From Nocardia sp. SYP-A9097 (GTDB taxonomy: Bacteria; Actinomycetota; Actinomycetes; Mycobacteriales; Mycobacteriaceae), in contig NZ_WJIC01000003.1 of assembly GCF_009649815.1 (NCBI RefSeq), forward strand, positions 434,001 through 498,000: a DNA stretch of 64,000 nucleotides, given 5' to 3'. The translations under genes and the position numbers were made by a program. Shown here one piece after another: positions 1 to 64,000 of this stretch. Below the pieces are notes generated by a model, which saw only the letters and a list, made by a program, of their open reading frames with translations, had not been told where the DNA came from and ran no database searches. Every line of letters begins with the position of its first letter. The first letter of the stretch is position 1.

Positions 1-1011
1 GATCGCATAGCTGGTGCCGACGAGCATCGGTGCGCCATGCCAATTCGCCGCGGGCTGAATGAGACTGTGAAAGACGAACTGCTGGCTCTCGGCCAGTTTC
101 GCGACGACATTGTCGGTGGCGTTGGCGTACGCCTGCGGTCCCGCCACGTACGCCACATCGGGGTCGTTGAAGTACCCGAGCATGCGTTCACCGAACTCCG
201 GCATGGGCTTGTGATCCGGGTCGATACCCATTACCACGTCATAGTCGGGTAGTTCGGGGGTGTTACGAATCATGTCCAGTCCGGCATTGATATTGCCGAA
301 TTTGGTTCGCGTCTCGAAGGGTCCGCGCTTTTGGTGGTAGCCGGGCTTGTCGCCTCGGGTCAGGTAGTGCACCCGATTGCCGGGGCGCCCGCGGTTCACC
401 TCGTCGACCAATGCGCGCACCCGAGCGGGCTGCTCCGGATCGCCTTCGTCGAGTACGTACACATCGAAGACGCCGGGCTGTCGATGCCGAACCTGCCGTG
501 CGGCGATCAGAGTTCGTTCGAGGACGGCGATGTCCTCGCTCTTGGGCACGAAGGTGATCAGCAGTGCGACATTCAGGCCCGGCCGCGCCCGGATCGGCAC
601 GGGTTTGCGCGCCAGTGCCGTGGTCATCGACATCGCCATGACCAGTGCGAACCGGATCGCCTCCACGGTGACGACCAGGGTCACCATAATGATCGCGATG
701 GCGCCGAACCGCTCGTACTTGTCGGTCGCGCCGAGGCCGTTGTCGATCAGCCACACCACATAACCCCCGCCCAAACCGAGCGAGAGCGCGGAGAGCGCGA
801 TGGTGAAGGCGCGCCGCCGCCGGCCTTCCAGATGGCGGAATCCGATGGAATCGCCTACGCCATCGAGGATCTCGCCGGTGACGGTCGCCTTCGCATGTCT
901 GTCGGCATCGAGATCTGTTGTGCGAGGCCAGGTTTCGGTGTTCTCGAACGGGAGTCGGGTAACGGATCTATTGCTCCGGGTCTCACGACCGACTCCGCGC
1001 AGGGTAGCCAC
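1..1011 (-). CDS. Glycosyltransferase family 2, cellulose-synthase-like (3' end beyond window)
   Basis: The first 337 codons of a membrane glycosyltransferase are visible and the rest runs off the left edge. Two hydrophobic segments lie near residues 69-89 and 103-127. They are followed by a GT2 fold with VLDEGDPEQ (about 187-195), KFGNINAGLD (237-246) and the metal/UDP-sugar motif DPDHKP (264-269). This arrangement fits BcsA/CesA-like processive or GT2 transferases that build or export cell-surface polysaccharide. The substrate cannot be read here, and the QxxRW motif expected downstream is outside the window. I chose GTG at 1011 because no other plausible start lies before the in-frame upstream stop. 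A purine-rich AGGGTAGGA abuts that GTG, which is unusually close, so the start is uncertain. Confidence 0.8.
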   Translation of the reverse strand, partial: MATLRGVGRETRSNRSVTRLPFENTETWPRTTDLDADRHAKATVTGEILDGVGDSIGFRHLEGRRRRAFTIALSALSLGLGGGYVVWLIDNGLGATDKYERFGAIAIIMVTLVVTVEAIRFALVMAMSMTTALARKPVPIRARPGLNVALLITFVPKSEDIAVLERTLIAARQVRHRQPGVFDVYVLDEGDPEQPARVRALVDEVNRGRPGNRVHYLTRGDKPGYHQKRGPFETRTKFGNINAGLDMIRNTPELPDYDVVMGIDPDHKPMPEFGERMLGYFNDPDVAYVAGPQAYANATDNVVAKLAESQQFVFHSLIQPAANWHGAPMLVGTSYAI

Positions 1012-1290
1012 TCCTACCCTGTTTCGACTTTGTGGCGACCGATACGGGTCGCCGAAGACACCACGAACAGCAACGCATCCCCCCTGCCGGAGCGGGCCCT
1101 ACCGATCAACTGTTCCCCGACGAACGCTCAGGCTGAGATTAGCAGAGCAGGGGGTGATGTGTGTCCCTACTAGATTGGGCCACAATGGTTTCGAAGTCTA
1201 GCGAAACATTCGAAGCGAGGAATTCGCTGACGCGGCATCGCGTACCGCGCGGTACGCAAGTGGTACATACGCACCATATTGTGATCGAGT

Positions 1291-1572
1291 GTGCGCGTGG
1301 GAGACGAAAGCGCAGCCTCCGCTGGATCGCTCGACAGAACCGTTACGGATAGTTGGCGTTTCAGCCCCGGGGGTCGCGTCGACGACTTCGGTACCTACCG
1401 GTTCGTCTGCCCGGTCCCGGGTTGTCCCTGGACCCACGATGAGAACACCACCCACCGGAACCCAGGCTGGCGGGACCGGGTCGGCGTGGCGACGGAGGCG
1501 CACCTCGCCGCCGTCCACCCGCACTGGATTTACCCGGAGCACCCCCAAAACGGTTCCGCCGGAAGCGAATAG
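1291..1572 (+). CDS. Small protein with C-x4-C...H-x4-H zinc-finger-like pattern
   Basis: A 93-residue reading frame with a GTG start. Its centre has CPVPGC followed about 30 residues later by HLAAVH, a spacing compatible with a treble-clef or C2H2-like zinc site. Aromatic and proline residues around it (CPWTH, HPHWIYPEHP) look more like a folded domain than a chance frame. The flanks are poorly conserved in character and there is no strong ribosome binding site. It ends about 70 bp before the hydrolase gene on the same strand. Function unknown. A spurious frame in GC-rich DNA remains possible. Confidence 0.45.
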   Translation: MRVGDESAASAGSLDRTVTDSWRFSPGGRVDDFGTYRFVCPVPGCPWTHDENTTHRNPGWRDRVGVATEAHLAAVHPHWIYPEHPQNGSAGSE

Positions 1573-1642
1573 GGGCATCCACCTCTGGACAGAGTGTGTC
1601 CGGGGTCGCGACACGCGGGCAATGCACAGTTACGCTACGGCC

Positions 1643-2458
1643 ATGCCGTACGTCAGTACCGAGGGTGCCCGTATCTTCTACACCGATTCCGGTGGCCAGG
1701 ACCTGCCGACCGTGGTGCTGGGCCACGGCTTCTTCATGGATCTGTCCATGTTCGCTCCGCAGGTCGAGTACCTGGAAGCCCGGGGGTTCCGGGTGCTGTG
1801 CTGGGATGCGCGCGGGCACGGAGGCACGGTGTCCGATCCGGACCGGTCGTTCACCTACTGGGATTCCGCGCGCGACATGTTCGCGGTGATGGACGCCGCG
1901 GGAGTGGCGCACGCCGTGCTGGGAGGAATGTCACAGGGCGGGTACGCGGTTCTACGGGCCGCGCTGCTCGCCCCCGAACGGGCGGACGCGCTGTTGCTGT
2001 TCGATACCGAGGCGAGCGACTCGCCCGAGGAGCAGCGGGCCGAATACCGGGGGCTGTTCGCCGCCTGGACGAATCCCGATGTGCCACTGGGGGAATTGTC
2101 CGAAGGACTGGCCGGACAGCTCATCGGCGGGACCGTGGTCGATCAGTCGCCGTGGCGCTACAAGTGGGCCGCCGGCGACCGCACCGCGATTCGCGGGGCC
2201 GCGCAGACCTTGATCGAACGCGAATCCGTGGTCGATCGGCTGGGCGAGATCGCCTGTCCCGCATTGGTTCTGCGCGGTGAACAGGATGGCTCCAGCACCG
2301 CGGAGAAGTCCGCGCAGTTGGCCGCCGGACTGCCGGGAGCGGACGGCGTGGTGACCATTGCCGGAGCCGGGCACGCCGCCAACTGGACCGCGCCCGAGCC
2401 GGTGAACTCCGCGCTCGGCGCGTTCCTCACTCGGCTAGCAAGCTCGCCGGTCCATTGA
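1643..2458 (+). CDS. Alpha/beta hydrolase
   Basis: A 271-residue protein of normal size for a single-domain alpha/beta hydrolase. It has an oxyanion-hole HGF (28-30), the nucleophile elbow GMSQGG (Ser97), a probable acid in RGEQDGSS near 218 and the catalytic histidine in GAGHAAN near 247. The lack of signal peptide or membrane segment suggests a cytoplasmic hydrolase, haloperoxidase-like or carboxylesterase-like. The substrate is unknown. The start ATG at 1643 (MPYVSTEG) fits family N-termini. An in-frame ATG at 1622 would add seven residues. Its 3' end overlaps the convergent regulator gene by about 30 bp. Confidence 0.85.
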   Translation: MPYVSTEGARIFYTDSGGQDLPTVVLGHGFFMDLSMFAPQVEYLEARGFRVLCWDARGHGGTVSDPDRSFTYWDSARDMFAVMDAAGVAHAVLGGMSQGGYAVLRAALLAPERADALLLFDTEASDSPEEQRAEYRGLFAAWTNPDVPLGELSEGLAGQLIGGTVVDQSPWRYKWAAGDRTAIRGAAQTLIERESVVDRLGEIACPALVLRGEQDGSSTAEKSAQLAAGLPGADGVVTIAGAGHAANWTAPEPVNSALGAFLTRLASSPVH

Positions 2459-3275
2459 ACGGTTGCCGGATGCCGATGAACCACTGGAACGGTGCGTCGA
2501 CACCCGGCACATCGGTGATCCTGACCCGCACGCTGTATGGATCGTGCGTGTCGGGATCGCGCAGATGCATGAGCGGCTGATGCCGTTCGAAATCGACCCG
2601 CTCGGCAAGGTACATGGCGCGGAACTCATCACACGAGCTCAGTTGGGCGAGCAGCTCCATGGCCCATTCGGGGTCCTGGTAGCGGCCCATATGCCAGCGG
2701 AACCAGTTCACGGTGAGCCGGGCCTCGTCCTCCCACTCGATCATGACCCGGCGGGATTCGGGCACCAGGAAGAACCACACCAGGATATTGACCACTTCCA
2801 GCAGTCGCGGATACGCGCGGTCATAGGTGTCATTGACCCACAGCACATTCCAGCGCTCGTCGACGTAACCCGACAGGTGCGGCATCAGATCGTTGGCGGC
2901 ATCGCGCAGGTCGTCGGTGATCAGGGTGAGCATCTCGGCCACCAGCATCGGATCGTGGGTGCGCGGGCCGGGTGTCTTGGGCGCGGCCAGATTGTGCATA
3001 TGCTGGCGCTCGGCGGGGGTGAGCTGCAGGGCGCGGGCCAGGGCGTCCACGACTTCGGGGCTGGGCGAGAGCTTTTCGCGCTGTTCGATCTGGGCGATAT
3101 AGCTGGCGCTGACATCGCAGCGCGCGGCCAGGGCGGGACGGCTGAGGCCGCGCGGGTGTTCCGGTAGGCGCGGGAAGGTGCGGTGGGTGCGGATGAAGTC
3201 GGCGAGATTGGGAGCCAGCAGCTGGTCGGCTGTGAATCCCCCGGGCGCGGTGTGGCCAGCATTCACTGCCAGCAC
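2427..3275 (-). CDS. XRE-family regulator with MmyB-like ligand-binding domain
   Basis: The N-terminal half carries a Cro/C1-type helix-turn-helix (LSRPALAARCDVSASYIAQI region). The C-terminal half contains DPxxxVxxxN-like aromatic patterns (ERWNVLWVND) and repeated Trp/Arg motifs typical of the MmyB-like PAS-type ligand-binding domain. Such proteins are cytoplasmic transcription factors, often controlling a neighbouring oxidoreductase or hydrolase. No consensus ribosome binding site helps choose the start. GTG at 3275 or 3266 gives a normal family N-terminus, while a TTG at 3371 would extend it by 32 low-complexity residues. The adjacent hydrolase converges on it, so a regulatory link is not implied by layout. 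Confidence 0.8.
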   Translation of the reverse strand: MLAVNAGHTAPGGFTADQLLAPNLADFIRTHRTFPRLPEHPRGLSRPALAARCDVSASYIAQIEQREKLSPSPEVVDALARALQLTPAERQHMHNLAAPKTPGPRTHDPMLVAEMLTLITDDLRDAANDLMPHLSGYVDERWNVLWVNDTYDRAYPRLLEVVNILVWFFLVPESRRVMIEWEDEARLTVNWFRWHMGRYQDPEWAMELLAQLSSCDEFRAMYLAERVDFERHQPLMHLRDPDTHDPYSVRVRITDVPGVDAPFQWFIGIRQPFNGPASLLAE

Positions 3276-3641
3276 GATACTCGGTGGACGCGGTGTCGTC
3301 CGAGTGACCGGCTGTTCCGGTTCACGAAAATTGCCCCGGAAGTTCGGATTTCGTTCGCCGGGCCGGGACAACCACTGGTCAGAGGTACCTCTTATCAGCG
3401 TGTCTCACACACCTTTACGCCCGCGTCCGGGCGTGTTGTGATTGCCTCCGGTTCCGATCGCATGCTTTGGAGCTGGCAAGGTGATGGGCAATTGCGCTGC
3501 GGTACAGCACATTTCGTATGTGCGGCGGCCGGCCCATACCGTTCACCCGCCCAGCGGAGTGCGGGGAATCCCGGCACGAGGGCTGCGCGAAGGGGGCGCA
3601 GTCCTCGCGAACGGACCCACTGCGACCAACCCGGGGCTGAA
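3276..3641. other. Gap without a convincing gene
   Basis: About 365 bp between the XRE regulator and the CPxWC protein. Only short shadow frames are present. This stretch should hold the promoters of both outward-facing genes, but I could not assign boxes with confidence. Confidence 0.5.
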
Positions 3642-4250
3642 ATGACGATTGTTCTACCTTGTCCGGCCTGGTGCGTCGAGCACGAGGACCCGGATCCGTT
3701 CGATCCGTGCGACGGCGGCCGGCACGGCGGTCAGGAGACCTCGGTCCTGGTGGGTCCGCAGCCACATCCGGTGCTGCCGACGGTCTTCGTACAGCTCAAC
3801 GCGCATGACTGTGACGGGCACCGGCATAATTGGATCGATCTGGTCGCGCCCACTCGCGCGCATGCCGAACTCTCCATTCCGCAGGCTCGGCGCACTGCGG
3901 ACACCCTCATCGCGATTGCCGATCTGTGGGATTCCCGGGTGGTGCCCGACACCCTGCTGGGGCCGGAGCTGTGCCCGCCCTGGTGCGTCCGGCATGACGC
4001 GGCCAATGACCAGGACCCGCTGGTCGACCTCTGGCATTACGGTCGCGCGGCGACGATTCCGGTCGCGGGCCCGCACCGCTGGAATGCCGAACTGCGAATT
4101 CGCCTCTGCGCCAGGGATACCCGCTTCGGTCGCCGCATTGTCATCGCGCTCACGGTCCAGGACGACGAACCCACCGAATTGACCGCCGCGGAATCGCGTC
4201 GGATCGCGGCCGCTCTGCTGAACGCGTGCGACGAAATCTATCCTGTCTGA
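3642..4250 (+). CDS. Duplicated CPxWC-motif protein (DUF6907-like)
   Basis: A 202-residue protein built from two related halves. CPAWCVEH near residue 6 and CPPWCVRHD near 108 each precede an acidic DP-rich stretch, a glycine-rich GG/YG step and a beta-rich segment (VLVGPQPHP, IPVAGPHRW). Both halves end in a helix resembling LSIPQARRTADTLIAIAD and ELTAAESRRIAAALLNA. This matches small actinobacterial proteins of the DUF6907 type, whose role is unknown. The paired cysteines and histidine suggest metal binding. The start ATG at 3642 directly precedes the first motif. It stands alone with no evident operon partner. Confidence 0.7.
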   Translation: MTIVLPCPAWCVEHEDPDPFDPCDGGRHGGQETSVLVGPQPHPVLPTVFVQLNAHDCDGHRHNWIDLVAPTRAHAELSIPQARRTADTLIAIADLWDSRVVPDTLLGPELCPPWCVRHDAANDQDPLVDLWHYGRAATIPVAGPHRWNAELRIRLCARDTRFGRRIVIALTVQDDEPTELTAAESRRIAAALLNACDEIYPV

Positions 4251-4349
4251 ACCGCTGCGGGTCCTCTACCTGCCCGAATGATCCGGTGGTGATTCCTCCG
4301 GTTATCGTCGAGGTGTTTGTACGCAAAGCACTGAGATGGAGGTAGTCAC

Positions 4350-4661
4350 ATGGCTCGAATTCCCGCGGTACCGACGTCGTTGCTCGCGGCCGGCAGCCTG
4401 GTGGGTGGGTTCGCGCTCGCACAGGCCACCAAGAAGCGTCAGCTCGGTGGCGTGGTGTTCGCGGCGGGCACGGCGGCCGCGATTCCGCAGTGGCGCAAGA
4501 CGATCGGCATCGGTGGTGCCGCCGCGCTGACCGGACTGTCCATCGGCGCGATGGGCGCCTCGCACCCGCTGGCGAAGAAGATCGGCGCCTGGCCGTCGGT
4601 CGCGGTGGTATCGAGCGCCGTGGCGCTCACCGCCTGGGCCGCGGTGGACCGCCGGGCCTGA
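4350..4661 (+). CDS. Small hydrophobic membrane protein
   Basis: A 103-residue protein with four short alanine/glycine-rich hydrophobic stretches (about 9-25, 33-45, 54-69 and 79-97) separated by basic residues (TKKRQ, WRKT, AKK). This indicates a small polytopic membrane protein. A GGAGG at about 4338 is well placed for the ATG. The type is common in Nocardia and Rhodococcus genomes, but I know of no function. It is monocistronic and converges with the downstream acetyltransferase gene. Confidence 0.7.
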   Translation: MARIPAVPTSLLAAGSLVGGFALAQATKKRQLGGVVFAAGTAAAIPQWRKTIGIGGAAALTGLSIGAMGASHPLAKKIGAWPSVAVVSSAVALTAWAAVDRRA

Positions 4662-4736
4662 CATCGGCCGCTCGGAACGCGATCGGATCGCTGGGCTGCG
4701 AAAGTGCTACGCGGCCCACCGATCCGGGGCCGGTCC

Positions 4737-5084
4737 TCAGTTGAGCGCGGCGTCGAGCACCTTCATGATTTCGGGGGTCACCGGGTCCAGGATGTCGTCG
4801 AAGTCGTGGTGCTTCTGCACGTAGGCCGCGACGAACGGGCAGACCGGGACGATGCGCTTGCCCTGGTTGCGGGTATCGGTGAGAGCGGCCGGGATGAGAC
4901 GGCTGGCGAGGCCGCGTCCACCGAACTCCTCGCCGATCTCGGTGTGGTAGAAGATTCGCTGGTTGCCGTGGTCCACATAGGCGGTCAACCCGGCCGGTAC
5001 GCCGTCGACGCTGATCGCATATCGATTGCCCGCGTTGGAGATCGCGATGTCGGCCTGACCTTCGCTGTCATCGGTAGCGCTCAC
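4737..5084 (-). CDS. GCN5-type N-acetyltransferase of the short COG2388 type
   Basis: At 115 residues this is the minimal GNAT form. The acetyl-CoA pyrophosphate loop appears as EEFGGRGLASRLI (about 53-65), followed by the strand RIVPVCPFVAAYVQKH that is characteristic of the short YjdJ-like proteins. Human and bacterial relatives acetylate small molecules or proteins, but the substrate is unknown. The GTG start has an ideal AGGAGG five bases upstream. It is divergent from the HEAT-repeat gene, sharing about 90 bp of intergenic DNA. Confidence 0.85.
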   Translation of the reverse strand: MSATDDSEGQADIAISNAGNRYAISVDGVPAGLTAYVDHGNQRIFYHTEIGEEFGGRGLASRLIPAALTDTRNQGKRIVPVCPFVAAYVQKHHDFDDILDPVTPEIMKVLDAALN

Positions 5085-5176
5085 TGAATCCTCCTGATCG
5101 GTTGGTCCACAACGATCTCACGCGGGTCGTAAGCGCCTTGCTCAGGTCCGGGTCCGCTCGTGTCATTCTGAGCGGC

Positions 5177-6679
5177 ATGACCGCGGAACATGACCGGAGT
5201 CGAACCTTCGCGCTGCTCGCACAGGCCGGGGCAGCCGATACCGGCGAGACCGAGCGCGCGGCCGCGTTCGAAGGACTGGCGTGGCTCGAGGACTATCGCA
5301 CCATAGCCCCGCTGACCGCCATGGTCCTGGATGATCGACTGCCGACCGCGATCCGGGAGGCGGCCTCGAAAGTGGTCCGGGGCTTCGACGGCACCACCAC
5401 TCCGGAAATCCGCCGAACCTGGTGGGGGAGTGACGATCCGGTGATCATGCGGCATGCGCTCGAGCAGATGGATCGCAGCGAGGCGGACATCGTGATCCCG
5501 GTGGCGAGCGATGACACCCACCCGCTGCAGCGAACCGCGTTGGCCTGCATGAGTTTCGACTTCGGCGAGGCCGAATTCATGCCGGTGCTGATTCGGGCGC
5601 TGAATCATCACGATCGTGAAATACGCACGGTCGCGGCGGATACGCTGCTATGGGATGAGCCGGTCGCCGCGGAGGAGGGCCTGCTCGAGGCTGCCCGGGA
5701 CCGATCGCCGGAGCTGGCCGCGGTGGCCCTGGACACGCTGCGGTACTACCCCACCCGCCGCGTACTGCGCGCCGTGGCCGAGCTGTGCGACAGCGATGAC
5801 GAGTCGGTGCGAGCGGTCGCCACCGTCAGCTTCGACGAACTGCGAGAGAAGTTCGAGTCCACCCTTCATGTCGCGGACCCGAAAGAAGCGGGGCTGCTTC
5901 GGGAGTGGGCGCGCCCGGTCGCCGACTTCTTGCGTCCGCAACCCGGGCCGGGACGGAAATACACTCCCTCGCAACCATTCTCGCCACCCAGGCTGCCGTC
6001 GGGCACGGTGGTATCCGAACAGGACCTGCGGGCCATCCTCGATAACCCGGATCAGGCCTGGGATGCCATGACGAATGCGCTGCGCCGGATCGACTGGACC
6101 GCTTTCGATTCCACGGCACGTGCTCGTCTGAGCGCCCTATTGGTTTCCCACCCGGATCCGCTCATCCGTGAGATCGCCTGTGCTGCCCTCGCCGACTGGT
6201 CGGACAGTGCGGCTCTGTTGACGCTGACCGGCGACATCAGCTTCACGGTGCGCAAATCCGCCGTCTACTCGCTGGTCCTACTCCCGCCCCATCCCGAAAT
6301 CGCCGCGCGCGCTTGGGAATACCTCGCTACCGCGACCGGAACCACCGGATATGAGGCGTTGCGTACGTACGTGGCACACGCCCCGGCGGGGGAGCCGATC
6401 GATCGGCTCATCGACCTGGCCCGCACCGACCCTCGTGAGGTCATTCGGCACTACGCCATCGGCGCGCTCGGAGACCTACAGGCCGCCAAGGCAATCGAAG
6501 AGCTCATCCCGCTGCTGCACGAACCGCCCGGAGTCACCTGGGCCGTCCACACCGCCCTGCTGGCCGAGCTCACCAAGCTCGGGATCGCCCGCACCCCGCC
6601 CGCCTACCTCGCCACAGTCGACAACCTCGATCTGGCGTCCGCCGTCGCCGAGTACTCCGCCCACGCGGAGCGGGGTTAG
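5177..6679 (+). CDS. HEAT-repeat protein
   Basis: A 500-residue soluble protein made almost entirely of about 30-residue helical repeats with the HEAT/PBS-lyase pattern, for example DDRLPTAIREAASKVVRGF, LIREIACAALADWSD and PREVIRHYAIGALGDL. Such solenoids are scaffolds for protein interaction. Some actinobacterial members sit beside effector or toxin genes, but here the neighbours are an acetyltransferase and a MoeA homologue. ATG at 5177 was chosen over the longer frame from 5102, whose extra 25 residues overlap the acetyltransferase promoter. Its stop overlaps the convergent moeA-like stop by 4 bp. Confidence 0.8.
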   Translation: MTAEHDRSRTFALLAQAGAADTGETERAAAFEGLAWLEDYRTIAPLTAMVLDDRLPTAIREAASKVVRGFDGTTTPEIRRTWWGSDDPVIMRHALEQMDRSEADIVIPVASDDTHPLQRTALACMSFDFGEAEFMPVLIRALNHHDREIRTVAADTLLWDEPVAAEEGLLEAARDRSPELAAVALDTLRYYPTRRVLRAVAELCDSDDESVRAVATVSFDELREKFESTLHVADPKEAGLLREWARPVADFLRPQPGPGRKYTPSQPFSPPRLPSGTVVSEQDLRAILDNPDQAWDAMTNALRRIDWTAFDSTARARLSALLVSHPDPLIREIACAALADWSDSAALLTLTGDISFTVRKSAVYSLVLLPPHPEIAARAWEYLATATGTTGYEALRTYVAHAPAGEPIDRLIDLARTDPREVIRHYAIGALGDLQAAKAIEELIPLLHEPPGVTWAVHTALLAELTKLGIARTPPAYLATVDNLDLASAVAEYSAHAERG

Positions 6680-7899
6680 TAGGGCAGGGGGATCAATTCG
6701 GTCAGGGTGCCCCGGGTCGCGGATGGGGGCAGTAGGGCCAAGGCTTGGGAGCCTATGAGGTCGGCCAGGTGCGGGGTGCCAATTGCGGTGTGGGTGCGCC
6801 AGACACCGCCCTCTAGCTGGTGGGCGGGCAGGATGTGGGTGGCGTCGGGGTGGGGCGTCGGCGTGGTGGCCAGGCGGCCCCAGCGTTGCGGGTGGGGGCG
6901 ACGGGCGGTGAGGGTGTCTATCAGGGCGCGGCCGGTGGTCAGGAGGGCGGCTATGGCGGCGAAAGGGTTGCCGGGCAAGGCCAGTAGCGTGCGGCCGTCG
7001 GGAAGGCGAGCCACTATTTGGGAGCCGCCGGGGCGAATTCGGACGCCGTCGATAATGATGTGCGCCCCCAGTTCGCGCAGGACGGGGCGGAGGCGGTCGG
7101 CGGCGCCGTGGCCGGTCGACCCTACGGTGATGACGAGTTCGGAGTCGGTGGGAAGGTCGAACCAGGCGCGCAGCAGGGTGTGATCATCGGGGAGTCGCCA
7201 GAGCTTGCGGAACTGAATGTCGCAGGCGCGCAGGTATTCCGGCAGGATCGGGCCGATCGAATCGCGGGACTGGCCGGGCGCGAGCGCGCCCGCATTGCGG
7301 ATCTCGTCACCGGTCATGACGATATCGGCGCGCAGCGGTCCGCGCACGGCGGCGATCGGCGCTTCGGCGCTCAGGGCCGCGGAGGCCACGGCGGCGTCGA
7401 CGCGAGTGCCGGTGCCGGCGAGTTCCGTTCCGGGAAGCCAGTATTCGCCGAGCACCCGGGTGTCATCACGCTGAGGTGTCCCGGGTAGTCGCTGCAGTGT
7501 CCACTGTCCGGAGACGCGCTCGGTGAGCACGTGTTCATCGCGCAGCACTGCGGTCGTACCGGTGGGTGTCGGTGCGCCCGTGGCGATCCGCACCGCCTCA
7601 CCGGAGGTCAGTGCCGCGACGGAACGCGCTCCCGCGGTACGGATTTCACTGCGCAGTCGCCAGCTCGGCCCGCCGCCACTGACCGCGAAACCGTCCATCG
7701 CGGCCGTGTCGGCGCGCGGTAACGCCGATATCGCGGTGAGTGGTTCGGCGAGGGTCGCGCCGAGGGCCTCGGTGAGTGGGGCCCGGCGCTCCGGGACCGG
7801 CGTCAGCCAGGTCTGTAGCACTGCCTGGATGCCCGCCAGTGGCACGCGCAGTCCGGGACCGGTGGCCGGGTCCGCGATTCGGCTCTGCGCTGCGCTCAC
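6676..7899 (-). CDS. moeA: Molybdopterin molybdenumtransferase-like protein (MoeA family)
   Basis: A 407-residue MoeA homologue. MDGFAV lies at 68-73, TGDEI in the MPT-binding domain near 200, and LPGNPFAAIAALLT near 320, followed by the C-terminal beta domain. MoeA inserts molybdate into adenylylated molybdopterin. The usual GGxSxGxxD segment is degenerate here (VGSTGHGAAD), so metal insertion may be altered or lost. No other cofactor genes are nearby. GTG at 7899 gives the best N-terminus. It converges on the HEAT gene. Confidence 0.8.
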   Translation of the reverse strand: MSAAQSRIADPATGPGLRVPLAGIQAVLQTWLTPVPERRAPLTEALGATLAEPLTAISALPRADTAAMDGFAVSGGGPSWRLRSEIRTAGARSVAALTSGEAVRIATGAPTPTGTTAVLRDEHVLTERVSGQWTLQRLPGTPQRDDTRVLGEYWLPGTELAGTGTRVDAAVASAALSAEAPIAAVRGPLRADIVMTGDEIRNAGALAPGQSRDSIGPILPEYLRACDIQFRKLWRLPDDHTLLRAWFDLPTDSELVITVGSTGHGAADRLRPVLRELGAHIIIDGVRIRPGGSQIVARLPDGRTLLALPGNPFAAIAALLTTGRALIDTLTARRPHPQRWGRLATTPTPHPDATHILPAHQLEGGVWRTHTAIGTPHLADLIGSQALALLPPSATRGTLTELIPLPY

Positions 7900-8066
7900 A
7901 GGTCATGTCCTCCCTCGGTGGCCGGGTCCGGGCATGCTCCGGCCTATCATCGAAGGAATCCTCATCGCCGCAGATTGCCAGGCGCTTTCTCGGCAATTGC
8001 CGACCCATTTCGACCTGCTCACCTACGCGCATGTGACGCTGTGCGATTCGCCGACCCAGTGCGCGA

Positions 8067-9554
8067 TCACCCGTCACCCACTTGGTGATCAGCGAATATT
8101 CGCCGGAATATGTCCAGGCCGTGACTGGTCGGCTCGGGCGCGCCGACGATCAGTCGATAGGTGCGCCGCCCGTCGCTGTCACGCTGTGCCCGCAGGAAGA
8201 GGTCGGTGCCGTGCCCGGCGACGTGCCGCCGGTGCGCGAATTCGTAAAGGTGCGTGACCAGCACGATCTTGACACCGGAGTCGAGCAGCGCGGACACGAT
8301 CGGGTCGGCGAGGGCGGCGGCGTCACGGTCGTCGGTCGAGGCGAAAGGCTCGTTGCACAGCAGCATTGCCGTGCCGCTCATCCGGTCGGTGATCGCACGC
8401 ATTCGGGTGAGTTCCTCATCGAGCCGGCCATGGGTCATGGCGGGATCCTCACCGCGCACGAAATGCGTGAACACACCGTCGCGAAGGTCGGCGGTGAATG
8501 ACCGTGCGGTAACGAATATTCCGGCTTGCATCAGCAACTGCGCGATGCCGACACTGCGCAGAAATGTCGACTTGCCGCCGCTGTTGGCACCGGTGACGAC
8601 GAGCAGTGTGGAGCCGGTCGCGTCGATATCGTTGCCGACGACATTCGAGGCGGTCAGTGATAGTCCCACATCCCGCAAATCGGTTGTGCGCAAAAGGGTC
8701 TCACCGGCCGCCACGGGCTCGGGGAAGCAGATCGGCGTGCCCGTGGCGGTCAGCCTCTCATGCAGATTCACGCATCCGAGATAGAAGGCCAGCTCGGTGC
8801 GGAGCTGCCGGAAGAAGTCCTGCACATTGTCGGTGACCCGGGATATCAACTCGGCCACCGAATCGAGTGGCGGCTCGATGACGGCCCGCAGCGGATCGCC
8901 GTCGTGGAATTCGAAATTGTCGAAAGCCTCGAAGGCGATACCGGGGCGGCGGCCGAACAGCGTGCGTTTGGCGGCGGCCGGTGGCTCGTGCAGCATGATG
9001 CGATCGGCCTTGTTCCCGACTCCCAGGGCGGCGCTGAAATGCATACCGTGCTCGAAATACAGTGCGGCCACATGGTGTTCGAGCAGTGCGAGATAGTCGT
9101 CGTCGAGCTGATCGGTCAGTATGCGACGCAGCCGATCAAGCCCCGTGGATCGGCAGGAACCGGCCGATTTCTCGAAGTTCTGCCGTATCTGTCGCAGCAA
9201 TCCGACCAACGCCTGCAGTGGCTGCAATGCCAGTCCCAGCTTGCCCCGGGGTTCGCGACCGCGCCCGGAGGTCCAGCGCCGCACCGCGGTTGCCTCGGTG
9301 GCGATGGTGTAGCAGGTCCGCAGCATGGCGGGATCGGCGCAGCAGTCCGCGAGCACACCCTGCCGGTGCCGAATGACATCGCAATCGGTCGAGCTCAGGG
9401 GGACAATGGCTTTCACGACACCGGCGATGAATTCATCGCCGCCCGCCATGACGTTGTACAGCTCGGCCAGGCCCAGGTCTTCGGCGACCGCGTCGCCATT
9501 GCGCGCAGCGCGCGGCTCCCGGCCGGGAGGCTGGAGCAGTCCGATCGGGATCAC
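8067..9554 (-). CDS. MutS-like ATPase, second gene of a coupled pair
   Basis: A 495-residue protein with the MutS core and C-terminal ATPase domains but no mismatch-recognition (domain I) region. Walker A is TGANSGGKST and Walker B is LLCNEPFAST, followed by the VTHLYEF switch region. Canonical MutS is over 800 residues, so this is a short MutS-related protein. Its GTG start overlaps the stop of the upstream MutS-like gene in a GTGA (9551-9554), which implies translational coupling. Most actinobacteria lack canonical MutS/MutL and use NucS. The role of these short forms is unknown. Confidence 0.85.
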   Translation of the reverse strand: MIPIGLLQPPGREPRAARNGDAVAEDLGLAELYNVMAGGDEFIAGVVKAIVPLSSTDCDVIRHRQGVLADCCADPAMLRTCYTIATEATAVRRWTSGRGREPRGKLGLALQPLQALVGLLRQIRQNFEKSAGSCRSTGLDRLRRILTDQLDDDYLALLEHHVAALYFEHGMHFSAALGVGNKADRIMLHEPPAAAKRTLFGRRPGIAFEAFDNFEFHDGDPLRAVIEPPLDSVAELISRVTDNVQDFFRQLRTELAFYLGCVNLHERLTATGTPICFPEPVAAGETLLRTTDLRDVGLSLTASNVVGNDIDATGSTLLVVTGANSGGKSTFLRSVGIAQLLMQAGIFVTARSFTADLRDGVFTHFVRGEDPAMTHGRLDEELTRMRAITDRMSGTAMLLCNEPFASTDDRDAAALADPIVSALLDSGVKIVLVTHLYEFAHRRHVAGHGTDLFLRAQRDSDGRRTYRLIVGAPEPTSHGLDIFRRIFADHQVGDG

Positions 9555-11059
9555 CGTACCCTCGCGCGAATCTCGTTGTAGGTCAGCCCATGTCGTTGTG
9601 CCACCGTCGCGGCGTAGGCGAGTCCGTCGGGTGCGCGCCGCTCGATCCGAAAGGTCCGGGCCGGATCGTCCCCGGACGAGACCACGGCGACCATACTCAC
9701 CACTTCGGGTCGAATCGTGGCCAGTTCGTCGAGAAAGGTCACGTACACCGCCACCGCGCTACGCTCGACAATGCGTCCGACCACCTCACGGCCGATGGCG
9801 ACCGCATCGGAAGCGGTTGTGGTACTGAAGCTTTCGTTCAGCACAAGCACACTCCGATTCGTGAGCCGCTGCAGGATATCGTGCATACGAGTGAGTTCCT
9901 GTGCCAGTGCACCATGGGGATCGTCGATCTCGTCTTCGCGAACGAAATGCGTGAGTACGTTGTCCGCCAGCATTATTCGAGCCCGAGTGCCGGGTACTGG
10001 ACACCCCAGCGCCGCCAGATACGCGGTCTGCCCGAACATTCGAGCGAAAGTGCTCTTACCGCCCTGATTCGGACCGGTGACGGTGAGCATCCGTTCACCG
10101 TCGTCGAGTCGAAAGTCATTGCGCACCACGAGCTTCTGATGTTTGGCGAGCTCATAGCCGAGCGCGGCGTCGAACCCACCTTCCACCGCGATCCCGGAGA
10201 ATTCCGCAGTGACCTCCGGATAGCAGAACGGCATTCCCCGCACCCCGAGACCGCACGCGAAGCGCAGATAATCCAGGTAGAAACGTATTTCGGCATCGAA
10301 TCGCGCAATGCCGGGGTCGATGAATTCCCGATACCGCCCGGCATGCCCCTCGAGCTGTTCGAAGGGTCCCGGATACAGCTCGATGACGGCGGCGATTACC
10401 TGCTCTTCGACCTCGTTCATATCCGGCCACGGGTCCACGAAAGCCGGTCGGAGGGGATCGGATTCGGGGCGGAAGCGCGCGAAGGCGGACGCTATGACCT
10501 CGCTGTAATCCGGTCGGTCCACGGCGTGGTCGACAACGATGTGCCGCCCGGTTACCTGTACCGAGTAGCGCACCGCGTCGAGATCCGCGCGGACCTGTGC
10601 GCCCGCGGCCGCGAATGCCCGGAACGAGGCGTCCTCGACATACTCCGACAGCCACTCGCGCCATTCCCGCAATCCGGTCGCCCGCAATGAAAGTCCTTGC
10701 AGCCCAGCGCTCATCTCCCGCACGACGCGGCAGTACACGGTCTCGGCATCGAGTTGCCGGCGATCGCGCTGATGTGGCTGGCTCAGTCGCCGCGCCTTGT
10801 CGTCGTGCCGGCGAACCGAGTGCATTCCATCCACGAATGCCTCGAATACCGTCCGCACCGCATCGTCTTCGAGATCGCGAAACACCCGCTGCCGGAATTC
10901 CACGTCGGCGACATCTCGCAGCGGCCGATATTGCACCGCTTCGTGTGCGGAGCCCCCGGTGGCCGCGAACACCTGATCCAGGTTCAAGTCCTGGATTGTC
11001 GCCCGGTCGGCGGTCGCGGTCTGGGCATTGTGCGGCCACAGGATGCTCCGGAATGTCAC
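9551..11059 (-). CDS. MutS-like ATPase, first gene of a coupled pair
   Basis: A 502-residue paralogue of the downstream gene. It has Walker A TGPNQGGKST, Walker B LVLNESFSTTT and the HFVREDEI segment between them, which the partner carries as HFVRGEDP. It lacks the mismatch-binding N-terminus. GTG at 11059 was chosen because a GGGGGGAG sits seven bases upstream. The longer frame from 11110 would run into the preceding small gene. The two proteins probably form a heterodimer, as MutS dimers are composite ATPases. That is inference from pairing and coupling. Confidence 0.85.
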   Translation of the reverse strand: MTFRSILWPHNAQTATADRATIQDLNLDQVFAATGGSAHEAVQYRPLRDVADVEFRQRVFRDLEDDAVRTVFEAFVDGMHSVRRHDDKARRLSQPHQRDRRQLDAETVYCRVVREMSAGLQGLSLRATGLREWREWLSEYVEDASFRAFAAAGAQVRADLDAVRYSVQVTGRHIVVDHAVDRPDYSEVIASAFARFRPESDPLRPAFVDPWPDMNEVEEQVIAAVIELYPGPFEQLEGHAGRYREFIDPGIARFDAEIRFYLDYLRFACGLGVRGMPFCYPEVTAEFSGIAVEGGFDAALGYELAKHQKLVVRNDFRLDDGERMLTVTGPNQGGKSTFARMFGQTAYLAALGCPVPGTRARIMLADNVLTHFVREDEIDDPHGALAQELTRMHDILQRLTNRSVLVLNESFSTTTASDAVAIGREVVGRIVERSAVAVYVTFLDELATIRPEVVSMVAVVSSGDDPARTFRIERRAPDGLAYAATVAQRHGLTYNEIRARVR

Positions 11060-11078
11060 CGCGCCATACTCCCCCCGA

Positions 11079-11276
11079 TCAGGCCGGATCGTAGCGGCGG
11101 TGCCTGCCACCTGTCTCGGGTTCGGGTGGTGTCAGCGGTAATTCGACGGTGTCGTCGAGGCTGTCGCGCAGGCGGGAGCAGAACTCCTCGACGCTCCCGT
11201 ATCTGGAGAGGACCTCGCTCAGCAAATGCTGCGTATTCATCGCTGTCACCGTTGTTTTCGCCACCTCTGATCGCAT
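11079..11276 (-). CDS. Small helical protein leading the MutS-like operon
   Basis: A 65-residue acidic protein (HLLSEVLSRYGSVEEFCSRL core) ending in a charged, proline-rich tail. It lies 19 bp upstream of the first MutS-like gene on the same strand and is probably cotranscribed. An internal ATG at 11240 is an equally possible start. No family is recognised. Conserved linkage with the MutS-like pair in other genomes would confirm it as a component. Confidence 0.5.
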   Translation of the reverse strand: MRSEVAKTTVTAMNTQHLLSEVLSRYGSVEEFCSRLRDSLDDTVELPLTPPEPETGGRHRRYDPA

Positions 11277-11348
11277 GTTCTACAGGGCAGTAACCGCACA
11301 GCTTGTGGACCGTCGATCACTGTAGCGGCGGCGCCGGAGCAAGGTGAA

Positions 11349-11365
11349 TGGTCAATGACTGACCA
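11349..11365. promoter_or_regulatory. Inverted repeat TGGTCA-N5-TGACCA upstream of the MutS-like operon
   Basis: A perfect six-base inverted repeat with a five-base spacer lies 73 bp upstream of the small leading gene, between it and the VOC gene. The size and symmetry suit a dimeric repressor such as a TetR or MarR protein. No cognate regulator is adjacent. Confidence 0.4.
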
Positions 11366-11427
11366 ATTGTGCCAACTTCCGGTCCGGGGGCGTGTCGAGC
11401 CGGTTCCGGCCGGCGCTGACCGAAGAT

Positions 11428-11880
11428 CTATGCGGCGCAGAACTCATTACCCTCGGGGTCGAGCATGACCCACCAATGTCCGGCGGGCCCGCGGTCGAAC
11501 TCGCGCACCCGCTTGGCCCCGAGCCCCTCCAGCCGAGTCACCAGCGCCTCGAGCCCGCCGGGTGCACTGTGCACATCGATATGCACCCGGTTCTTCTCCT
11601 GCTTGGGTTCGAGCACATCCTGAAAGAGCAGCCGCCGGCCGTGCCCGACCCCGCTGGCCGGATCGAACGGGTCGTCGGGATGCCGGATCCCCGCCATCCC
11701 TCGGAATGTCTTGTGGCCGTTGTGTTCTCGCACCGCGTCTGCGCCGATGTGCCCGGCTGCCAGTAGTTGGTCGATGAGCGCGCTGGGGTCCTCCACCTCG
11801 TATTCGAGGGCCGCCGCCCAGAAGTCGGCGAGTACGGGCGCGTCCACACTGTCGATGACGAGCTTCCAGTTCAAGGCCAT
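11428..11880 (-). CDS. VOC/glyoxalase-like domain protein
   Basis: A 150-residue protein with the duplicated beta-alpha-beta-beta-beta VOC fold. It opens with WKLVIDSVDAPVLADFWAAAL and ends with HWWVMLDPEGNEFC, the typical C-terminal strand carrying a metal or substrate residue. NRVHIDVHSA contributes a second likely ligand strand. Family members include glyoxalases, dioxygenases and drug-binding resistance proteins, and the specific role here is unknown. ATG at 11880 (MALNWKL) is preferred over the upstream 11910. Confidence 0.8.
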   Translation of the reverse strand: MALNWKLVIDSVDAPVLADFWAAALEYEVEDPSALIDQLLAAGHIGADAVREHNGHKTFRGMAGIRHPDDPFDPASGVGHGRRLLFQDVLEPKQEKNRVHIDVHSAPGGLEALVTRLEGLGAKRVREFDRGPAGHWWVMLDPEGNEFCAA

Positions 11881-12009
11881 ACCACCTGTTATATCGGTTG
11901 GGCGGCGCATTCACAGGAAACACCCAGCGCGCGTACAGCGTGGTCGAGGTTGTCGCCGCGACCATCGACACATGATGGTGTGGCGCAACGACTCGAGGCT
12001 GAGTCGGAC

Positions 12010-13512
12010 GTGAATCTGCGAGAGACGCTGGGCCGCCGGGTCTCCTCGGTGCCATTGCGGATCGGCCTGGTGGTGGCGATGGTGGCGCTGGCGGCATTGG
12101 TGCTGTTCGCCTCGGGGGTGGCGTTGACCTCGGCGCTGTCGCGGTCGTTGACCTCGCGCACCGATGAGCAGCTCTATGACGCGGCGCGCGGTTGGGCGCA
12201 GCCGCGGGCGATGAAGCAGGTCACCACCGAAGACGGTCGCACGGTGTGGGTGCCGACCGACGCGCCGCGCCCACCGCAGCCGGTGAAGGTGACCGAGCAG
12301 CCGCGGCGCTTCTACGAATTGCGCAAAGGCCCTGATGGGACGGTCTATTCGGAGTTCCTGACCGGAAACGATCAGTCGACGCCCGATTTGTCCGAACAGC
12401 ACGGGGCCGGGCCTGAATCGGTCAGCTCGACCGACGCTTCGATGCCGCGCTGGCGGGTGCTGACCATCTCGAACGCGTACGGCTCCACCACGATAGGCAT
12501 CTCCCTCGCCGAGAATACGGAGACCATCTCCGGCCTCATCTATTTCGAACTCGCCGCCGGTGCAACGGCTTTGCTGGTGCTCGGTATCGGCGGCTACCTG
12601 GTGGTGCGGCGCAGTCTGCGCCCGCTGCGCCAGGTGGAGGAGACCGCGGCGGCCATCGCGGGCGGGGATCTGCATCGGCGGGTGCCGGTCCGCGATGTCG
12701 ATACCGAGGTTGATCATCTGGCGCGCTCGCTCAATGAGATGCTCGCGCAGATCCAGCACGGCGTCGTCGCCACCGAAGCGCAGGAGGAGGCGGCGCGCCG
12801 CTCCGAGGCCAAGATGCGCCGCTTCATCGCCGACGCCAGCCATGAACTGCGTACCCCGCTGACCACCATTCGCGGTTTCGCCGAGCTGTACCGGCAGGGC
12901 GCGAGCACCGACGCCGCCGGAATCCTGACCAGGATCGAAGGCGAGGCCGCCCGCATGGGCCTGCTGGTGGAGGACCTGCTCATGCTGGCCAGGGTCGACG
13001 CCAATCGGCCCTTCGATCGAAAGCCCGTCGACCTGCTGTTGATCGCCACGGACGCGGTCCACAATGCCCAGGCCATGGCCGCGCGTCAGCGCTCCGATCC
13101 GAATGCCCCGGACCGGCCGATCGCCCTCGATATACGGCCTGGTGAAGGCACCTTGCAGGTCATCGGCGATGAGGCTCGGTTGCGTCAGGTGCTGGCGAAT
13201 CTGGTGGGCAATGCCCTCACGCATACTCCGGCCTCGACACCGGTTACGGTGCGGCTCACGCCTTCTCATGACGAGGTTCGAATCGATGTCATCGACGAGG
13301 GACCGGGTCTGGCTCCGGAGGCCGCCCTGCGGGTGTTCGAGCGCTTCTATCGCACCGATTCCTCGCGCACCCGCGCGAGCGGCGGTACCGGACTCGGCCT
13401 GTCCATCGTGCAGGCCCTGGTCGCCGCGCACGGCGGCCGGGTGACGGTCGATACCTCGCCCGGATCGGGGGCCACCTTCACCGTCCGCCTACCGCGCGAG
13501 ATCTCCGCCTGA
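12010..13512 (+). CDS. Sensor histidine kinase (orphan)
   Basis: A 500-residue two-component sensor. TM1 is about 16-40, then comes an extracytoplasmic loop of about 140 residues, and TM2 is about 175-200. HAMP follows (RRSLRPLRQVEETAAAI), then a dimerisation/phosphoacceptor domain with DASHELRTPLTTIRG and a HATPase with NLVGNALTHTP, DEGPGL and GGTGLGLSIVQALV. It resembles mycobacterial TcrY/TrcS-type kinases. These are normally downstream of an OmpR-type regulator. Here the upstream gene is a divergent VOC protein and no regulator gene is visible in the window. GTG at 12010 or 11980 could be the start. Confidence 0.9.
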   Translation: MNLRETLGRRVSSVPLRIGLVVAMVALAALVLFASGVALTSALSRSLTSRTDEQLYDAARGWAQPRAMKQVTTEDGRTVWVPTDAPRPPQPVKVTEQPRRFYELRKGPDGTVYSEFLTGNDQSTPDLSEQHGAGPESVSSTDASMPRWRVLTISNAYGSTTIGISLAENTETISGLIYFELAAGATALLVLGIGGYLVVRRSLRPLRQVEETAAAIAGGDLHRRVPVRDVDTEVDHLARSLNEMLAQIQHGVVATEAQEEAARRSEAKMRRFIADASHELRTPLTTIRGFAELYRQGASTDAAGILTRIEGEAARMGLLVEDLLMLARVDANRPFDRKPVDLLLIATDAVHNAQAMAARQRSDPNAPDRPIALDIRPGEGTLQVIGDEARLRQVLANLVGNALTHTPASTPVTVRLTPSHDEVRIDVIDEGPGLAPEAALRVFERFYRTDSSRTRASGGTGLGLSIVQALVAAHGGRVTVDTSPGSGATFTVRLPREISA

Positions 13513-13546
13513 AGTACCAGGTGAGAACCCAATTCGGGTTGATTAC

Positions 13547-13571
13547 GTTTTGATAACGGTGGAGTGGGTAC
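13547..13571 (+). promoter_or_regulatory. SigB/SigF-type promoter (GTTT-N15-GGGTAC)
   Basis: GTTT at 13547-13550 and GGGTAC at 13566-13571, separated by 15 bases, match the actinobacterial general-stress consensus GTTT-N15-17-GGGTA(T/C). The element sits 40 bp upstream of a SigB/F-class sigma gene, which strongly suggests autoregulation. Confidence 0.75.
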
Positions 13572-13610
13572 CCGGTAATCGTCGGATTCGTAGAGAAGTG
13601 AGGAAACTTC

Positions 13611-14441
13611 ATGAACGAGGCGATACCGAGTACGAACGGGAATCGGACTTCGAACAGTCCGGGCGACACATATGACGAGATAGAGGTGCGATTCGCGGAG
13701 CTCGCCGAGCTGACCCCGGATGATCGGCGCAGAGCGGCACAGCGCGAGTTGATCATCGAACTCTGCCTGCCGCTGGCCGAACACATCGCGCGTCGTTTCG
13801 GGGGGCGTGGCGAGGAGTTCGACGACCTACACCAAGTGGCTTCGGTGGGATTGGTGCAGGCCGTGGATCGATTCGATGTGACCCGCGGCAGTTCATTCCT
13901 GTCATTCGCGGTGCCGACGGTAATGGGTGAGGTGCGACGCCATTTCCGCGACAACACCTGGGCCGTACGCGTCCCCCGCAGTGCCAAGGAGCTGCAGCAA
14001 CGCATCACCGGTGCGGTCGAGGTGCTGGCGCAGCGACTGGCGCGGATACCCACGGCGCGTGAGATCGCGGCCGAACTCGAGGTCGAAATGAGCGATGTCA
14101 CACAGGCATTGATCGCGCGCAATGCCTATCAGCCCAGTTCACTCGATATCGCGCGCGGTGACGACGAATCCGCGGATTCCGCACTGGTCGCCACTCTCGG
14201 TGCCGAGGAGCCGTCCTATCGATTGCTGGAGAACGCACTGGCGGTCGGCCCGCTGCTGGCGGAATTGCCCGCGCGCGAACGGCAAATGCTGGTGTGGCGC
14301 TTCTTCGACAATCAAACCCAGTCGCAGATCGGCAAGCGCCTGGGCGTCTCGCAAATGCAGGTCTCGCGCATGCTGACGCGGACACTGACCACACTGCGCC
14401 AAAGAGCGCTCGGGCCAGCGGAATTAGCACACAGCGCCTGA
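13611..14441 (+). CDS. RNA polymerase sigma factor of the SigB/SigF stress class
   Basis: A 276-residue group 3 sigma factor. Region 2 includes EEFDDLHQVASVGLVQAVDRFD and FLSFAVPTVMGEVRRHFRD, region 3 includes RIPTAREIAAELEV, and region 4 ends in a helix-turn-helix (SQIGKRLGVSQMQVSRMLTR). This is the architecture of SigB/SigF proteins that answer general stress. No anti-sigma (RsbW) or antagonist gene lies beside it, so control must be encoded elsewhere. A near-consensus promoter for its own class lies just upstream. GAGGA precedes the ATG. Confidence 0.92.
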   Translation: MNEAIPSTNGNRTSNSPGDTYDEIEVRFAELAELTPDDRRRAAQRELIIELCLPLAEHIARRFGGRGEEFDDLHQVASVGLVQAVDRFDVTRGSSFLSFAVPTVMGEVRRHFRDNTWAVRVPRSAKELQQRITGAVEVLAQRLARIPTAREIAAELEVEMSDVTQALIARNAYQPSSLDIARGDDESADSALVATLGAEEPSYRLLENALAVGPLLAELPARERQMLVWRFFDNQTQSQIGKRLGVSQMQVSRMLTRTLTTLRQRALGPAELAHSA

Positions 14442-14555
14442 ATACACCCGGACCCGACCCGCAAATAGCACGCATTCCTGGGAACGATTCACAGTTTCGT
14501 TTGTTATCGTCTCGCGGCTGAAGCAGTGCAGGGCTAGGTAGGAGGCGCAGTTCTA

Positions 14556-15302
14556 TTGCGGGGCAATACTTCCTGGGAATCCGGGGGTCGCGGAGCGCAC
14601 CGGCGGGAGCCGGCGATCAATGCGCTGCGCGGGCGTGCGGTCATCGCCGCGGTGGCGGCGGGCGCGGCGGTCGCCGCGACGCAGGCCGGGCTGCAGGAGG
14701 TGCATACCAACCCGCTGAACACTCCGAATACCGAAGAGCTGGCGGCGCTGCAGCCCGCCACCCTGGACGGCACCGATGCGCATTTCCCGGAGATTCTCGA
14801 CGCCGCGCAGGTGGAGGATCCGGCCGACTTCCAGGACATCCTGCACAACGGTGAACAGTTCGAGGCTGATATCGCCGCCCGCGCGGCCGAGACCCTGCGC
14901 CCGCTCTTCGTGCGATTCGCCGCGGGCACCTTCACCTCCGGCTTCGGATCCCGCTGGGGTGCGGAGCATTTGGGTGTGGACGTGGCCGCCCCGATCGGTA
15001 CGCCCATCTACGCCGTGCAGGACGGCAAGGTGATCAGCGCGGGCCCCGCTTCCGGATTCGGTATGTGGGTGCGCCTGCAGCATGACGACGGCACCATCAC
15101 CGTGTACGGGCATGTGGATACCGCGACCGTCGATGTCGGGCAACGCGTGCTGGCCGGTGACCAGATCGCCACGGTAGGCAATCGCGGCTTCTCTACCGGC
15201 CCGCACTGCCATTTCGAGGTGTGGCTCAATGGTTCCGACAAGGTCGACCCATTGCCCTGGCTCGCCAGTCGCGGTATCTCACTCGGTCCCGAGCGGGACT
15301 GA
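14556..15302 (+). CDS. M23-family peptidoglycan endopeptidase (LytM domain)
   Basis: A 248-residue exported protein. A basic start is followed by an alanine-rich hydrophobic segment (about 27-45), a helical linker, and a C-terminal M23 domain with HLGVD and GPHCHFEVW supplying zinc ligands, plus YGHVDT. Such enzymes cut peptide crosslinks in peptidoglycan or act as activators if inactive. Here the ligands are intact. The start is a TTG at 14556 with AGGAGG ten bases upstream. A possible single membrane anchor replaces a clear signal-peptidase site. Confidence 0.88.
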   Translation: MRGNTSWESGGRGAHRREPAINALRGRAVIAAVAAGAAVAATQAGLQEVHTNPLNTPNTEELAALQPATLDGTDAHFPEILDAAQVEDPADFQDILHNGEQFEADIAARAAETLRPLFVRFAAGTFTSGFGSRWGAEHLGVDVAAPIGTPIYAVQDGKVISAGPASGFGMWVRLQHDDGTITVYGHVDTATVDVGQRVLAGDQIATVGNRGFSTGPHCHFEVWLNGSDKVDPLPWLASRGISLGPERD

Positions 15303-15305
15303 CCA

Positions 15306-16496
15306 CTACGGGCTGTTCGCCGCGGTGGTGCGCAGTTGATCGGCCCAGCGCAGCACGGGTTCGATCAGGCGCGCGGCCACCGGTCCCAGCACCGCCATAA
15401 TCAGCACATAGGTGGTGGCCAGGGCCGCGAATTCGGTGGGTACCGCACCGGCCGTGACCGCCAAACCGGCTATGACAATGGAGAATTCGCCGCGCGCGAC
15501 GAGTGCCGATCCGGCACGGGCGCGACCGTAGCGCGACGCCCCGGCCCGTCCGGCGGCCCACCAGCCGGTCGCGATCTTGGTCGCGGCGGTGACCACCGCC
15601 AGCACCACCGCCCAGCCGAGCACCGGCGGAATACTGGCCGGATCGGTGCTGAGTCCGAAGAGTACGAAGAACAGCGCCGCGAACAGATCACGCAGCGGTT
15701 CGAGCAGTTTGGCGGCATTGTGCGCGGTGGAATCGGAGATGGCGATACCGAGCAGGAACGCCCCGACCGCGGCCGATACCTGTAGTGCGGAAGCCACTCC
15801 CGCGACCAGCAGCGCCGAGCCGAGCAGTTTCAGCAGGAAGATTTCACGGTCGTCGCTGTCCACGATCTTGGAGACGTGATTGCCGAAACGCAGCGCGACC
15901 ACGAGCACGACGGTCACGGCGGTCAGCGCGATACCGACGGTCAGGAGCCCGGCGGCGAATCCGGCTCCGGCCAGAATCGCGGTGAGCACGGGCAGGTATC
16001 CGGCCATCACCAGATCCTCGAACACCAGGATCGACAGGATTGTCGGCGTCTCCCGATTGCCCAGTCGCCCAAGGTCATTGAGTACCTTGGCGACGATTCC
16101 CGATGAGGAGATGTAGGTGACGCCCGCCATGGCGACGGCTCCGGTGGCACCCCAGCCGAGTATCAGCGCGACCGCGACGCCCGGCAGCGCGTTGAGTATC
16201 AGATCGACCACACCCGCGGCCCAGGAGCTGCGCAGGCCGGTCACCAATTCGCTTGCGGTGTACTCCAATCCGAGCAACAACAGCAGGAGTACCACGCCGA
16301 TCTCACTGGCCAGTTCGATGAACTGATCCACATGTCGCAACTCGATCAGCCCGCCGGTGCCGAAGACCAGCCCGCCGATCAGATACAGCGGAATGGGCGA
16401 CATTCCGATCCGCGCCGCGAGCCGCCCGAGCAATCCCAATCCGAATAGCACCGCGCCCAACTGGATCAGCGACAGTGCGGTTTCATGCGCGACCAT
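15306..16496 (-). CDS. Cation:proton antiporter, CPA2/KefB type
   Basis: A 396-residue membrane protein with 11-12 hydrophobic segments. It matches the Na+/H+ exchanger fold of CPA2 transporters. LLLLLLGLEYT and SILVFEDLVMAGYLPVL are the conserved helix regions, the latter carrying the essential acidic residues. No TrkA-N domain is attached. Related actinobacterial transporters often pair with a separate TrkA-C protein, which is not visible here. It converges with the M23 gene, leaving three bases between stops. Confidence 0.88.
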   Translation of the reverse strand: MVAHETALSLIQLGAVLFGLGLLGRLAARIGMSPIPLYLIGGLVFGTGGLIELRHVDQFIELASEIGVVLLLLLLGLEYTASELVTGLRSSWAAGVVDLILNALPGVAVALILGWGATGAVAMAGVTYISSSGIVAKVLNDLGRLGNRETPTILSILVFEDLVMAGYLPVLTAILAGAGFAAGLLTVGIALTAVTVVLVVALRFGNHVSKIVDSDDREIFLLKLLGSALLVAGVASALQVSAAVGAFLLGIAISDSTAHNAAKLLEPLRDLFAALFFVLFGLSTDPASIPPVLGWAVVLAVVTAATKIATGWWAAGRAGASRYGRARAGSALVARGEFSIVIAGLAVTAGAVPTEFAALATTYVLIMAVLGPVAARLIEPVLRWADQLRTTAANSP

Positions 16497-16665
16497 TCAG
16501 TTCAGCCGTCCGTGAGGATTCGGACGCCGCCCGGACCGTTGGTCCGTCCGCTGGCGATCGGATCGGGCCGACTTACTTCGAGACTTGATAATTGCGCTAC
16601 GACTCTCTTCACGCCCTAACCCTAATCGGGCAAAACGGGCAGAACGTGATCGTGGTGGTCGCGGG

Positions 16666-17907
16666 CTATGCGGTTGAGCGTGCGGCCGTGCGGGTTCCGG
16701 CCTGCTCGACCCGCTCTCGAATGAACGCGCCCGCATGTTCGAGCGCATCGGCCGCCTCCGGCAGGAACGACCAGAAGATGTGGAAAACGTGTGTTGCCAC
16801 CGGATACAGCTCGAGCCGCACCTCGACGCCGTGCGCGCGGGCGTGATCCACCAGCTCGTGCGCGTCGGTGAGATGGGTGTCGCCGGTGCCGACCTGTACG
16901 AGCATCGGCGGGCAACCGGTCAGATCGGCGCGCAGCGGTGCGACCACGGGGTCGTCATCCGGATGCCCGGCCAGGTAGTCGCCGATAATGCGCCGCTGGA
17001 ACTGCTCCGCGGTCACCTCGCCCGGATCGGCTTCCGGACCATGCTCGGTATGCGATCTGCAGTGCAGATCGATTCCGGGACAGAGGGATACGACCGCCGC
17101 GGGGGGCGGTAATCCCTGCTCGCGCAGGCGGATAAGGGTCGACATGGACAAGTGCGCGCCGACCGAATCGCCGGCGAGGATGATGCGGTCGGGCGCGGTG
17201 CCGGTGTCCAGCAGCCAGCGGTATGCGCTCAACGCATCGTCGACCGCGGCCGGGAACGGGTGCTCGGGTGCCAGCCGGAAATCCGGGACGAGGGTTCTGG
17301 TATTCGCGGCGGCGGCCAGCGCCCCGGCGAGCGCGCGATATCCGAACGCGGAGCCCAAGATGTAACCGCCGCCATGCAGAAACAGGATCGTCGCATCGAG
17401 CGGCTGGTCCGGGGTGACCAGCAGGCTGGACACACCGCCCGCGTTGATCGGCCGTATCTGCACCTCCGGCGGTGGCGGGAACTGCGCGTGCAGGTCCTCG
17501 TAAGCGGTTCGCAGCACCTGCAATTCGGGGTCCGGCTCGTCGAACGGCTCCCAGTACCGGGTGATCCGGGCCAATAGTTCACCGCCGACCGCTCGGGTCG
17601 CGGAGACCGCCTCATCGACATCGCTGAGAATTTGCCGGGCGCGATCGAGTAGCGCCTCACCGGCGAGAGTGAGCTCGACCCGATGTGTGGTGCGGCGCAG
17701 CAGATCACAGCCGACGAGTCGCTCCAAGGCGCGAATCTGCCTACTGAGCGCGGGTTGTGAGACATACAGTCGGGTGGCCGCCCGCCCGAAATTGAGCTCC
17801 TCCGCCACCGTGATGAAGGCCCGCAGATGGCGTAATTCGATCGCATCGGGTGTCTTCGGCAGGGGAGTGGGGCTTCCGGCCGTGTTCTCGCCGGTGTGGG
17901 CAGTCAT
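16666..17907 (-). CDS. LysR helix-turn-helix fused to an HSL-type alpha/beta hydrolase
   Basis: A 413-residue fusion. Residues 23-82 are a LysR winged helix-turn-helix (ELRHLRAFITVAEELNFGRAA, SQPALSRQIRALE), followed by a linker helix. In place of the LysR effector domain, residues 130-413 form a hormone-sensitive-lipase hydrolase with HGGGY (178-182), RLAPEHPFPAA (211-221), the nucleophile in GDSVGAH (Ser248) and a C-terminal HVFHIF histidine. All catalytic motifs are present, so the enzyme may be active and also bind DNA. ATG at 17907 was chosen. It is divergent from a pseudo-hydrolase/monooxygenase operon, its most likely target. Confidence 0.88.
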   Translation of the reverse strand: MTAHTGENTAGSPTPLPKTPDAIELRHLRAFITVAEELNFGRAATRLYVSQPALSRQIRALERLVGCDLLRRTTHRVELTLAGEALLDRARQILSDVDEAVSATRAVGGELLARITRYWEPFDEPDPELQVLRTAYEDLHAQFPPPPEVQIRPINAGGVSSLLVTPDQPLDATILFLHGGGYILGSAFGYRALAGALAAAANTRTLVPDFRLAPEHPFPAAVDDALSAYRWLLDTGTAPDRIILAGDSVGAHLSMSTLIRLREQGLPPPAAVVSLCPGIDLHCRSHTEHGPEADPGEVTAEQFQRRIIGDYLAGHPDDDPVVAPLRADLTGCPPMLVQVGTGDTHLTDAHELVDHARAHGVEVRLELYPVATHVFHIFWSFLPEAADALEHAGAFIRERVEQAGTRTAARSTA

Positions 17908-17965
17908 GGTCAAGAGTATTGCCCATCGGGGGCGCGGGCGGTCATGTCGTTCACGCAAGACTGCC

Positions 17966-18451
17966 ATGCCTATTCGGTCCTTCCTTCCCGTGCGTGGCCG
18001 ATGCGAATGTTTGCCGGTGACTTCCACTCCAGCCCGCTGCCGGGTCGCCGAACTGCGATTGCGGGCCGCCGTCGCCGGCCGCCGGGCCCGCGTCTATTGG
18101 CCCGGTCCGACCGGGCCACCACGGCCACTGTTGATGCTCTTCGATATCGGAAACCCCAGCGGCGCGGCCGAGTTCGACGATCTCAGCCGGACCTTGTCCG
18201 CCACAGGCGATTTCATCGTCTTCGCGGTGCGCTACGACCTGCGGCCCGAACAGCGGCAGGCGATCGAGTCCGATGCCACGCGCGCCCTCGAATGGGCGGC
18301 CGATCACGCCGCTGAGCTGGACGCCGACTCTGCTCGGCTACTCATCGGCGGGCGTGGTGCGGGCGGTGCCCTCGCCACCGCGGTGCGCCGGATGGCTCGT
18401 GAACAGGGTTGGCCACCGATCCTGCGGCAGTTGATGATTCCCACCTTTTAG
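17966..18451 (+). CDS. Alpha/beta-hydrolase-like protein lacking the nucleophile
   Basis: Up to 161 residues. The core (LLMLFDIGNPSGAAEFDDL, VRYDLRPEQRQAIESDATRAL, LLIGGRGAGGALATAVRR) follows the HSL hydrolase fold. HGGG is replaced by FDIG and GDSAGG by GGRGAGG, so the serine nucleophile is gone and the C-terminal half is missing. It is a decayed gene or a non-catalytic domain. The start is uncertain (ATG 17966 or GTG 18017). Its stop lies in TTTTAGGAGAACCCC, so the TAG shares bases with the ribosome binding site of the monooxygenase, implying coupling. Confidence 0.5.
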   Translation: MPIRSFLPVRGRCECLPVTSTPARCRVAELRLRAAVAGRRARVYWPGPTGPPRPLLMLFDIGNPSGAAEFDDLSRTLSATGDFIVFAVRYDLRPEQRQAIESDATRALEWAADHAAELDADSARLLIGGRGAGGALATAVRRMAREQGWPPILRQLMIPTF

Positions 18452-18460
18452 GAGAACCCC

Positions 18461-19678
18461 ATGAACAGCACTACCCGCACCGTTCTCATCTCCGGCGGCA
18501 GTATTGCCGGACTGACCCTCGCATATTGGTTGCGCCGCTATGGATTCGAGGTCACCGTGGTCGAGCGGGCACCCGCCCCGCGTCCCGGTGGTCAGGCCGT
18601 GGACCTGCGTGGCGTTGCCAAGCAGGTGGCCGATCGGATGGGCATCCTGCCGCAGATCGAGCGGGCTCGCGTGCATGAGAAGGGGCTCGCCTATGTCGAT
18701 GCCGCCGGAAACTGGTCTGCGAGTATGTCCGCCGAACTCTTCGATGGTGAGGGTGCGGTCGCCGAGATCGAGATCCTGCGCGGTGATCTCACCGATATCC
18801 TTTATGCGGCAGCGCGATCCGGTGTCGAGTACCTCTTCGACGATACGATCACCGATCTGCGTGAGACCGCCGATGGCGTGGTGGTCGACTTCTCCCGCAA
18901 CGCATCCCGCGTCTTCGATGTGGTCGTCGGTGCGGACGGTCTGCATTCCACGGTGCGGCGGCTGGCCTTCGGTCCCGAGGCCGACTTCGTACACAACCTC
19001 GGCGGGTATCTGTCCTACTTCACCATTCCGGTGCAGGGTCTGGACCTGGACGACTGGTTTCTGATGTACAACGCCCCGGGCGGTCTGCTCGCGGCCATTC
19101 GCCCCGAGGGGCCGGCCAGTGCCAAGGCCATGTTCGGTTTCAAGGCAACGGATTTGGTGTACGACCGCCGCGATCAGGCGGGGCAGCAACGGATTCTGTC
19201 GGAGAAGTTCGGCGAACTCGGTTGGCACGTGCCGCGATTGCTGGAAGTCATGGATCAGGCTCCGGACTTCTTCTTCGACACCATCAGTCAAACCCGGATG
19301 GACGCGTGGTCGCGCGGGCGCGTCGCGCTCATCGGTGATGCGGGTTATTGCGGCTCACCGCTCTCGGGCAACGGCACCGCGATGGCCATGGTCGGCGCGT
19401 ATGTCCTGGCCGGGGAACTGGCCCGCTCCCGCGGCGATCACCGGGCCGCCTTCGCCCGCTATCAGGAAGAGCTGCGCCCGTATGTCACCGAATGCCAGAA
19501 GCTGCCGCCTGGCGGGGTCAACGGCTTCCTCCCGGGCAGCCGCGCGGCAATCCGCATGCGCAACTTCTCGGTTCGCATGATGACCTCCAAGCCCATGCGC
19601 GGCCTGATGTCGAAGTCGCTGCAAAAGGCCGACGCCATCGTCCTGCAGGACTACGTCCGGTTCGAGGCTTTGGTCTGA
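18461..19678 (+). CDS. FAD-dependent aromatic-ring-type monooxygenase
   Basis: A 405-residue class A flavoprotein monooxygenase. The ADP-binding fingerprint is SGGSIAGLTLAYWL (about 9-22), followed by VVERA, the DG-like motif VVGADGLHSTVRR (about 158-170) and the second FAD motif LIGDAGYCGSPLSGNGTAMA (about 291-310). It resembles PHBH/TetX-like hydroxylases that use NAD(P)H and O2, and the substrate is unknown. The GGAG overlapping the upstream stop sets the ATG. Divergence from the LysR-esterase fusion suggests control by it. Confidence 0.88.
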   Translation: MNSTTRTVLISGGSIAGLTLAYWLRRYGFEVTVVERAPAPRPGGQAVDLRGVAKQVADRMGILPQIERARVHEKGLAYVDAAGNWSASMSAELFDGEGAVAEIEILRGDLTDILYAAARSGVEYLFDDTITDLRETADGVVVDFSRNASRVFDVVVGADGLHSTVRRLAFGPEADFVHNLGGYLSYFTIPVQGLDLDDWFLMYNAPGGLLAAIRPEGPASAKAMFGFKATDLVYDRRDQAGQQRILSEKFGELGWHVPRLLEVMDQAPDFFFDTISQTRMDAWSRGRVALIGDAGYCGSPLSGNGTAMAMVGAYVLAGELARSRGDHRAAFARYQEELRPYVTECQKLPPGGVNGFLPGSRAAIRMRNFSVRMMTSKPMRGLMSKSLQKADAIVLQDYVRFEALV

Positions 19679-19776
19679 TTAGCCAGAAGAGTGCTGACTG
19701 TAACGCCGAGCGGTGAGCGCCCGATATTCAGAGCAATGTCTGGGTCGGGTCCAACAGGATGTAGGAGAACTCCACC

Positions 19777-20202
19777 ATGGGTTTCGCTCACAAGCTCGGT
19801 CTTATTGCCGTAATCGGTGCCGCGGCGGGGATGGCATCAACCGGCACGGCCACCGCGGACGCGACAACCATCCCTTTCCAGATCAACCCCGCCCCTTTCG
19901 GTATCCCCACCGGAAGTTTCGACGCCCCCGCAGGCAGCTGCGCGGCGGTCGTCGGTGATCGGCCCGGCGTAGTGCTGATCACCGGCGGTAAACCCGGCGG
20001 CTGGGGCTGCCCCCTCTCCTCCCACATCCAGTGGATCAACCTCTCCACCGGAGCCACCGGAGCCGCCGATCTCTCCGACGGCCTCAACGGCATCCCCTCC
20101 GCCGCAACCATCAATACCGGCGCGGGCCAGGTCGCCCTGATCCTCAACACGGTCACCGCCAGCACAGTCACGCCCGGCCTCGCGACCTTCTACGTCCCGT
20201 AA
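19777..20202 (+). CDS. Small secreted protein
   Basis: A 141-residue protein with a signal peptide (basic start, hydrophobic LIAVIGAAAGMASTGTATA, likely cleavage after ATA near 27). The mature part is beta-rich and glycine/threonine-rich, with two cysteines (SCAAV, WGCPL) that could form a disulfide. The type is common among exported proteins of Nocardia and Rhodococcus, with no known function. GTAGGAG lies just upstream of the ATG. Its end overlaps the convergent MerR gene by 13 bp. Confidence 0.75.
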   Translation: MGFAHKLGLIAVIGAAAGMASTGTATADATTIPFQINPAPFGIPTGSFDAPAGSCAAVVGDRPGVVLITGGKPGGWGCPLSSHIQWINLSTGATGAADLSDGLNGIPSAATINTGAGQVALILNTVTASTVTPGLATFYVP

Positions 20203-21116
20203 CAGTCCCGCGCCAACGCGTCATACACCCAGTTATGGGCTCGCCCCACGGTGATTCGAGTTCCGAGGAACCGCTGTGTCAGAGCCCAATACCGGTGAAT
20301 TCGGTGGTCGGTGTCGGTCGCATCGAGCAGCAATCGCCGGCGGAATCGCGGGGAGTCCTCTTCCCCTCGTGCACCGGCGTGCGCGCTGACGAATCGATCT
20401 AGTTCGCTGCCACCGTGTGGCCGCACACCCTCCGCCACGAGTGGCACCACATCCGCCATGACGTCACCCACCTCGTCATAGAGCGCCCGACCGTCACGAA
20501 TAAGCTCCGGCCGACTCCGCCAGAGTTGCTGTCGCACAAGGGGGGTCATCGCGCGATCGCCGACCAGACCGGCCAGTTCGGCATACGCGACCACCTCGTC
20601 CACGGACGGATCGGCGGGTGGCTCCGGAACATTCCACTGCACCCAGCCATCGACCCGGGCCCCTGCTATCGGTGCGAGAATCTGCCGCCAGAACCGCACC
20701 AGGCAATCGTGCACCGCCGCACCATCCTGCGCGGCGGCCAGCAATGCGAGCCGCTCACCCCGCTGCGCCGGCGCAGCCGCCCGCACTGCCCGCAGTGACG
20801 CCCGCCGCCAAGCCAGCGCCCTGAATTCGATATCGACCCGCGCACTTTCGGCCGCGATCGCCTCCCCGATCGACCGTTCGCCCCGCAGCACATCGGCAAT
20901 CGATCCGAGCCCGAGCCCGAGCGCCCGCAACCGCCGCACCAGCAGTAACCGTTCCGTAGCGCTGTCACCGTCGAACATCCGATGCCCACCCGCGCTCCGC
21001 CGGGACTCCAAAATCCCCTCGTCGCAATAGAACCGAATCGTCCGCACCGCAATCCCGCTGCTACAAGCCAACTCCCCGATACTCACCAGAGCACTTGCCT
21101 GTGTGTCATCAGTCAC
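20190..21116 (-). CDS. MerR-family regulator (paralogue of the one at 52433-53377)
   Basis: A 308-residue regulator. The N-terminal winged helix is MerR-type (VSIGELACSSGIAVRTIRFYCDEGILESRR, SAGGHRMF), followed by a dimer helix and a large C-terminal domain of about 200 residues rich in Trp/Arg. The C-terminus ends in WALTQRFLG, which the paralogue carries as WQRAGEIMG. A GTG at 21134 lies inside the operator-like palindrome, so GTG 21116 is the more likely start. It faces the acpM-like gene across a MerR-type promoter, and activation or repression of that gene is the natural prediction. Confidence 0.85.
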   Translation of the reverse strand: MTDDTQASALVSIGELACSSGIAVRTIRFYCDEGILESRRSAGGHRMFDGDSATERLLLVRRLRALGLGLGSIADVLRGERSIGEAIAAESARVDIEFRALAWRRASLRAVRAAAPAQRGERLALLAAAQDGAAVHDCLVRFWRQILAPIAGARVDGWVQWNVPEPPADPSVDEVVAYAELAGLVGDRAMTPLVRQQLWRSRPELIRDGRALYDEVGDVMADVVPLVAEGVRPHGGSELDRFVSAHAGARGEEDSPRFRRRLLLDATDTDHRIHRYWALTQRFLGTRITVGRAHNWVYDALARDCYGT

Positions 21117-21122
21117 AAGATC

Positions 21123-21154
21123 TTGAACCTCCACCCTACTGGAGCTCCTAGCGT
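21123..21154 (+). promoter_or_regulatory. MerR-type promoter/operator upstream of the acpM-like gene
   Basis: TTGAAC (21123-21128) and TAGCGT (21149-21154) are separated by 20 bp, longer than the usual 17 and typical of MerR-activated promoters. The spacer holds an inverted repeat CTCCA-N6-TGGAG (21129-21144). The same layout recurs at 53384-53415. Confidence 0.65.
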
Positions 21155-21202
21155 ACTGACGTACAGCGGATATGTGACCGCACAACGAGGAGAGGGCAAT
21201 TC

Positions 21203-21508
21203 GTGGCTACCACGCAGGAAGAAATCGTCGCAGGCATCGCGGAGATCGTAGAAGAGGTCACCGGCATCGAAGCATCGGAGGTCGTCATGGCGAAGTCCTT
21301 CGTAGACGACCTCGAAATCGACTCCCTGTCCCTGGTCGAGATCGCCGTACAACTCGAGGACAAATACAGCGTCAAAATCCCCGACGAAGACCTCGCAAGC
21401 CTGCGAACCGTCGGCGACGCAGTCACCTACGTCCAGAAAATGGAAGCCACCCAACCCCAACTAGCCGCAGAAATGGAAGCCAAATTCAAGGAACCCCAGT
21501 CGAACTGA
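21203..21508 (+). CDS. acpM: AcpM-like acyl carrier protein
   Basis: A 101-residue acidic carrier protein. The phosphopantetheine site is in DDLEIDSLSLVEIAVQLEDKY (serine of DSL, about residue 41), and KIPDEDLASLRTVGDAVTYVQ follows. It is closest in sequence pattern to mycobacterial AcpM, the carrier of meromycolate elongation in FAS-II, and has a short C-terminal extension like AcpM. It is not next to kasA/kasB, so it is probably a second copy under separate control by the adjacent MerR regulator. The GTG start has GAGGAGAGG upstream. Confidence 0.88.
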   Translation: MATTQEEIVAGIAEIVEEVTGIEASEVVMAKSFVDDLEIDSLSLVEIAVQLEDKYSVKIPDEDLASLRTVGDAVTYVQKMEATQPQLAAEMEAKFKEPQSN

Positions 21509-21680
21509 ACATTCTCGGAGGCGTTGTAGCACTTCAGAGTCGGTCGGCAGCGAGAGTCGCAGCGTGGCCGCGGGGCGGTCACGCTGGCTCAGCAGGTCAG
21601 GAATGTCTTCGAGAAACTCTTGTGCCGCTTCGCGACTCTCGTCGACCTGGCCCAGCCGTAACGATCGTGAGGATGGTCAG
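21465..21680 (-). pseudogene. Possible gene remnant antisense to and beyond acpM-like
   Basis: The minus strand here reads a coding-like stretch without a start codon (QVDESREAAQEFLEDIPDLL then TLRLSLPTDSEVLQRL). An in-frame stop lies upstream and the frame runs into the acpM-like gene. It looks like a fragment of a helical or TPR-type protein. No family assigned. Confidence 0.3.
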
Positions 21681-21928
21681 CGGTGGGGGCGCGAACCTGT
21701 AGCTACTGGGGTTGGGGTGGTGGGTGGGGGGATTTCGCTGCGGGGCATAGCGATTCAAGGGCAAGATGGGGTGAACGGGGGGTGTCTCGGAGATCACATT
21801 TTCTGTTCACGTTCTGTATATGTTTACGATATCTTGGCTATACAACTTTCGGGCCGAATGTATGTACAAGTTGCCGGGGATCGTGATCGGTTCCCGGATT
21901 TGATCGAACGCTGGACCGGGAGTCGCTC
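21509..21928. other. Intergenic region before the phosphonate transporter
   Basis: About 420 bp. The first half carries the possible remnant noted separately. The second half becomes AT-richer (from about 21795) and holds the putative promoter and operator region of the transporter operon, including CTTGGCTATACA at 21833-21844. No complete gene seen. Confidence 0.5.
21833..21844 (+). promoter_or_regulatory. CTTGGCTATACA motif, copy 1 (transporter operon)
   Basis: This 12-base word lies 85 bp upstream of the substrate-binding protein gene and recurs exactly at the 5' end of the tmpA-like gene (28310-28321). It is followed by CAACTT...AAGTTG arms (21843-21848 and 21868-21873). A shared operator for the GntR regulator of the locus is the simplest reading. 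Confidence 0.45.
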
Positions 21929-23065
21929 GTGCGCATCGCAACTGCTCGCAATGTTGGAATCTGTCTCGTCGCGGGGGCTTTGGTCCTGAGCATGGGGGCC
22001 TGCACCAAGAAGTCGGAGACGGCGGCAAGCAGCGCCGCGACGGCCACCTCGGCCGCGGATCTGGGCGGGATGGACGCGCTGATCGCGGCCGCCAAGCAGG
22101 AGGGGACGCTGAATCTCATGGCGCTGCCACGGGATTGGGCGGGCTACGGCGACCTCATGGACAACTTCGCCGCCAAGTACGGGATCAAGGTCAATGATGA
22201 CAATCCGGGGGCGAGCAGCGCGGATGAGATCAATGCGATCAAGTCGCTGAAGGGGCAGGATCGCGCGCCCGACGCGGTGGATGTGGGTACCTCGTTCGCC
22301 ATCAGCGGTGCGAAGGAAGGGCTGTACGCGCCCTATAAGGTGACGGGCTGGGCCGATATCCCGGATTCCCAGAAGGCTTCGGACGGAACGTGGTTCGCCG
22401 ATTACGGCGGGTATATGTCCATCGGCTGCGATGCCGCGAAGGTGCAGGTCTGCCCGACCACCATCGCCGATCTGCTGAAGCCGCAGTACAAGGGGCAGGT
22501 CGCGCTCAGCGGCGATCCGCTCAAGAGCAACTCCGCGCTCATGGCGGTCTGGACCGCGTCGCTGGCCAACGGTGGCTCGGCCGACAATATCGCGCCCGGT
22601 ATCGACTTCTTCGGAAGGCTCAAGGGCGCAGGCAATTTCGTGCCGGTGAAGGCGACCGCCGCCACCGTGCAGTCCGGTGAGACCCCGATCATCATCGACT
22701 GGGACTACCTCAATGCCGGTATCGCCCAGACCACCGCGAACTCGGGCGTGAAGTGGACCGTCTCGGTCTCCTCCGACGCCACCATCGGCGGCTACTACGC
22801 GCAGGCTGTCAGCAAGACGGCCCCGCATCCGGCCGCCGCTCGCCTGTGGCAGGAGTACCTGTACAGCGATGAGGGCCAGAACGGCCTGCTGAAGGGCTTC
22901 GCCCGCCCGGTCCGCCTGCCCGCCATGCAGAAGAGCGGCAAGGTCGATCCGGCGCTGGCGAAGGTGCTGCCCGCGGCCAGCGACAAGGCGGTCTACCCGA
23001 CCGACGATCAGGCCGCCAAGGCCAAGGACACCATGACCCAGACCTGGGCGAACACTGTCAAATGA
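21929..23065 (+). CDS. ABC transporter substrate-binding lipoprotein (phosphonate-type)
   Basis: A 378-residue exported lipoprotein. The lipobox LSMGAC puts the lipidated cysteine at about residue 25. The mature part has the type 2 periplasmic fold of iron/2-aminoethylphosphonate-binding proteins (EGTLNLMALPRDW, DAVDVGTSF, GETPIIIDWDYLN, FARPVRLPAM). The ligand is inferred from the locus, which encodes C-P bond-cleaving oxygenases. The GTG start overlaps no other gene. The stop overlaps the first permease start (ATGA at 23062), so the operon is coupled. Confidence 0.85.
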   Translation: MRIATARNVGICLVAGALVLSMGACTKKSETAASSAATATSAADLGGMDALIAAAKQEGTLNLMALPRDWAGYGDLMDNFAAKYGIKVNDDNPGASSADEINAIKSLKGQDRAPDAVDVGTSFAISGAKEGLYAPYKVTGWADIPDSQKASDGTWFADYGGYMSIGCDAAKVQVCPTTIADLLKPQYKGQVALSGDPLKSNSALMAVWTASLANGGSADNIAPGIDFFGRLKGAGNFVPVKATAATVQSGETPIIIDWDYLNAGIAQTTANSGVKWTVSVSSDATIGGYYAQAVSKTAPHPAAARLWQEYLYSDEGQNGLLKGFARPVRLPAMQKSGKVDPALAKVLPAASDKAVYPTDDQAAKAKDTMTQTWANTVK

Positions 23066-23937
23066 GTTCTTCGGTTCGTTCGGCCCGAGCCCTGCAGTGG
23101 CTCGGGCTCGTCCCGTTTCTCGCGTATGTGAGCGTGTTCTTCCTGCTGCCGACCGGGGTGATCGCGTACTCCGCGTTCCAGGTCGGTGATAGCGGGAACA
23201 CGTCGTTCGGCACCGCGAATGTGGCTGCGGCGCTGAAGGGTGCGTACCTCACCGGGTTGAAGAACAGTGTGGTGCTCTCGCTCGTGGTCGCGATTATCGC
23301 TGCCGTGCTGGGTATTGTGCTGGCGCAGGCGATTTCGAGCGGTCGTGGACAGTTGTTGCAGCGTGCGGTCTCCACGAGCGCGGCCGTCCTCGCGAATTTC
23401 GGTGGCCTGCCACTGGCATTCCTGTTCGTCGCGGCGATCGGCAATGCCGGTGTGCTGACCAAGCTGCTCCAGGATCACTTGAATATCTCGCTGCGCGATG
23501 ACCTGCACCTGGACCTGTACTCGCAGGCGGGCGTGCAGTTCGTCTACCTGTATTTCCTTGTGCCGCTGATGGTTCTGGTCATCACCCCGGCCTTGGAGGG
23601 ACTGCGCCCGGAGTGGCGTGAGGCCGCCGAGAGCCTGGGCGCGCACGGCTGGCAGTACTGGCGCTATGTCGCCGGTCCCGCCCTGCTACCGCATTTCCTG
23701 GGCAGTGTGGCCCTGCTGTTCTGCACGTCGTTCTCGTCCTTCGCCACGGCGGACGCGCTCACCAATGGCACCCTCGCCATTACGCCGCTGCAGATCGAGA
23801 GCGCGGTCTCGGGCAATGTCCTTGTCGGACAGGAGAATCTGGGCGCGGCCATGGCTTTGAACATGATTGTGGTGGTGGTGCCGTTGACCCTGCTCTACCA
23901 GTACATGCAGAACAGGACCTCACGATGGCTACAGTGA
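23062..23937 (+). CDS. ABC transporter permease 1 (phosphonate-type)
   Basis: A 291-residue inner-membrane permease with six predicted helices. The BPD-type EAA loop is EWREAAESLGAHGWQYWRY (about 190-208). It resembles PhnU-like permeases of 2-aminoethylphosphonate importers. It is coupled to the lipoprotein gene by ATGA and overlaps the second permease by 13 bp. The two permeases are separate subunits that should form a heterodimeric channel. Confidence 0.87.
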   Translation: MSSSVRSARALQWLGLVPFLAYVSVFFLLPTGVIAYSAFQVGDSGNTSFGTANVAAALKGAYLTGLKNSVVLSLVVAIIAAVLGIVLAQAISSGRGQLLQRAVSTSAAVLANFGGLPLAFLFVAAIGNAGVLTKLLQDHLNISLRDDLHLDLYSQAGVQFVYLYFLVPLMVLVITPALEGLRPEWREAAESLGAHGWQYWRYVAGPALLPHFLGSVALLFCTSFSSFATADALTNGTLAITPLQIESAVSGNVLVGQENLGAAMALNMIVVVVPLTLLYQYMQNRTSRWLQ

Positions 23938-24802
23938 CCGATCCCGGCGTGGTGCTGGGTGGCACTGCGGGGCAATCGAATTCGCCCGGGTCTCGTGCCT
24001 TCGCCGCACCGCGGGCGTACTGGCGGTGGATTGTGCTCGGCTTGGCCGGGATCTATTTCATCGGGCCGTTCGCGGTGGCCTTCTGGTTCACCATCCACGA
24101 CGCACACGGCGTGAGTTTCCGCGCCTACCGGCGAATCCTTTCCACCGCAGGACTTTCCGACGCATTGGGCACCTCCCTGGCGCTCGGGTTGATCGCCGTC
24201 GTGGTCACCCTGGTCCTCATGGTGCCGACAATGCTGCTGGTGCACTTGCGTTTACAGTCTGCCCGTCCACTGGTCGAGCTGCTGTCGTTGCTGCCCTTGG
24301 TGATTCCGCCGGTCGCCCTGGTGGTAGGCGTGCGCAGCGTGCTCTCCTGGGGCAATAACAGCGACTACGTGGAGATCACCCAGGTCTTCACCGCCTTGCA
24401 GAAACAGCCGCTCTCGCTGATCCTGGCTCTGGTCTACGTGGTGATCGCACTCCCATTCACCTTCCGCGCCCTGGATGCCGGAATCCGCGGCTCCCGCATC
24501 GATGTCCTGGTCGAGGCCGCGCAGAATCTCGGCGCGGGCTGGCCGACGGTGCTGTGGCGGGTGGTACTGCCCGCCCTGCGCACCTCCCTCCTGAATGCCG
24601 CCTTCCTGACCTTCGCACTTGTCATGGGGGAGTACACGATTGCCAAGATCCTCATCTTCCGCACCTTCCCGGTGTGGCTGGCGCAATCGGCCAATACCGA
24701 TGGTCAACTCCAGGTCGCGCTGTCGATCCTGAGCCTGGTGCTGACCTGGCTCATCCTGCTCCTCGTCGTCTCGATCGCCGGTCGATCCCGAAAGGCTCCC
24801 CG

Positions 24803-24806
<4 letters not shown>
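23925..24806 (+). CDS. ABC transporter permease 2 (phosphonate-type)
   Basis: A 293-residue permease with six helices. Its EAA loop reads VEAAQNLGAGWPTVLWRVVLP (near 194-214). The N-terminus before the first helix is polar and longer than in permease 1. Partner of the upstream subunit. Its stop overlaps the ATPase start (ATGA, 24803-24806). Confidence 0.87.
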
Positions 24807-25873
<1,067 letters not shown>

Positions 25874-25886
25874 ATACAGTTGCGGT

Positions 25887-26651
25887 GTGACAAGTGAGAA
25901 TCCGAAGGTTCCCCGCTATCGGGAGATCGCCGAACAATTGCGTGCGGCGATCGAGAACGGAGAGTTCGCCGACGGTGCTTCACTGCCCTCGGAACACCGG
26001 CTGAGCGAGCGCTACGGCGTCTCGCGCGGCACCATCCGGCAGGCGTTCGCGTTCCTGCGCGCCTCGGGCGTGGTCTCCTCGCGCCAAGGCGCACGCCGCC
26101 AGGTGCTGCGCGGCCCGCGTTCGCAGCCGATGACCGAACTGGTCAGCTTCGCGCGCTGGGCGCGCAGTATCGGCGAGACGCCGAGCAGCCGCACCGTCGG
26201 CACCGCGAGCGTCACCCCGACCGCGGAGGTGCGCGATAAATTGGGTTTGGCGCTGGGGGAGAACGCTTTTCACGTGGAGCGCGTCCGTCTGCTGAGCGGC
26301 ACCCCGACCATGCTGGAGAACACCTACTATCCGGAGCGCCTGGCCGAGCCCATTCTGGCCATGGACCTCGATGCCGAATCGATCACCGATCACCTGGAGA
26401 ACTACGGCATAGTCTTCGCCGACGCCGAACACTCCATCGATGCCGTCGCCGCGCCCACCCGCACCGCCGGACTGCTCGGAATCCGTACCGGCACACCGCT
26501 ATTGCGCACCATCCGGCGCACCACCGACCCGACCGGCGAAGTTCTGGAATGCTCCTTCGACACCTATGTCGGGTCCGCGGTCGCGTTCGTGGTGCGCAAT
26601 TCGGTGGCGGCCGGGGCGGTGAGCCGGGTCAGATCGCTGCTGGCGACCTGA
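25887..26651 (+). CDS. GntR/HutC-type regulator (UTRA domain) of the phosphonate locus
   Basis: A 254-residue regulator. The GntR winged helix is at about 8-75 (YREIAEQLRAAIENG, LPSEHRLSERYGVSRGTIRQAF) and a UTRA effector domain occupies about 95-240 (VERVRLLSGTPTMLENTYYP, LLRTIRRT). PhnF and related UTRA proteins sense phosphonates or sugars. It follows the ATPase by 13 bp and is probably cotranscribed, so it likely controls uptake and the convergent oxygenases. Its end overlaps the tmpB-like end by 23 bp. GTG start. Confidence 0.87.
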   Translation: MTSENPKVPRYREIAEQLRAAIENGEFADGASLPSEHRLSERYGVSRGTIRQAFAFLRASGVVSSRQGARRQVLRGPRSQPMTELVSFARWARSIGETPSSRTVGTASVTPTAEVRDKLGLALGENAFHVERVRLLSGTPTMLENTYYPERLAEPILAMDLDAESITDHLENYGIVFADAEHSIDAVAAPTRTAGLLGIRTGTPLLRTIRRTTDPTGEVLECSFDTYVGSAVAFVVRNSVAAGAVSRVRSLLAT

Positions 26652-27198
26652 GCGTGCGATCCATGGCCTCGATCTCGGCGCGGAAGTCCGCCAGGGTCGG
26701 CACCGGCGCGTCCGGATCCTTTCCGGCATCATCGAATCTGCGCAGGGCCGTGGCGGATTCGCAGTACGGCTCGGCGGCGAAGGCCGTCACCTCCGCGGCG
26801 CTCATATCCCCGCCCTGCACCGACATGGTGTACTTCGAGGCTTCCGAGAGCAGGTCGTAATAGGCGGGGTCGGTGGCGCACAGATACCGCTTGGCCGCCA
26901 CGTGCAGCCGCACCGGTTCGGTGACGGCGGCATCGAACCATTGTGAAAGCCATTGCGCGGCAACGGCATCATGGCGATTGTCATTGCCCCGCATGAGCTC
27001 GCGCCCGCTCATCGCACCGGAGAAGTGCCCGACATCGTGTACGACCGCGGCCACGATCAGTGCGGCCGCTGCTCCGGATTCGCGCGCCACCCGCGCGGTC
27101 TGCAACATGTGGGTGGCCATCGAAACCTGTTCGCCGAGGTAGTCTTTCGCGCCCTCGCTCTCGAACAGCTCGGTGAGAACCTCGTAGGCGTGTGTCAT
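26629..27198 (-). CDS. tmpB: HD-domain oxygenase of the TmpB/PhnZ type
   Basis: A 189-residue HD-fold protein. The mixed-valent di-iron signature of PhnZ/TmpB is visible: Tyr20 and Glu23 (DYLGEQV) spaced as in PhnZ, His30 (MATHMLQ) and HD at 54-55 with a further His58 (VVHDVGH). These enzymes cleave the C-P bond of 1-hydroxy-2-(trimethyl)aminoethylphosphonate with O2, releasing phosphate and glycine or glycine betaine. The ATGA overlap with the upstream oxygenase gene couples the two steps. Assignment to TmpB over PhnZ rests on its partner type. Confidence 0.8.
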   Translation of the reverse strand: MTHAYEVLTELFESEGAKDYLGEQVSMATHMLQTARVARESGAAAALIVAAVVHDVGHFSGAMSGRELMRGNDNRHDAVAAQWLSQWFDAAVTEPVRLHVAAKRYLCATDPAYYDLLSEASKYTMSVQGGDMSAAEVTAFAAEPYCESATALRRFDDAGKDPDAPVPTLADFRAEIEAMDRTLRSPAAI

Positions 27199-28322
27199 CG
27201 TTCCTCCAGTCGCCGGAGCGTGCTGTTCAATCCGTCCAGATCCGCGTATGTGCCCTGCAGGTGTCGGCCGCCCGCCGCCGCGAAGGCCGTGCGGGCGTGC
27301 AGGGCCCGGGTATTGTCGAAGATGAGGCAGTCGCCGGTATCGAGACGGAAGTTCAACTGCGCCTGCGGTTTATAGAGCAGTTCGGCGAAGCTGCGGTAGG
27401 CGGTGTAGAACGCTCGCACTCGCGCCGGATCGGCCGGCGGCACCTCCATGGACCGGTTGTTGAACCGGATCTCCCGAATCCGCTGCTCGGCATCGAGGCC
27501 GATCAACGGCACCACCGCGGCCAGCCGGGTGCCATCACCGTGATACCGGTAGGTGACCGGAGTCGAGGTGAGCACATCGAAGGCCGCGCGATCGGTCTCC
27601 CGCAGTTCGGCCGCGGCCGCGAACCCGTCCACCATGCCGGAATCCCCGCCCTCGGCCGCATTGTGCAGGCAGAGCAGCAATTGCAGCGTGGGCACCGGCT
27701 CGCGATACGGGTTGTCGGTATGCGGGGTGATGGCCAACCCGGTGAAGGCCAGGTTCACCGGATTCGGCTCCACCCGCACATCGAAGATCCGGCCGTAATT
27801 GGTCTCGCGCACATACCCGAAGGTCTCGGCGACCTGCGTGACCTGCCCGGCCTGCGCCGGAACGCCTTGCAGCAGTACGAATCCCCACTCCACGACCTGC
27901 CGCAATGCGGGCGCAGGGTTCTCCAGATAGCTCTCCCACTTGACGGGTGCCAGCGTCTCGGCGTCTGCGGCATCGCTCCACAACCGCTTGGCCCGTTCAC
28001 TACGCAGATCGAGATCCGCGACCCGATCGGCCTCGCCCAGCAGCACATGCAAATCGAACGAGGTCTGATGCCCGCCCGGCGTGAACCGCACCCGCAGCCG
28101 ATCGTCGGCGACCGCCGCCTCCTCGACCCGGATATCGGCAGGTAGATCGAGAATATTGAACAGTCGCTGCCCGCTGAGCACATCCCGGCTGTCCGCATCG
28201 GGTGCGGTGTCCCGCAACCAGATCGCGGGAATCTCGACCACCCGACCACCTGCGGTCAGGCGCACATCTCCATCGATCACGGCCGCCTCGACCCCGCGCC
28301 CGCTCGAAACTTGGCTATACAT
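27195..28322 (-). CDS. tmpA: Fe(II)/2-oxoglutarate oxygenase of the TmpA / gamma-butyrobetaine hydroxylase type
   Basis: A 375-residue enzyme. An N-terminal DUF971-like domain (about 15-95, WLRD, SGQRLF, GGHQTSF) precedes a TauD-type double-stranded beta helix with H201-x-D203 (ITPHTDNPY) and a distal His in FDNTRALHAR. TmpA hydroxylates 2-(trimethylamino)ethylphosphonate at C1 for TmpB. The cysteines that usually bind zinc in the N-terminal domain are absent here (TAPDADSRD). ATG 28322 overlaps the shared 12-mer. GTG 28280, giving 361 residues, would leave it untranslated. The longest frame begins at 28349. Confidence 0.8.
   Translation of the reverse strand: MYSQVSSGRGVEAAVIDGDVRLTAGGRVVEIPAIWLRDTAPDADSRDVLSGQRLFNILDLPADIRVEEAAVADDRLRVRFTPGGHQTSFDLHVLLGEADRVADLDLRSERAKRLWSDAADAETLAPVKWESYLENPAPALRQVVEWGFVLLQGVPAQAGQVTQVAETFGYVRETNYGRIFDVRVEPNPVNLAFTGLAITPHTDNPYREPVPTLQLLLCLHNAAEGGDSGMVDGFAAAAELRETDRAAFDVLTSTPVTYRYHGDGTRLAAVVPLIGLDAEQRIREIRFNNRSMEVPPADPARVRAFYTAYRSFAELLYKPQAQLNFRLDTGDCLIFDNTRALHARTAFAAAGGRHLQGTYADLDGLNSTLRRLEER
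28310..28321 (+). promoter_or_regulatory. CTTGGCTATACA motif, copy 2 (tmpA-like gene)
   Basis: Exact copy of the word found upstream of the transporter operon, here at the very 5' end of the convergent oxygenase operon. It touches the ATG at 28322, which would fit a repressor site at the start of transcription. Confidence 0.45.
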
Positions 28323-28398
28323 GTTTGGAAGTATGGCACAGCCGTCCACATCACGCGGAGAACGGAGAGTGAACTCGGCGACCGGATCGACCGGCGCG

Positions 28399-29475
28399 CT
28401 ACAACCACTTATTGCGCCGGAATATCACCAGCAGAGTCGTGCAGAGGATCGCCATCAGGGTCAGCACCGCGGGGTATCCCCACACCTGGTGCAACTCCGG
28501 AATGTGATCGAAGTTCATACCGTAGATTCCGGCGATCATGGTCGGCACCGCGGCAATGGCCACCGCGGCGGAGATCTTGCGCATATCGGTGTTCTGCTGC
28601 ACCGCGGTTCTGGCGACGGCGGCATTGACCAGCGCGCTGAGCGTCTCATCGAAATCGCGAATGCGCTCGGTGACCGCGATATGGTGGTCGGCGACATCGC
28701 GCAGATATCGCCGAACCTCCTTGGGCAGTGGGGTATCGGGCCGCCCGAGTAATTGCAGTGGGGTCGCGAGCGGGCTCACCGCGCGGCGCAATTCGACTAT
28801 CTCGCGCTTGAGCTGATAGATCGATTCGATGGCCACCTGGCTCTTGGGAGAGAAGACCTCCTCCTCGACCAGATCGACCTCGACCTCGAGCTTCTGCGTC
28901 ACCTCGACATAGGTATCGACCACATAGTCGGCGATTGCGTGCAATACCGCGCCGGGTCCGAGTAGTAGTCGCTCCGAATCGTTTTCGAGCGCCTGCCGGA
29001 CGCCGGCGAGTCCCGAGTGTTCCCCCTGCCGCACGGCGACCACGAAATCGGGGGCGGTGAACACCACTACCTCACCGGTTTGCACGATCTCGCTGACCGT
29101 ATGCAATTCGTGCTCGACATAGGCGACGGTCCGCATGACCATCATGAGCGTATCGTCGTACCGCTCCAGCTTGGGCCGATGCGATCCCTCCAGCACATCC
29201 TCCACCGCGAGGGCGTGCAATCCGAAAGTCTGTGCGATATCGCCCATTTGGATCTCATCGGGTTCGTGCAATCCCACCCAGACGAACCCCGTCCCGCGCT
29301 TACGTACCTCCGCCAGTGCGGCGGAATGCGAGAAATGGCCCCGCAGCCGCTTGCCGTCCACATACACCGCACAATCCACAATCGCGCGCGCGGTGGGAAT
29401 CCGAATACGCGGCAACGGTTTCGCCGACCGCCTTCCCGCTGCACGGAACGAGGGCAAAGGCGGTATCGAGGGCAC
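28399..29475 (-). CDS. corA: CorA-type Mg2+/Co2+ channel
   Basis: A 358-residue protein with the CorA layout. A large cytoplasmic alpha/beta domain is followed by a long helix and two C-terminal membrane helices. The selectivity motif YGMN begins the pore loop (near 321-324) and the acidic loop HIPELHQ follows. The protein ends in a basic RRNKWL tail. It should transport Mg2+ or Co2+ down the membrane potential. The start is a GTG at 29475 with no strong ribosome binding site. Neighbours are unrelated. Confidence 0.9.
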   Translation of the reverse strand: MPSIPPLPSFRAAGRRSAKPLPRIRIPTARAIVDCAVYVDGKRLRGHFSHSAALAEVRKRGTGFVWVGLHEPDEIQMGDIAQTFGLHALAVEDVLEGSHRPKLERYDDTLMMVMRTVAYVEHELHTVSEIVQTGEVVVFTAPDFVVAVRQGEHSGLAGVRQALENDSERLLLGPGAVLHAIADYVVDTYVEVTQKLEVEVDLVEEEVFSPKSQVAIESIYQLKREIVELRRAVSPLATPLQLLGRPDTPLPKEVRRYLRDVADHHIAVTERIRDFDETLSALVNAAVARTAVQQNTDMRKISAAVAIAAVPTMIAGIYGMNFDHIPELHQVWGYPAVLTLMAILCTTLLVIFRRNKWL

Positions 29476-29666
29476 GGCCCGATGCTATGCCGATTCGGCC
29501 CGGATCTCCCGGTCGGCGTCGAGCCGGGGCGGCCGCCCGCACGCGCGCCGAAACCGCTCGTCCGGCCCCGTCTGTCCGGCCCCGCGCGGTCGTGTCCGAG
29601 AATGGAGATCGGCTTCGACGTTCTCCATGAGTCGCACATCGGTGTGGCCCCGGATTAGGAGTGGTC

Positions 29667-30083
29667 ATGAAGTACATGATTCTGAGTTATGCCTCGCAGC
29701 GGGACTATGACGGCATGTCGGGTGGGACGGCGGAGACTCCGGGCTGGGCGCCGGAGGATTTTGCCGCCATGTTCGGGTTCATGGAGTCGTTCAACAAGGA
29801 GTTGGCGGAATCGGGGGAGTTGGTGGAGACACGGGGCCTGGCCGCGCCGGTGCATACTCGCCGAGTCGGAAATAAGGATGGTCAGGCATTCGTGACCGAT
29901 GGGCCATTCGCCGAAACCCAGGAAGTGCTCGCGGGGTACTGGATCGTCGAGTGTGAGAGTTTCGACCGCGCAACCGAAATCGCGGGCCGGCTACAGCAGT
30001 GCCCCGCGCCCGCACAGGCCGCCGCCAATGCGTACGCCGATATCCGACCGATTGCGGATGGTGCGCAGGAACTCGGGTTCTGA
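29667..30083 (+). CDS. YCII/DGPF-domain protein
   Basis: A 138-residue protein with the YCII-related fold. The DGPFAETQEVLAGYWIVECES segment carries the DGPF signature, and MKYMILSYAS begins the ferredoxin-like strand. Genes of this kind lie next to ECF sigma factors of the ECF42 group, as here. AGGAG at 29658 supports ATG 29667 over the GTG six bases earlier. Only one base separates its stop from the sigma gene start. Confidence 0.85.
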   Translation: MKYMILSYASQRDYDGMSGGTAETPGWAPEDFAAMFGFMESFNKELAESGELVETRGLAAPVHTRRVGNKDGQAFVTDGPFAETQEVLAGYWIVECESFDRATEIAGRLQQCPAPAQAAANAYADIRPIADGAQELGF

Positions 30084-30084
30084 G

Positions 30085-31308
30085 GTGACCGAGCCGGTCG
30101 AGGATCTGCTGCGTCCGCTGACGCCGCAGGTCCTGGCCGCGCTGGTACGCCGGTACGGGCATTTCGACACCGCGGAGGACGCGGTGCAGGAGGCATTACT
30201 GGCCGCGGCGACCCAGTGGCCGGACGCGGGCGTCCCTGACAACCCGCCGGCCTGGCTGATCACCGTCGCTTCCCGCAGGCTCACCGATCTGCTCCGCGCC
30301 GAACAGGCCCGCCGCCGGCGCGAGGACACCGCGGCGGGGTGGATGCTGCCGCAGGACTGGGTCACCCCGCCCGCCGATCGCGCGCCGACCGACGGCGATG
30401 ACACCCTGGTGCTGCTGTACCTGTGCTGTCACCCGTCGCTGCCGCCGCAATCCCAGATCGCGTTGACATTGCGTGCGGTGGGCGGGCTCACCACCGCGGA
30501 GGTGGCGCGGGCCTTCCTGGTCTCGGAATCGGCTATGGCCCGGCGCATTTCGCGGGCCAAGTCGACCATCAAGCAGAGCGGACTGCCGTTCGCACCGCCC
30601 GCGCCCGCCGATCGCACGGATAGTCTGGCGGCGGTGCTGCACGTGCTGTATCTGATCTTCACCGAGGGGTATGCGGCCACCACCGGCCCGAGCCTGCAGC
30701 GCGTGGAGCTCTCGGCAGAGGCGATTCGGTTGACCCGCATGGTTTTTCACCTCTTGCCCGGTGATCCGGAGGTCGCGGGTCTGCTCGCGCTGATGTTGCT
30801 CACCGATGCCCGCCGCCTCGCCCGGACCGCTCCCGATCAGGGCCTGATTCCCATGGCAGAGCAGGATCGCGCGCTGTGGAATGCCGAAGCGATCGCGGAG
30901 GGCGTCGCATTGATCACCGCGGCACTTCCGCGCGGACCGGTGGGCCCGTATCAACTGCAGGCGGCGATCGCGGCATTGCATGACGAGGCGCCCGATAATG
31001 AGTCCACCGATTGGCCGCAGATCGTGCTGCTGTACGAGCGGCTGCTGGCACTGGCCGACAATCCGATTGTCGCGCTCAATCATGCTGTGGCGGTGGCAAT
31101 GTCGCGGGGACCGGAGGCCGGGCTGGAGTTGCTCGGCGCACTCGAGGCCGATGGTCGCCTCGCCGAGGATCACCGGCTGTACGCGGTGCGGGCGCATCTG
31201 CTCGATATGACCGGCGATCATGAATCCGCCCGCGCGGCTTTCGAATTCGCTGCCACCCGCACCACCAGCCTGCCCCAGCAACGCTATCTGCGCGGGCGCG
31301 CCAAATAG
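30085..31308 (+). CDS. ECF42-type RNA polymerase sigma factor with C-terminal TPR-like domain
   Basis: A 407-residue sigma factor. Region 2 (HFDTAEDAVQEALLAAATQW) and region 4 (LTTAEVARAFLVSESAMARRISRAK) fill the first 180 residues. The rest is a helical DUF6596/TPR-like domain (LYERLLALADNPIVALNHAVA, LYAVRAHLLD). This long form without an anti-sigma factor is ECF42, linked to DGPF genes. The C-terminal domain is known to be needed for activity in studied members. GTG 30085 directly follows the YCII stop. Confidence 0.9.
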   Translation: MTEPVEDLLRPLTPQVLAALVRRYGHFDTAEDAVQEALLAAATQWPDAGVPDNPPAWLITVASRRLTDLLRAEQARRRREDTAAGWMLPQDWVTPPADRAPTDGDDTLVLLYLCCHPSLPPQSQIALTLRAVGGLTTAEVARAFLVSESAMARRISRAKSTIKQSGLPFAPPAPADRTDSLAAVLHVLYLIFTEGYAATTGPSLQRVELSAEAIRLTRMVFHLLPGDPEVAGLLALMLLTDARRLARTAPDQGLIPMAEQDRALWNAEAIAEGVALITAALPRGPVGPYQLQAAIAALHDEAPDNESTDWPQIVLLYERLLALADNPIVALNHAVAVAMSRGPEAGLELLGALEADGRLAEDHRLYAVRAHLLDMTGDHESARAAFEFAATRTTSLPQQRYLRGRAK

Positions 31309-31389
31309 GTGGGTTCCGATGCCCCGGCAGCACACTCGGCCATTCGTGCAGCCCGAGCTGGAGCGCGCGAACGGGTTCGGGCTGCTAAT

Positions 31390-31695
31390 CTCTCCGAGGC
31401 CGTGATACACGCCCTCGACGCTCCCGGCCACGGCGACCTGGCCCCCGAGCCATCCCCGAATGGCAATCGGCCGTCGATGCCCTGCGGAACTTCCCCGAAT
31501 CGGCCCCGATGTCCCCGTCGGTTTCTGGGGCATCATGCAGGGCACCGGCATAGGCATCCCTCTGGTCGCGGCCGAACCCCGAATCACCGCAGCGGTTTTC
31601 GGCTGCCTCGGTGCGGATCACCTGTCGGACGCCGCCGAAAGATCCGCCACGAGGTGGAAAGCGCCACCCGCTTCTTCCTCCGCCACCTGACCTGA
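31390..31695 (+). pseudogene. Decayed dienelactone-hydrolase-like gene
   Basis: Pieces of one alpha/beta hydrolase are spread over two frames. ALDAPGHGD is in the first, then VPVGFWGIMQGTGIGIPLVA and TAAVFGCLGADHLSDAA in another, and the terminal HEVESATRFFLRHL returns to the first. In an intact homologue these segments form the acid loop, nucleophile elbow and C-terminus. Here the elbow is GIMQGT, without the usual serine. Two frame changes and missing middle parts mark it as a pseudogene. Confidence 0.6.
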
Positions 31696-31747
31696 CCAGC
31701 CCCGAACGCTCCCGCCCGGGGCCTTGCCGCTCCTGCTCGCCAGTTGC

Positions 31748-32071
31748 CTACTTGGCTGCCATGGCCGACCACCCGAAATACGTAGTGGTCGCGCCCGGAG
31801 CTACGGTCGCGGTCGGCTCACCGGAGCAATCACTGGTCCCGTACACCAGGAAATTGCGCGTACTGCGATTCTCGAACCGAATATCGCGCGCAAACCCACT
31901 GGCCCAACAAGAGTCCAGATTGCTCAACTCGAGTGTGCCGTCGACAATCACCACCTCGCGCCCATCCCCACCCCCGGCCGACCCGGAAGGAAAGGCCGAG
32001 GCAACCGGAGCGACCACGGACACCGCGGCAACAGCGAGAGCGCCTGCAACAGAACCCATTCCAATTTTCAT
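31748..32071 (-). CDS. Small secreted protein
   Basis: A 107-residue exported protein. A signal peptide (MKIGMGSVAGALAVAAVSVV, cleavage near ASA-FP) is followed by a short mature domain with two cysteines (LDSCWA, TSDCSG) and beta-strand character. No known family or function. The ATG at 32071 is the natural start, and longer frames upstream are His/Pro-rich antisense noise of the AraC gene. Confidence 0.75.
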   Translation of the reverse strand: MKIGMGSVAGALAVAAVSVVAPVASAFPSGSAGGGDGREVVIVDGTLELSNLDSCWASGFARDIRFENRSTRNFLVYGTSDCSGEPTATVAPGATTTYFGWSAMAAK

Positions 32072-32163
32072 TCGATCGATGCTACAAGCTCTCGACTCTC
32101 CCAAGGCCGCCCGCCACACGGCATGAGCCGATTCTTGTAGGTCTTCGGAGTCCCGGGAACGTT

Positions 32164-32961
32164 CTAATCTGCTGACGCACAACGACTTCGGTAGTGGCCG
32201 GGTGTGGTGCCGATGATGTTGGTGAAGGCGGCTATGAAGCCGCTGGGGTTCGACCAGCCGCAGGCGTGGGCGATGTGGGTGGTGGTGTGGCAGTCGGCGA
32301 GCAGGATGAGGGCGTGGTGGATGCGTAGTTGGGTGCGCCATTCATAGAAGGTCATGCCCAGTTCGGTGTGGAATAGGCGGCTCAGGGTGCGGGGGCTGGC
32401 ACCGATTCGGCGTCCGAGGTCGGCGAGTGGGGTGTTGTCGGCGGGGTGGTCGTAGAGGATTCGGGCAATGGCTTGCAGGCGGTCGTCGCGTGGTTCGGGG
32501 AGTTGTAATTGTTGGTCGGGGGTTCGGTGGAGTTCGTCGACGAGGACTCGGCGTAGGCGGACGCGGGCGGCATGGTCGGAGTCGAGGGGGTCGTAATTGC
32601 GTGGGCCGGTGAGGGTTAGCAGGATTTCTCGGGCCAGGTCGGAGACCATGAATACGGTCGGGTGGGCCGGTATCAGGCGGGCCAGGCCCGCGGGTAGGAA
32701 TTCGATTCGCATATCGGTGTTGCTGTGCGCGCGGTGGTAGTGCATGAATCCGGCGGGGGTCCAGGCGACTCGATTGGTGGGAACGATCGAGGTGCCTGCT
32801 TCGGTGTGGACCGACAGGACGCCGCTCGCCGCGTACACCAGGTGCCCACGTGGATGGGAGTGTGCCGAGCTCGTTCCGCCGGAAGGCCACAGGTGCACTC
32901 CGCCCGACGGCCATAACCGCGATGTCGGAACGGGCGGAGTGGTTTGGCGGCCAACGGGCAT
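32164..32961 (-). CDS. AraC-family transcriptional regulator
   Basis: A 265-residue regulator with an N-terminal cupin (SSAHSHPRGHLVYAASGVLSV, metal-binding style His) and two C-terminal helix-turn-helix motifs (PLADLGRRIGASPRTLSRLFH and ITHIAHACGWSNPSGFIAAF-like). ATG at 32961 gives the natural N-terminus. It is divergent from the MDR reductase gene with only 54 bp between starts, so it probably controls that gene. Confidence 0.87.
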   Translation of the reverse strand: MPVGRQTTPPVPTSRLWPSGGVHLWPSGGTSSAHSHPRGHLVYAASGVLSVHTEAGTSIVPTNRVAWTPAGFMHYHRAHSNTDMRIEFLPAGLARLIPAHPTVFMVSDLAREILLTLTGPRNYDPLDSDHAARVRLRRVLVDELHRTPDQQLQLPEPRDDRLQAIARILYDHPADNTPLADLGRRIGASPRTLSRLFHTELGMTFYEWRTQLRIHHALILLADCHTTTHIAHACGWSNPSGFIAAFTNIIGTTPGHYRSRCASAD

Positions 32962-33015
32962 AGTTTGGCATTCTATCGGTGGCCCGCCATACCGCCTCGG
33001 GACGACAGTGAACAC

Positions 33016-34014
33016 ATGAGCGAGAACGTGACGACAATGCGAGCGGCCGTCTGCGTCCGGGCGGGTGGCCCGGAGGTACTGGAGATCCGGGAGTTGCCAG
33101 TCCCCGTAGTCCGGGAGGGCTGGAGCCTGGTGAAAGTCGAGGGCGCGGGCCTGAATCGGTCGGAATTGCGGACCCGCCAGGGGCATTCCCCGAATGTGCG
33201 CTTCCCGCGTGTGCTCGGGATCGAATGCGTTGGAACCCTTGCCATTTCAACTTACCCCGCATTGCCCGAGGGGACGACCGTCGCGGCGGTAATGGGTGAA
33301 ATGGGCCGCGAGTTCGACGGCGGTTACGCCGAATACGCCCTGCTGCCGAACGAACTGCTGATGCCGATCAGTACCACCTTGCCCTGGGAAGTCCTGGCCG
33401 CCCTGCCTGAAACCTATCTGACCGCCCAAGGAGCCTTGGACGCATTGGGTATCACACCGAACACCAAGGCCCGCTTACTGATTCGAGGAGGATCCGCCTC
33501 GGTCGGTATGGCAGCCGCATCGATCGCGTCCGGATACGGCATCGAGACCGCGGCCACGACCCGCCAGCCCACCAAGGCCGCCGCATTGACCGCCGCAGGC
33601 ATCGACCACGTACTCCCCGACAACGGCGAACCCCTCGCACCGACCCTGCGGGACATCTGGCCCGAAGGCCCGGACTACATACTGGATCTCATCGGCGCCA
33701 CCACCCTGACGGACTCCCTGCGCCTGGTCCGCCGTGGCGGAACAGTGTGCATGGCAGGCTCCCTCAGCGGCTGGCTGATCCCCGACTTCGAACCAATAGC
33801 GATGATCCCCTCCGCCACCAAACTCACCGCATTCCACAGCGACGACTACAAGGGCACCGCAGGCGCACCCATCCTGCAGCGAGTGATCAACCAGATCGAA
33901 GCCGGCATCTACCACCCCAACATCGACCGAATCCTCAACCTGAAAGACATCGCCGACGCCCACCAATACATGGAAAACAACCAAGCCACAGGAAAACTCG
34001 TCGCAATACCCTAA
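33016..34014 (+). CDS. Zinc-independent MDR quinone-oxidoreductase-like protein
   Basis: A 332-residue medium-chain dehydrogenase/reductase. The N-terminal GroES fold includes GAGLNRSELRTRQG and VLGIECVG, and the Rossmann motif is RGGSASVGMAAASIA (near 157-171). Catalytic-zinc cysteines are lacking, so it belongs to the quinone reductase/enoyl reductase branch using NADPH. The substrate is unknown. A second in-frame ATG at 33037 (MRAAVCV) is possible. Codon use shifts toward CAA/ACC-rich codons in the 3' half. Confidence 0.85.
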   Translation: MSENVTTMRAAVCVRAGGPEVLEIRELPVPVVREGWSLVKVEGAGLNRSELRTRQGHSPNVRFPRVLGIECVGTLAISTYPALPEGTTVAAVMGEMGREFDGGYAEYALLPNELLMPISTTLPWEVLAALPETYLTAQGALDALGITPNTKARLLIRGGSASVGMAAASIASGYGIETAATTRQPTKAAALTAAGIDHVLPDNGEPLAPTLRDIWPEGPDYILDLIGATTLTDSLRLVRRGGTVCMAGSLSGWLIPDFEPIAMIPSATKLTAFHSDDYKGTAGAPILQRVINQIEAGIYHPNIDRILNLKDIADAHQYMENNQATGKLVAIP

Positions 34015-34877
34015 TTTCCGCTCTCGAGCCCGTCCGCCTGCAGCGGATACGGCACCCAGCGTTACCGCCGGGCTATTGGTACAGCGTCAGCACACACGGC
34101 GGGGAGGCGGCGACTCACCGCTGAGGCACTACTGACTGGTGGAGGTGATCATCTGCGGACAGGACGGGTTGTATCCGGCGCCTTCGTAGCAGGGTCTGGC
34201 GGATTACCTTCAGGCCCAGCGGGGTTCGGAGGATGGCCAAGATTCTTCGGAGTGGGAACCTTGCCTGCCGTACCCGGCTTTCGCTCCCCCTTTTGGGAGC
34301 CGCCCTCTCACCTCCCAGCGTGGCCGGATGGCCGTGGGAACCTTCTCGGACAAAGACCCCGAAACACCCGCGCGACACGCAGATACATACCTGGACAGGC
34401 GATCACCGGGAACTGAGCGTTGGATTTCGAGCCAAATCCAACGCTCAGTTCCCGGTGATCGATCGTCCAAGTCTCGAGCGGGTGTCGGCCCTACTCGTCC
34501 TGGCGCCTTTGTCTTGTCTTTTGTTCGTTTTGTCTTTTTTCGTTGTGGTTCTGAAGGTTCCCACAACCTTCCCGCCAGGCCGGGAGGTGCGAAAGTGCGC
34601 CTGATGAGGGGAGCGAAAGCCGGGTACGGCAGGCGACGCCACCAGCACTGCCGCGTTTGTCTTGATTCTCCCGAGCCCCGACCGAACGTGCTGTGCCGCA
34701 TGGTATTCGGCTACGAAGGCCCCGGGACCATTCCCGGGCCAGGCGAAGGAATCCGCTTCGCGGTGGTTGGTCGACTCGGGGCCAGAGACACGCGGAGCGC
34801 CATCACGCGACGAACCTCAGTAACGGCCAACTGTCTGGGCGGATTGAACCGCCCAGGGTTGGAAGACGGCGTGCGGT
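34015..34877. other. Non-coding stretch holding the inverted-repeat element
   Basis: About 860 bp between the MDR gene and the hypothetical gene. Apart from the repeat described separately I see no gene. Frames here lack homology-like motifs and are mirrored by the repeat symmetry. Confidence 0.6.
34220..34680. repeat. Large composite inverted-repeat element
   Basis: Two arms of roughly 200 bp face each other. The innermost 28 bases (34400-34427 and 34434-34461) are perfect complements around a six-base loop. An outer block of 27 bases (34263-34289 and 34608-34634) is also perfect. A GTGGGAACCTT/AAGGTTCCCAC block and other diverged matches lie between them. A T-rich, low-GC tract sits in the right arm (about 34508-34542). 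Short frames across it are by-products of the repeat. It may be two copies of one repeat in inverted orientation or a foldback/MITE-like element. Confidence 0.75.
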
Positions 34878-36425
34878 TCAGCGCGGGATGATGAGGTCTA
34901 CGTCGTCGACAAACGTTGTGATGTGGCCGTTTTCGACGAGATATACACCGCGTGTGATGGGGGCATTGCCGTAGGAATCGTCCTCGTAGGTGAGGCGGAC
35001 CAGGTGTTGGAATACCAGGGTTTGGCGGTCGTCGAGGTCGTAGGGGACGGCGGTGAGGCAGGTGCGGCGGGGGGTGGCGACCCATAGGCGTGCGGTGCGG
35101 AGTGCGTTGTGGGCGGTTTGCATGGCGTGGGGGTCGAGCACTTTTTCGGCGGAGAAGTCGTGGCCGGAGCAGTTGGCGATGGGGAGACCGTAGACTTCGT
35201 CGATCTCCCATTCGTAGCGTTGCAGTCCGGAGAGTCGCGCGATGGCTGCGGGTAGCATGAATTCGGTTTCGCGGCTGCTCTGGTCGTAACTTTGAACGGC
35301 GTAGCTGTCGCCGGTGTCGGCGGCCATGACGATGATCGGTGCGTTGCCGGATGCGCTGGGCCAGTGCGGAATTCGATCGCGATACGGCCAGTCGGCGGGT
35401 TGCAGCAGCGGGAATGGGTCGAACGGCAGTCGCACGTCGATGGGGTCGGTCGCGGGTCCATTCCCGGATTCCGCGGCGTTGCCGAGATCGATTTCGACCT
35501 GCGTGTCGGGTGTGAAGTCGAAGCCGTGCCGATGGACCCGCTGCTCGGAATCGATCTCCAGGATCGAATACTCGAGGGTGAGCCGGTTCTCGCTCAGCGC
35601 CTGCGCCAACTCGGGCCGCCGCGCCAGCACTCGCTGGAAATCCGGATCGGCCTGAATCATGGCGTGCGCGTACGCCAGACTGCCGCGGTCGACGATGTGC
35701 CCGTCGACATCGGTGCTCGCGGCCGGAATACCTTGCAGCCCTTTGAGATTCACGAACACATCCATCACGATCAGCCGGTCCCCGTCCATCCCGATGAAAT
35801 GCACCGTGTGATCGCGCACCGGCCAGCTCTCCGCGCCGCCGGTGAGGATTTCGACGCCCTGCTGTTCGAGCACGTGCACGCCGTAGACCATGGCGATCTT
35901 ATGGTCCTGCGTCTTGGCATCCCGATCCGACGAGCCGAGCAGCCGCCCCATATCGGTCAGTTCCAGGGCCGCGTCCGCATCGTAGTCGTGTATCTCGTCC
36001 CCGAATTCGCCGAACCCGATGCCGCGCGTATCGAGTTGCTCCCCGTTGTCCTCGATCCACGCTTGCGCGGTCAGTTCGAAAGGAAGCGCGACATCGAAGA
36101 TGTCGCGGATCCCCAGTATCGCCGTCGTCACGAAGGACTCGTAGTCGTCGAATCGCGCGGGCCACGGCAGCCGTCGGCTGGGCAGGTTGTCCTGGCCGGG
36201 CGCGAAGAGCGCCCACTCCAGCCCGCCGCCGTCACGCGTGAATCGCGCGGTCCGGCCTTGGCCGGGTGACAACATGATTCGCCCACCGAGCGGCAGGTTG
36301 AACAGCCGCCAGGTCAGCAGTTCCGCGTACGAGCCCCACAGTTCGTCCGCGACTTCCGGTGTTATCTCGTTGCGCGGCTCCCGTTCGCGCCGCCACAAGC
36401 TTCCCAGCCCCACCCGAAACTCCAT
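34878..36425 (-). CDS. Hypothetical protein, 515 residues
   Basis: A long soluble protein I do not recognise. It is acidic and rich in aromatic and Asp residues (FGEFGDEIHDYDADAALEL, DRLIVMDVFVNLKG), with no signal peptide, membrane helix or known nucleotide motif. The C-terminal part (VYGLPIANCSGHDFSAEKVL, YDLDDRQTLVFQHLVRLTYE) looks like a beta-rich ligand domain. ATG at 36425 is preferred over a TTG three codons upstream. It lies 137 bp downstream of the alpha-mannosidase on the same strand and may share its transcript. Confidence 0.7.
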   Translation of the reverse strand: MEFRVGLGSLWRREREPRNEITPEVADELWGSYAELLTWRLFNLPLGGRIMLSPGQGRTARFTRDGGGLEWALFAPGQDNLPSRRLPWPARFDDYESFVTTAILGIRDIFDVALPFELTAQAWIEDNGEQLDTRGIGFGEFGDEIHDYDADAALELTDMGRLLGSSDRDAKTQDHKIAMVYGVHVLEQQGVEILTGGAESWPVRDHTVHFIGMDGDRLIVMDVFVNLKGLQGIPAASTDVDGHIVDRGSLAYAHAMIQADPDFQRVLARRPELAQALSENRLTLEYSILEIDSEQRVHRHGFDFTPDTQVEIDLGNAAESGNGPATDPIDVRLPFDPFPLLQPADWPYRDRIPHWPSASGNAPIIVMAADTGDSYAVQSYDQSSRETEFMLPAAIARLSGLQRYEWEIDEVYGLPIANCSGHDFSAEKVLDPHAMQTAHNALRTARLWVATPRRTCLTAVPYDLDDRQTLVFQHLVRLTYEDDSYGNAPITRGVYLVENGHITTFVDDVDLIIPR

Positions 36426-36561
36426 CCGATACAAGACAACCGACGCAACCTAGCACTTGTTGGGTGATCGAGTGGGGTTGTGGCGGCGGCGCAGGCGAAT
36501 CACCGAGCGGATCCCTCCCGAAGGCTGTCGCGGTGGCACGGATCGCAACCCGCCATGCCGG

Positions 36562-39500
36562 CTACTGACTCGGCGACGATTCGGGGGAACGCCTGAAGCG
36601 CAGGGTGACGAGCTGAAAAGGTCGCAGCCGCAGGCGAATTCCCGCGCTCTGCGGGGTCTCCGAGGATTCTTCGGGCAGCGGGCGTTCCAGCAGGTCGCAG
36701 CGCTGGAATCCGCTGAAATCGAATCCGGGCGATACCCATGCCTCGGCCCGGCCACCGTGCGCTTCGTAAACCCGCAGCACGATATCGCCGCTCGCATCAT
36801 CCGCGAGTTTGACCGCGCTGGTCACCACGGCATCATTGTCGATGGTGAACAGCGGCTTCACCGTCTCGGCGCAGCCGGGAGTCGGCGGCGTGAGATTGAT
36901 GCGGTAGCCATCGCGTACCGCATCCGCGATCGAGGCTCCCGGGAGCAGCGAATGCCGGAAATGGTGTGTTCCGTGATCGGTTTCGGGATCCGGGAAGCGC
37001 GGTGCACGCAGCAGCGAGGCGCGCAGTGTGGTCGTCGTCCCGCCGTCGGCGCGTACGGTGCGGGTGACATCGTGCCCGTAGGTCGAGTCATTCACCAGCG
37101 CAATGCCCCAACCCGGCTCACCGAGGTGGACGAAGCGGTGATTGCAGGCTTCGAACTTCGCGTACTCCCAGCTGGTATTGGTGTGCGTCGGACGGTACAT
37201 ATGCCCGAACTGTGTTTCGGAGGCGTAGCGATCGGCGTGAATGTCCAGGGGGAAGGCGAGTTTCAGGAATTTCTCGGTCTCGTGCCAGTCGATTTCGGTG
37301 TCGATATCGACGGCTCGCGCGCCCGCTCGCAGCGTCACGGTCTGCTTGACCTTGGATGATCCGAAGGAGCGACCTATCCGCACCGTCGCCTGCGGTGTCG
37401 AGTCCGCCACAAGGAAATCCACCTCGACGAGGTTGGTGACGCGATTCCGATAGAACAGATCGACATCCCACGCGTCCCAGGAATTCGGTAGATCCGGATG
37501 CAATTGCAGGAGATTCGCAGCCGAGTCCGGCGGCAGGGCCTCCCGCTCATTTTTGATATCGAAGATCGATACGACCAGACCCCGCGCATCGACTTCGACT
37601 CGCAGCACACCGTTTTCGAGCTCGAATCCACCCTCGGCCCGCTCGATCACCGAGCACGGGGGAGCGGATCGCATCGGGCCCGCCGCCCCGGCCGGAACCG
37701 AATGCCAAGTGTGCGGGGACGAATTGAAGACATTCGGCCCCACCTCACCGCCCAGTGCCTGCTGCGCCTGATCGATTATCGCAGTCAGTTCCTGGGCCAC
37801 CGCAGCGTATGTCTGCGCCGCCTCCCGATACACCCACGCGATGGCAGAGCCCGGCAGAATATCGTGAAACTGGTGCAGTAGCACCGTCTTCCAGATTCGA
37901 TCCAGCGCCGCGTACGGGTGTTGGAACCCCTTGCGCACCGCTGCGGTCGCGGCCCACAGCTCGGCCTCCCGCAGCAGATGTTCGCTGCGCCGATTGCCCT
38001 GCTTGGTCCTGGCCTGACTGGTCAGCGTGGCGCGATGCAGCTCCAGGTACAGCTCACCCACCCACACGGCCGGATCCGCGTACTCGGCCTCGGCCTTGGC
38101 GAAGAAGTCGGCGGGCTTGTCCCACAACACCTTCGGTGACCCTTCGAGATTCTTCATCCGCGCGGCCTTGGCCACCATCTCCCGCGTGGTCCCGCCGCCG
38201 CCATCGCCCCACCCGGTCGGAGCCAGTGACATCGATGCCCGGCCCTTCTCCTTGAAATTCCTTGCCGCGTGCGCGATCTCGTGACCGGACATCGAACAGT
38301 TGTAGGTATCGACCGGCGGGAAATGAGTGAAGATCCGCGTCCCGTCGATGCCCTCCCACAGAAAGGTGTGATGCGGGAACTGATTGATCTGACTCCACGA
38401 AATCTTCTGTGTCAGTAACCATTTGGAGCCTGCGGCCTTGATGATCTGCGGCAGCCCGGCCGCGAATCCGAAGGTGTCCGGCAGCCACGCCTCCTGATTC
38501 TCGATACCGAATTCCGTCAGGAAGAACCGTTTACCGTGGACGAACTGCCGTGCCATCGCCTCCGAACCCGGCATATTCGTATCCGATTCCACCCACATGC
38601 CACCGGCGGGTACGAACCGCCCCTCGGTCACCGCCTGCTTGATCTTCGCGTACACCTCGGGCCGATGCTGTTTGACGAAATCGTACTGCGCGGCCTGTGA
38701 CATGGTGAAGATGAATTCTGGTGAATCGGCAAGTAGCGCAGTCATATTCGCGGTGGTGCGGGCGACCTTGCGCACCGTCTCGCGCAGCGGCCACAGCCAC
38801 GCCGTATCGATATGCGCGTGACCCACCGCGGAGATCGTGTGCGCGGAAGATATCGCCGGCGCGGCGAGCACATCGACCAGGCAGGCGCGTGCGGCCGTCG
38901 CGGTGGCATTCACATTCAGCAGATCGAGGGCATCGAGCGCGCGTTCGATCGCCCGCACAATATCATACCGTCGCGCCGGATCCTCCGGCATCTCGTGCAT
39001 GAGTTCGCCGAGCACCTCGAGATCCTGCACCAACTGCCAGACCTCCTCGTCGAAGACAGCGAGATCCAGCCTTCCGAGTCGATACTGCGGATCGCCACCG
39101 GCGGTGATCTTGTCGCCCAGCGCAGTCGGTCCGAAGAACGGAATAATCGGATTCGACGCCGCTTCCACATGCAACAACACCTTCTCCCCACCGACGGCCG
39201 GCGCCCCCACCCGCACCCACTGATTGCGCGGATGCAACCCCTTCACCGGCGACCCATCCGCCCGATAAACCAGCCCCTCGCACTGAAACCCAGTCATATT
39301 CTGGTCGAACCCGAGATCGATAAGCGCCTCGACGGTCTTCCCCGCCCAGCCCTGGGGCACCGTCCCCTCCACCGTCAACCAGCTCGTACCCCAAGGCGCA
39401 CCCCACCGTGCCCCCGATTCAACCGGCGTCCGAGGCGCAGCGAGCCCTTCGGCCACCTCCACCGGTTCGCCCGGAGCAACCCACGTCGAAGCCCGTAGCG

Positions 39501-39588
39501 GCACCGACTCGGGATAAATCGCCGGAACAATCCGTTCCCCGAGAACCCGCCCCAGGCGTCCCTCGATCAAGCGACGGTCATCGTGCAT
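36562..39588 (-). CDS. Alpha-mannosidase, glycoside hydrolase family 38
   Basis: A 1008-residue enzyme of typical GH38 length. After an N-terminal beta region, the catalytic barrel begins at HAHIDTAWLWPLRETVRK (zinc His/Asp, near 262). The nucleophile aspartate lies in AWLPDTFGFAAGLPQI (near 365), and QINQFPHHTFLWEGIDGTRI follows. A three-helix bundle and large C-terminal beta domains complete it. It removes alpha-mannosyl residues from glycans or glycoconjugates. No signal peptide is seen, so it acts in the cytoplasm. ATG 39588 gives the normal N-terminus. Confidence 0.92.
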   Translation of the reverse strand: MHDDRRLIEGRLGRVLGERIVPAIYPESVPLRASTWVAPGEPVEVAEGLAAPRTPVESGARWGAPWGTSWLTVEGTVPQGWAGKTVEALIDLGFDQNMTGFQCEGLVYRADGSPVKGLHPRNQWVRVGAPAVGGEKVLLHVEAASNPIIPFFGPTALGDKITAGGDPQYRLGRLDLAVFDEEVWQLVQDLEVLGELMHEMPEDPARRYDIVRAIERALDALDLLNVNATATAARACLVDVLAAPAISSAHTISAVGHAHIDTAWLWPLRETVRKVARTTANMTALLADSPEFIFTMSQAAQYDFVKQHRPEVYAKIKQAVTEGRFVPAGGMWVESDTNMPGSEAMARQFVHGKRFFLTEFGIENQEAWLPDTFGFAAGLPQIIKAAGSKWLLTQKISWSQINQFPHHTFLWEGIDGTRIFTHFPPVDTYNCSMSGHEIAHAARNFKEKGRASMSLAPTGWGDGGGGTTREMVAKAARMKNLEGSPKVLWDKPADFFAKAEAEYADPAVWVGELYLELHRATLTSQARTKQGNRRSEHLLREAELWAATAAVRKGFQHPYAALDRIWKTVLLHQFHDILPGSAIAWVYREAAQTYAAVAQELTAIIDQAQQALGGEVGPNVFNSSPHTWHSVPAGAAGPMRSAPPCSVIERAEGGFELENGVLRVEVDARGLVVSIFDIKNEREALPPDSAANLLQLHPDLPNSWDAWDVDLFYRNRVTNLVEVDFLVADSTPQATVRIGRSFGSSKVKQTVTLRAGARAVDIDTEIDWHETEKFLKLAFPLDIHADRYASETQFGHMYRPTHTNTSWEYAKFEACNHRFVHLGEPGWGIALVNDSTYGHDVTRTVRADGGTTTTLRASLLRAPRFPDPETDHGTHHFRHSLLPGASIADAVRDGYRINLTPPTPGCAETVKPLFTIDNDAVVTSAVKLADDASGDIVLRVYEAHGGRAEAWVSPGFDFSGFQRCDLLERPLPEESSETPQSAGIRLRLRPFQLVTLRFRRSPESSPSQ

Positions 39589-39737
39589 AGCGGCAGCTCC
39601 GATCGCACCGGGAGAGTGATCATCGAACCGCCCCCATTCTCCGGCACCCTGCCGAATTCGAGGCCGTGCTTCAGCCCGTGTTGGAGCGGAGCGACGCGAG
39701 AAACGTCGCGGCCGGCAACCAGTGGCGGGTAATTCCG

Positions 39738-39767
39738 TTGCCCGGTTATCGAACCCGCGCGTACCGT
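39738..39767 (+). promoter_or_regulatory. Candidate promoter of the thrS-like leader
   Basis: TTGCCC (39738-39743) and TACCGT (39762-39767) with an 18-bp spacer. Initiation about seven bases downstream would fall at the ATG of the leader peptide, consistent with a leaderless transcript. That would explain why the leader has no ribosome binding site. Confidence 0.4.
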
Positions 39768-39774
39768 GCGGGGC

Positions 39775-39822
39775 ATGCAGCGCGCTGAACTTACGACGAC
39801 GTCGGACTTCCCGGCGCGCTGA
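39775..39822 (+). CDS. Threonine-rich leader peptide for attenuation of the thrS-like gene
   Basis: A 15-codon frame encoding MQRAELTTTSDFPAR. Three consecutive ACG threonine codons (39793-39801) sit in the loop of an eight-base inverted repeat, CAGCGCGC (39778-39785) and GCGCGCTG (39814-39821). A strong intrinsic terminator begins 18 bp after its stop, ahead of a threonyl-tRNA synthetase gene. This is the layout of ribosome-mediated attenuation, where stalling at Thr codons would favour readthrough. A strong antiterminator pairing between segments 2 and 3 was not found, only CCCGG/CCGGG. Confidence 0.6.
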   Translation: MQRAELTTTSDFPAR

Positions 39823-39839
39823 ATCCTGTTCTGATCCAA

Positions 39840-39866
39840 GCCCCGGGCGAGTGCCCGGGGCTTTCT
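39840..39866 (+). terminator. Intrinsic terminator/attenuator upstream of the thrS-like gene
   Basis: Perfect nine-base stem GCCCCGGGC/GCCCGGGGC with a GAGT loop, followed by TTTCT. GGGCGAGTG (39845-39853) can instead pair with CACTCGCCC (39875-39883), which would break the terminator stem. Two mutually exclusive hairpins support a regulatory role. Confidence 0.75.
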
Positions 39867-39903
39867 CGCGTGGACACTCGCCCTCAATTGGGAGGAGTCC
39901 CTC

Positions 39904-41121
39904 ATGTACGACCATCGGAAGCTGGGCCGAGAGCTCGGGCTGTTCGATACCGATCCACTGATCGGGGCCGGGTTGCCGTACTGGCTGCCGGACGGCGCGA
40001 TTGTGCGGCACAGTTTGGAGGAGTACATCCGGGCGGTGGAGCGGCGGGCCGGGTATAGCCATGTGTATTCGCCGGTGCTCGGGAAGCGGGAGATGTATGA
40101 GATATCCGGGCACTGGGAGCATTACGGGCAGGACATGTATCCGCCGATCGAGGTCGGTGGGGAGCAGGTGCTGTTGCGGCCGAGTCTGTGCCCGCACCAT
40201 GCGGTGATCTATCGGTCACGGTCGCACAGTTATCGAGAGTTGCCATTGCGGATGGCGGAGCTCGGCGCCATGTATCGGTCCGAATTGTCCGGTGCGCTGG
40301 GCGGTTTGACCCGGGTGCGGTGTATTCAGCTCAATGACGCGCACATCTTCTGCACCCTGGATCAGGTCGCCGAGGAGGCATCAGCCGCGCTGGAGTTGAT
40401 CGGCTCCGCGTATCGCGCGATGGGGATCAGCGCGGCGCGCTATCGACTGTCGCTGCCCGGTCCGGGCGGCAAATACGTTGCGGCACCGGCGATGTGGCGG
40501 CGTGCGAGCAAGCTGCTCACCGAGGTACTCGACAGCTCCGGACTGACCTATGAGGCGGTCGAAGGCGAAGCCGCGTTCTACGGACCCAAGATCGATATCC
40601 AGGTGGCCGACCATGCGGGCCGCGAATCAACCCTGTCCACCGTGCAGATCGACTTCCATCAACCCGAGCGATTCGACCTGCACTACATCGGACCGGATGG
40701 TGCCAAACATCGTCCCGTCATGGTGCATCGCAGCATTGTCGGCAGTATCGAGCGCGCTGTCGCGCACCTGATCGAACAACACGGCGGTGCCTTCCCGGCC
40801 TGGCTGGCCCCGAATCAGGTGGTGATACTGCCGGTCTCCGCCGCGCAGGAGCCCGCCGCAGCGGAGTTGCTAGAACGTTGCCGCTCTGTCGATTTGCGTG
40901 CGGAGGTGGCCGGCGCCGACACCGGAAGCCTCTCCGCGCGAATTCGTGCCGCCAGATTGGTCCCGTACCAACTCGTCATCGGTCCCGCCGAGCATGCGAA
41001 TGGGGATGTGGCCGTGCGGCTGCGGGACGGTCGCCGACTGCCGCCCCGGCCGGTAGAATCTGTGTTGTCGCATGTCAGCGCCCTGATCAACGCGCACGAA
41101 ACCCGTTTGTGGATCGGCTGA
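39904..41121 (+). CDS. thrS: Short threonyl-tRNA synthetase lacking TGS and editing domains
   Basis: A 405-residue class II synthetase. It starts at the catalytic domain of ThrRS and goes straight to the anticodon-binding domain (VVILPVSAAQEPAA, about 306 onward). Zinc ligands are Cys96 (LRPSLCPHH), His147 (NDAHIF) and His275 (MVHRS). Motif 2 is YRSELSGALGGLTRVR and motif 3 lies in VGSIERA. E. coli ThrRS is 642 residues, and the missing 240 hold the TGS and N2 editing domains. It is probably a secondary ThrRS for stress or for resistance to a ThrRS inhibitor. GGGAGGAG precedes the ATG. Confidence 0.88.
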   Translation: MYDHRKLGRELGLFDTDPLIGAGLPYWLPDGAIVRHSLEEYIRAVERRAGYSHVYSPVLGKREMYEISGHWEHYGQDMYPPIEVGGEQVLLRPSLCPHHAVIYRSRSHSYRELPLRMAELGAMYRSELSGALGGLTRVRCIQLNDAHIFCTLDQVAEEASAALELIGSAYRAMGISAARYRLSLPGPGGKYVAAPAMWRRASKLLTEVLDSSGLTYEAVEGEAAFYGPKIDIQVADHAGRESTLSTVQIDFHQPERFDLHYIGPDGAKHRPVMVHRSIVGSIERAVAHLIEQHGGAFPAWLAPNQVVILPVSAAQEPAAAELLERCRSVDLRAEVAGADTGSLSARIRAARLVPYQLVIGPAEHANGDVAVRLRDGRRLPPRPVESVLSHVSALINAHETRLWIG

Positions 41122-41336
41122 TACCCGTGCCGAGGCATCGGGGTGAAATCGTCATGCAGATGTGTCGGGGTTCGGCACGTATGTTCATCTCATGGTGGTC
41201 GCAGCGCGGCATGCTGTTGGCTAGGCAGGCGAGCGGCCATGTGCTGACTTCGGAATCCGGTGCGGCAGCGGGCGCTAATGGGGCGTCCACTGATCAAACA
41301 GCGACAGCAGGATGGGCAGAGCCCGTGGTGATAGAG

Positions 41337-42389
41337 ATGACGCAGCGCAGGTCTGCGTCGATAGTGCAGAGTCGGGTGCCATCGGTGCGTGACTCCGCGC
41401 CGATACGTGGCAGTGAGTACGCGGTGCTGATGCGGCGAGTGCGGCAGGCGGGTTTGCTGGATCGACGCCTGCGGGCCTACGGTTTGCGGACCGCGCTGAC
41501 CGCGGCCGCGTTCTTCGGTGGATGGGCCGCCTTGGTGGCGATCGGCGACTCCTGGTGGTCGTTGGCTCCCGCGGTGTTCCTGGCCGCGATCTTCTCGCAA
41601 TTGGCCTTCCTCGGCCATGACGCCGGGCACCGGCAGATCTTCGGTAAGCGGAACGCGAACTACGTGTACGGGCTGATCGCGGGCAATCTCGCGACCGGAC
41701 TGAGTATCGGATGGTGGACGAGCAACCACAACCGGCATCACGCCCACCCCAATACCGAGGGCGCGGATCCCGATGTCTCCGGTGTACTGGCGCACTCCGG
41801 TGAGCGAGCCATGACCGGAAAAGGCTTCCGCCGCTTCATCTTCCGCTACCAGGCGTGGCTTTTCTTCCCCATGCTCCTGCTGGAGGCGGGCAGCCTGCAC
41901 TTCTCCAGTGTTCGCGCGGTCGTGAAATGGCCACTGCGGCACCGCTTCTGGGAAGGCGCGCTACTGGCCGCCCACGCCGCCGGTTACCTCGCCACGGTGT
42001 TCCTGGTCCTGTCTCCGGTCAAGGCCCTCGTCTTCATCGCCGTCCAGCAGGGCCTTTTCGGCCTCTACATGGGCTGCACCTTCGCGCCGAACCACAAGGG
42101 CATGGAGGTCTTCCCCGAAGGTGACAACACCGACTTCCTGCGCCGCCAAGTCCTGTCCTCCCGCAATGTCCGGGGCAGCTGGCTCACCGACACCGCTCTC
42201 GGCGGCCTCAACTACCAAATCGAACACCACCTGTTCCCCTCCATGCCGCGCCCCAATCTCCGCCTCGCCCAACCGATCGTGATGGAGTTCTGCGCCGAAC
42301 GTGGCGTCCCCTACGCCGAAACCACCCTCCTCACCTCCTATACCCAAGCCCTGACCCACCTCAACGCCGTAGGCCGCCACACCCGCTGA
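41337..42389 (+). CDS. Membrane fatty acid desaturase
   Basis: A 350-residue integral di-iron desaturase. The three histidine boxes are HDAGH (near 89), HNRHH in SNHNRHHAHPN (near 128) and QIEHH in NYQIEHHLFPSMPRP (near 293). Four to six hydrophobic segments place them on the cytoplasmic face. It matches the front-end/DesA3-type acyl desaturases of actinomycetes that act on acyl-CoA or lipid-bound chains. ATG 41337 was chosen. A longer frame upstream reads through about 200 bp of poorly conserved sequence. It follows the thrS-like gene on the same strand. Confidence 0.88.
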   Translation: MTQRRSASIVQSRVPSVRDSAPIRGSEYAVLMRRVRQAGLLDRRLRAYGLRTALTAAAFFGGWAALVAIGDSWWSLAPAVFLAAIFSQLAFLGHDAGHRQIFGKRNANYVYGLIAGNLATGLSIGWWTSNHNRHHAHPNTEGADPDVSGVLAHSGERAMTGKGFRRFIFRYQAWLFFPMLLLEAGSLHFSSVRAVVKWPLRHRFWEGALLAAHAAGYLATVFLVLSPVKALVFIAVQQGLFGLYMGCTFAPNHKGMEVFPEGDNTDFLRRQVLSSRNVRGSWLTDTALGGLNYQIEHHLFPSMPRPNLRLAQPIVMEFCAERGVPYAETTLLTSYTQALTHLNAVGRHTR

Positions 42390-42435
42390 CCCAATCCATT
42401 GGCCACCAACGGTTTCGGGCGGCCATGATGGCCGG

Positions 42436-43401
42436 GTGTCATCTTTCAGTCTGGCCGAACCACCCCTGTTCCACCGCCTGCGCAATTCGGCGAACATCCT
42501 GATCGCCGGAGCAGGCGGTGGTTTCGACGTTTACGGCGGACTACCGCTCGCGATCGCGCTGGAGGGGCTCGGCAAGCGAGTACACCTCGCGAACTTCTCC
42601 TTCAGCGATCTGCGCCGGACCGCCATCGAGGATTGGGAAGCGCCGGGAGTTGTTGCCGTGCATCCCGATTCCATCGGCAACGACGATTACTTCCCCGAAC
42701 GCACACTCGCCCGCTGGCTGGCGAGTACGGGTCGTAATCCGGTCGTCTACGCCTTCCCCTCATCGGGAGTCCAACCGCTGCGGGACGCCTACCGCGCCCT
42801 CATCGAAAAACTCGATCTGGATGCCGTGGTCCTGATCGACGGCGGCACCGACATCCTGCTCCGCGGCGACGAAGCCGGGCTCGGCACCCCACAGGAGGAC
42901 ATGACGAGCCTCGCGGCAGTCGCCGGCATCGACGCCATCACCCGTCTGGTGGTGTCGATAGGCTTCGGCATCGACTCCTACCACGGCGTCTGCCACGCCC
43001 ACGTGCTGGAGAATCTCGCTGCGCTGCAACGAGATAACGCCTACCTCGGCGCGCTCTCCATCCCCTCGGACAGCCCCGAAGGCGCCGCCTACTTCGCCGC
43101 GGTCCGCCATTCACTCCTCGAGACACCGCTGCGCCCCAGCATCGTCCACTCCCAAATCGCGACGGCCCTGCGGGGCGAATTCGGCGACATCCACGCCACC
43201 GACCGCACCAACGGCACAGAACTGTTCGTAAACCCTTTGATGGCAATGTATTTGAGCGTTGACCTGCCCGCTCTGGCTCGCACCGTCGAATATCTGCCGT
43301 ACCTCGAACCGACCGTCGCCGCCTACCAGGTCGCGCAGGTTATCGAAGCACATCTGACCTCCCGTCCCGTGCCGCGCCGGTCCAGCATCATTCCGCACTG
43401 A
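42436..43401 (+). CDS. DUF1152 family protein
   Basis: A 321-residue protein matching the DUF1152 pattern. It has a glycine-rich N-terminal AGAGGGFDVYGGLPLAIALE (about 24-43), VLIDGGTDILLRGDEAGLGTP (about 130-150), and a conserved GIDSYHGVCHAHVLENLAAL. The fold suggests nucleotide or substrate binding, but no activity is known. The GTG start lies 46 bp after the desaturase stop, so cotranscription is likely. Confidence 0.85.
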   Translation: MSSFSLAEPPLFHRLRNSANILIAGAGGGFDVYGGLPLAIALEGLGKRVHLANFSFSDLRRTAIEDWEAPGVVAVHPDSIGNDDYFPERTLARWLASTGRNPVVYAFPSSGVQPLRDAYRALIEKLDLDAVVLIDGGTDILLRGDEAGLGTPQEDMTSLAAVAGIDAITRLVVSIGFGIDSYHGVCHAHVLENLAALQRDNAYLGALSIPSDSPEGAAYFAAVRHSLLETPLRPSIVHSQIATALRGEFGDIHATDRTNGTELFVNPLMAMYLSVDLPALARTVEYLPYLEPTVAAYQVAQVIEAHLTSRPVPRRSSIIPH

Positions 43402-43420
43402 ACCGGCCCGGTGAAATGGA

Positions 43421-44644
43421 CTAGGTGAGCTGGACGGGAAGTTCGGCGTGGCCGTTGGAGATGAAACTTCGTGAGGTGGAAAGGGTTTCGGGGTCGGCGG
43501 CCAGGGTCAAGCCGGGGAAGCGGGCGAAGAGGGCGGGGAGGGCGACCGTGGCTTCGAGGCGGGCCAGGGGAGCGCCCAGGCAGTGGTGGACGCCGTAGCC
43601 GAAGGCGAGGTGCTGGTCCTTGGTGGCACGGTGCGGGTCGAACTCGGTGGCGGTGGAGCCGTGCACGTCCGGGTCGCGATTGGCTCCGGCGTAGGAGGCG
43701 AGAATGGCTTCGCCCTTGGGGATTCGGTGGCCGCCGATCTCGATGTCCTCGACCGCATAGCGCAGTGGCAGGTGGGCGACGGGGGCCTCGTAGCGGAGGG
43801 TTTCCTCGATCAGGTCGGGCCAGCCGACGCGGCCCTCGGTGACATCCGCGCGGAGTTCGGGGCGGGTCAGGAGCGCAAAAATAGCCTGGTCCAAGAGATT
43901 TACGGTGGTTTCGTGGCCCGCGCTGATGACCAGATTCAAGGTGTCGACCAACTCCTTCTCGGAGAGCTGGGAGCCGTCGTCCTCATCACGGGCGGCGATC
44001 AGCGCGCTGGTGAGGTCATCGCCGGGGGATTCGCGGTGCATAGCGACGATTTCGGTTACCAGACCGTACATTTCGAGGTAGTTGGCCAGACCCTCCTCGG
44101 GACCGAGTGCCCCGTCGAAGAAGCTGTCGACGCATTTGCGCAGGGCGGGATTGCGGTCCTCGGGCACCCCGATCAGTTCGCTGATCACCTGGATCGGCAA
44201 CGGATAGCAGTAGGTTTCCCGCAGGTCGATGGTCGCGCCGGGCGGGGTCTGGGCGAGCTTGTCGAGCAGCTCGGCGGTGATCGCCTCGAGGCGCGGCTGC
44301 AGGGCGGTGGTGCGGCGATGAGTGAAGGCGGGGGCGACGAGTTTACGCAGGCGGCGGTGGTCCATGCCGTAGGCGGTGAACATATTGTCGACCGAAACCC
44401 AGGGCAGCAGTGGCCATTCGGCGGTGATCTCACCATTCATGAAGGCGGTCCAGTGCTGCCGCGGATCCTTGGAGACGCGCTGATCGGTGAGGAGTTCCTT
44501 GAGGATCTTGGCATCGGTCACCGACCAGGCACGGACCCCGCCGGGTAATTCCACCAGGGTAATGGGGCCGCGTTCGCGAATGCGAGCGGATTCGCCCTGG
44601 ATATCGGATCCCAAGGGATCCAGGACAATCGGTTGTGCGTCCAC
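43421..44644 (-). CDS. Cytochrome P450
   Basis: A 407-residue soluble bacterial P450. The oxygen-activation helix is AGHETTVNLLDQA (near 243), the ExxR pair lies in EETLRYEAPVAHLPLR and the heme loop is FGYGVHHCLGAPLAR (Cys near 353). Substrate unknown. Redox partners are not adjacent. GTG at 44644 has GGAG eight bases upstream, whereas the longer frame adds 31 arginine-rich residues. The downstream gene converges with it. Confidence 0.9.
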   Translation of the reverse strand: MDAQPIVLDPLGSDIQGESARIRERGPITLVELPGGVRAWSVTDAKILKELLTDQRVSKDPRQHWTAFMNGEITAEWPLLPWVSVDNMFTAYGMDHRRLRKLVAPAFTHRRTTALQPRLEAITAELLDKLAQTPPGATIDLRETYCYPLPIQVISELIGVPEDRNPALRKCVDSFFDGALGPEEGLANYLEMYGLVTEIVAMHRESPGDDLTSALIAARDEDDGSQLSEKELVDTLNLVISAGHETTVNLLDQAIFALLTRPELRADVTEGRVGWPDLIEETLRYEAPVAHLPLRYAVEDIEIGGHRIPKGEAILASYAGANRDPDVHGSTATEFDPHRATKDQHLAFGYGVHHCLGAPLARLEATVALPALFARFPGLTLAADPETLSTSRSFISNGHAELPVQLT

Positions 44645-44773
44645 TGTGTTCTCCAATCGGCGACGGCGCTTTGCAGTGTCTCGCGTCCGGAGCGCGATGT
44701 CGATGGCGATCGTGATGTGAAAACCGGTGGGCGGCAATGTGTTCAGTGAGTTGGTGGAGTGCTGGGAGGTTGC

Positions 44774-46276
44774 CTACGAGCCGGCGTTGAGCGCGTCCAG
44801 AGCCGCCGCCTGAGTGGCGAAATTGGGGTGGTCGTCCGCGCCCGGCGGACCTTGCCACCGGAATCCGTATTCATCGTCGTTGTCGCGCAGCGAGTTCGCC
44901 TGCCGCATCAGGAAATCTGTTGTGGCGGCGTGGGATCGACCGGTCTCACGTAGCTCCCGATACCCGCGCACGAAGACGCCCTTGTAGGTTTCGGCGTCGT
45001 GGCAGGAGGGACCTGGACAGGTGGTGGCGCTCGGCTCGTTCAGCACTCCATCCTGGAGGAAGGGCGAACCGTCGCGAGTGGCCGCCGCGGCGATCCGGTC
45101 GGCCGAGGTGAGTAGCTCGGAATTGCCCGTAATCCGGTACAGCGCAACCAATCCGGCGATCATCTCGCCCTGCCCGTAGGTCCAGCGCGTGTTCGCATCC
45201 ACCAGTACGCAGGTGTCGCCGTACTGGTCGAGGTGATCGTTCACGGCTCCGGAGGAATCCAGTAGCGCCCGTCCAGCCCCGGTGCTGAACCAATCCCAGG
45301 TCGCAGTGGCGCGAGCGCGGTATGACGGCTGATCCGACGCGTCGACCCGGGTGCCGAGTAATGCTGTCGCACTGATGTATAGCGCATTGGTGATCGCGTT
45401 CACCTGCGTCCACGGGCGCAGCTGCGGATCGACTCCCACACGCGCCCACGCCAATCCGCCACCACAGAACGCCGCCTTCTGATCCGCGAGCCCGTCCACG
45501 ATGGTGCGCGCCGCGGTGAGATACCGCGCCTCGCCGGTGAGGTCGAACGCCTTGATCCAGGCCAGCGCCCACCACAATTCGTCATCGTTGTACCCGGTGG
45601 TTCGCGGCAGACCGGTACGGGCTACCTCACCGTGCCGATAGGTCTCCTCGATATAGCTCAGATACTGCCGATCTCCGCTGTCTCGCAGGTAATCGATCAG
45701 TGTGGTCAAAGCATTGGCGCTCTGCCAGGTGCTGACATCGTTCTCCCAGAGTCCGGTGTCGTGGTCGTACCGGTCCAGCAGCCGCTCCACGGCGCGCATC
45801 CGCCGATCCGGTTGCGGGTCGGCGGCGGCCATCCAGCGCGTGCACCGCACCTCCGGCCGATCACCGGCTTTCCCGCAAGCCCGCAGCAGACCGCCGTCGT
45901 ATCGATAGAACTTCGTGGTCGCGGCGGTTTCGGTGGCGGAAAGCGTTGTGATGCCCAAATTCTCGCCCCGAAGACGCTGGTCAGTGGTACCGCGATCGAG
46001 CCACACCGAATCGCCCGCCTGTGCCTGCGCGATGCTCGCCGAGGCCCCGCCCTCGGCCATGATCAAGGTGATCGAGCGCGACCACACCCGCACCTGAGGA
46101 TTCACCGCCCGCGTACCGGCGGCCAGTCCCGGATCATCACCGTCGCACGGACCGCTCCCACACCCCGCCTCGGAACGGGAGAAAGCCTGCCACCCCGCAT
46201 AACCCGCGATCAGCAATGTTATGACGCCGAGCACAGCGGCCCACCGAATCCTCCTGGTCGCGATCACGGCAATCAC
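44774..46276 (-). CDS. Glycoside hydrolase family 76 (alpha-1,6-mannanase-like), exported
   Basis: A 500-residue exported or anchored enzyme. A single hydrophobic segment (IRWAAVLGVITLLIAGYAGW) near the N-terminus precedes a Cys-containing linker and an (alpha/alpha)6 barrel. The catalytic aspartate pair is in TGYNDDELWWALAW, and DANTRWTYGQGEMIAGLVAL and DAETYKGVFVRGYREL are further GH76 landmarks. It should cut alpha-1,6-mannan backbones, such as those of fungi or of lipomannan. GTG 46276 is the first sensible start. Lies just upstream of the P450 gene on the same strand. Confidence 0.87.
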   Translation of the reverse strand: MIAVIATRRIRWAAVLGVITLLIAGYAGWQAFSRSEAGCGSGPCDGDDPGLAAGTRAVNPQVRVWSRSITLIMAEGGASASIAQAQAGDSVWLDRGTTDQRLRGENLGITTLSATETAATTKFYRYDGGLLRACGKAGDRPEVRCTRWMAAADPQPDRRMRAVERLLDRYDHDTGLWENDVSTWQSANALTTLIDYLRDSGDRQYLSYIEETYRHGEVARTGLPRTTGYNDDELWWALAWIKAFDLTGEARYLTAARTIVDGLADQKAAFCGGGLAWARVGVDPQLRPWTQVNAITNALYISATALLGTRVDASDQPSYRARATATWDWFSTGAGRALLDSSGAVNDHLDQYGDTCVLVDANTRWTYGQGEMIAGLVALYRITGNSELLTSADRIAAAATRDGSPFLQDGVLNEPSATTCPGPSCHDAETYKGVFVRGYRELRETGRSHAATTDFLMRQANSLRDNDDEYGFRWQGPPGADDHPNFATQAAALDALNAGS

Positions 46277-46771
46277 ATTATCGCCGCGAACCTGAGAGAA
46301 CTCGTAGGTTCTACCAGAGCTGCTCAAGATTCCCGTCGTCACCGGCGTAATCGTTTGTAGTTCAGCAATTTTGGGCGATCTGGAATGTCCCGAGACCACC
46401 CCTCACTTCCGGGGAGTTCCCGGATTTCGGGCTGCAAACTTACACCGAATCGTGGAGTCCGATTCCCGTGAGTTCCCGCGGGGCTGACCATCTTTTGGTA
46501 CTGGATTGCCGCCGCCGCGTAGCCTTGGAGGCCACGCAGTGATGAACTGTATCGCGGCGCAGTAAATGCTTCGGCCTCTGGATATGTGATACCTCCTCGG
46601 CGTGTCGATTGTCGACACGCCGAGGGGTTTTCGATCTGGTTCAGGTGGGTAGGCCGGTGATGCTGCTGAAGGCTGCGCGGTCCGCCGACAAACTCGTTGA
46701 GGTCGCTCACGCGCGGATGGCGGATCTTCTCGCGTGCAACACTGCGATGTGGTGCGGAGCCACGTCACGAG
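46277..46771. other. Intergenic region with an orphan plus-strand terminator
   Basis: About 495 bp between the GH76 start and the SnoaL-like stop, both on the minus strand. On the plus strand there is GGAGG (near 46524), a nine-codon or shorter ORF, and the terminator at 46595-46630. It could be a small RNA or a tiny-peptide gene. The left part should hold the GH76 promoter. Confidence 0.45.
46595..46630 (+). terminator. Strong intrinsic terminator on the plus strand
   Basis: A perfect 14-base stem (46595-46608 with 46612-46625, arms CCTCGGCGTGTCGA / TCGACACGCCGAGG) and a three-base loop, followed by GGTTTTC. The minus-strand side has no T tract, so it terminates plus-strand transcription, yet both flanking genes are on the minus strand. 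Confidence 0.75.
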
Positions 46772-47206
46772 TCAGGTTGCTGCAGAGCGCGCCGACTGGA
46801 CGACACCGAGTTGCTGCATCATCCCGAGCGTATCCCAGCATGTCCAGCCTTCGATGAGCTTACCGTCTTGGAAGCGATTGATTGTAATTCCTTGAATGAC
46901 CGCCGATTTGCCTGTCGCGTGCATACCCATCATCTCGCCGTCGTTGGTTCCCGTCCCCGTCCATCGGGTAGTGACGAAGTCGCCTTCGGCGATCTGTTCG
47001 TTGACCAGGAACCGTTGATCCGAGAACGCGGCGAGATACATCTGCGCGAGCCGTTTGAGGCCGTCGGGGCCATGGATATCGGCGAACGGGTTCTGTGGAT
47101 CGTGGTCGATGTAGTCGACCGCGACTACCTCGTCGAATGCATCGAGGTCTCGCATGTTCCATGCGTCGAAGACACGCTTGGCGGCGGCCTTGTTCTGCTC
47201 TGACAT
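46772..47206 (-). CDS. SnoaL-like ester cyclase family protein
   Basis: A 144-residue protein with the NTF2/SnoaL fold: KAAAKRVFDAWNMRDLDAFDEVV as the opening helices, DYIDHDPQNPF, WTGTGTNDGEMMGMHATGK and INRFQDGKLIEGWTCWD. Family members cyclise polyketides or act as small isomerase/hydrolase folds. The actual reaction is unknown. GGAAACGCC lies ahead of the ATG. It is alone in a gene-poor stretch. Confidence 0.85.
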   Translation of the reverse strand: MSEQNKAAAKRVFDAWNMRDLDAFDEVVAVDYIDHDPQNPFADIHGPDGLKRLAQMYLAAFSDQRFLVNEQIAEGDFVTTRWTGTGTNDGEMMGMHATGKSAVIQGITINRFQDGKLIEGWTCWDTLGMMQQLGVVQSARSAAT

Positions 47207-48282
47207 GGCGTTTCCTATCTATTGGTACCGACTCGCGACGGCGGCTCGTAGTCGCTACAGGCAGCATTCGCGGTGCCCGGCGTTGAGTATGGCGTGGCGC
47301 GCGGGCCGCGATGCCGACGGTGAATCCAGGCGCCACAGCCCGGTATGGGGACGCTGTCATCACGGAGGATGCCCGTCCAGATGTTGTCGGCAGGCATCCA
47401 GCTACCCACCGATCACAGACCTTGAAGTTGGAATACATGGTGATTGTGCGCCTTTTTCGTACGCAAGGTAAGGGGGGCAACATCCGCATGGCCGTTTGAC
47501 ACCACTGGCCATTACACGCATCACACAATTTGTGAGATTCTGTACCTGACCAGCGGATATCTCAACGCATGAAGAATGACTGAGTGAGAGCGTCCGTCGT
47601 TGTGCGGCATAGCCATCGCCACCGATCATCGTGCCCATAGCGATACCCATCTGGCTGCCGCGTTGATCGACCAGAGTAGATGTCCTACGTGCATTCACTG
47701 TCGCGACCGGCGTACAGCACAACGCCGATGTGGCTCCTGTTCGACGGTGAGGACACACGGAGCGGCCAGCCAACTGTCCGGTGCGTTCCCTGCGATACCG
47801 GAGACTGGCTTGTCGAGAGCGCGTCTTGACCTGTGCACCAACGGCGGACGATTAAATGGCCGCCAAGCGGGCCGGTGCCCCATTGTCGAGACCGGGGTGC
47901 CGGACGTGGACGCGCTCCTGTCGGGTCGTGATCAGCGGTATGGGGTCCAAGGTGCCGCGTCGTCCTGGACCTGGAAGGTCGTGAAGCGGTGACGCTATTG
48001 CGTTGCCAAGGATGGGTTTGTTGAAAGCACTGGCAGCACGCTGGTGACGAGTTGTAACTCGCGGAGGCGGCGGAGAGGGCTATGCCGGGACGACGACAGA
48101 CCAGAGGCACCGACCAAACCGCTTGACACAAAACGCCTTACGCTGATGTGCGTGCGTTGAGCCGAACCTCGGCCTGGCCGGCCTGCACCTGCCCGCGGAC
48201 TGCGGCATAAATGGATGTGCGGGTGGGCGCGTCGCAGGTAGGTTGTGGAAGCGTCCTGCATGTGTGAGAGGCCCGATACCGA
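47207..48282. other. Low-coding accessory stretch
   Basis: About 1.1 kb without a well-supported gene. It contains an inverted repeat TCACA-N5-TGTGA (47521-47535) and one short GTG frame (47689-47829, 46 codons, MWLLFDGEDTRSGQPTVRC segment) that might be real or a remnant. The rest shows frames of mixed quality only. Confidence 0.5.
47689..47829 (+). CDS. Very short hypothetical protein
   Basis: A 46-residue frame from a GTG. The second half (MWLLFDGEDTRSG, VRCVPCDTGDWLVES) has a CxxC pair and reads like a folded fragment, perhaps a remnant of a larger protein. No ribosome binding site stands out. Confidence 0.25.
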   Translation: MHSLSRPAYSTTPMWLLFDGEDTRSGQPTVRCVPCDTGDWLVESAS

Positions 48283-48489
48283 ATGCGTCACGTAGTCCAC
48301 TTAACCAAGGTGCCCTACAGCCTCCCCTGTCGAGTGATCGGCAAACTTCAGCCACGGACGTGGCGTGTGATTGTCGGCGTCGGGGACGGCCATCTCGACG
48401 GCGGTGTCCATCAGGACTGGCTGGACGAAGACATGCCTCACGAAATCCGTAGACCGAACGCGTTCTTCTACGTCACGGATGCCTACTGA
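48283..48489 (+). CDS. Small hypothetical protein, 68 residues
   Basis: A short frame whose sequence looks protein-like: YSLPCRVIGKLQPRTWRVIV, then GDGHLDGGVHQDWLDEDMPH, ending in FFYVTDAY. A GAGAGG lies about 14 bases before the ATG. No known family. It sits in the accessory region ahead of the first palindromic repeat. Confidence 0.4.
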   Translation: MRHVVHLTKVPYSLPCRVIGKLQPRTWRVIVGVGDGHLDGGVHQDWLDEDMPHEIRRPNAFFYVTDAY

Positions 48490-48606
48490 GAGCAAACGCT
48501 GTCATCTGCGTGTGCGGATGTCCTGAGCCGCAGCGGATCTCAACCGCCGACCACGCTGTATGCGGCTAGAGCGCGCACCGCTTGTAGACGTGAAGCGTTC
48601 TGCCCA

Positions 48607-48657
48607 TTGATCTTCCGATGCCCCGCGCTGGCCAGTTCGGTCAGCGCGCCATGCGGC
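48607..48657 (+). repeat. Palindromic intergenic repeat, copy A
   Basis: About 51 bases beginning TTGATCTTCC and ending ATGCGGC. Arms CGCGCTG / CAGCGCG can form a hairpin around GCCAGTTCGGT. One of four related copies within 1.5 kb. Confidence 0.65.
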
Positions 48658-48821
48658 AGTTTGGGATGTCCTCAACGGCCAGCGAACCGCCGCCGATCTG
48701 CATTCGGTCGGTATGGGCCACCAGTCTTGTATTCACACACGGGACTTCTTCGCGCTGGCGCATCACCTGAGCATTATGCTGACTCGGCCTTGACCGAGCG
48801 ACCGCATGGAACGACGATTTG

Positions 48822-49388
48822 ATGATGGCAACGGGGGGATCTGCTGGTCGGCCAAGGGGACTCACCTTGGAGGCGGTTCAATGGCACATCGTTCGAGAAG
48901 ATCAGCATCGCGCGAGCATGGTGGCGAGAACTGGCACTGTGCTTAGTGCCAACGCACTTGTAATCGCGGGAACCACACTAACATTCACGGCAAGGGGGCC
49001 GTCGCGTCCGAGCATTGTGGTGGTTTGCTCGACTCTCGGCGCACTGCTCTTCGTGGCAGCCTCGGTCGTGTTCGCCGCGATGGTATTGGTCTCACCATTG
49101 TTCGCCCCAAAGAAATGGGTGAAACGCTGGGACACAGTTGGTTCCGACGGAGCGCGGCTCTACTCCTATACCGAGTACGACGCGACATGGGCGACGTTCG
49201 AACAGTTCCTTGAGGGAGTCACGAACCTGTCGCCAGAACAACAACTCCGAGGAGCGATCCTTGAATTGTGGATTGCGTCCTCCGTGGATCAATATCGCGT
49301 ACGGAGGACACGGGCTGCGATCAGGTGCCTCATCGTCGCGATCGGCCTCTTGCTGGTCACAGTTGCGTTGACCACTCTCGTTCGGTGA
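48822..49388 (+). CDS. Small membrane protein with two N-terminal and one C-terminal helix
   Basis: A 188-residue protein. A helical start (LEAVQWHIVREDQHRASMVA) leads into TM1 (about 40-58) and TM2 (about 66-95). A cytoplasmic domain of about 70 residues follows (YSYTEYDATWATFEQFL, SPEQQLRGAILELWIASSVDQYR) and a final TM (about 165-187). The topology recalls the 2TM effector proteins of phage-defence loci (SLATT or Pycsar DUF5706 types), but no nucleotide cyclase or partner is visible, so this is only a resemblance. The start among three adjacent TTG/ATG codons is uncertain. Confidence 0.55.
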   Translation: MMATGGSAGRPRGLTLEAVQWHIVREDQHRASMVARTGTVLSANALVIAGTTLTFTARGPSRPSIVVVCSTLGALLFVAASVVFAAMVLVSPLFAPKKWVKRWDTVGSDGARLYSYTEYDATWATFEQFLEGVTNLSPEQQLRGAILELWIASSVDQYRVRRTRAAIRCLIVAIGLLLVTVALTTLVR

Positions 49389-49470
49389 CGTCGCAGCAGT
49401 ACACCGTCATCGAAGCCCTCTCCGCTGGAGACCTGGAGTTCAGCGGCCGGAGCCAGATGCTCGTAGCCCA

Positions 49471-49521
49471 TTAATCTTCCGATACCGTGCACTGGCCGGT
49501 TCGATCAGCGGGCCACGCGGC
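49471..49521 (+). repeat. Palindromic intergenic repeat, copy B
   Basis: Begins TTAATCTTCCGATACCG and ends CCACGCGGC. A diverged copy whose hairpin arms (GCACTGG / TCAGCGG) are partly broken. Confidence 0.55.
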
Positions 49522-49561
49522 TTGAGCGCGCGTTCCGCTGGCGCCAGATGGATACCGCCGG

Positions 49562-49612
49562 TTGATCTTCCATGATGCCGCGCTGGCCGTTCCGAACAGC
49601 GCGGCATGCGGC
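49562..49612 (+). repeat. Palindromic intergenic repeat, copy C
   Basis: Begins TTGATCTTCC and ends ATGCGGC. It has the best hairpin of the family, with nine-base arms GCCGCGCTG / CAGCGCGGC around an 11-base loop. Confidence 0.65.
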
Positions 49613-49661
49613 ATATTCGTACGTTTCCTCGGTGGTGACCGACAGCCGTAATACTGGTCGG

Positions 49662-49997
49662 ATGAGGTGGATTCGCGACTACTACGCAGATGAGGGCGTC
49701 TGGCTCCTGATCGAACTTGATGACGATGGCTGGCCGAACCGGCAGGTCGATCTGCGAGGTGCTGACGGTGAGCCGGTCACGGCCGCGTCGCTGGCGGAGG
49801 TGACGTATGCACGAGACCACGGGGGATTCGCTGCGGTTGAGGCGTACGAACGCAAATACGGTGTGCTCGCGGAGGGTAGCGCCGAAGATTGGGATGTCGA
49901 GCCCAGTGCCCTCGAGCAAATGGCGGCCGAGGAATTCGAAACGACCTGGACGATGGCTCGTCAAGCGATCGAGCACCGATTTCCTACCGGTAGCTGA
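49662..49997 (+). CDS. Hypothetical protein, 111 residues
   Basis: A soluble acidic protein ([58 protein letters not shown]). The opening DYY...[15 protein letters not shown] pattern is recurrent in small actinobacterial proteins of unknown function. ATG at 49662 overlies a weak GGTCGGATG context. It lies between repeat copies C and D. Confidence 0.65.
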
Positions 49998-50073
49998 GCA
50001 GATCTCCTGGGCGACAACCCGCTCGGTCATTGGCATGATGGTGCGTTCTCAAGGCTGAGATAACCCCGGGCCG

Positions 50074-50123
50074 TTGATCTTTGGTCGTGTCTCGTGGCCG
50101 ATCCGATCAGCGCAGTCAGCGGC
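50074..50123 (+). repeat. Palindromic intergenic repeat, copy D
   Basis: Begins TTGATCTTTGGTCG and ends AGTCAGCGGC. The most diverged of the four copies, keeping TGGCC...GATCAGCGC. Confidence 0.45.
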
Positions 50124-50166
50124 AATATAGGACGTTCGAAATGCGAGGTCGGAATCCGCGCAACCG

Positions 50167-50706
50167 TTAGAGCGACGTCGTGCTGCGCTGGCCGATGGTG
50201 ATCCAGTAACGCCGCGCCGGACCGAGTTCGGTGTCCTGAATGCTTTCGAGGACGCCGCCGTGACGCTCGATCGTTTTGGCGGAGGCCACATTTTCCTCCG
50301 CACAGACAAGTAGCACCCGGTCCATGCCCAGGCCTCGTGCATCGTCGAGCATCCGGCCCAGCGCCCAGGTCGCCACACCACACCCGCGGGCGGATGGCCG
50401 GATGCCGAAGCCGATATGCCCGGTCCGCGTCACCGTCTCACCGGACCCGTACCGCAGTGCGATTCCGCCGAGAACCTTTCCTCCCTCGACGATCCATCGG
50501 TATCTGCACCGGATCCCGCTGGTGTTCCCGTGATCGGGCTCGTCGGTGAGCCGCGCTACCCAGACCTCGAACCCCGCGGGCGAGTCGACCTCGTCGGTGG
50601 GCAGAAGCCCGAAACCGTCTTCGTGCATGTCCGGACCCCACTCGGCATGTGCCTCGAGCCAGGACGCGTGCAAATCTGTGGTGGGCGCAGCTAGATCGGG
50701 CACCAT
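50167..50706 (-). CDS. GNAT-family N-acetyltransferase
   Basis: A 179-residue acetyltransferase. The acetyl-CoA loop is IGFGIRPSARGCGVATWALG (about 98-117), and a later VLLVCAEENVASAKTIERHG carries the conserved Asn/His of the fold. The N-terminal part (EVWVARLTDEPD) starts the GNAT beta sheet. The substrate is unknown. The last coding gene before the IS remnant. Confidence 0.85.
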   Translation of the reverse strand: MVPDLAAPTTDLHASWLEAHAEWGPDMHEDGFGLLPTDEVDSPAGFEVWVARLTDEPDHGNTSGIRCRYRWIVEGGKVLGGIALRYGSGETVTRTGHIGFGIRPSARGCGVATWALGRMLDDARGLGMDRVLLVCAEENVASAKTIERHGGVLESIQDTELGPARRYWITIGQRSTTSL

Positions 50707-50859
50707 GCCACCTTATCGATGCAACGCATCGCACTGAACTCGGCATGAGCGTGCATTCGCCGGACACGCCCAGGCTTCCGGACACGCTCGTCGATGACGT
50801 CAAAATTCGCCGATGCCAACGGATCTCGGCCACGCCGTCCGACGTCAGAGTTCATCGAT

Positions 50860-51771
50860 AACCGCCGTCAGGATTCACCAGCGTAGCCACCGCCCCGCAG
50901 ATCACCGGCGTGCGGGCCGATGTCACCCGTATGGCACGGCTGTTGGAGGTGTCGGGGCGGGTTTCTATGCCTGGTGCAAACGCGCGGCGGCCACCGTTCT
51001 GACCGACCGGCAGCAACGCCGCGTCGATCTGACGGTGAAAATCCAAGCTGTCCACCAGGATTCCGATGGCACCTACGGTGCACCGAGAATCACCGCCGAG
51101 CTGCGTGAACGTGGTGACCGGGTGTCGGAGAAGACGGTCGCGGCGGTCATGGCCGAGATCGGGCTGGCCGGGATCAGCCCGCGGACCTTCAAAATCCGCA
51201 CCACCATCGTCGATCCCGCGGCGTCGTTCCCGCCGGATCTGGTGGACCGCGACTTCGACCAGGGCCGCCTCGATGCGGTGTGGACCTCGGATATCACCTA
51301 TCTGACCTGCGGTGAAGGTGACATGTATTTATGCGCGATCCGCGATGAGCATTCCCGGAAAGTGCTGGGCTGGACGGTGGCCGAGCATATGCGCACCGAA
51401 ATAGTCACTGACGCTGTCGAATTGGCTGTCGCTGCTCGTGGCCGTTCGTGTGTCGATTTTGCACTCGGACAGGGGTAGTCCAGCCAATACACGGCGAGCG
51501 ATATGGCCGCTGCCTGCTCACCTCACGGGCTGCGCAGGTCGATGGGGGCGACTGGAATATGCTGGGATAACGCCGGCGCGGAGAGTCTGTGGTCGACGTT
51601 CAAGCATGAGTACTATTACCGACACACCTTGCTACGAAATCCGAACTTGTTGCCACAGTTGACAAATGGATGAATTGGTACAACGGTAGGCGACGCCACT
51701 CGGCGGTCGGGATGCTCAGCCCCGACAGCTACGAGTGGTCACTCCACGCGGTCGATTCCTCGGCCGCATAA
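50860..51771 (+). pseudogene. IS3-type transposase OrfB, frameshifted
   Basis: Recognisable IS3 OrfB segments in changing frames: FYAWCKRAAATVLTDRQQRR, then DGTYGAPRITAELRERG and the DDE start DAVWTSDITYLTCGEGDMYL. After a break near 51470 come [26 protein letters not shown] with the WDNAGAES region, and after another stop [19 protein letters not shown]. At least three frame changes or stops make it inactive. OrfA (the helix-turn-helix gene) is absent. Confidence 0.8.
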
Positions 51772-51804
51772 GCCCCCCGTCCACCGTTTGGGGGGAACCT
51801 CAGG
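50860..51804 (+). mobile_element. Truncated IS3-family insertion sequence
   Basis: The transposase remnant plus the right end GTCCACCGTTTGGGGGGAAC (51780 region), which matches typical IS3 right termini in actinomycetes. A matching left terminal repeat and OrfA are missing, so the left part was deleted. Confidence 0.65.
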
Positions 51805-52105
51805 GCGACCCGCGGCGTGCTAGTGCTCAGCTGGGGCACTCTGAGGGCTCCAGCGTGGCGCGATGCCACTACATCGACCGGAACGGTTACGTTCAGGCGG
51901 TGGTAGACAACTCGGAGATTCTCGAGGACCTGAATCCGATGAAAGTTGGAGCAAAACTGGAATCCGAGACGTCCTGAGAAGATGGCAAGCCTTCTAGCTG
52001 GCGCAACGCGAAAGTCTGTGCGTAATCGTAGGAGATGCTCAGGCTACGGCCAGAACCGCGCGGCACTCTGGATGGTGGAAGTACGTCGGCGAGTGGAGGT
52101 GCGGG
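51772..52105. other. Gap after the IS remnant
   Basis: About 330 bp. A 40-codon GTG frame (51854-51976, CHYIDRNGYVQAVVDNSEIL) might be a fragment, but has no ribosome binding site. Nothing else seen. Confidence 0.4.
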
Positions 52106-52453
52106 ATGGTCGAGCTGGAGATCGCGGGGACAACCGTGACGGTGCATGTGACCGGAACACATCGGGTGCTGGCTCTGCGCGAGCGGGTGACATTCGATTT
52201 ATCGGAGATCGCGGCCGTGACCGAGGCCGAAGTGGATCTGCGCCCGCCGTGGTTGCGTGCGCCCGGTGCCTTCTTCCCCGGCGTCATCGCGGCCGGCACC
52301 TTCCGCGGTAAGGGCCGCAAGGAATTCTGGGACACCCACTTCGCCGGGCAGGGCGTGCGAATCGACTTGGCGGGGGCCGATTTCACCCGGCTCGTCGTCG
52401 ATGTCGCCGACCCGGACCTGGTGCTGCGCGAACTACGCACCGCGGCGGCCTGA
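52106..52453 (+). CDS. Hypothetical protein, 115 residues (bacterial PH-like?)
   Basis: A beta-rich small protein ending in a helix (VELEIAGTTVTVHVTGTH, RPPWLRAPGAFFPGVIAAGT, ADPDLVLRELRTAA). The order of strands followed by one helix resembles bacterial PH-like domains, which is an inference from pattern only. ATG at 52106 has GGAGGTGCGGG upstream. It overlaps the convergent MerR end by 21 bp. Confidence 0.65.
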   Translation: MVELEIAGTTVTVHVTGTHRVLALRERVTFDLSEIAAVTEAEVDLRPPWLRAPGAFFPGVIAAGTFRGKGRKEFWDTHFAGQGVRIDLAGADFTRLVVDVADPDLVLRELRTAAA

Positions 52454-53377
52454 TCCGCCCGTCGTTCGGGAGAGCGCTTCGAACAGCCAGCGCTGGCCCG
52501 CGCCCGCGGTGGTCGAGGTGCCCATGATCTCGCCCGCACGCTGCCAATAGCGCTGTGTGCGGGCGTCCGCGTCGTGGTGGCCGGTGCCGAGTTGCTCGCG
52601 GAAGCCGGGCGTGTCGATGGTGTTTCGCGCGGCGGCATGCGCTGCCACGAACCGATCCAGCGCGGGGCCGGCGGCGGGTTCGCTGCCCGCGGCGATATGG
52701 GTCTCGGCCATACCGCACGCCTCGCCGACACCGGCGATCAATCCCGCGCGGTCGGAGAGGCGATACGGGTCCGAACGCCAGAGTTGTTGTGAGACAACCG
52801 TACTGAATGTGCGGTCGATGACGAGCATGACGAGCTCGGCGTAGGCGACAACCTGCTCCGGTGTCGGATCCTGGAGTCGGCCGGGCACATTCATATCGAG
52901 GAACCCGTCGAACAGGTCCGGCGGCACCGGCGTGAGTATCCGCCGCCAGAACGCTACGAGCGTGTCGTACGCGGACGCGGACGCGCCATTCTGCACATTC
53001 GCGAGCAGTTCGAGTCGCGCCGCGCGTTCGGCGGGGTCCGCGTTCTCTATGGCGCGCAAGGACGCTCGCCGCCAGGCGAGCTCATCGAGCTCGATATCCA
53101 CCGCCGCGCGTTCCGCCGCGACCGCCTCGGCGAGGGATTGTTCGCCGGTCAGCACCGCGCAGATCGCCGTCAATCCGACTCCGAGGGTGCGCAGTCGCCG
53201 CACCAGCAGCAGCCGTTCGGCTGCCCGGCCGGCATCGAACATGCGATGCCCGCCCGAGCTGCGTACCGACTCCAAAACCCCGTTATCGCAGTAGAAGCGA
53301 ATGGTGCGCACGGGTACGCCGGTGAGCTCGGCCAGCTCACCGATGCTCACCAATCCGCGCAGTGTGTCGTGGGTCAC
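52433..53377 (-). CDS. MerR-family regulator (paralogue of the one at 20190-21116)
   Basis: A 314-residue regulator with MerR helix-turn-helix (LVSIGELAELTGVPVRTIRF, YCDNGVLESVRSSGGHRMF) and a large C-terminal domain (WRRASLRAIENADPAER, then VVAYAELVMLVIDRTFS) closely related to the first paralogue. GTG at 53395 falls inside the operator palindrome, so GTG 53377 is preferred. It faces the DinB-like gene across a promoter with identical geometry to the acpM-side promoter. Confidence 0.85.
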   Translation of the reverse strand: MTHDTLRGLVSIGELAELTGVPVRTIRFYCDNGVLESVRSSGGHRMFDAGRAAERLLLVRRLRTLGVGLTAICAVLTGEQSLAEAVAAERAAVDIELDELAWRRASLRAIENADPAERAARLELLANVQNGASASAYDTLVAFWRRILTPVPPDLFDGFLDMNVPGRLQDPTPEQVVAYAELVMLVIDRTFSTVVSQQLWRSDPYRLSDRAGLIAGVGEACGMAETHIAAGSEPAAGPALDRFVAAHAAARNTIDTPGFREQLGTGHHDADARTQRYWQRAGEIMGTSTTAGAGQRWLFEALSRTTGGSGRRGA

Positions 53378-53383
53378 TATGGC

Positions 53384-53415
53384 TTGAACCTCCACCCGGG
53401 TGGAGTTCCTACGGT
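53384..53415 (+). promoter_or_regulatory. MerR-type promoter/operator of the DinB-like gene
   Basis: TTGAAC (53384-53389) and TACGGT (53410-53415) with a 20-bp spacer filled by the perfect palindrome CTCCACCCGGGTGGAG (53390-53405). Same arrangement as 21123-21154. Confidence 0.7.
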
Positions 53416-53445
53416 ACTAGCGCCGAAGCGAAAGGAATTCACCCG

Positions 53446-54093
53446 ATGATTACGACATCCGACGATATCTGGCGAGCCGTCGCCACCGAACGCGTCACCC
53501 TGGTGGAGTTGCTCGAATCGATCTCCGATCAGGATTGGGATCGCGCTTCGCTCTGCGCGGAGTGGCGCATCCGCGATGTGGTCGCACACGTGGTGCTCTC
53601 CAGCAATCCCACGCTCGGGGCACTGCTGATCAATCTGATTCGAGCGCGGGGCAGCATTACCCGGTTCGCGCGGGATACCGGAATACGGCATGCCGAGGCC
53701 AGGAGCTCGGGGCAACTGCTGGCGGAACTGCGCACCACCATCCCCATGCGCACCACCGCGCCGGGTACCACCCCGGCCGATCGCCTGATGGATGTACTCG
53801 TCCACATTCAGGACATCGCGATTCCACTCGGTCTGCGGGTCGAAATGCCCACGGCCGCAGCCCGTCTGGCCATCGAGCGGGTGTGGGCCACCAAATGGCT
53901 GTTCCACTCCGAACAGCGAATGTCCGGCTTCCGTCTCGTGGCAACCGACACCGACTGGACCGCTGGCACCGGAGCCCTGGTCGAAGGCCCGATCGCCGAC
54001 CTGCTGCTCCTCGCGACCGGTCGAGCCGTCCGCCTCGACGCACTCGCCGGCCCAGGCGCGGCCGCATTGATTCGCAGGGTGGGTGTCAGCTGA
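53446..54093 (+). CDS. DinB/mycothiol-dependent maleylpyruvate isomerase-like protein
   Basis: A 215-residue four-helix-bundle protein. The DinB-like start SDDIWRAVATERVTLVELLE includes SISDQDWDRASLCAEWRIRD and VVAHVVLSSN, the W/H pattern of mycothiol-dependent maleylpyruvate isomerases (TIGR03083). The second half holds DVLVHIQDIAIPLGL, where a metal histidine is expected. This family uses mycothiol for detoxification. The substrate is unknown. The start is 31 bp from the MerR -10 box. Confidence 0.82.
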   Translation: MITTSDDIWRAVATERVTLVELLESISDQDWDRASLCAEWRIRDVVAHVVLSSNPTLGALLINLIRARGSITRFARDTGIRHAEARSSGQLLAELRTTIPMRTTAPGTTPADRLMDVLVHIQDIAIPLGLRVEMPTAAARLAIERVWATKWLFHSEQRMSGFRLVATDTDWTAGTGALVEGPIADLLLLATGRAVRLDALAGPGAAALIRRVGVS

Positions 54094-54229
54094 CAGCGCG
54101 GAATCTCATGCCCGCGTAACGATTTGGCGGCTTCGTGGTGATCGGATGGATACGTCGGGAGTGAATACTGACATACCGGGGAACTCTCGGGTTGCAGGCC
54201 TTTCGTAGTCGGAGACCTAGGAGGACGCC

Positions 54230-54397
54230 ATGGACGAGCGGGTGTGTGTGGACTGCTGGCGGCGTGACAACCTCACTTTCGTACAGCGATTGGATCCCGC
54301 CTTCTGCAAGCCGGGACCGGTGCATCGGTGTGCGATGCACCGGGCGATGTTCGACGATCACCGGGGCACGGCGGGCGACGATCGCAAGGCGGCCTGA
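54230..54397 (+). CDS. Small Cys/His-rich protein, 55 residues
   Basis: A compact protein with likely zinc ligands: CVDC near the start, then FCKPGPVHRCAMH. A strong GGAGG lies five bases before the ATG, which makes it more credible than its length suggests. The pattern is like a short zinc ribbon. Function unknown. Lies between the DinB-like gene and convergent NmrA-type gene. Confidence 0.6.
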   Translation: MDERVCVDCWRRDNLTFVQRLDPAFCKPGPVHRCAMHRAMFDDHRGTAGDDRKAA

Positions 54398-54400
54398 CCG

Positions 54401-55249
54401 CTAGGTGCGAGATAGGTAGTCGCGCAGCGTGATCGGCGGCCGACCGGTGTACTGCTTGATCGATTCGGTCACCCGGAAGAGTTCATGGCCCGAGCCGATG
54501 GCCGCGAACATGGTCCAGAGCTGGGTCAGGTGCTCTACCGCGACGGGATCGCGGTAGCGCGAAATCGCGGTCTCGGCCCACTCTTCCGGGTCGACATGCA
54601 CATAGGGGACGCCGAAGTGTGCGGCGGCCGCGCCGACCGTCATGATCTCGCCCGCCAACCAGAGCACCGAATCCACCGGGCCGTCGGTGCGCAGTACGCC
54701 GGTGCCTACCCCCGCCACATCATCGGCGGCGATCAACGGCAGCACGGTATCGGGCGAGCCGAGCGGTAGCGCGAGGACGCCGCTGTCGCCGATCGCCACT
54801 CGCAGATTCTCGAAGAAGACCGCGGCACGCAGGTGGACAGCGCCGATCTCGGCGCGGTCGAGGACCTGTTCGGCCACCCAGTGCCTGCGCATATGCGGTG
54901 TGCCCGCATTATGCGCCGATCCCAGCTGGGAGACCGCGACCACGCGCCGCATCCCGGATTCGCGGGCCGCCGCCGCGAAAACGGCTGTGGCGTCCAGCAT
55001 TCCGGCGGTGACCGGATAGGTGAAGTAGGCGCTGCGCACACCCTGCACGGCGGGTAGCACCGAGGTGATCTCGCGCAGATCGCCGCGGACCACCTCCGCG
55101 CCGAGATCCTTCAATTCGGCCGCGCGGGCATCATCGCTGTGTACGAACGCGCGCACCGGAAGGCCCGCGCGCAGTAGTGATTCGGCGACCGTGCGGCCGG
55201 TGCCGCCCTGACTGCCGCCGGCCGCACCGGTGACGAGAATGGGTTCCAT
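54401..55249 (-). CDS. NmrA/SDR-type NAD(P)-binding protein
   Basis: A 282-residue atypical short-chain dehydrogenase. The Rossmann motif is VTGAAGGSQGGTGRTVAESL (about 6-25) and the remainder follows NmrA-like redox sensors/quinone reductases (VVRGDLREITSVLPAVQGV, VVAVSQLGSAHNAGT). No catalytic YxxxK is seen, consistent with NmrA-type members. ATG at 55249 sits 12 bp after the saccharopine-dehydrogenase-like gene, so the two form an operon. Confidence 0.85.
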   Translation of the reverse strand: MEPILVTGAAGGSQGGTGRTVAESLLRAGLPVRAFVHSDDARAAELKDLGAEVVRGDLREITSVLPAVQGVRSAYFTYPVTAGMLDATAVFAAAARESGMRRVVAVSQLGSAHNAGTPHMRRHWVAEQVLDRAEIGAVHLRAAVFFENLRVAIGDSGVLALPLGSPDTVLPLIAADDVAGVGTGVLRTDGPVDSVLWLAGEIMTVGAAAAHFGVPYVHVDPEEWAETAISRYRDPVAVEHLTQLWTMFAAIGSGHELFRVTESIKQYTGRPPITLRDYLSRT

Positions 55250-55260
55250 CGCTGTGCTCC

Positions 55261-56265
55261 TCACGCCTTTTCCGGCAGTTCGAGGGTGAATGCGCCGTGT
55301 TCGGCGAGGGTGTTCAGGAATTCGGTGGCGTCGAAAGCCTCTGCGGGACTTGCCACTCCGCTCTTGGCGGTGCCCTCGGCGAGGCGGATCGCCGCCTCCA
55401 CCGAGGCCAGCGCCCCGGCGCGCCAGAGATCGCGGCCGCGCAGGTTTCCGGTCGCCGAGCCGGACGCGGCGAGAACCTGTGCGGTAATGGTGAATTCGCT
55501 CGCCGCGCGCGTCTCGGAGTCGACCTGCTCGCTGGTGAACGCTTGATCTTCGGCGAAGGTGGCGGCGGTGAGCTGGGCCTCCACCGCTTTGGAGTGGGTG
55601 TGCCGGGGGACGGTGACGGCTTCGGGGAAAGGCACCGGTGCGATCATCGGTCGCGGACCGACCGGCGGTGGAAATGCGAAGATCGCCTGGCGCGGTTCGA
55701 CGAACCCGTACTGCTGCTGCCCGTCGGAATAGCCGATGCGGTCGGTATCGGCGAAGAGCAATCGCGCGGTCTCCACCGCGCCGTGTGTCATCATCCAATT
55801 GGTGACCGCGTAAGCCACGGTAATACGGTCGATTTCGGGGACATCGCGTGCGACCGCCCCCGCGAGCAGATCGCCGAGTCCGCCATAGAAACTCACACTC
55901 GGCAGCATGGTGACCCCGGCTCGCTGCGCGCGCTCGGGAAAGGTATCGAACAGCCGCTTCACATGGTGCACCTCGACGGCATGATCGACATAGTGACAAC
56001 CACCCTCGACAGCGGCCGTGGCGACCGGCAGTCCCGTGGTGGTGAACGGCCCCGCACAGTGGATGAGCACGTCCGCGGCCTCGGCGAGCGCCCGTAGTGC
56101 GCGGGGATCATCGACGCCCGCGGGCATGACGCGGGCCTGCCCGAGTGCGGCCAGGGCATCCGGATCTCGCCCGGAGACAATCACATCCCCGCCCCGGGCG
56201 AGAAGTTCGGCGGTAACCAGGCGACCGGTATGACCGGTGGCCCCATAAACTGCGTATACAGTCAT
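55261..56265 (-). CDS. Saccharopine-dehydrogenase-like NAD(P)-binding protein
   Basis: A 334-residue protein. The nucleotide motif is VYGATGHTGRLVTAELLARG (about 5-24), then VLIHCAGPFTTTGLPVATAA and YVDHAVEVHHVKRLF follow as in trans-acting enoyl reductase/saccharopine-reductase-like proteins of actinobacteria. The C-terminal region has an alpha/beta substrate domain. Reaction unknown. ATG 56265 is preferred over TTG 56274. Leads a two-gene operon. Confidence 0.85.
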   Translation of the reverse strand: MTVYAVYGATGHTGRLVTAELLARGGDVIVSGRDPDALAALGQARVMPAGVDDPRALRALAEAADVLIHCAGPFTTTGLPVATAAVEGGCHYVDHAVEVHHVKRLFDTFPERAQRAGVTMLPSVSFYGGLGDLLAGAVARDVPEIDRITVAYAVTNWMMTHGAVETARLLFADTDRIGYSDGQQQYGFVEPRQAIFAFPPPVGPRPMIAPVPFPEAVTVPRHTHSKAVEAQLTAATFAEDQAFTSEQVDSETRAASEFTITAQVLAASGSATGNLRGRDLWRAGALASVEAAIRLAEGTAKSGVASPAEAFDATEFLNTLAEHGAFTLELPEKA

Positions 56266-56777
56266 GAAGATCAACTCTTAACGCTGATAGGCAAATTGAA
56301 ATCTGCCGATCGAGCGTATGCCCGGCCACCGACAAGTTCGGTTGTGCGCCAGCCCCGTTCGAGTCCGGCTCGCTCACACGCGGGCGGTGTGAGCAGGTCG
56401 TCAGGCTATATCGCGAGTGATTCCTTGTGGTTCGGCCTCATCGAACATGACTCCCTCCCACCAGGAGGCGAGGGGACTTGGCTCGGGCCAGCAGGCATCG
56501 GCGCCGCTGACTGCTTTCGTGGATTTCTGATCGAGTTCGAGATGGGTTGATGTTGCTTTCCTGCTCACGCTGGGTTGCTCCTGCGTTCTGCCGCCAGACG
56601 GCTGCAACTGGACAGTTGGGCACTGCAGCCATTCCCGTTTTGGTCAGTTTGAAACAAACACCAGGTTAGGCGTTATCCCCGCGCTTCATCGGGTTTCGGT
56701 ACGGTTCGCCGAAAATACTTGTCCCGCCGCGGCTTTGGCACGGAATACTGCCGCTGCCGACCTTCGTGGTCATCCAC
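56266..56777. other. Intergenic gap without a gene
   Basis: About 510 bp between divergent flanking units. Minus-strand short frames (56401-56607) end in a protein-like GVMFDEAEPQGITRDIA but lack a start signal. Probably promoters of the left-hand operon and nothing more that I can support. Confidence 0.45.
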
Positions 56778-57380
56778 TCACAATGGCGCCGGTGTGGACC
56801 CCGCGTTGACGCCGACCGCCGCGGCGATGAACCGCCAAAGTCCTTCTGTCGCGGCATCTATCGTGGGCCGGGGGTGGCGGCGGAGCTGTTCGGCCATACC
56901 GTGCCGAAGTGCGCCCATGACACACGCGCCCGCGAGGTCGGGATCGATGCCGGGGTCGAGTTCGCCGGATTCCTGCCCGGTGCGGATATTGCGGCCCGCG
57001 GATTCGATAATGCGCTCGAGGGTGGCGGCCTCCACCTCGGCGACCTCGGGTTCGGTGCTGATCCGGCCGAGTAGGAGTTCCGCGAGTGGATCGCCGAAGT
57101 GGTATTCCACGAAATTGCGGGTGCGGGCGCGCTCGCGGGCGGCCCAGCCCTGCTCGTTGGCGATGGTCTCGTCGGCGACGGCGGCGACCAGACCGGCGTG
57201 GAACTCCTCGTAAATCGCCACCAGCAGACCGGCTTTGGAGCCGAAGTGGTGATAGAGCGCGCCCGTGCTCAGCCCGGAACGCCGTTTGAGTGAATTCAGA
57301 TCGACCACGCCATTGGCCGCCACCAGCTCCGCGCGGGCAGCATCGAGTAGTTGTTGACGTCCCAGGGGAGGGCGTGCCAT
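56778..57380 (-). CDS. TetR-family regulator
   Basis: A 200-residue repressor. The N-terminal helix-turn-helix is LKRRSGLSTGALYHHFGSKA (about 31-50), followed by a helical ligand domain with an alanine-rich end. It is divergent from the dioxygenase gene and an inverted repeat TAACA-N11-TGTTA lies between them, so it is likely to repress that gene. ATG start. Confidence 0.9.
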   Translation of the reverse strand: MARPPLGRQQLLDAARAELVAANGVVDLNSLKRRSGLSTGALYHHFGSKAGLLVAIYEEFHAGLVAAVADETIANEQGWAARERARTRNFVEYHFGDPLAELLLGRISTEPEVAEVEAATLERIIESAGRNIRTGQESGELDPGIDPDLAGACVMGALRHGMAEQLRRHPRPTIDAATEGLWRFIAAAVGVNAGSTPAPL

Positions 57381-57391
57381 GCTCCGAAGAA

Positions 57392-57412
57392 TAACAGAAC
57401 TGAATTATGTTA
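57392..57412. promoter_or_regulatory. TetR operator candidate TAACA-N11-TGTTA
   Basis: Inverted repeat in the 47-bp space between the TetR gene (start 57380) and the dioxygenase (57428), just upstream of the latter's ribosome binding site (GGAGG at 57417). Confidence 0.6.
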
Positions 57413-57427
57413 AAACGGAGGTGTGCC

Positions 57428-58273
57428 GTGAGCGCTGAAGTCTCATCTGTGCAGGATCTCGCCGGTGACCTGGCCGGAACCTATCGCCGGACCGAAAGTA
57501 GCGGGCACACCGTCGATCCCGAAGTGGTCGACGCCGATCTGGCCGCCCTGCTGCGCGACGGCTACGTCATCCTGCCGGATCTGATCACCGCACAGGAGAT
57601 CCAAGCGATCCGTGACGATACCGATCCACTGCTGAACCTCAAGGGCCGCAACAATTTCGAAGGCCACGCCACCCAGCGCATCTACAGTGTGCTGAACAAA
57701 ACCCGCAGCTGCGATCGCCTGGCCGCCCACCCGCGTGTGCTGGCCCTGCTCGACCGCCTGCTCATGCCGAACTACCTGCTCTCCATGCTGCAGGTCATCA
57801 ATATCCTGCCCGGTGAATCAGCCCAGATGCTGCACACCGATGACGGCTTCTACCCTCTCCCGCGCCCCCGTCAGGCCCTGAGTGCCGCCACCATCTGGGC
57901 CATAGACGATTTCACCGCCACCAACGGTGCCACCGAAATCGTCCTCGGCAGCCAGGACTGGGGTGATGAACTCCCGCAAGAGGATTCGGACCGCCGGCCC
58001 GTCATCATGTCCGCCGGCTCCTGCGTTTTCTTCCTCGGTACCCTCTGGCACGGCGGCGGCCCCAACCACTCCACCGCGCCCCGCCTGGCCGTCACCGCCC
58101 AATACTGCGAACCCTGGCTCCGCCCCCAAGAAGCCTTCACCCTCTCCACCCCGCATGACATCGCCCGCATAGTCGACGAGGACATCCGCCGCATGCTTGG
58201 CTATAGCATCCACCCGCCCTTCATCGGCCAGGTAGACGGCATGCACCCCAAACGCCTCCTCGAAGCCGAGTAA
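57428..58273 (+). CDS. Phytanoyl-CoA dioxygenase (PhyH) family oxygenase
   Basis: A 281-residue Fe(II)/2-oxoglutarate oxygenase. The facial triad is visible as HTD in MLHTDDGFYPLPRP (near 138-140) and a distal His in FFLGTLWHGGGPNHS. Arg for 2OG is expected in the ARLAVTAQY region (APRLAVTAQYC). The substrate is unknown. GGAGG at 57417 supports GTG 57428 over the frame from 57407. Divergent from its probable TetR repressor. Confidence 0.88.
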   Translation: MSAEVSSVQDLAGDLAGTYRRTESSGHTVDPEVVDADLAALLRDGYVILPDLITAQEIQAIRDDTDPLLNLKGRNNFEGHATQRIYSVLNKTRSCDRLAAHPRVLALLDRLLMPNYLLSMLQVINILPGESAQMLHTDDGFYPLPRPRQALSAATIWAIDDFTATNGATEIVLGSQDWGDELPQEDSDRRPVIMSAGSCVFFLGTLWHGGGPNHSTAPRLAVTAQYCEPWLRPQEAFTLSTPHDIARIVDEDIRRMLGYSIHPPFIGQVDGMHPKRLLEAE

Positions 58274-58297
58274 TTCGACGAGGTGAGTCGGCGTGTG

Positions 58298-58615
58298 CTA
58301 TTTCGGCGGAGATGCCTCGGCGACCACCTCATAGACCGCGGGGTTGGCCTTGGCGGTGGCCGCTGCCGCGGCCCGCGTCATTGCCATGGTCGGATCGCCC
58401 AGTGCGGACTCCGCCTGCGCGAGACCGTCCCACAGCGCGAAATCCGTTACCGCGAAACGGGTCTCGGGTTGAATCGCTCGATGTAGGCACGCCGTCCGGA
58501 AACCCGGTGCCGCACTGAGCGATTCGCCGAACTCTTGCCAAGAGTCGATGAGCCCGTCAGTATCCGCGTGCGGGGTTTCGAAGATGTCGATCGATGTGAC
58601 TTCGGTGTCGGTCAT
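58298..58615 (-). CDS. Antibiotic-biosynthesis-monooxygenase-like small protein
   Basis: A 105-residue ferredoxin-like protein (IDIFETPHADTDGLIDSWQE, FRTACLHRAIQPETRFAVTD, FALWDGLAQAESAL). This matches ABM/EthD-like dimeric alpha-beta barrels that oxidise or bind small aromatics. ATG 58615 (MTDTEVTS). It ends 24 bp after the dioxygenase stop on the other strand. Confidence 0.75.
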   Translation of the reverse strand: MTDTEVTSIDIFETPHADTDGLIDSWQEFGESLSAAPGFRTACLHRAIQPETRFAVTDFALWDGLAQAESALGDPTMAMTRAAAAATAKANPAVYEVVAEASPPK

Positions 58616-58663
58616 TTCCCCGGTCTCATTCCTCAACCACACTCGAGGTCAACGCTTCTCGTG

Positions 58664-59254
58664 CTACTTGTCCGCCCAGGAGGGGAGGCCGGCGCAGGTG
58701 ATCTCGGCGATCTCGGTGAGGCGGGTGGGGGAGGTGTGGAGGCGGCTGAGTTGGATCAGGCCCTGGGAGACCAGGATGATGTTGGCGCTGAGGGCTGAGA
58801 CTTCGGCTGTGGTGACGGTGTGGGCGGCGGGGTGGAGTCGGGTGGCTACGCCGGATTCCATGGCGGTGGTGGTGCGGGAGGCTATGGTCGCTACCTCGGG
58901 GATGCGGGAGGCGAGGTGGGCGACGCTGTTGATCATGAGGCAGCCGCGGCGGTGGGGTTGGGTGGCGCAGTCTTCGATAATGGCGCGTAGCAGGGCGCGG
59001 ATGGCGGAGCGGGCGGTGCCGGGGGCGGATTCGGTGGTGGCGCGGACGAATTGGGCTCTGGCCTCGCAGTAGCGTTCGAACGCGGCGAGGAACAGTCCCT
59101 GTTTGCTGCCGTATGCCGCGTAGATGCTGCCATTGCCGACGCCGGTGGCGGCGGAGACGTCCTCCACCGAGGTGCTGTCGTATCCGTTGGACCAGAACAG
59201 CTCTGTCGCGGCGTCCAGGAGATTCGATTCGTCGAATCGTCGCGCGCGGCCCAT
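58664..59254 (-). CDS. TetR-family regulator
   Basis: A 196-residue TetR protein. The helix-turn-helix is VSAATGVGNGSIYAAYGSKQ (about 33-52). The ligand domain includes HRRGCLMINSVAHLASRIPE, the pattern of the TetR_C group with Cys in the effector domain. It is divergent from the GlxA-type regulator across a 24-bp perfect palindrome. Confidence 0.88.
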   Translation of the reverse strand: MGRARRFDESNLLDAATELFWSNGYDSTSVEDVSAATGVGNGSIYAAYGSKQGLFLAAFERYCEARAQFVRATTESAPGTARSAIRALLRAIIEDCATQPHRRGCLMINSVAHLASRIPEVATIASRTTTAMESGVATRLHPAAHTVTTAEVSALSANIILVSQGLIQLSRLHTSPTRLTEIAEITCAGLPSWADK

Positions 59255-59302
59255 GCGCTCAACCTACCAATGCCGCTGCCGAGTTGCCTGTCACAGGCCT
59301 TG

Positions 59303-59326
59303 ATTGTGGAGGCATACCTCCACAAT
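59303..59326. promoter_or_regulatory. Perfect palindrome between TetR and GlxA-type regulator
   Basis: Ten-base arms ATTGTGGAGG / CCTCCACAAT around CATA, immediately before the ATG at 59328. It is a strong dimeric operator candidate and could serve either regulator. Confidence 0.65.
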
Positions 59327-59327
59327 A

Positions 59328-60347
59328 ATGGCGGACGTGTCCTCTACTAGTGCGGTCAAGGGTCGCCGGCGGATCGGAATACTGGTCTTCGACGGCGTGA
59401 AGATGCTCGACTTCGTAGGTCCCGCAGAGGTTTTCGTGGAGGCCAATCAATCGGTGGATGCGTATGAGGTGGTGCTGGTCTCGGCGGACGGGCGGGATGT
59501 ACAGACTTCCATCGGCGCGAAGGTGACGGTTTCGGGTACGGCCGCGGACGCCGGATCGTTCGATACCGTGGTGATTCCGGGTAGTGAGCTACCGCCCGCC
59601 AAATTCGTGACGCCGGAATTGCTCACCGCCATCAGGCAACTGGCGGGCGGTGCTCGGCGGCTGACCTCGATATGCAGCGGTACCTTCGCGCTTGCCGAGC
59701 TCGGCATGCTCGACGGCCGCCGCGCCACCACACATTGGAAATTCGCCAGGGATCTGGCCGCGCGGTATCCCGGCATCCGGGTGGATCCGGACGCCATCTT
59801 CGTGCGCGACGGAAACACCTACAGCTCAGCGGGTGTCGCGGCCGGGGTGGATCTGGCGCTGGCACTGGTCGAGGAGGATCACGGCGCGGATATCGCACGA
59901 GCGGTGGCGCAATCGCTGGTGGTGTACATGCAGCGCGCGGGTGGGCAATCGCAATTCTCGGCCTCACTGCACGGCGCCGCGCCGCGCAGTCCACTGGTGC
60001 GTTCGGTGGCGGATCTGATCTGCGCGGACCCGGCGTATCCGCATACGGTGCAATCCCTGGCCGAGCACGCCCGGGTGAGCGTCCGGCATCTGACCCGGCT
60101 GTTCCGTGCCGAATTGGAGAACTCGCCCGCAGAGTACGTGGCGTTCATCCGCTTCGGCCTGGCACGGGACAAACTGCACGCGGGCTACAGCGTGACCGAG
60201 GCCGCCATGGCCGCCGGATACGGTAGCAGCGAGGCCATGCGCCGCGCATTCATTGCGCGACTGGGCATTTCGCCACGCAAGTATCAGCAGCGTTTCCGCT
60301 CTACCGGAGCCACCGCCTATCCTGCGGCGGTCCTCGCCGTGTCCTGA
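59328..60347 (+). CDS. GlxA-type transcriptional regulator (DJ-1/PfpI + AraC)
   Basis: A 339-residue regulator. The first 190 residues form a DJ-1/PfpI domain (GILVFDGVKMLDFVGPAEVF, VIPGSELPP, ICSGTFALAELGML with the elbow cysteine). The rest holds the AraC double helix-turn-helix (LAEHARVSVRHLTRLFRAEL, VTEAAMAAGYGSSEAMRRAF). It senses a ligand and activates target promoters. The start could also be GTG 59337. Targets are unknown. A palindrome overlaps its translation start region. Confidence 0.88.
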   Translation: MADVSSTSAVKGRRRIGILVFDGVKMLDFVGPAEVFVEANQSVDAYEVVLVSADGRDVQTSIGAKVTVSGTAADAGSFDTVVIPGSELPPAKFVTPELLTAIRQLAGGARRLTSICSGTFALAELGMLDGRRATTHWKFARDLAARYPGIRVDPDAIFVRDGNTYSSAGVAAGVDLALALVEEDHGADIARAVAQSLVVYMQRAGGQSQFSASLHGAAPRSPLVRSVADLICADPAYPHTVQSLAEHARVSVRHLTRLFRAELENSPAEYVAFIRFGLARDKLHAGYSVTEAAMAAGYGSSEAMRRAFIARLGISPRKYQQRFRSTGATAYPAAVLAVS

Positions 60348-60504
60348 ACGCATGTCCCGATCGGGGGGAATTAGTACGGAATTAGTACACCACCACGGTG
60401 CTGAAGGAGGCGCTGAGGTGACGGTTCGATCGATTCATCGCGTCGATTGGTCGGGCGACACATCGCCGACACGCTGAGGACGCGCTTAACGGCGCGGATT
60501 GTCA

Positions 60505-60529
60505 GTTTGGGGCGGGCGGGGCCGGGCAT
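60505..60529 (+). promoter_or_regulatory. Candidate SigB/SigF promoter (GTTT-N15-GGGCAT)
   Basis: GTTT at 60505 and GGGCAT at 60524, 15 bases apart, differ from the class consensus only in the -10 element. It lies 45 bp before the small membrane protein gene. Confidence 0.4.
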
Positions 60530-60574
60530 CCCGGAGGGGTTGGGGAGAACGACCAGCCGAAGGAGAACCCCTCG

Positions 60575-60886
60575 ATGAGTCAGCACGCCGGCTTTTCCGA
60601 TACCAGCGGAACGCCTACCGGAGAGTCCATCCTCGATACCGTCAACGGCACCGGCCTGGTCTTATTGCTTTTCGGAAGTCTCGTACTCGGATCGACCCTG
60701 ACCGCCGCGGGGTCCGGTTTCACCGTCTGGTCCGTGATCGGCGTGCTCGCCAGTGTGTTGTGCCTGGTCACGGGCGCGGCGGTGGTGCGTATCGAGCATC
60801 ACCGCGCGCACGTGGACGAACGGGTCAGCGCGGCAGGAAACGACCGACCAAGAACAATAGGATTACCGCGCCACCCAGGCAGGTGA
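60575..60886 (+). CDS. Small membrane protein with two helices
   Basis: A 103-residue protein with a polar N-terminus and two hydrophobic helices (TGLVLLLFGSLVLGSTLTA and VWSVIGVLASVLCLVTGAAV), then a basic tail. GAAGGAG lies upstream of the ATG. Its end overlaps the convergent GlsB-type gene by about 60 bp. A stress-sigma promoter may drive it. Function unknown. Confidence 0.7.
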   Translation: MSQHAGFSDTSGTPTGESILDTVNGTGLVLLLFGSLVLGSTLTAAGSGFTVWSVIGVLASVLCLVTGAAVVRIEHHRAHVDERVSAAGNDRPRTIGLPRHPGR

Positions 60887-61085
60887 AGAAGCTGAACCAC
60901 AATCCGCTGCCATTGACATCCACCCCGAGAATCTTGAGCAGGAATCCACCCAGCAAACCACCGACAACGCCGACCACAATATTCAGCAGAATGCCCTGCT
61001 GAGCGTCGGTCTTCATCAACTTGCTGGCAATCCACCCGGCGAGACCACCGATAATGATCCAGCCGAGAATTCCTAGACCGAGCAT
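60825..61085 (-). CDS. GlsB/YeaQ/YmgE-family small membrane protein
   Basis: An 86-residue protein with three helices. The typical glycine-rich start GILGWIIIGGLAGWIASKLM and GVVGGLLGGFLLKILGV are transglycosylase-associated-protein landmarks. These are stress-induced membrane proteins of unknown action. ATG 61085 has GGAGAAC upstream. Confidence 0.85.
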   Translation of the reverse strand: MLGLGILGWIIIGGLAGWIASKLMKTDAQQGILLNIVVGVVGGLLGGFLLKILGVDVNGSGLWFSFFTCLGGAVILLFLVGRFLPR

Positions 61086-61411
61086 GAGGTGTTCTCCTGT
61101 CTGATATCGGACAACCGTGCAGCTGACGCACCGCGCCGTTGAAACGGATGATCTCAATGGATAGTAACTGTCCAGCAACTGATGTAGCCGAATATCGCGA
61201 CGGAAACGCGGTCACCTCGATGCGGTGATATTGCACCCGGACAGATCCGCATCACCGCAGGATATCCGCCTCGAATTACTTCCGCGTGGATGCTTTGGCG
61301 TCGACCGTCCGCACCGTGGCGTCTTCCGTCCCCGGGTAGCTGGGCGCCGCGGCCATAGATTCGTCGGTACGCACCACGGTAATCGGAAGTTCCACTGGGA
61401 AGGCTGTTGTC
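61086..61411. other. Gap with an inverted repeat
   Basis: About 325 bp between the GlsB-type gene and the CMD gene. It has TGCGGTGAT / ATCACCGCA (61221-61229 and 61251-61259), possibly a regulatory hairpin. No gene seen. Confidence 0.4.
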
Positions 61412-61906
61412 ATGATCAAGACCGTCGAGAACGCTCCGCTGCTGGACGAGGTGCGGAAGCGGATGGGCCGGGTGCCCAATATGACCAAGGTGATGGCCAA
61501 CGCGCCGGTCGTGCTGGAGGGCTACCTCGGGCTGGCCGGGGCGCTGAAGAAGGGCACGCTGCCCGCGCCGACCTCCGAGCGGATCGCCCTCGCGGTCGGC
61601 GCGGCCAATGACTGCGGGTACTGCGTTGCGGCGCACACCTTCACCGGTAAGCGGGTCGCTAAGCTGACCGATGCCGAGATCGACGCGGCCAAGGCGGGCA
61701 CCTCCGCCGATGCCAAGGAGGCCGCGGCCGTCGGCTTCGCGCGGGATCTTACCGAGAGCCGCGGCAAAGCCGATCCGAGCGCGGTGCTCGCGGCCGGTTG
61801 GACCGAGGAGCAGGTCCTGGAAATCGTCGCGCTGGTGGCCCTGCAAACCCTGACCAACTACGTCAACAAGGTCGCCGAGACCGAGAACGACTGGCCCGCA
61901 GTCTGA
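61412..61906 (+). CDS. AhpD-like carboxymuconolactone decarboxylase family protein
   Basis: A 164-residue CMD-fold protein. The active-site motif CGYCVAAHT (near 70) has the CxxC-x3-H of AhpD-type peroxidases and is followed by helices SADAKEAAAVGFARDLTES and VLEIVALVALQTLTNYVNKV. It probably reduces peroxides with a thiol partner. Alone on the plus strand and followed by a long hairpin. Confidence 0.87.
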   Translation: MIKTVENAPLLDEVRKRMGRVPNMTKVMANAPVVLEGYLGLAGALKKGTLPAPTSERIALAVGAANDCGYCVAAHTFTGKRVAKLTDAEIDAAKAGTSADAKEAAAVGFARDLTESRGKADPSAVLAAGWTEEQVLEIVALVALQTLTNYVNKVAETENDWPAV

Positions 61907-61926
61907 TTCCGCTCAGCACACCGAAT

Positions 61927-61977
61927 ATGCCTGGTAGGTGGCAACTCCCGAGATATCTCGGGGTTGCCGCCAGGCAT
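61927..61977 (+). promoter_or_regulatory. 51-base near-perfect hairpin after the CMD gene
   Basis: Three nested stems: ATGCCTGG/CCAGGCAT (61927-61934 with 61970-61977), GGCAAC/GTTGCC (61940-61945 with 61963-61968) and CCCGAGA/TCTCGGG. No T tract follows. It may terminate, protect or regulate one of the flanking transcripts. Confidence 0.5.
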
Positions 61978-62058
61978 GGTGACCATCAACTGGTTGCGAA
62001 CCAAGATCGGCTTGTATACAGTCCGAACTGATTGCAAAGTGCAACCAGGAGGATGGCG

Positions 62059-62703
62059 ATGGCCCAGCTAGTCCGCGTTCACAACTTCAATGTGTCCACC
62101 GATGGATTCGGCGCAGGCGAAGATCAAAGCTTCGAGCGCCCCTTCGGCCATGCCGACCCGAGCCCGCTCTGGTCCTGGGCGGGTGCGACCGCGCACTGGC
62201 CCAACCGCGCCGAACCCGGCGGAACCTACGGCCTGGACGACTATTTTACCCGGGACTATCACAACAATATCGGCGCGGAGATCATGGGCCGCAACAAGTT
62301 CGGCCCCCAGCGCGGGCCTTGGGAGAACTACGACTGGCAGGGCTGGTGGGGCGAGGAACCCCCCTTCCGCACCCCCGTATTCGTTCTCACCCATCACCCT
62401 CGCCCCTCGATCACCCGGGGCCACACCACATTTCACTTCCTCGACGCGTCCCCCGAAGCAGCCCTGGCGCGCGCCCGGGAAGCCGCCGACGGCAAAGACG
62501 TTCGAATCGGCGGCGGTGTAGCCACGGTCCGGGCTTTCCTGGACGCCGACCTCGTCGACACCCTGCACGTTGTGGAAGCGCCGATCAAAATCGAGCGCGG
62601 CGAACAACTCTGGACTTCCCCGGACGCCCTCGCCGACCGCTTCCACCACGAACAAGTCCCCAGCCCGAGCGGAGTGACGCACCACCTGTTCTGGCGGCGC
62701 TGA
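62059..62703 (+). CDS. RibD C-terminal / dihydrofolate-reductase-like protein
   Basis: A 214-residue reductase fold. VRVHNFNVSTDGFGAG opens the sheet, GRNKFGPQRGPWENYDWQG is the substrate region and RIGGGVATVRAFLDADLVDT the NADPH loop and helix. Such proteins reduce flavin-pathway or other heterocycles. Function here is unassigned. AGGAGG six bases before the ATG at 62059 settles the start. Confidence 0.87.
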   Translation: MAQLVRVHNFNVSTDGFGAGEDQSFERPFGHADPSPLWSWAGATAHWPNRAEPGGTYGLDDYFTRDYHNNIGAEIMGRNKFGPQRGPWENYDWQGWWGEEPPFRTPVFVLTHHPRPSITRGHTTFHFLDASPEAALARAREAADGKDVRIGGGVATVRAFLDADLVDTLHVVEAPIKIERGEQLWTSPDALADRFHHEQVPSPSGVTHHLFWRR

Positions 62704-62709
62704 TTCCGC

Positions 62710-63078
62710 TCAGGAGACGATGAGCAGGGGCTGGGTTTCGATTGTGGGGGAGAGGGATTCGACCGCGGCGGTCAGCCGGATTCGAGCCGCGGCGAGCTGA
62801 CCGGTGAAAGCTCGGCGGCCTGCGGCGGCATCGCGGACGGTGGTGTCTTCGATGAGATCCAGGGCCAGCGCCCATTGCAGCAGGTAGGAGTTGGCTTCGA
62901 TGGCGGGCAGATCGGGATGGATGGTGCCGCAGAATTCGGGGCTGGCGGCGGTGAAGGGGGCGCAGCAGTCCCACATCCAGGTCACAGGGGGGAGGGGCCG
63001 CCCGGCCGCCGCGGCGGCGTAGGAATTCACCGTCTGGGAGACGGTCTCGATTGCGGCCATCATCAGCGAGTCGGTCAC
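62710..63078 (-). CDS. Hypothetical protein, about 122 residues
   Basis: A small helical protein ([60 protein letters not shown]) with a notable triple-cysteine segment DCC...FC. No known family. GTG 63078 was selected, although start codons upstream to 63201 exist. It converges with the reductase gene and faces the monooxygenase. Confidence 0.55.
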
Positions 63079-63261
63079 AGCGGAAAGGGTCTCACCTGCG
63101 GGAACGGTTATCCCGTAAGCGGTGCGGGTGCGCGTGTCGTGAGTCGGCGGAGTGTCGGGCGAGCGGGGTCGGGCATAACTTCGCGCGCAGATGTCTTGCA
63201 AGAGGGAGTGGGTGTGCTCCGGCCGCGCCCGAATATCTCCGAATCAGAAAGGCGGCGCCCG

Positions 63262-64000
63262 ATGCCTGTCGCACTGTCCCTCCTCGATCTGGCGGTTATC
63301 GCGCCCGGTCAGACCGCGCGTGACAGCTTCGGCAATAGTGTGCGGCTGGCGCGGGCCGCGGAGCGCAGCGGGCATCGGCGGGTCTGGTACGCGGAGCACC
63401 ACAATATGAAGTCCATCGCCTCGAGCGCGACCAGTGTGCTGATCGGGCATGTCGCGACGCAGACCGAGAGCATTCGGCTCGGTGCGGGCGGAATCATGCT
63501 GCCGAATCATTCACCGCTGGTGATCGCCGAACAGTTCGGCACCCTGGAGTCGCTGTTCCCCGGCCGTATCGACCTCGGTTTGGGTCGCGCGCCCGGCAGT
63601 GATCAGGCGACCATGCGGGCGCTGCGCCGCAATCCCTCCTCGGCCGACAGCTTCCCGCAGGATGTGCTTGAGTTGCAGGGGTACCTCTCGGGCAACTCCC
63701 GGATTCCCGGTATCAATGCGGTGCCGCGTGCGGAAGGCATTGTGCCGCTGTACATTCTGGGCTCATCGCTGTTCGGCGCGCAGCTGGCCGCGCACCTCGG
63801 CCTGCCTTATGCCTTCGCCTCGCACTTCGCGCCGGAGGCGCTGCACCAGGCCGTGGCCGCCTACCGTGACGGTTTCCGCCCGTCCGAGCAGCTCGCCGAA
63901 CCGTATGTGATGGCGGGCGCGAATGTCTTTGCCGCCGAAGACCATGCCGCTGCCCAGGAACAGAAGCAGATCGCCTACCGGGCCCGTGCTCGCGCCATGA
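63262..64000 (+). CDS. LLM-class flavin-dependent oxidoreductase (luciferase-like), 3' end beyond window
   Basis: The first 246 codons of a luciferase-like TIM barrel. [20 protein letters not shown], the [20 protein letters not shown] block, [20 protein letters not shown] and [10 protein letters not shown] are hallmarks of the F420/FMN-dependent family. It runs off the right edge. AAAGG precedes the ATG by about ten bases. Substrate unknown. Confidence 0.9.

Follow-up and report, generated by a model that had tools for sequence, protein, structure and literature searches.

A dispersed palindromic foldback of Nocardia with exchangeable outer modules and an apparent tie to DUF222 genes

Introduction

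Genes for DUF222-HNH proteins are repeated in many actinobacteria. Among the closest described systems are the REP13E12 (13E12) repeats of Mycobacterium tuberculosis, DUF222-HNH genes present in multiple copies scattered across the genome of an actinobacterium; according to the accessible parts of two papers (PMC13061034, PMC10589994), these repeats, which hold the same kind of gene as the units reported below, recombine often and have no defined function. Two further groups are relevant to the locus described here: MITEs, which are short, gene-less, dispersed and intergenic with inverted ends, and the REP/BIME palindromes, including the RAYT "REPtrons" and "TIRtrons" of PMC3733652. A word search of the available text of a review of prokaryotic MITEs (PMC10969869) did not return Nocardia, and a similar search of the available text of PMC3733652, on REP/TIR elements with tyrosine transposases, returned no Nocardia, Mycobacterium or actinobacteria; one paper naming Nocardia farcinica (PMC5217627) was, in its accessible part, unrelated to the present repeat. 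No published description of it was found in a search that most subscription journals lay beyond, which is weak evidence of novelty; the repeat is apparently undescribed, a palindromic, mobile-derived intergenic repeat whose link with DUF222 genes is unusual.

The element considered here is a foldback from Nocardia sp. SYP-A9097, hereafter the home genome (G000; G-, L- and C-numbers are labels for genomes, loci and contigs). The window is the whole stretch of DNA analysed, 64,000 nucleotides of contig NZ_WJIC01000003.1, and positions without a contig label refer to it.

Architecture of the window element

A preliminary description had placed a large foldback at 34220-34680, with a perfect 28-bp core hairpin, a perfect 27-bp outer block, diverged inverted homology between the two and a T-rich segment in one arm. 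Repeat searches and the sequence itself bore out each of these parts in position, and the foldback is real but larger: an outer inverted pair (34175-34190 / 34710-34725, 94%) lies beyond the limits first proposed and, since an information profile of 46 distinct flanks places the terminus nine bases further out, the whole element was taken as 34166-34734, that is, 569 bp.

Regarding its parts, the left arm reads on the forward strand and consists of an outer module, M1, with its terminus (34166-34255; nhmmer with the M1 profile and information profile) and a conserved TAG at 34187-34189, an inner module, M2 (34251-34345), in which the left 27-bp block lies (34263-34289), and an A/C-rich linker recognised from the sequence (34346-34388). 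The core palindrome (34389-34472), which has relatives elsewhere in the home genome, is formed by two arms of 39 nt (34389-34427 / 34434-34472) that are 90% complementary, and includes the perfect 28-bp stem with its 6-nt loop, located in the sequence at 34400-34427 / 34434-34461. The right arm contains the T-rich linker (about 34506-34552, forward strand, from the sequence), of a type found in many other copies, followed by M2 (34553-34644) and M1 with its terminus (34643-34734; nhmmer with the M1 profile and information profile), both inverted on the reverse strand; this M2 holds the right copy of the 27-bp block (34608-34634), which is perfectly inverted with respect to the left one. Between the core and the block, the diverged inverted homology corresponds to the pair 34306-34345 / 34553-34592 (83%).

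The fold of 34175-34725 was computed at -321.5 kcal/mol, whereas 100 dinucleotide shuffles averaged -217.6 (sd 6.7); the resulting z was -15.4 and none of the 100 shuffles folded as well, so the fold is far beyond chance.

As for its surroundings, the element is flanked by a convergent pair of genes whose stop codons are each about 150 nt away and whose 3' ends point towards it: one of the zinc-type alcohol dehydrogenase family on the forward strand (32944-34014), and one of 518 aa on the reverse strand (34878-36434). The product of the latter had no Pfam match at E 0.001, and the gene had matches longer than 300 bp, partial and distant, in only four other genomes of the 59 searched.

The repeat family in Nocardia

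In the home genome (9.05 Mb in 104 contigs), the whole window element had 97 matches, confirming the dispersed copies for which the preliminary description had proposed a search. The concern that the foldback might be an assembly duplication was dispelled, because related copies occur at many loci with different flanks and in other genomes too. When the arms were aligned, they ended at a shared outer terminus, and most flanks outside it had nothing in common. The information profile, built on 46 of the 62 flanks found after leaving out 16 near-duplicates, gave the M1 terminus as GGnwTGtACCCGGGGCCTTCGTAGC, with the end nine bases further out. Each arm follows the same plan, with the outer M1 of about 80 nt plus its terminus and the inner M2 of about 92 nt, which contains the 27-bp block.

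The middle is less uniform. The arms are separated by linkers, either A/C-rich or T-rich, and by a core with strong self-complementarity in most copies; cores of the home genome belong to at least three unlike sequence families; in an automatic stem search over 24 copies, only short core stems of 5-10 pairs were detected in L017, L024 and L029. Cores of the same family as that of the window recur with M2 nearby on C45, C64, C96 and C86 (twice), and without M2 on C13 and C40. The preliminary description had spoken of conserved ends and a variable middle, and this holds, with the addition that the middle differs in sequence yet remains mostly self-complementary, a pattern that would fit selection on shape or hairpin-templated homogenisation.

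The outer modules can be swapped: M2 is also paired with outer modules other than M1, and in many elements the two M1 ends fold differently. By hand count, the home genome has ten inverted M2 pairs less than 700 bp apart, and a further pair 1.8 kb apart that encloses a DUF222 gene. Two units of 87 and 146 bp lie between two M1 termini (G000 C1:537870-537956 and C16:89640-89785) and are apparently internal-deletion forms of the foldback.

A sequence-only M2 model matched 59 places of the home genome, 28 of G097, 45 of G137 and 19 of G129. M2 was present in 102 of the 148 Nocardia genomes sampled, home genome included, and in none of 118 sampled genomes of the same order outside Nocardia; the order-wide search covered 121 genomes, the other three being Nocardia, two of them with M2. 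This distribution, limited to Nocardia among the genomes sampled, sets M2 apart from REP13E12. When named genomes were scanned with a pattern, the ten stretches obtained were all from Nocardia: one in N. crassostreae, six in N. acidivorans, two in N. acididurans and one in N. jejuensis. Plasmid and phage records had no match to the element. Loci L209 and L210 of G129 contain M2 in alternating arrays with a spacing of about 100-200 bp, which form very long nested hairpins.

L017 of the home genome and L116 of G097 are orthologous copies of one foldback, in which identity is 79-87% for the arms, 79-82% for the flanking coding sequence, 76% for the core and 68% for a linker. The identity of the arms hints at, and does not prove, a constraint acting on them.

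Several contig ends of the draft assembly fall in this family. Six of them (C26/L043, C37/L035, C48/L033, C57/L040, C69/L037 and C100/L032) have a near-alike M2 with a type B outer module, and C43 and C45 begin inside DUF222 genes that are 96% identical where shared; repeated DUF222 units appear to break the home-genome assembly.

Occupied and free sites

The evidence of presence and absence comes from copies of the family other than that of the window. The host genes concerned are, judging by their protein sequences, putative hemE, hemG, gcvP and ilvD. At the hemE junction (40 genomes searched, 30 loci fetched), three loci were occupied, 22 were free and five were not judged; G097 had a DUF222 unit there, G011 another that was accompanied by M2, and G019 a partial foldback (M1, M2 and core), while at the 22 free loci hemG followed 6-874 bp on, with no M1 or M2 match. 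At the gcvP junction, again with 40 genomes searched and 30 loci fetched, only the home genome was occupied, and the other 29 loci (23 from Nocardia, six from other genera) had no M1, M2 or DUF222 match. The unit that follows gcvP is orthologous in the home genome, G097 and N. acidivorans, with 85-88% identity over about 3 kb.

With gene ends assigned by a codon-composition rule instead of a gene finder, 42 of 60 M1 termini faced the 3' end of a gene, 16 a 5' end and two neither; a stop codon lay within 20 nt at 20 of the 60, and in six the host frame ended on the TAG of the terminus itself. With 11 loci left out because they had DUF222 flanks or were orthologous duplicates, 45 termini remained; of these, 29 still lay at 3' ends versus 14 at 5' ends (binomial p = 0.03), and 13 had a stop codon no more than 20 nt away, versus 1 of 200 control points; the controls, random non-coding points of the window, were divided 63 (3') to 111 (5').

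Target-site duplications showed no excess in 15 elements compared with 300 random controls. The longest flank match was 0 nt in five elements, 3 nt in five, 4 nt in three, 5 nt in one and 8 nt in one; the last, at L010, is GC-rich and off register, and 5 of the 300 controls reached at least 6 nt.

DUF222 genes between the same ends

The window copy has no DUF222 gene inside. In the home genome, one M1-M2...M2'-M1' pair of 2.0 kb encloses a DUF222 gene of 502 aa in place of the core, and the same M1-M2-DUF222-M2'-M1' order occurs in G097 (L120, L121) and in N. acidivorans (L140); other DUF222-HNH genes have M2, or an entire foldback, on their 3' side. There are 11 DUF222 matches in the home genome, four of which run off contigs; M2 lies 3' of all six genes whose 3' sequence extends for 885 nt or more, and about 0.5 kb from a seventh. 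Among the matches listed, M2 lies 3' of DUF222 in four of five in G097 (5 of 13 matches) and in six of seven in N. jejuensis (G024; 7 of 13 matches), in the latter species in the orientation opposite to that of most home-genome cases. Loci of G097 had mostly been picked for M2, and its count given here rests instead on the listing of DUF222 positions.

Four DUF222 genes at different loci of G097 are each followed by an M1-M2 end. The upstream pieces shared by these four units (about 0.5 kb) are 97.1-98.6% identical. Of their foldbacks, three share 94.0-97.5% identity and the remaining one about 78-80%. The shared sequence of three units, L138 not being counted, begins 11-16 nt past the end of a long host frame. 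On the left ends of DUF222 units (upstream of L135:1577; L065-L067), a conserved stretch, TTCTGAAT..TATCACAATAGAATTC.., lies after the host stops and before the start codon, often inside a GAAAGGC...GCCTTTC inverted repeat.

Outside the home genome, a set of 29 DUF222 loci had a strong M2 on the 3' side in one case (L092) and a weak one in two (E 0.007-0.009); the 26 loci without M2 include L079 and L089, with no 3' sequence, L076, with 258 nt of it, and L099, with an unresolved frame. Across the 148 Nocardia genomes, DUF222 was present in 25 of the 26 with at least eight M2 matches versus 77 of the 122 others (Fisher p = 0.0004, Spearman 0.35), with kinship ignored and M2 counted among the matches listed, at most 29 scored places per genome. 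Yet G129, with its 19 M2 places, is not among the 102 DUF222-positive genomes, and the 45 places of G137 stand against a single DUF222 match.

Four DUF222 proteins were scanned for domains. PF01844 (HNH) was above the cut-off in three (L135, L063 and L159), each of which also had PF02720. As for M1-bounded DUF222 proteins, Pfam scored DUF222 and not HNH in L158, and likewise in L027, where an HNH-like motif was seen by eye only. In NCBIfam, the same three HNH proteins also gave weak matches, well short of the cut-off, with the HNH portion of the RNA-guided nuclease IscB (E 4e-5 to 5e-6), which probably reflect the shared HNH motif only. Group IIC introns insert just after terminator hairpins and carry an HNH-type endonuclease domain; the likeness to them amounts to one weak, non-significant phmmer match between a DUF222-HNH protein and a maturase (E = 0.41) and, unlike these introns, the four scanned proteins had no reverse transcriptase domain and the window no ribozyme match. 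No DUF222 relatives were confirmed in viral contigs. An AlphaFold model of a DUF222-HNH protein from three sequences (mean pLDDT 44) was too poor to use.

Mobility and the nature of the mobilising enzyme

Sequence comparisons give good support to the mobility of the repeat family: there are dispersed copies with shared ends, exchange of outer modules, alike DUF222 units at different loci, presence or absence at given junctions and a bias towards gene 3' ends. The preliminary description had suggested a mobile miniature element, and much of this stands, namely the dispersed copies, the sharp conserved terminus, the presence or absence of other copies at orthologous junctions and the gene-bearing units with the same ends; the usual MITE signature, on the other hand, does not, as target-site duplications are not in excess and a recognised transposase partner is lacking. 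The Nocardia foldbacks resemble MITEs in being short, gene-less, dispersed and intergenic, with inverted terminal repeats common to the dispersed short copies, and larger relatives with the same ends exist; unlike MITEs, these relatives enclose a DUF222 gene and no recognised transposase.

Our preferred reading, tentative and at somewhat less than even chances, is that the window element is one copy of a modular palindromic mobile family of Nocardia, composed of DUF222 or DUF222-HNH units and of gene-less foldbacks moved in trans. In it, the larger units would carry the gene where the foldbacks have a self-complementary core, and both forms would settle just 3' of genes, beside stop codons. 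A DUF222-HNH protein, or a lost relative of it, would mobilise the gene-less copies in trans by recognising their hairpin ends; hairpins downstream of genes, or sites close to them, would probably be cut, the element being copied in during repair, and copies kept between convergent genes may serve as two-way 3'-end structures. We infer that DUF222 proteins may be the movers, and the DUF222-HNH protein is the best candidate because DUF222 is the sole gene type inside the M1-bounded unit (one unit) found at home; the inference is weakened by the fact that most sampled DUF222 genes elsewhere in Nocardia lack M2. A bolder version, in which DUF222-HNH proteins would be enzymes of an unrecognised mobile class, with hairpin ends, no target duplication and homing to gene 3' ends, the foldbacks their non-autonomous passengers and the REP13E12 repeats of tubercle bacilli relics of that class, is unlikely, and the reversed M2 orientation in N. 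jejuensis lowers its weight. The window copy itself is a possible non-autonomous relative of REP13E12-type units, and not a member of them.

Nearly as likely as mobilisation by a DUF222-HNH protein, and thus also short of an even chance, is a palindromic MITE/BIME-type repeat moved by an enzyme unrelated to DUF222, with DUF222 units settling at the same gene 3' ends and acquiring M2 by nesting. The abundance of M2 in G129 and G137, where DUF222 is undetected or nearly so, the 26 of 29 sampled DUF222 loci elsewhere that lack M2 and the exchangeable outer modules all favour it, but the M1-bounded unit of the home genome contained no other gene, in a search for other enzymes that was non-exhaustive, and the M1-M2-DUF222-M2'-M1' order recurs at orthologous and other sites in three species. 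A REP-like element moved by a RAYT-type Y1 (HUH) tyrosine transposase is the least probable of the explanations considered. The family resembles REP/BIME and RAYT systems in being palindromic, in lying 3' of genes, in its alternating modular arrays (G129) and in the GTAG directly before the stem-loop of M1, a tag also borne by the REPs treated in the accessible part of PMC3733652; unlike REPs, the units are far longer, the palindrome adjoining GTAG being part of a 550-bp foldback. Five of the six M2-bearing genomes searched had no Y1 transposase match, which makes this route unlikely, and the only one of the home genome is not beside any listed M1 or M2 copy. This single match (IS200-type) is a frame of 145 aa at G000 C6:46560-46922.

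Whatever moved the element, a present role chiefly as a two-way structure for transcript 3' ends, whether terminator or mRNA-stabilising hairpin, under selection between convergent genes, is improbable: it would agree with the bias towards gene 3' ends and stop codons, with the placement of the window copy and with the arms of the L017/L116 orthologs being as conserved as the flanking coding sequence, but an insertion preference alone gives the same bias, the ortholog comparison covers one copy in two species, and the intrinsic-terminator pattern had no site in 33900-35000, a scan that T-less terminators would escape. An independent structured RNA gene, the other suggestion of the preliminary description, is very improbable in spite of the very stable fold; the window had no Rfam match at gathering scores, and no promoter-like site was detected with a sigma-70 pattern, a weak test in Nocardia. 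In consensus folds of the mixed-type alignments, two-sided changes affected one of eight pairs in M2 (56 sequences) and none of nine in M1 (34 sequences), and with so little covariation in these alignments no selection on RNA structure is claimed.

Implications

In the accessible part of PMC13061034, the REP13E12-type repeats of M. tuberculosis are gene-conversion hotspots described without a defined function; the ends that the gene-less foldbacks share with DUF222 units, whose nuclease-type gene is little understood, suggest how palindromic repeats of the Nocardia kind may spread. Because this gene-less family shares those ends and has both occupied and empty sites across species, whether a DUF222 protein is the mobiliser, and where it would cut, can be tested directly. 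As for Nocardia, the genus gains a repeat family that marks gene ends and is present at many contig ends of a draft assembly.
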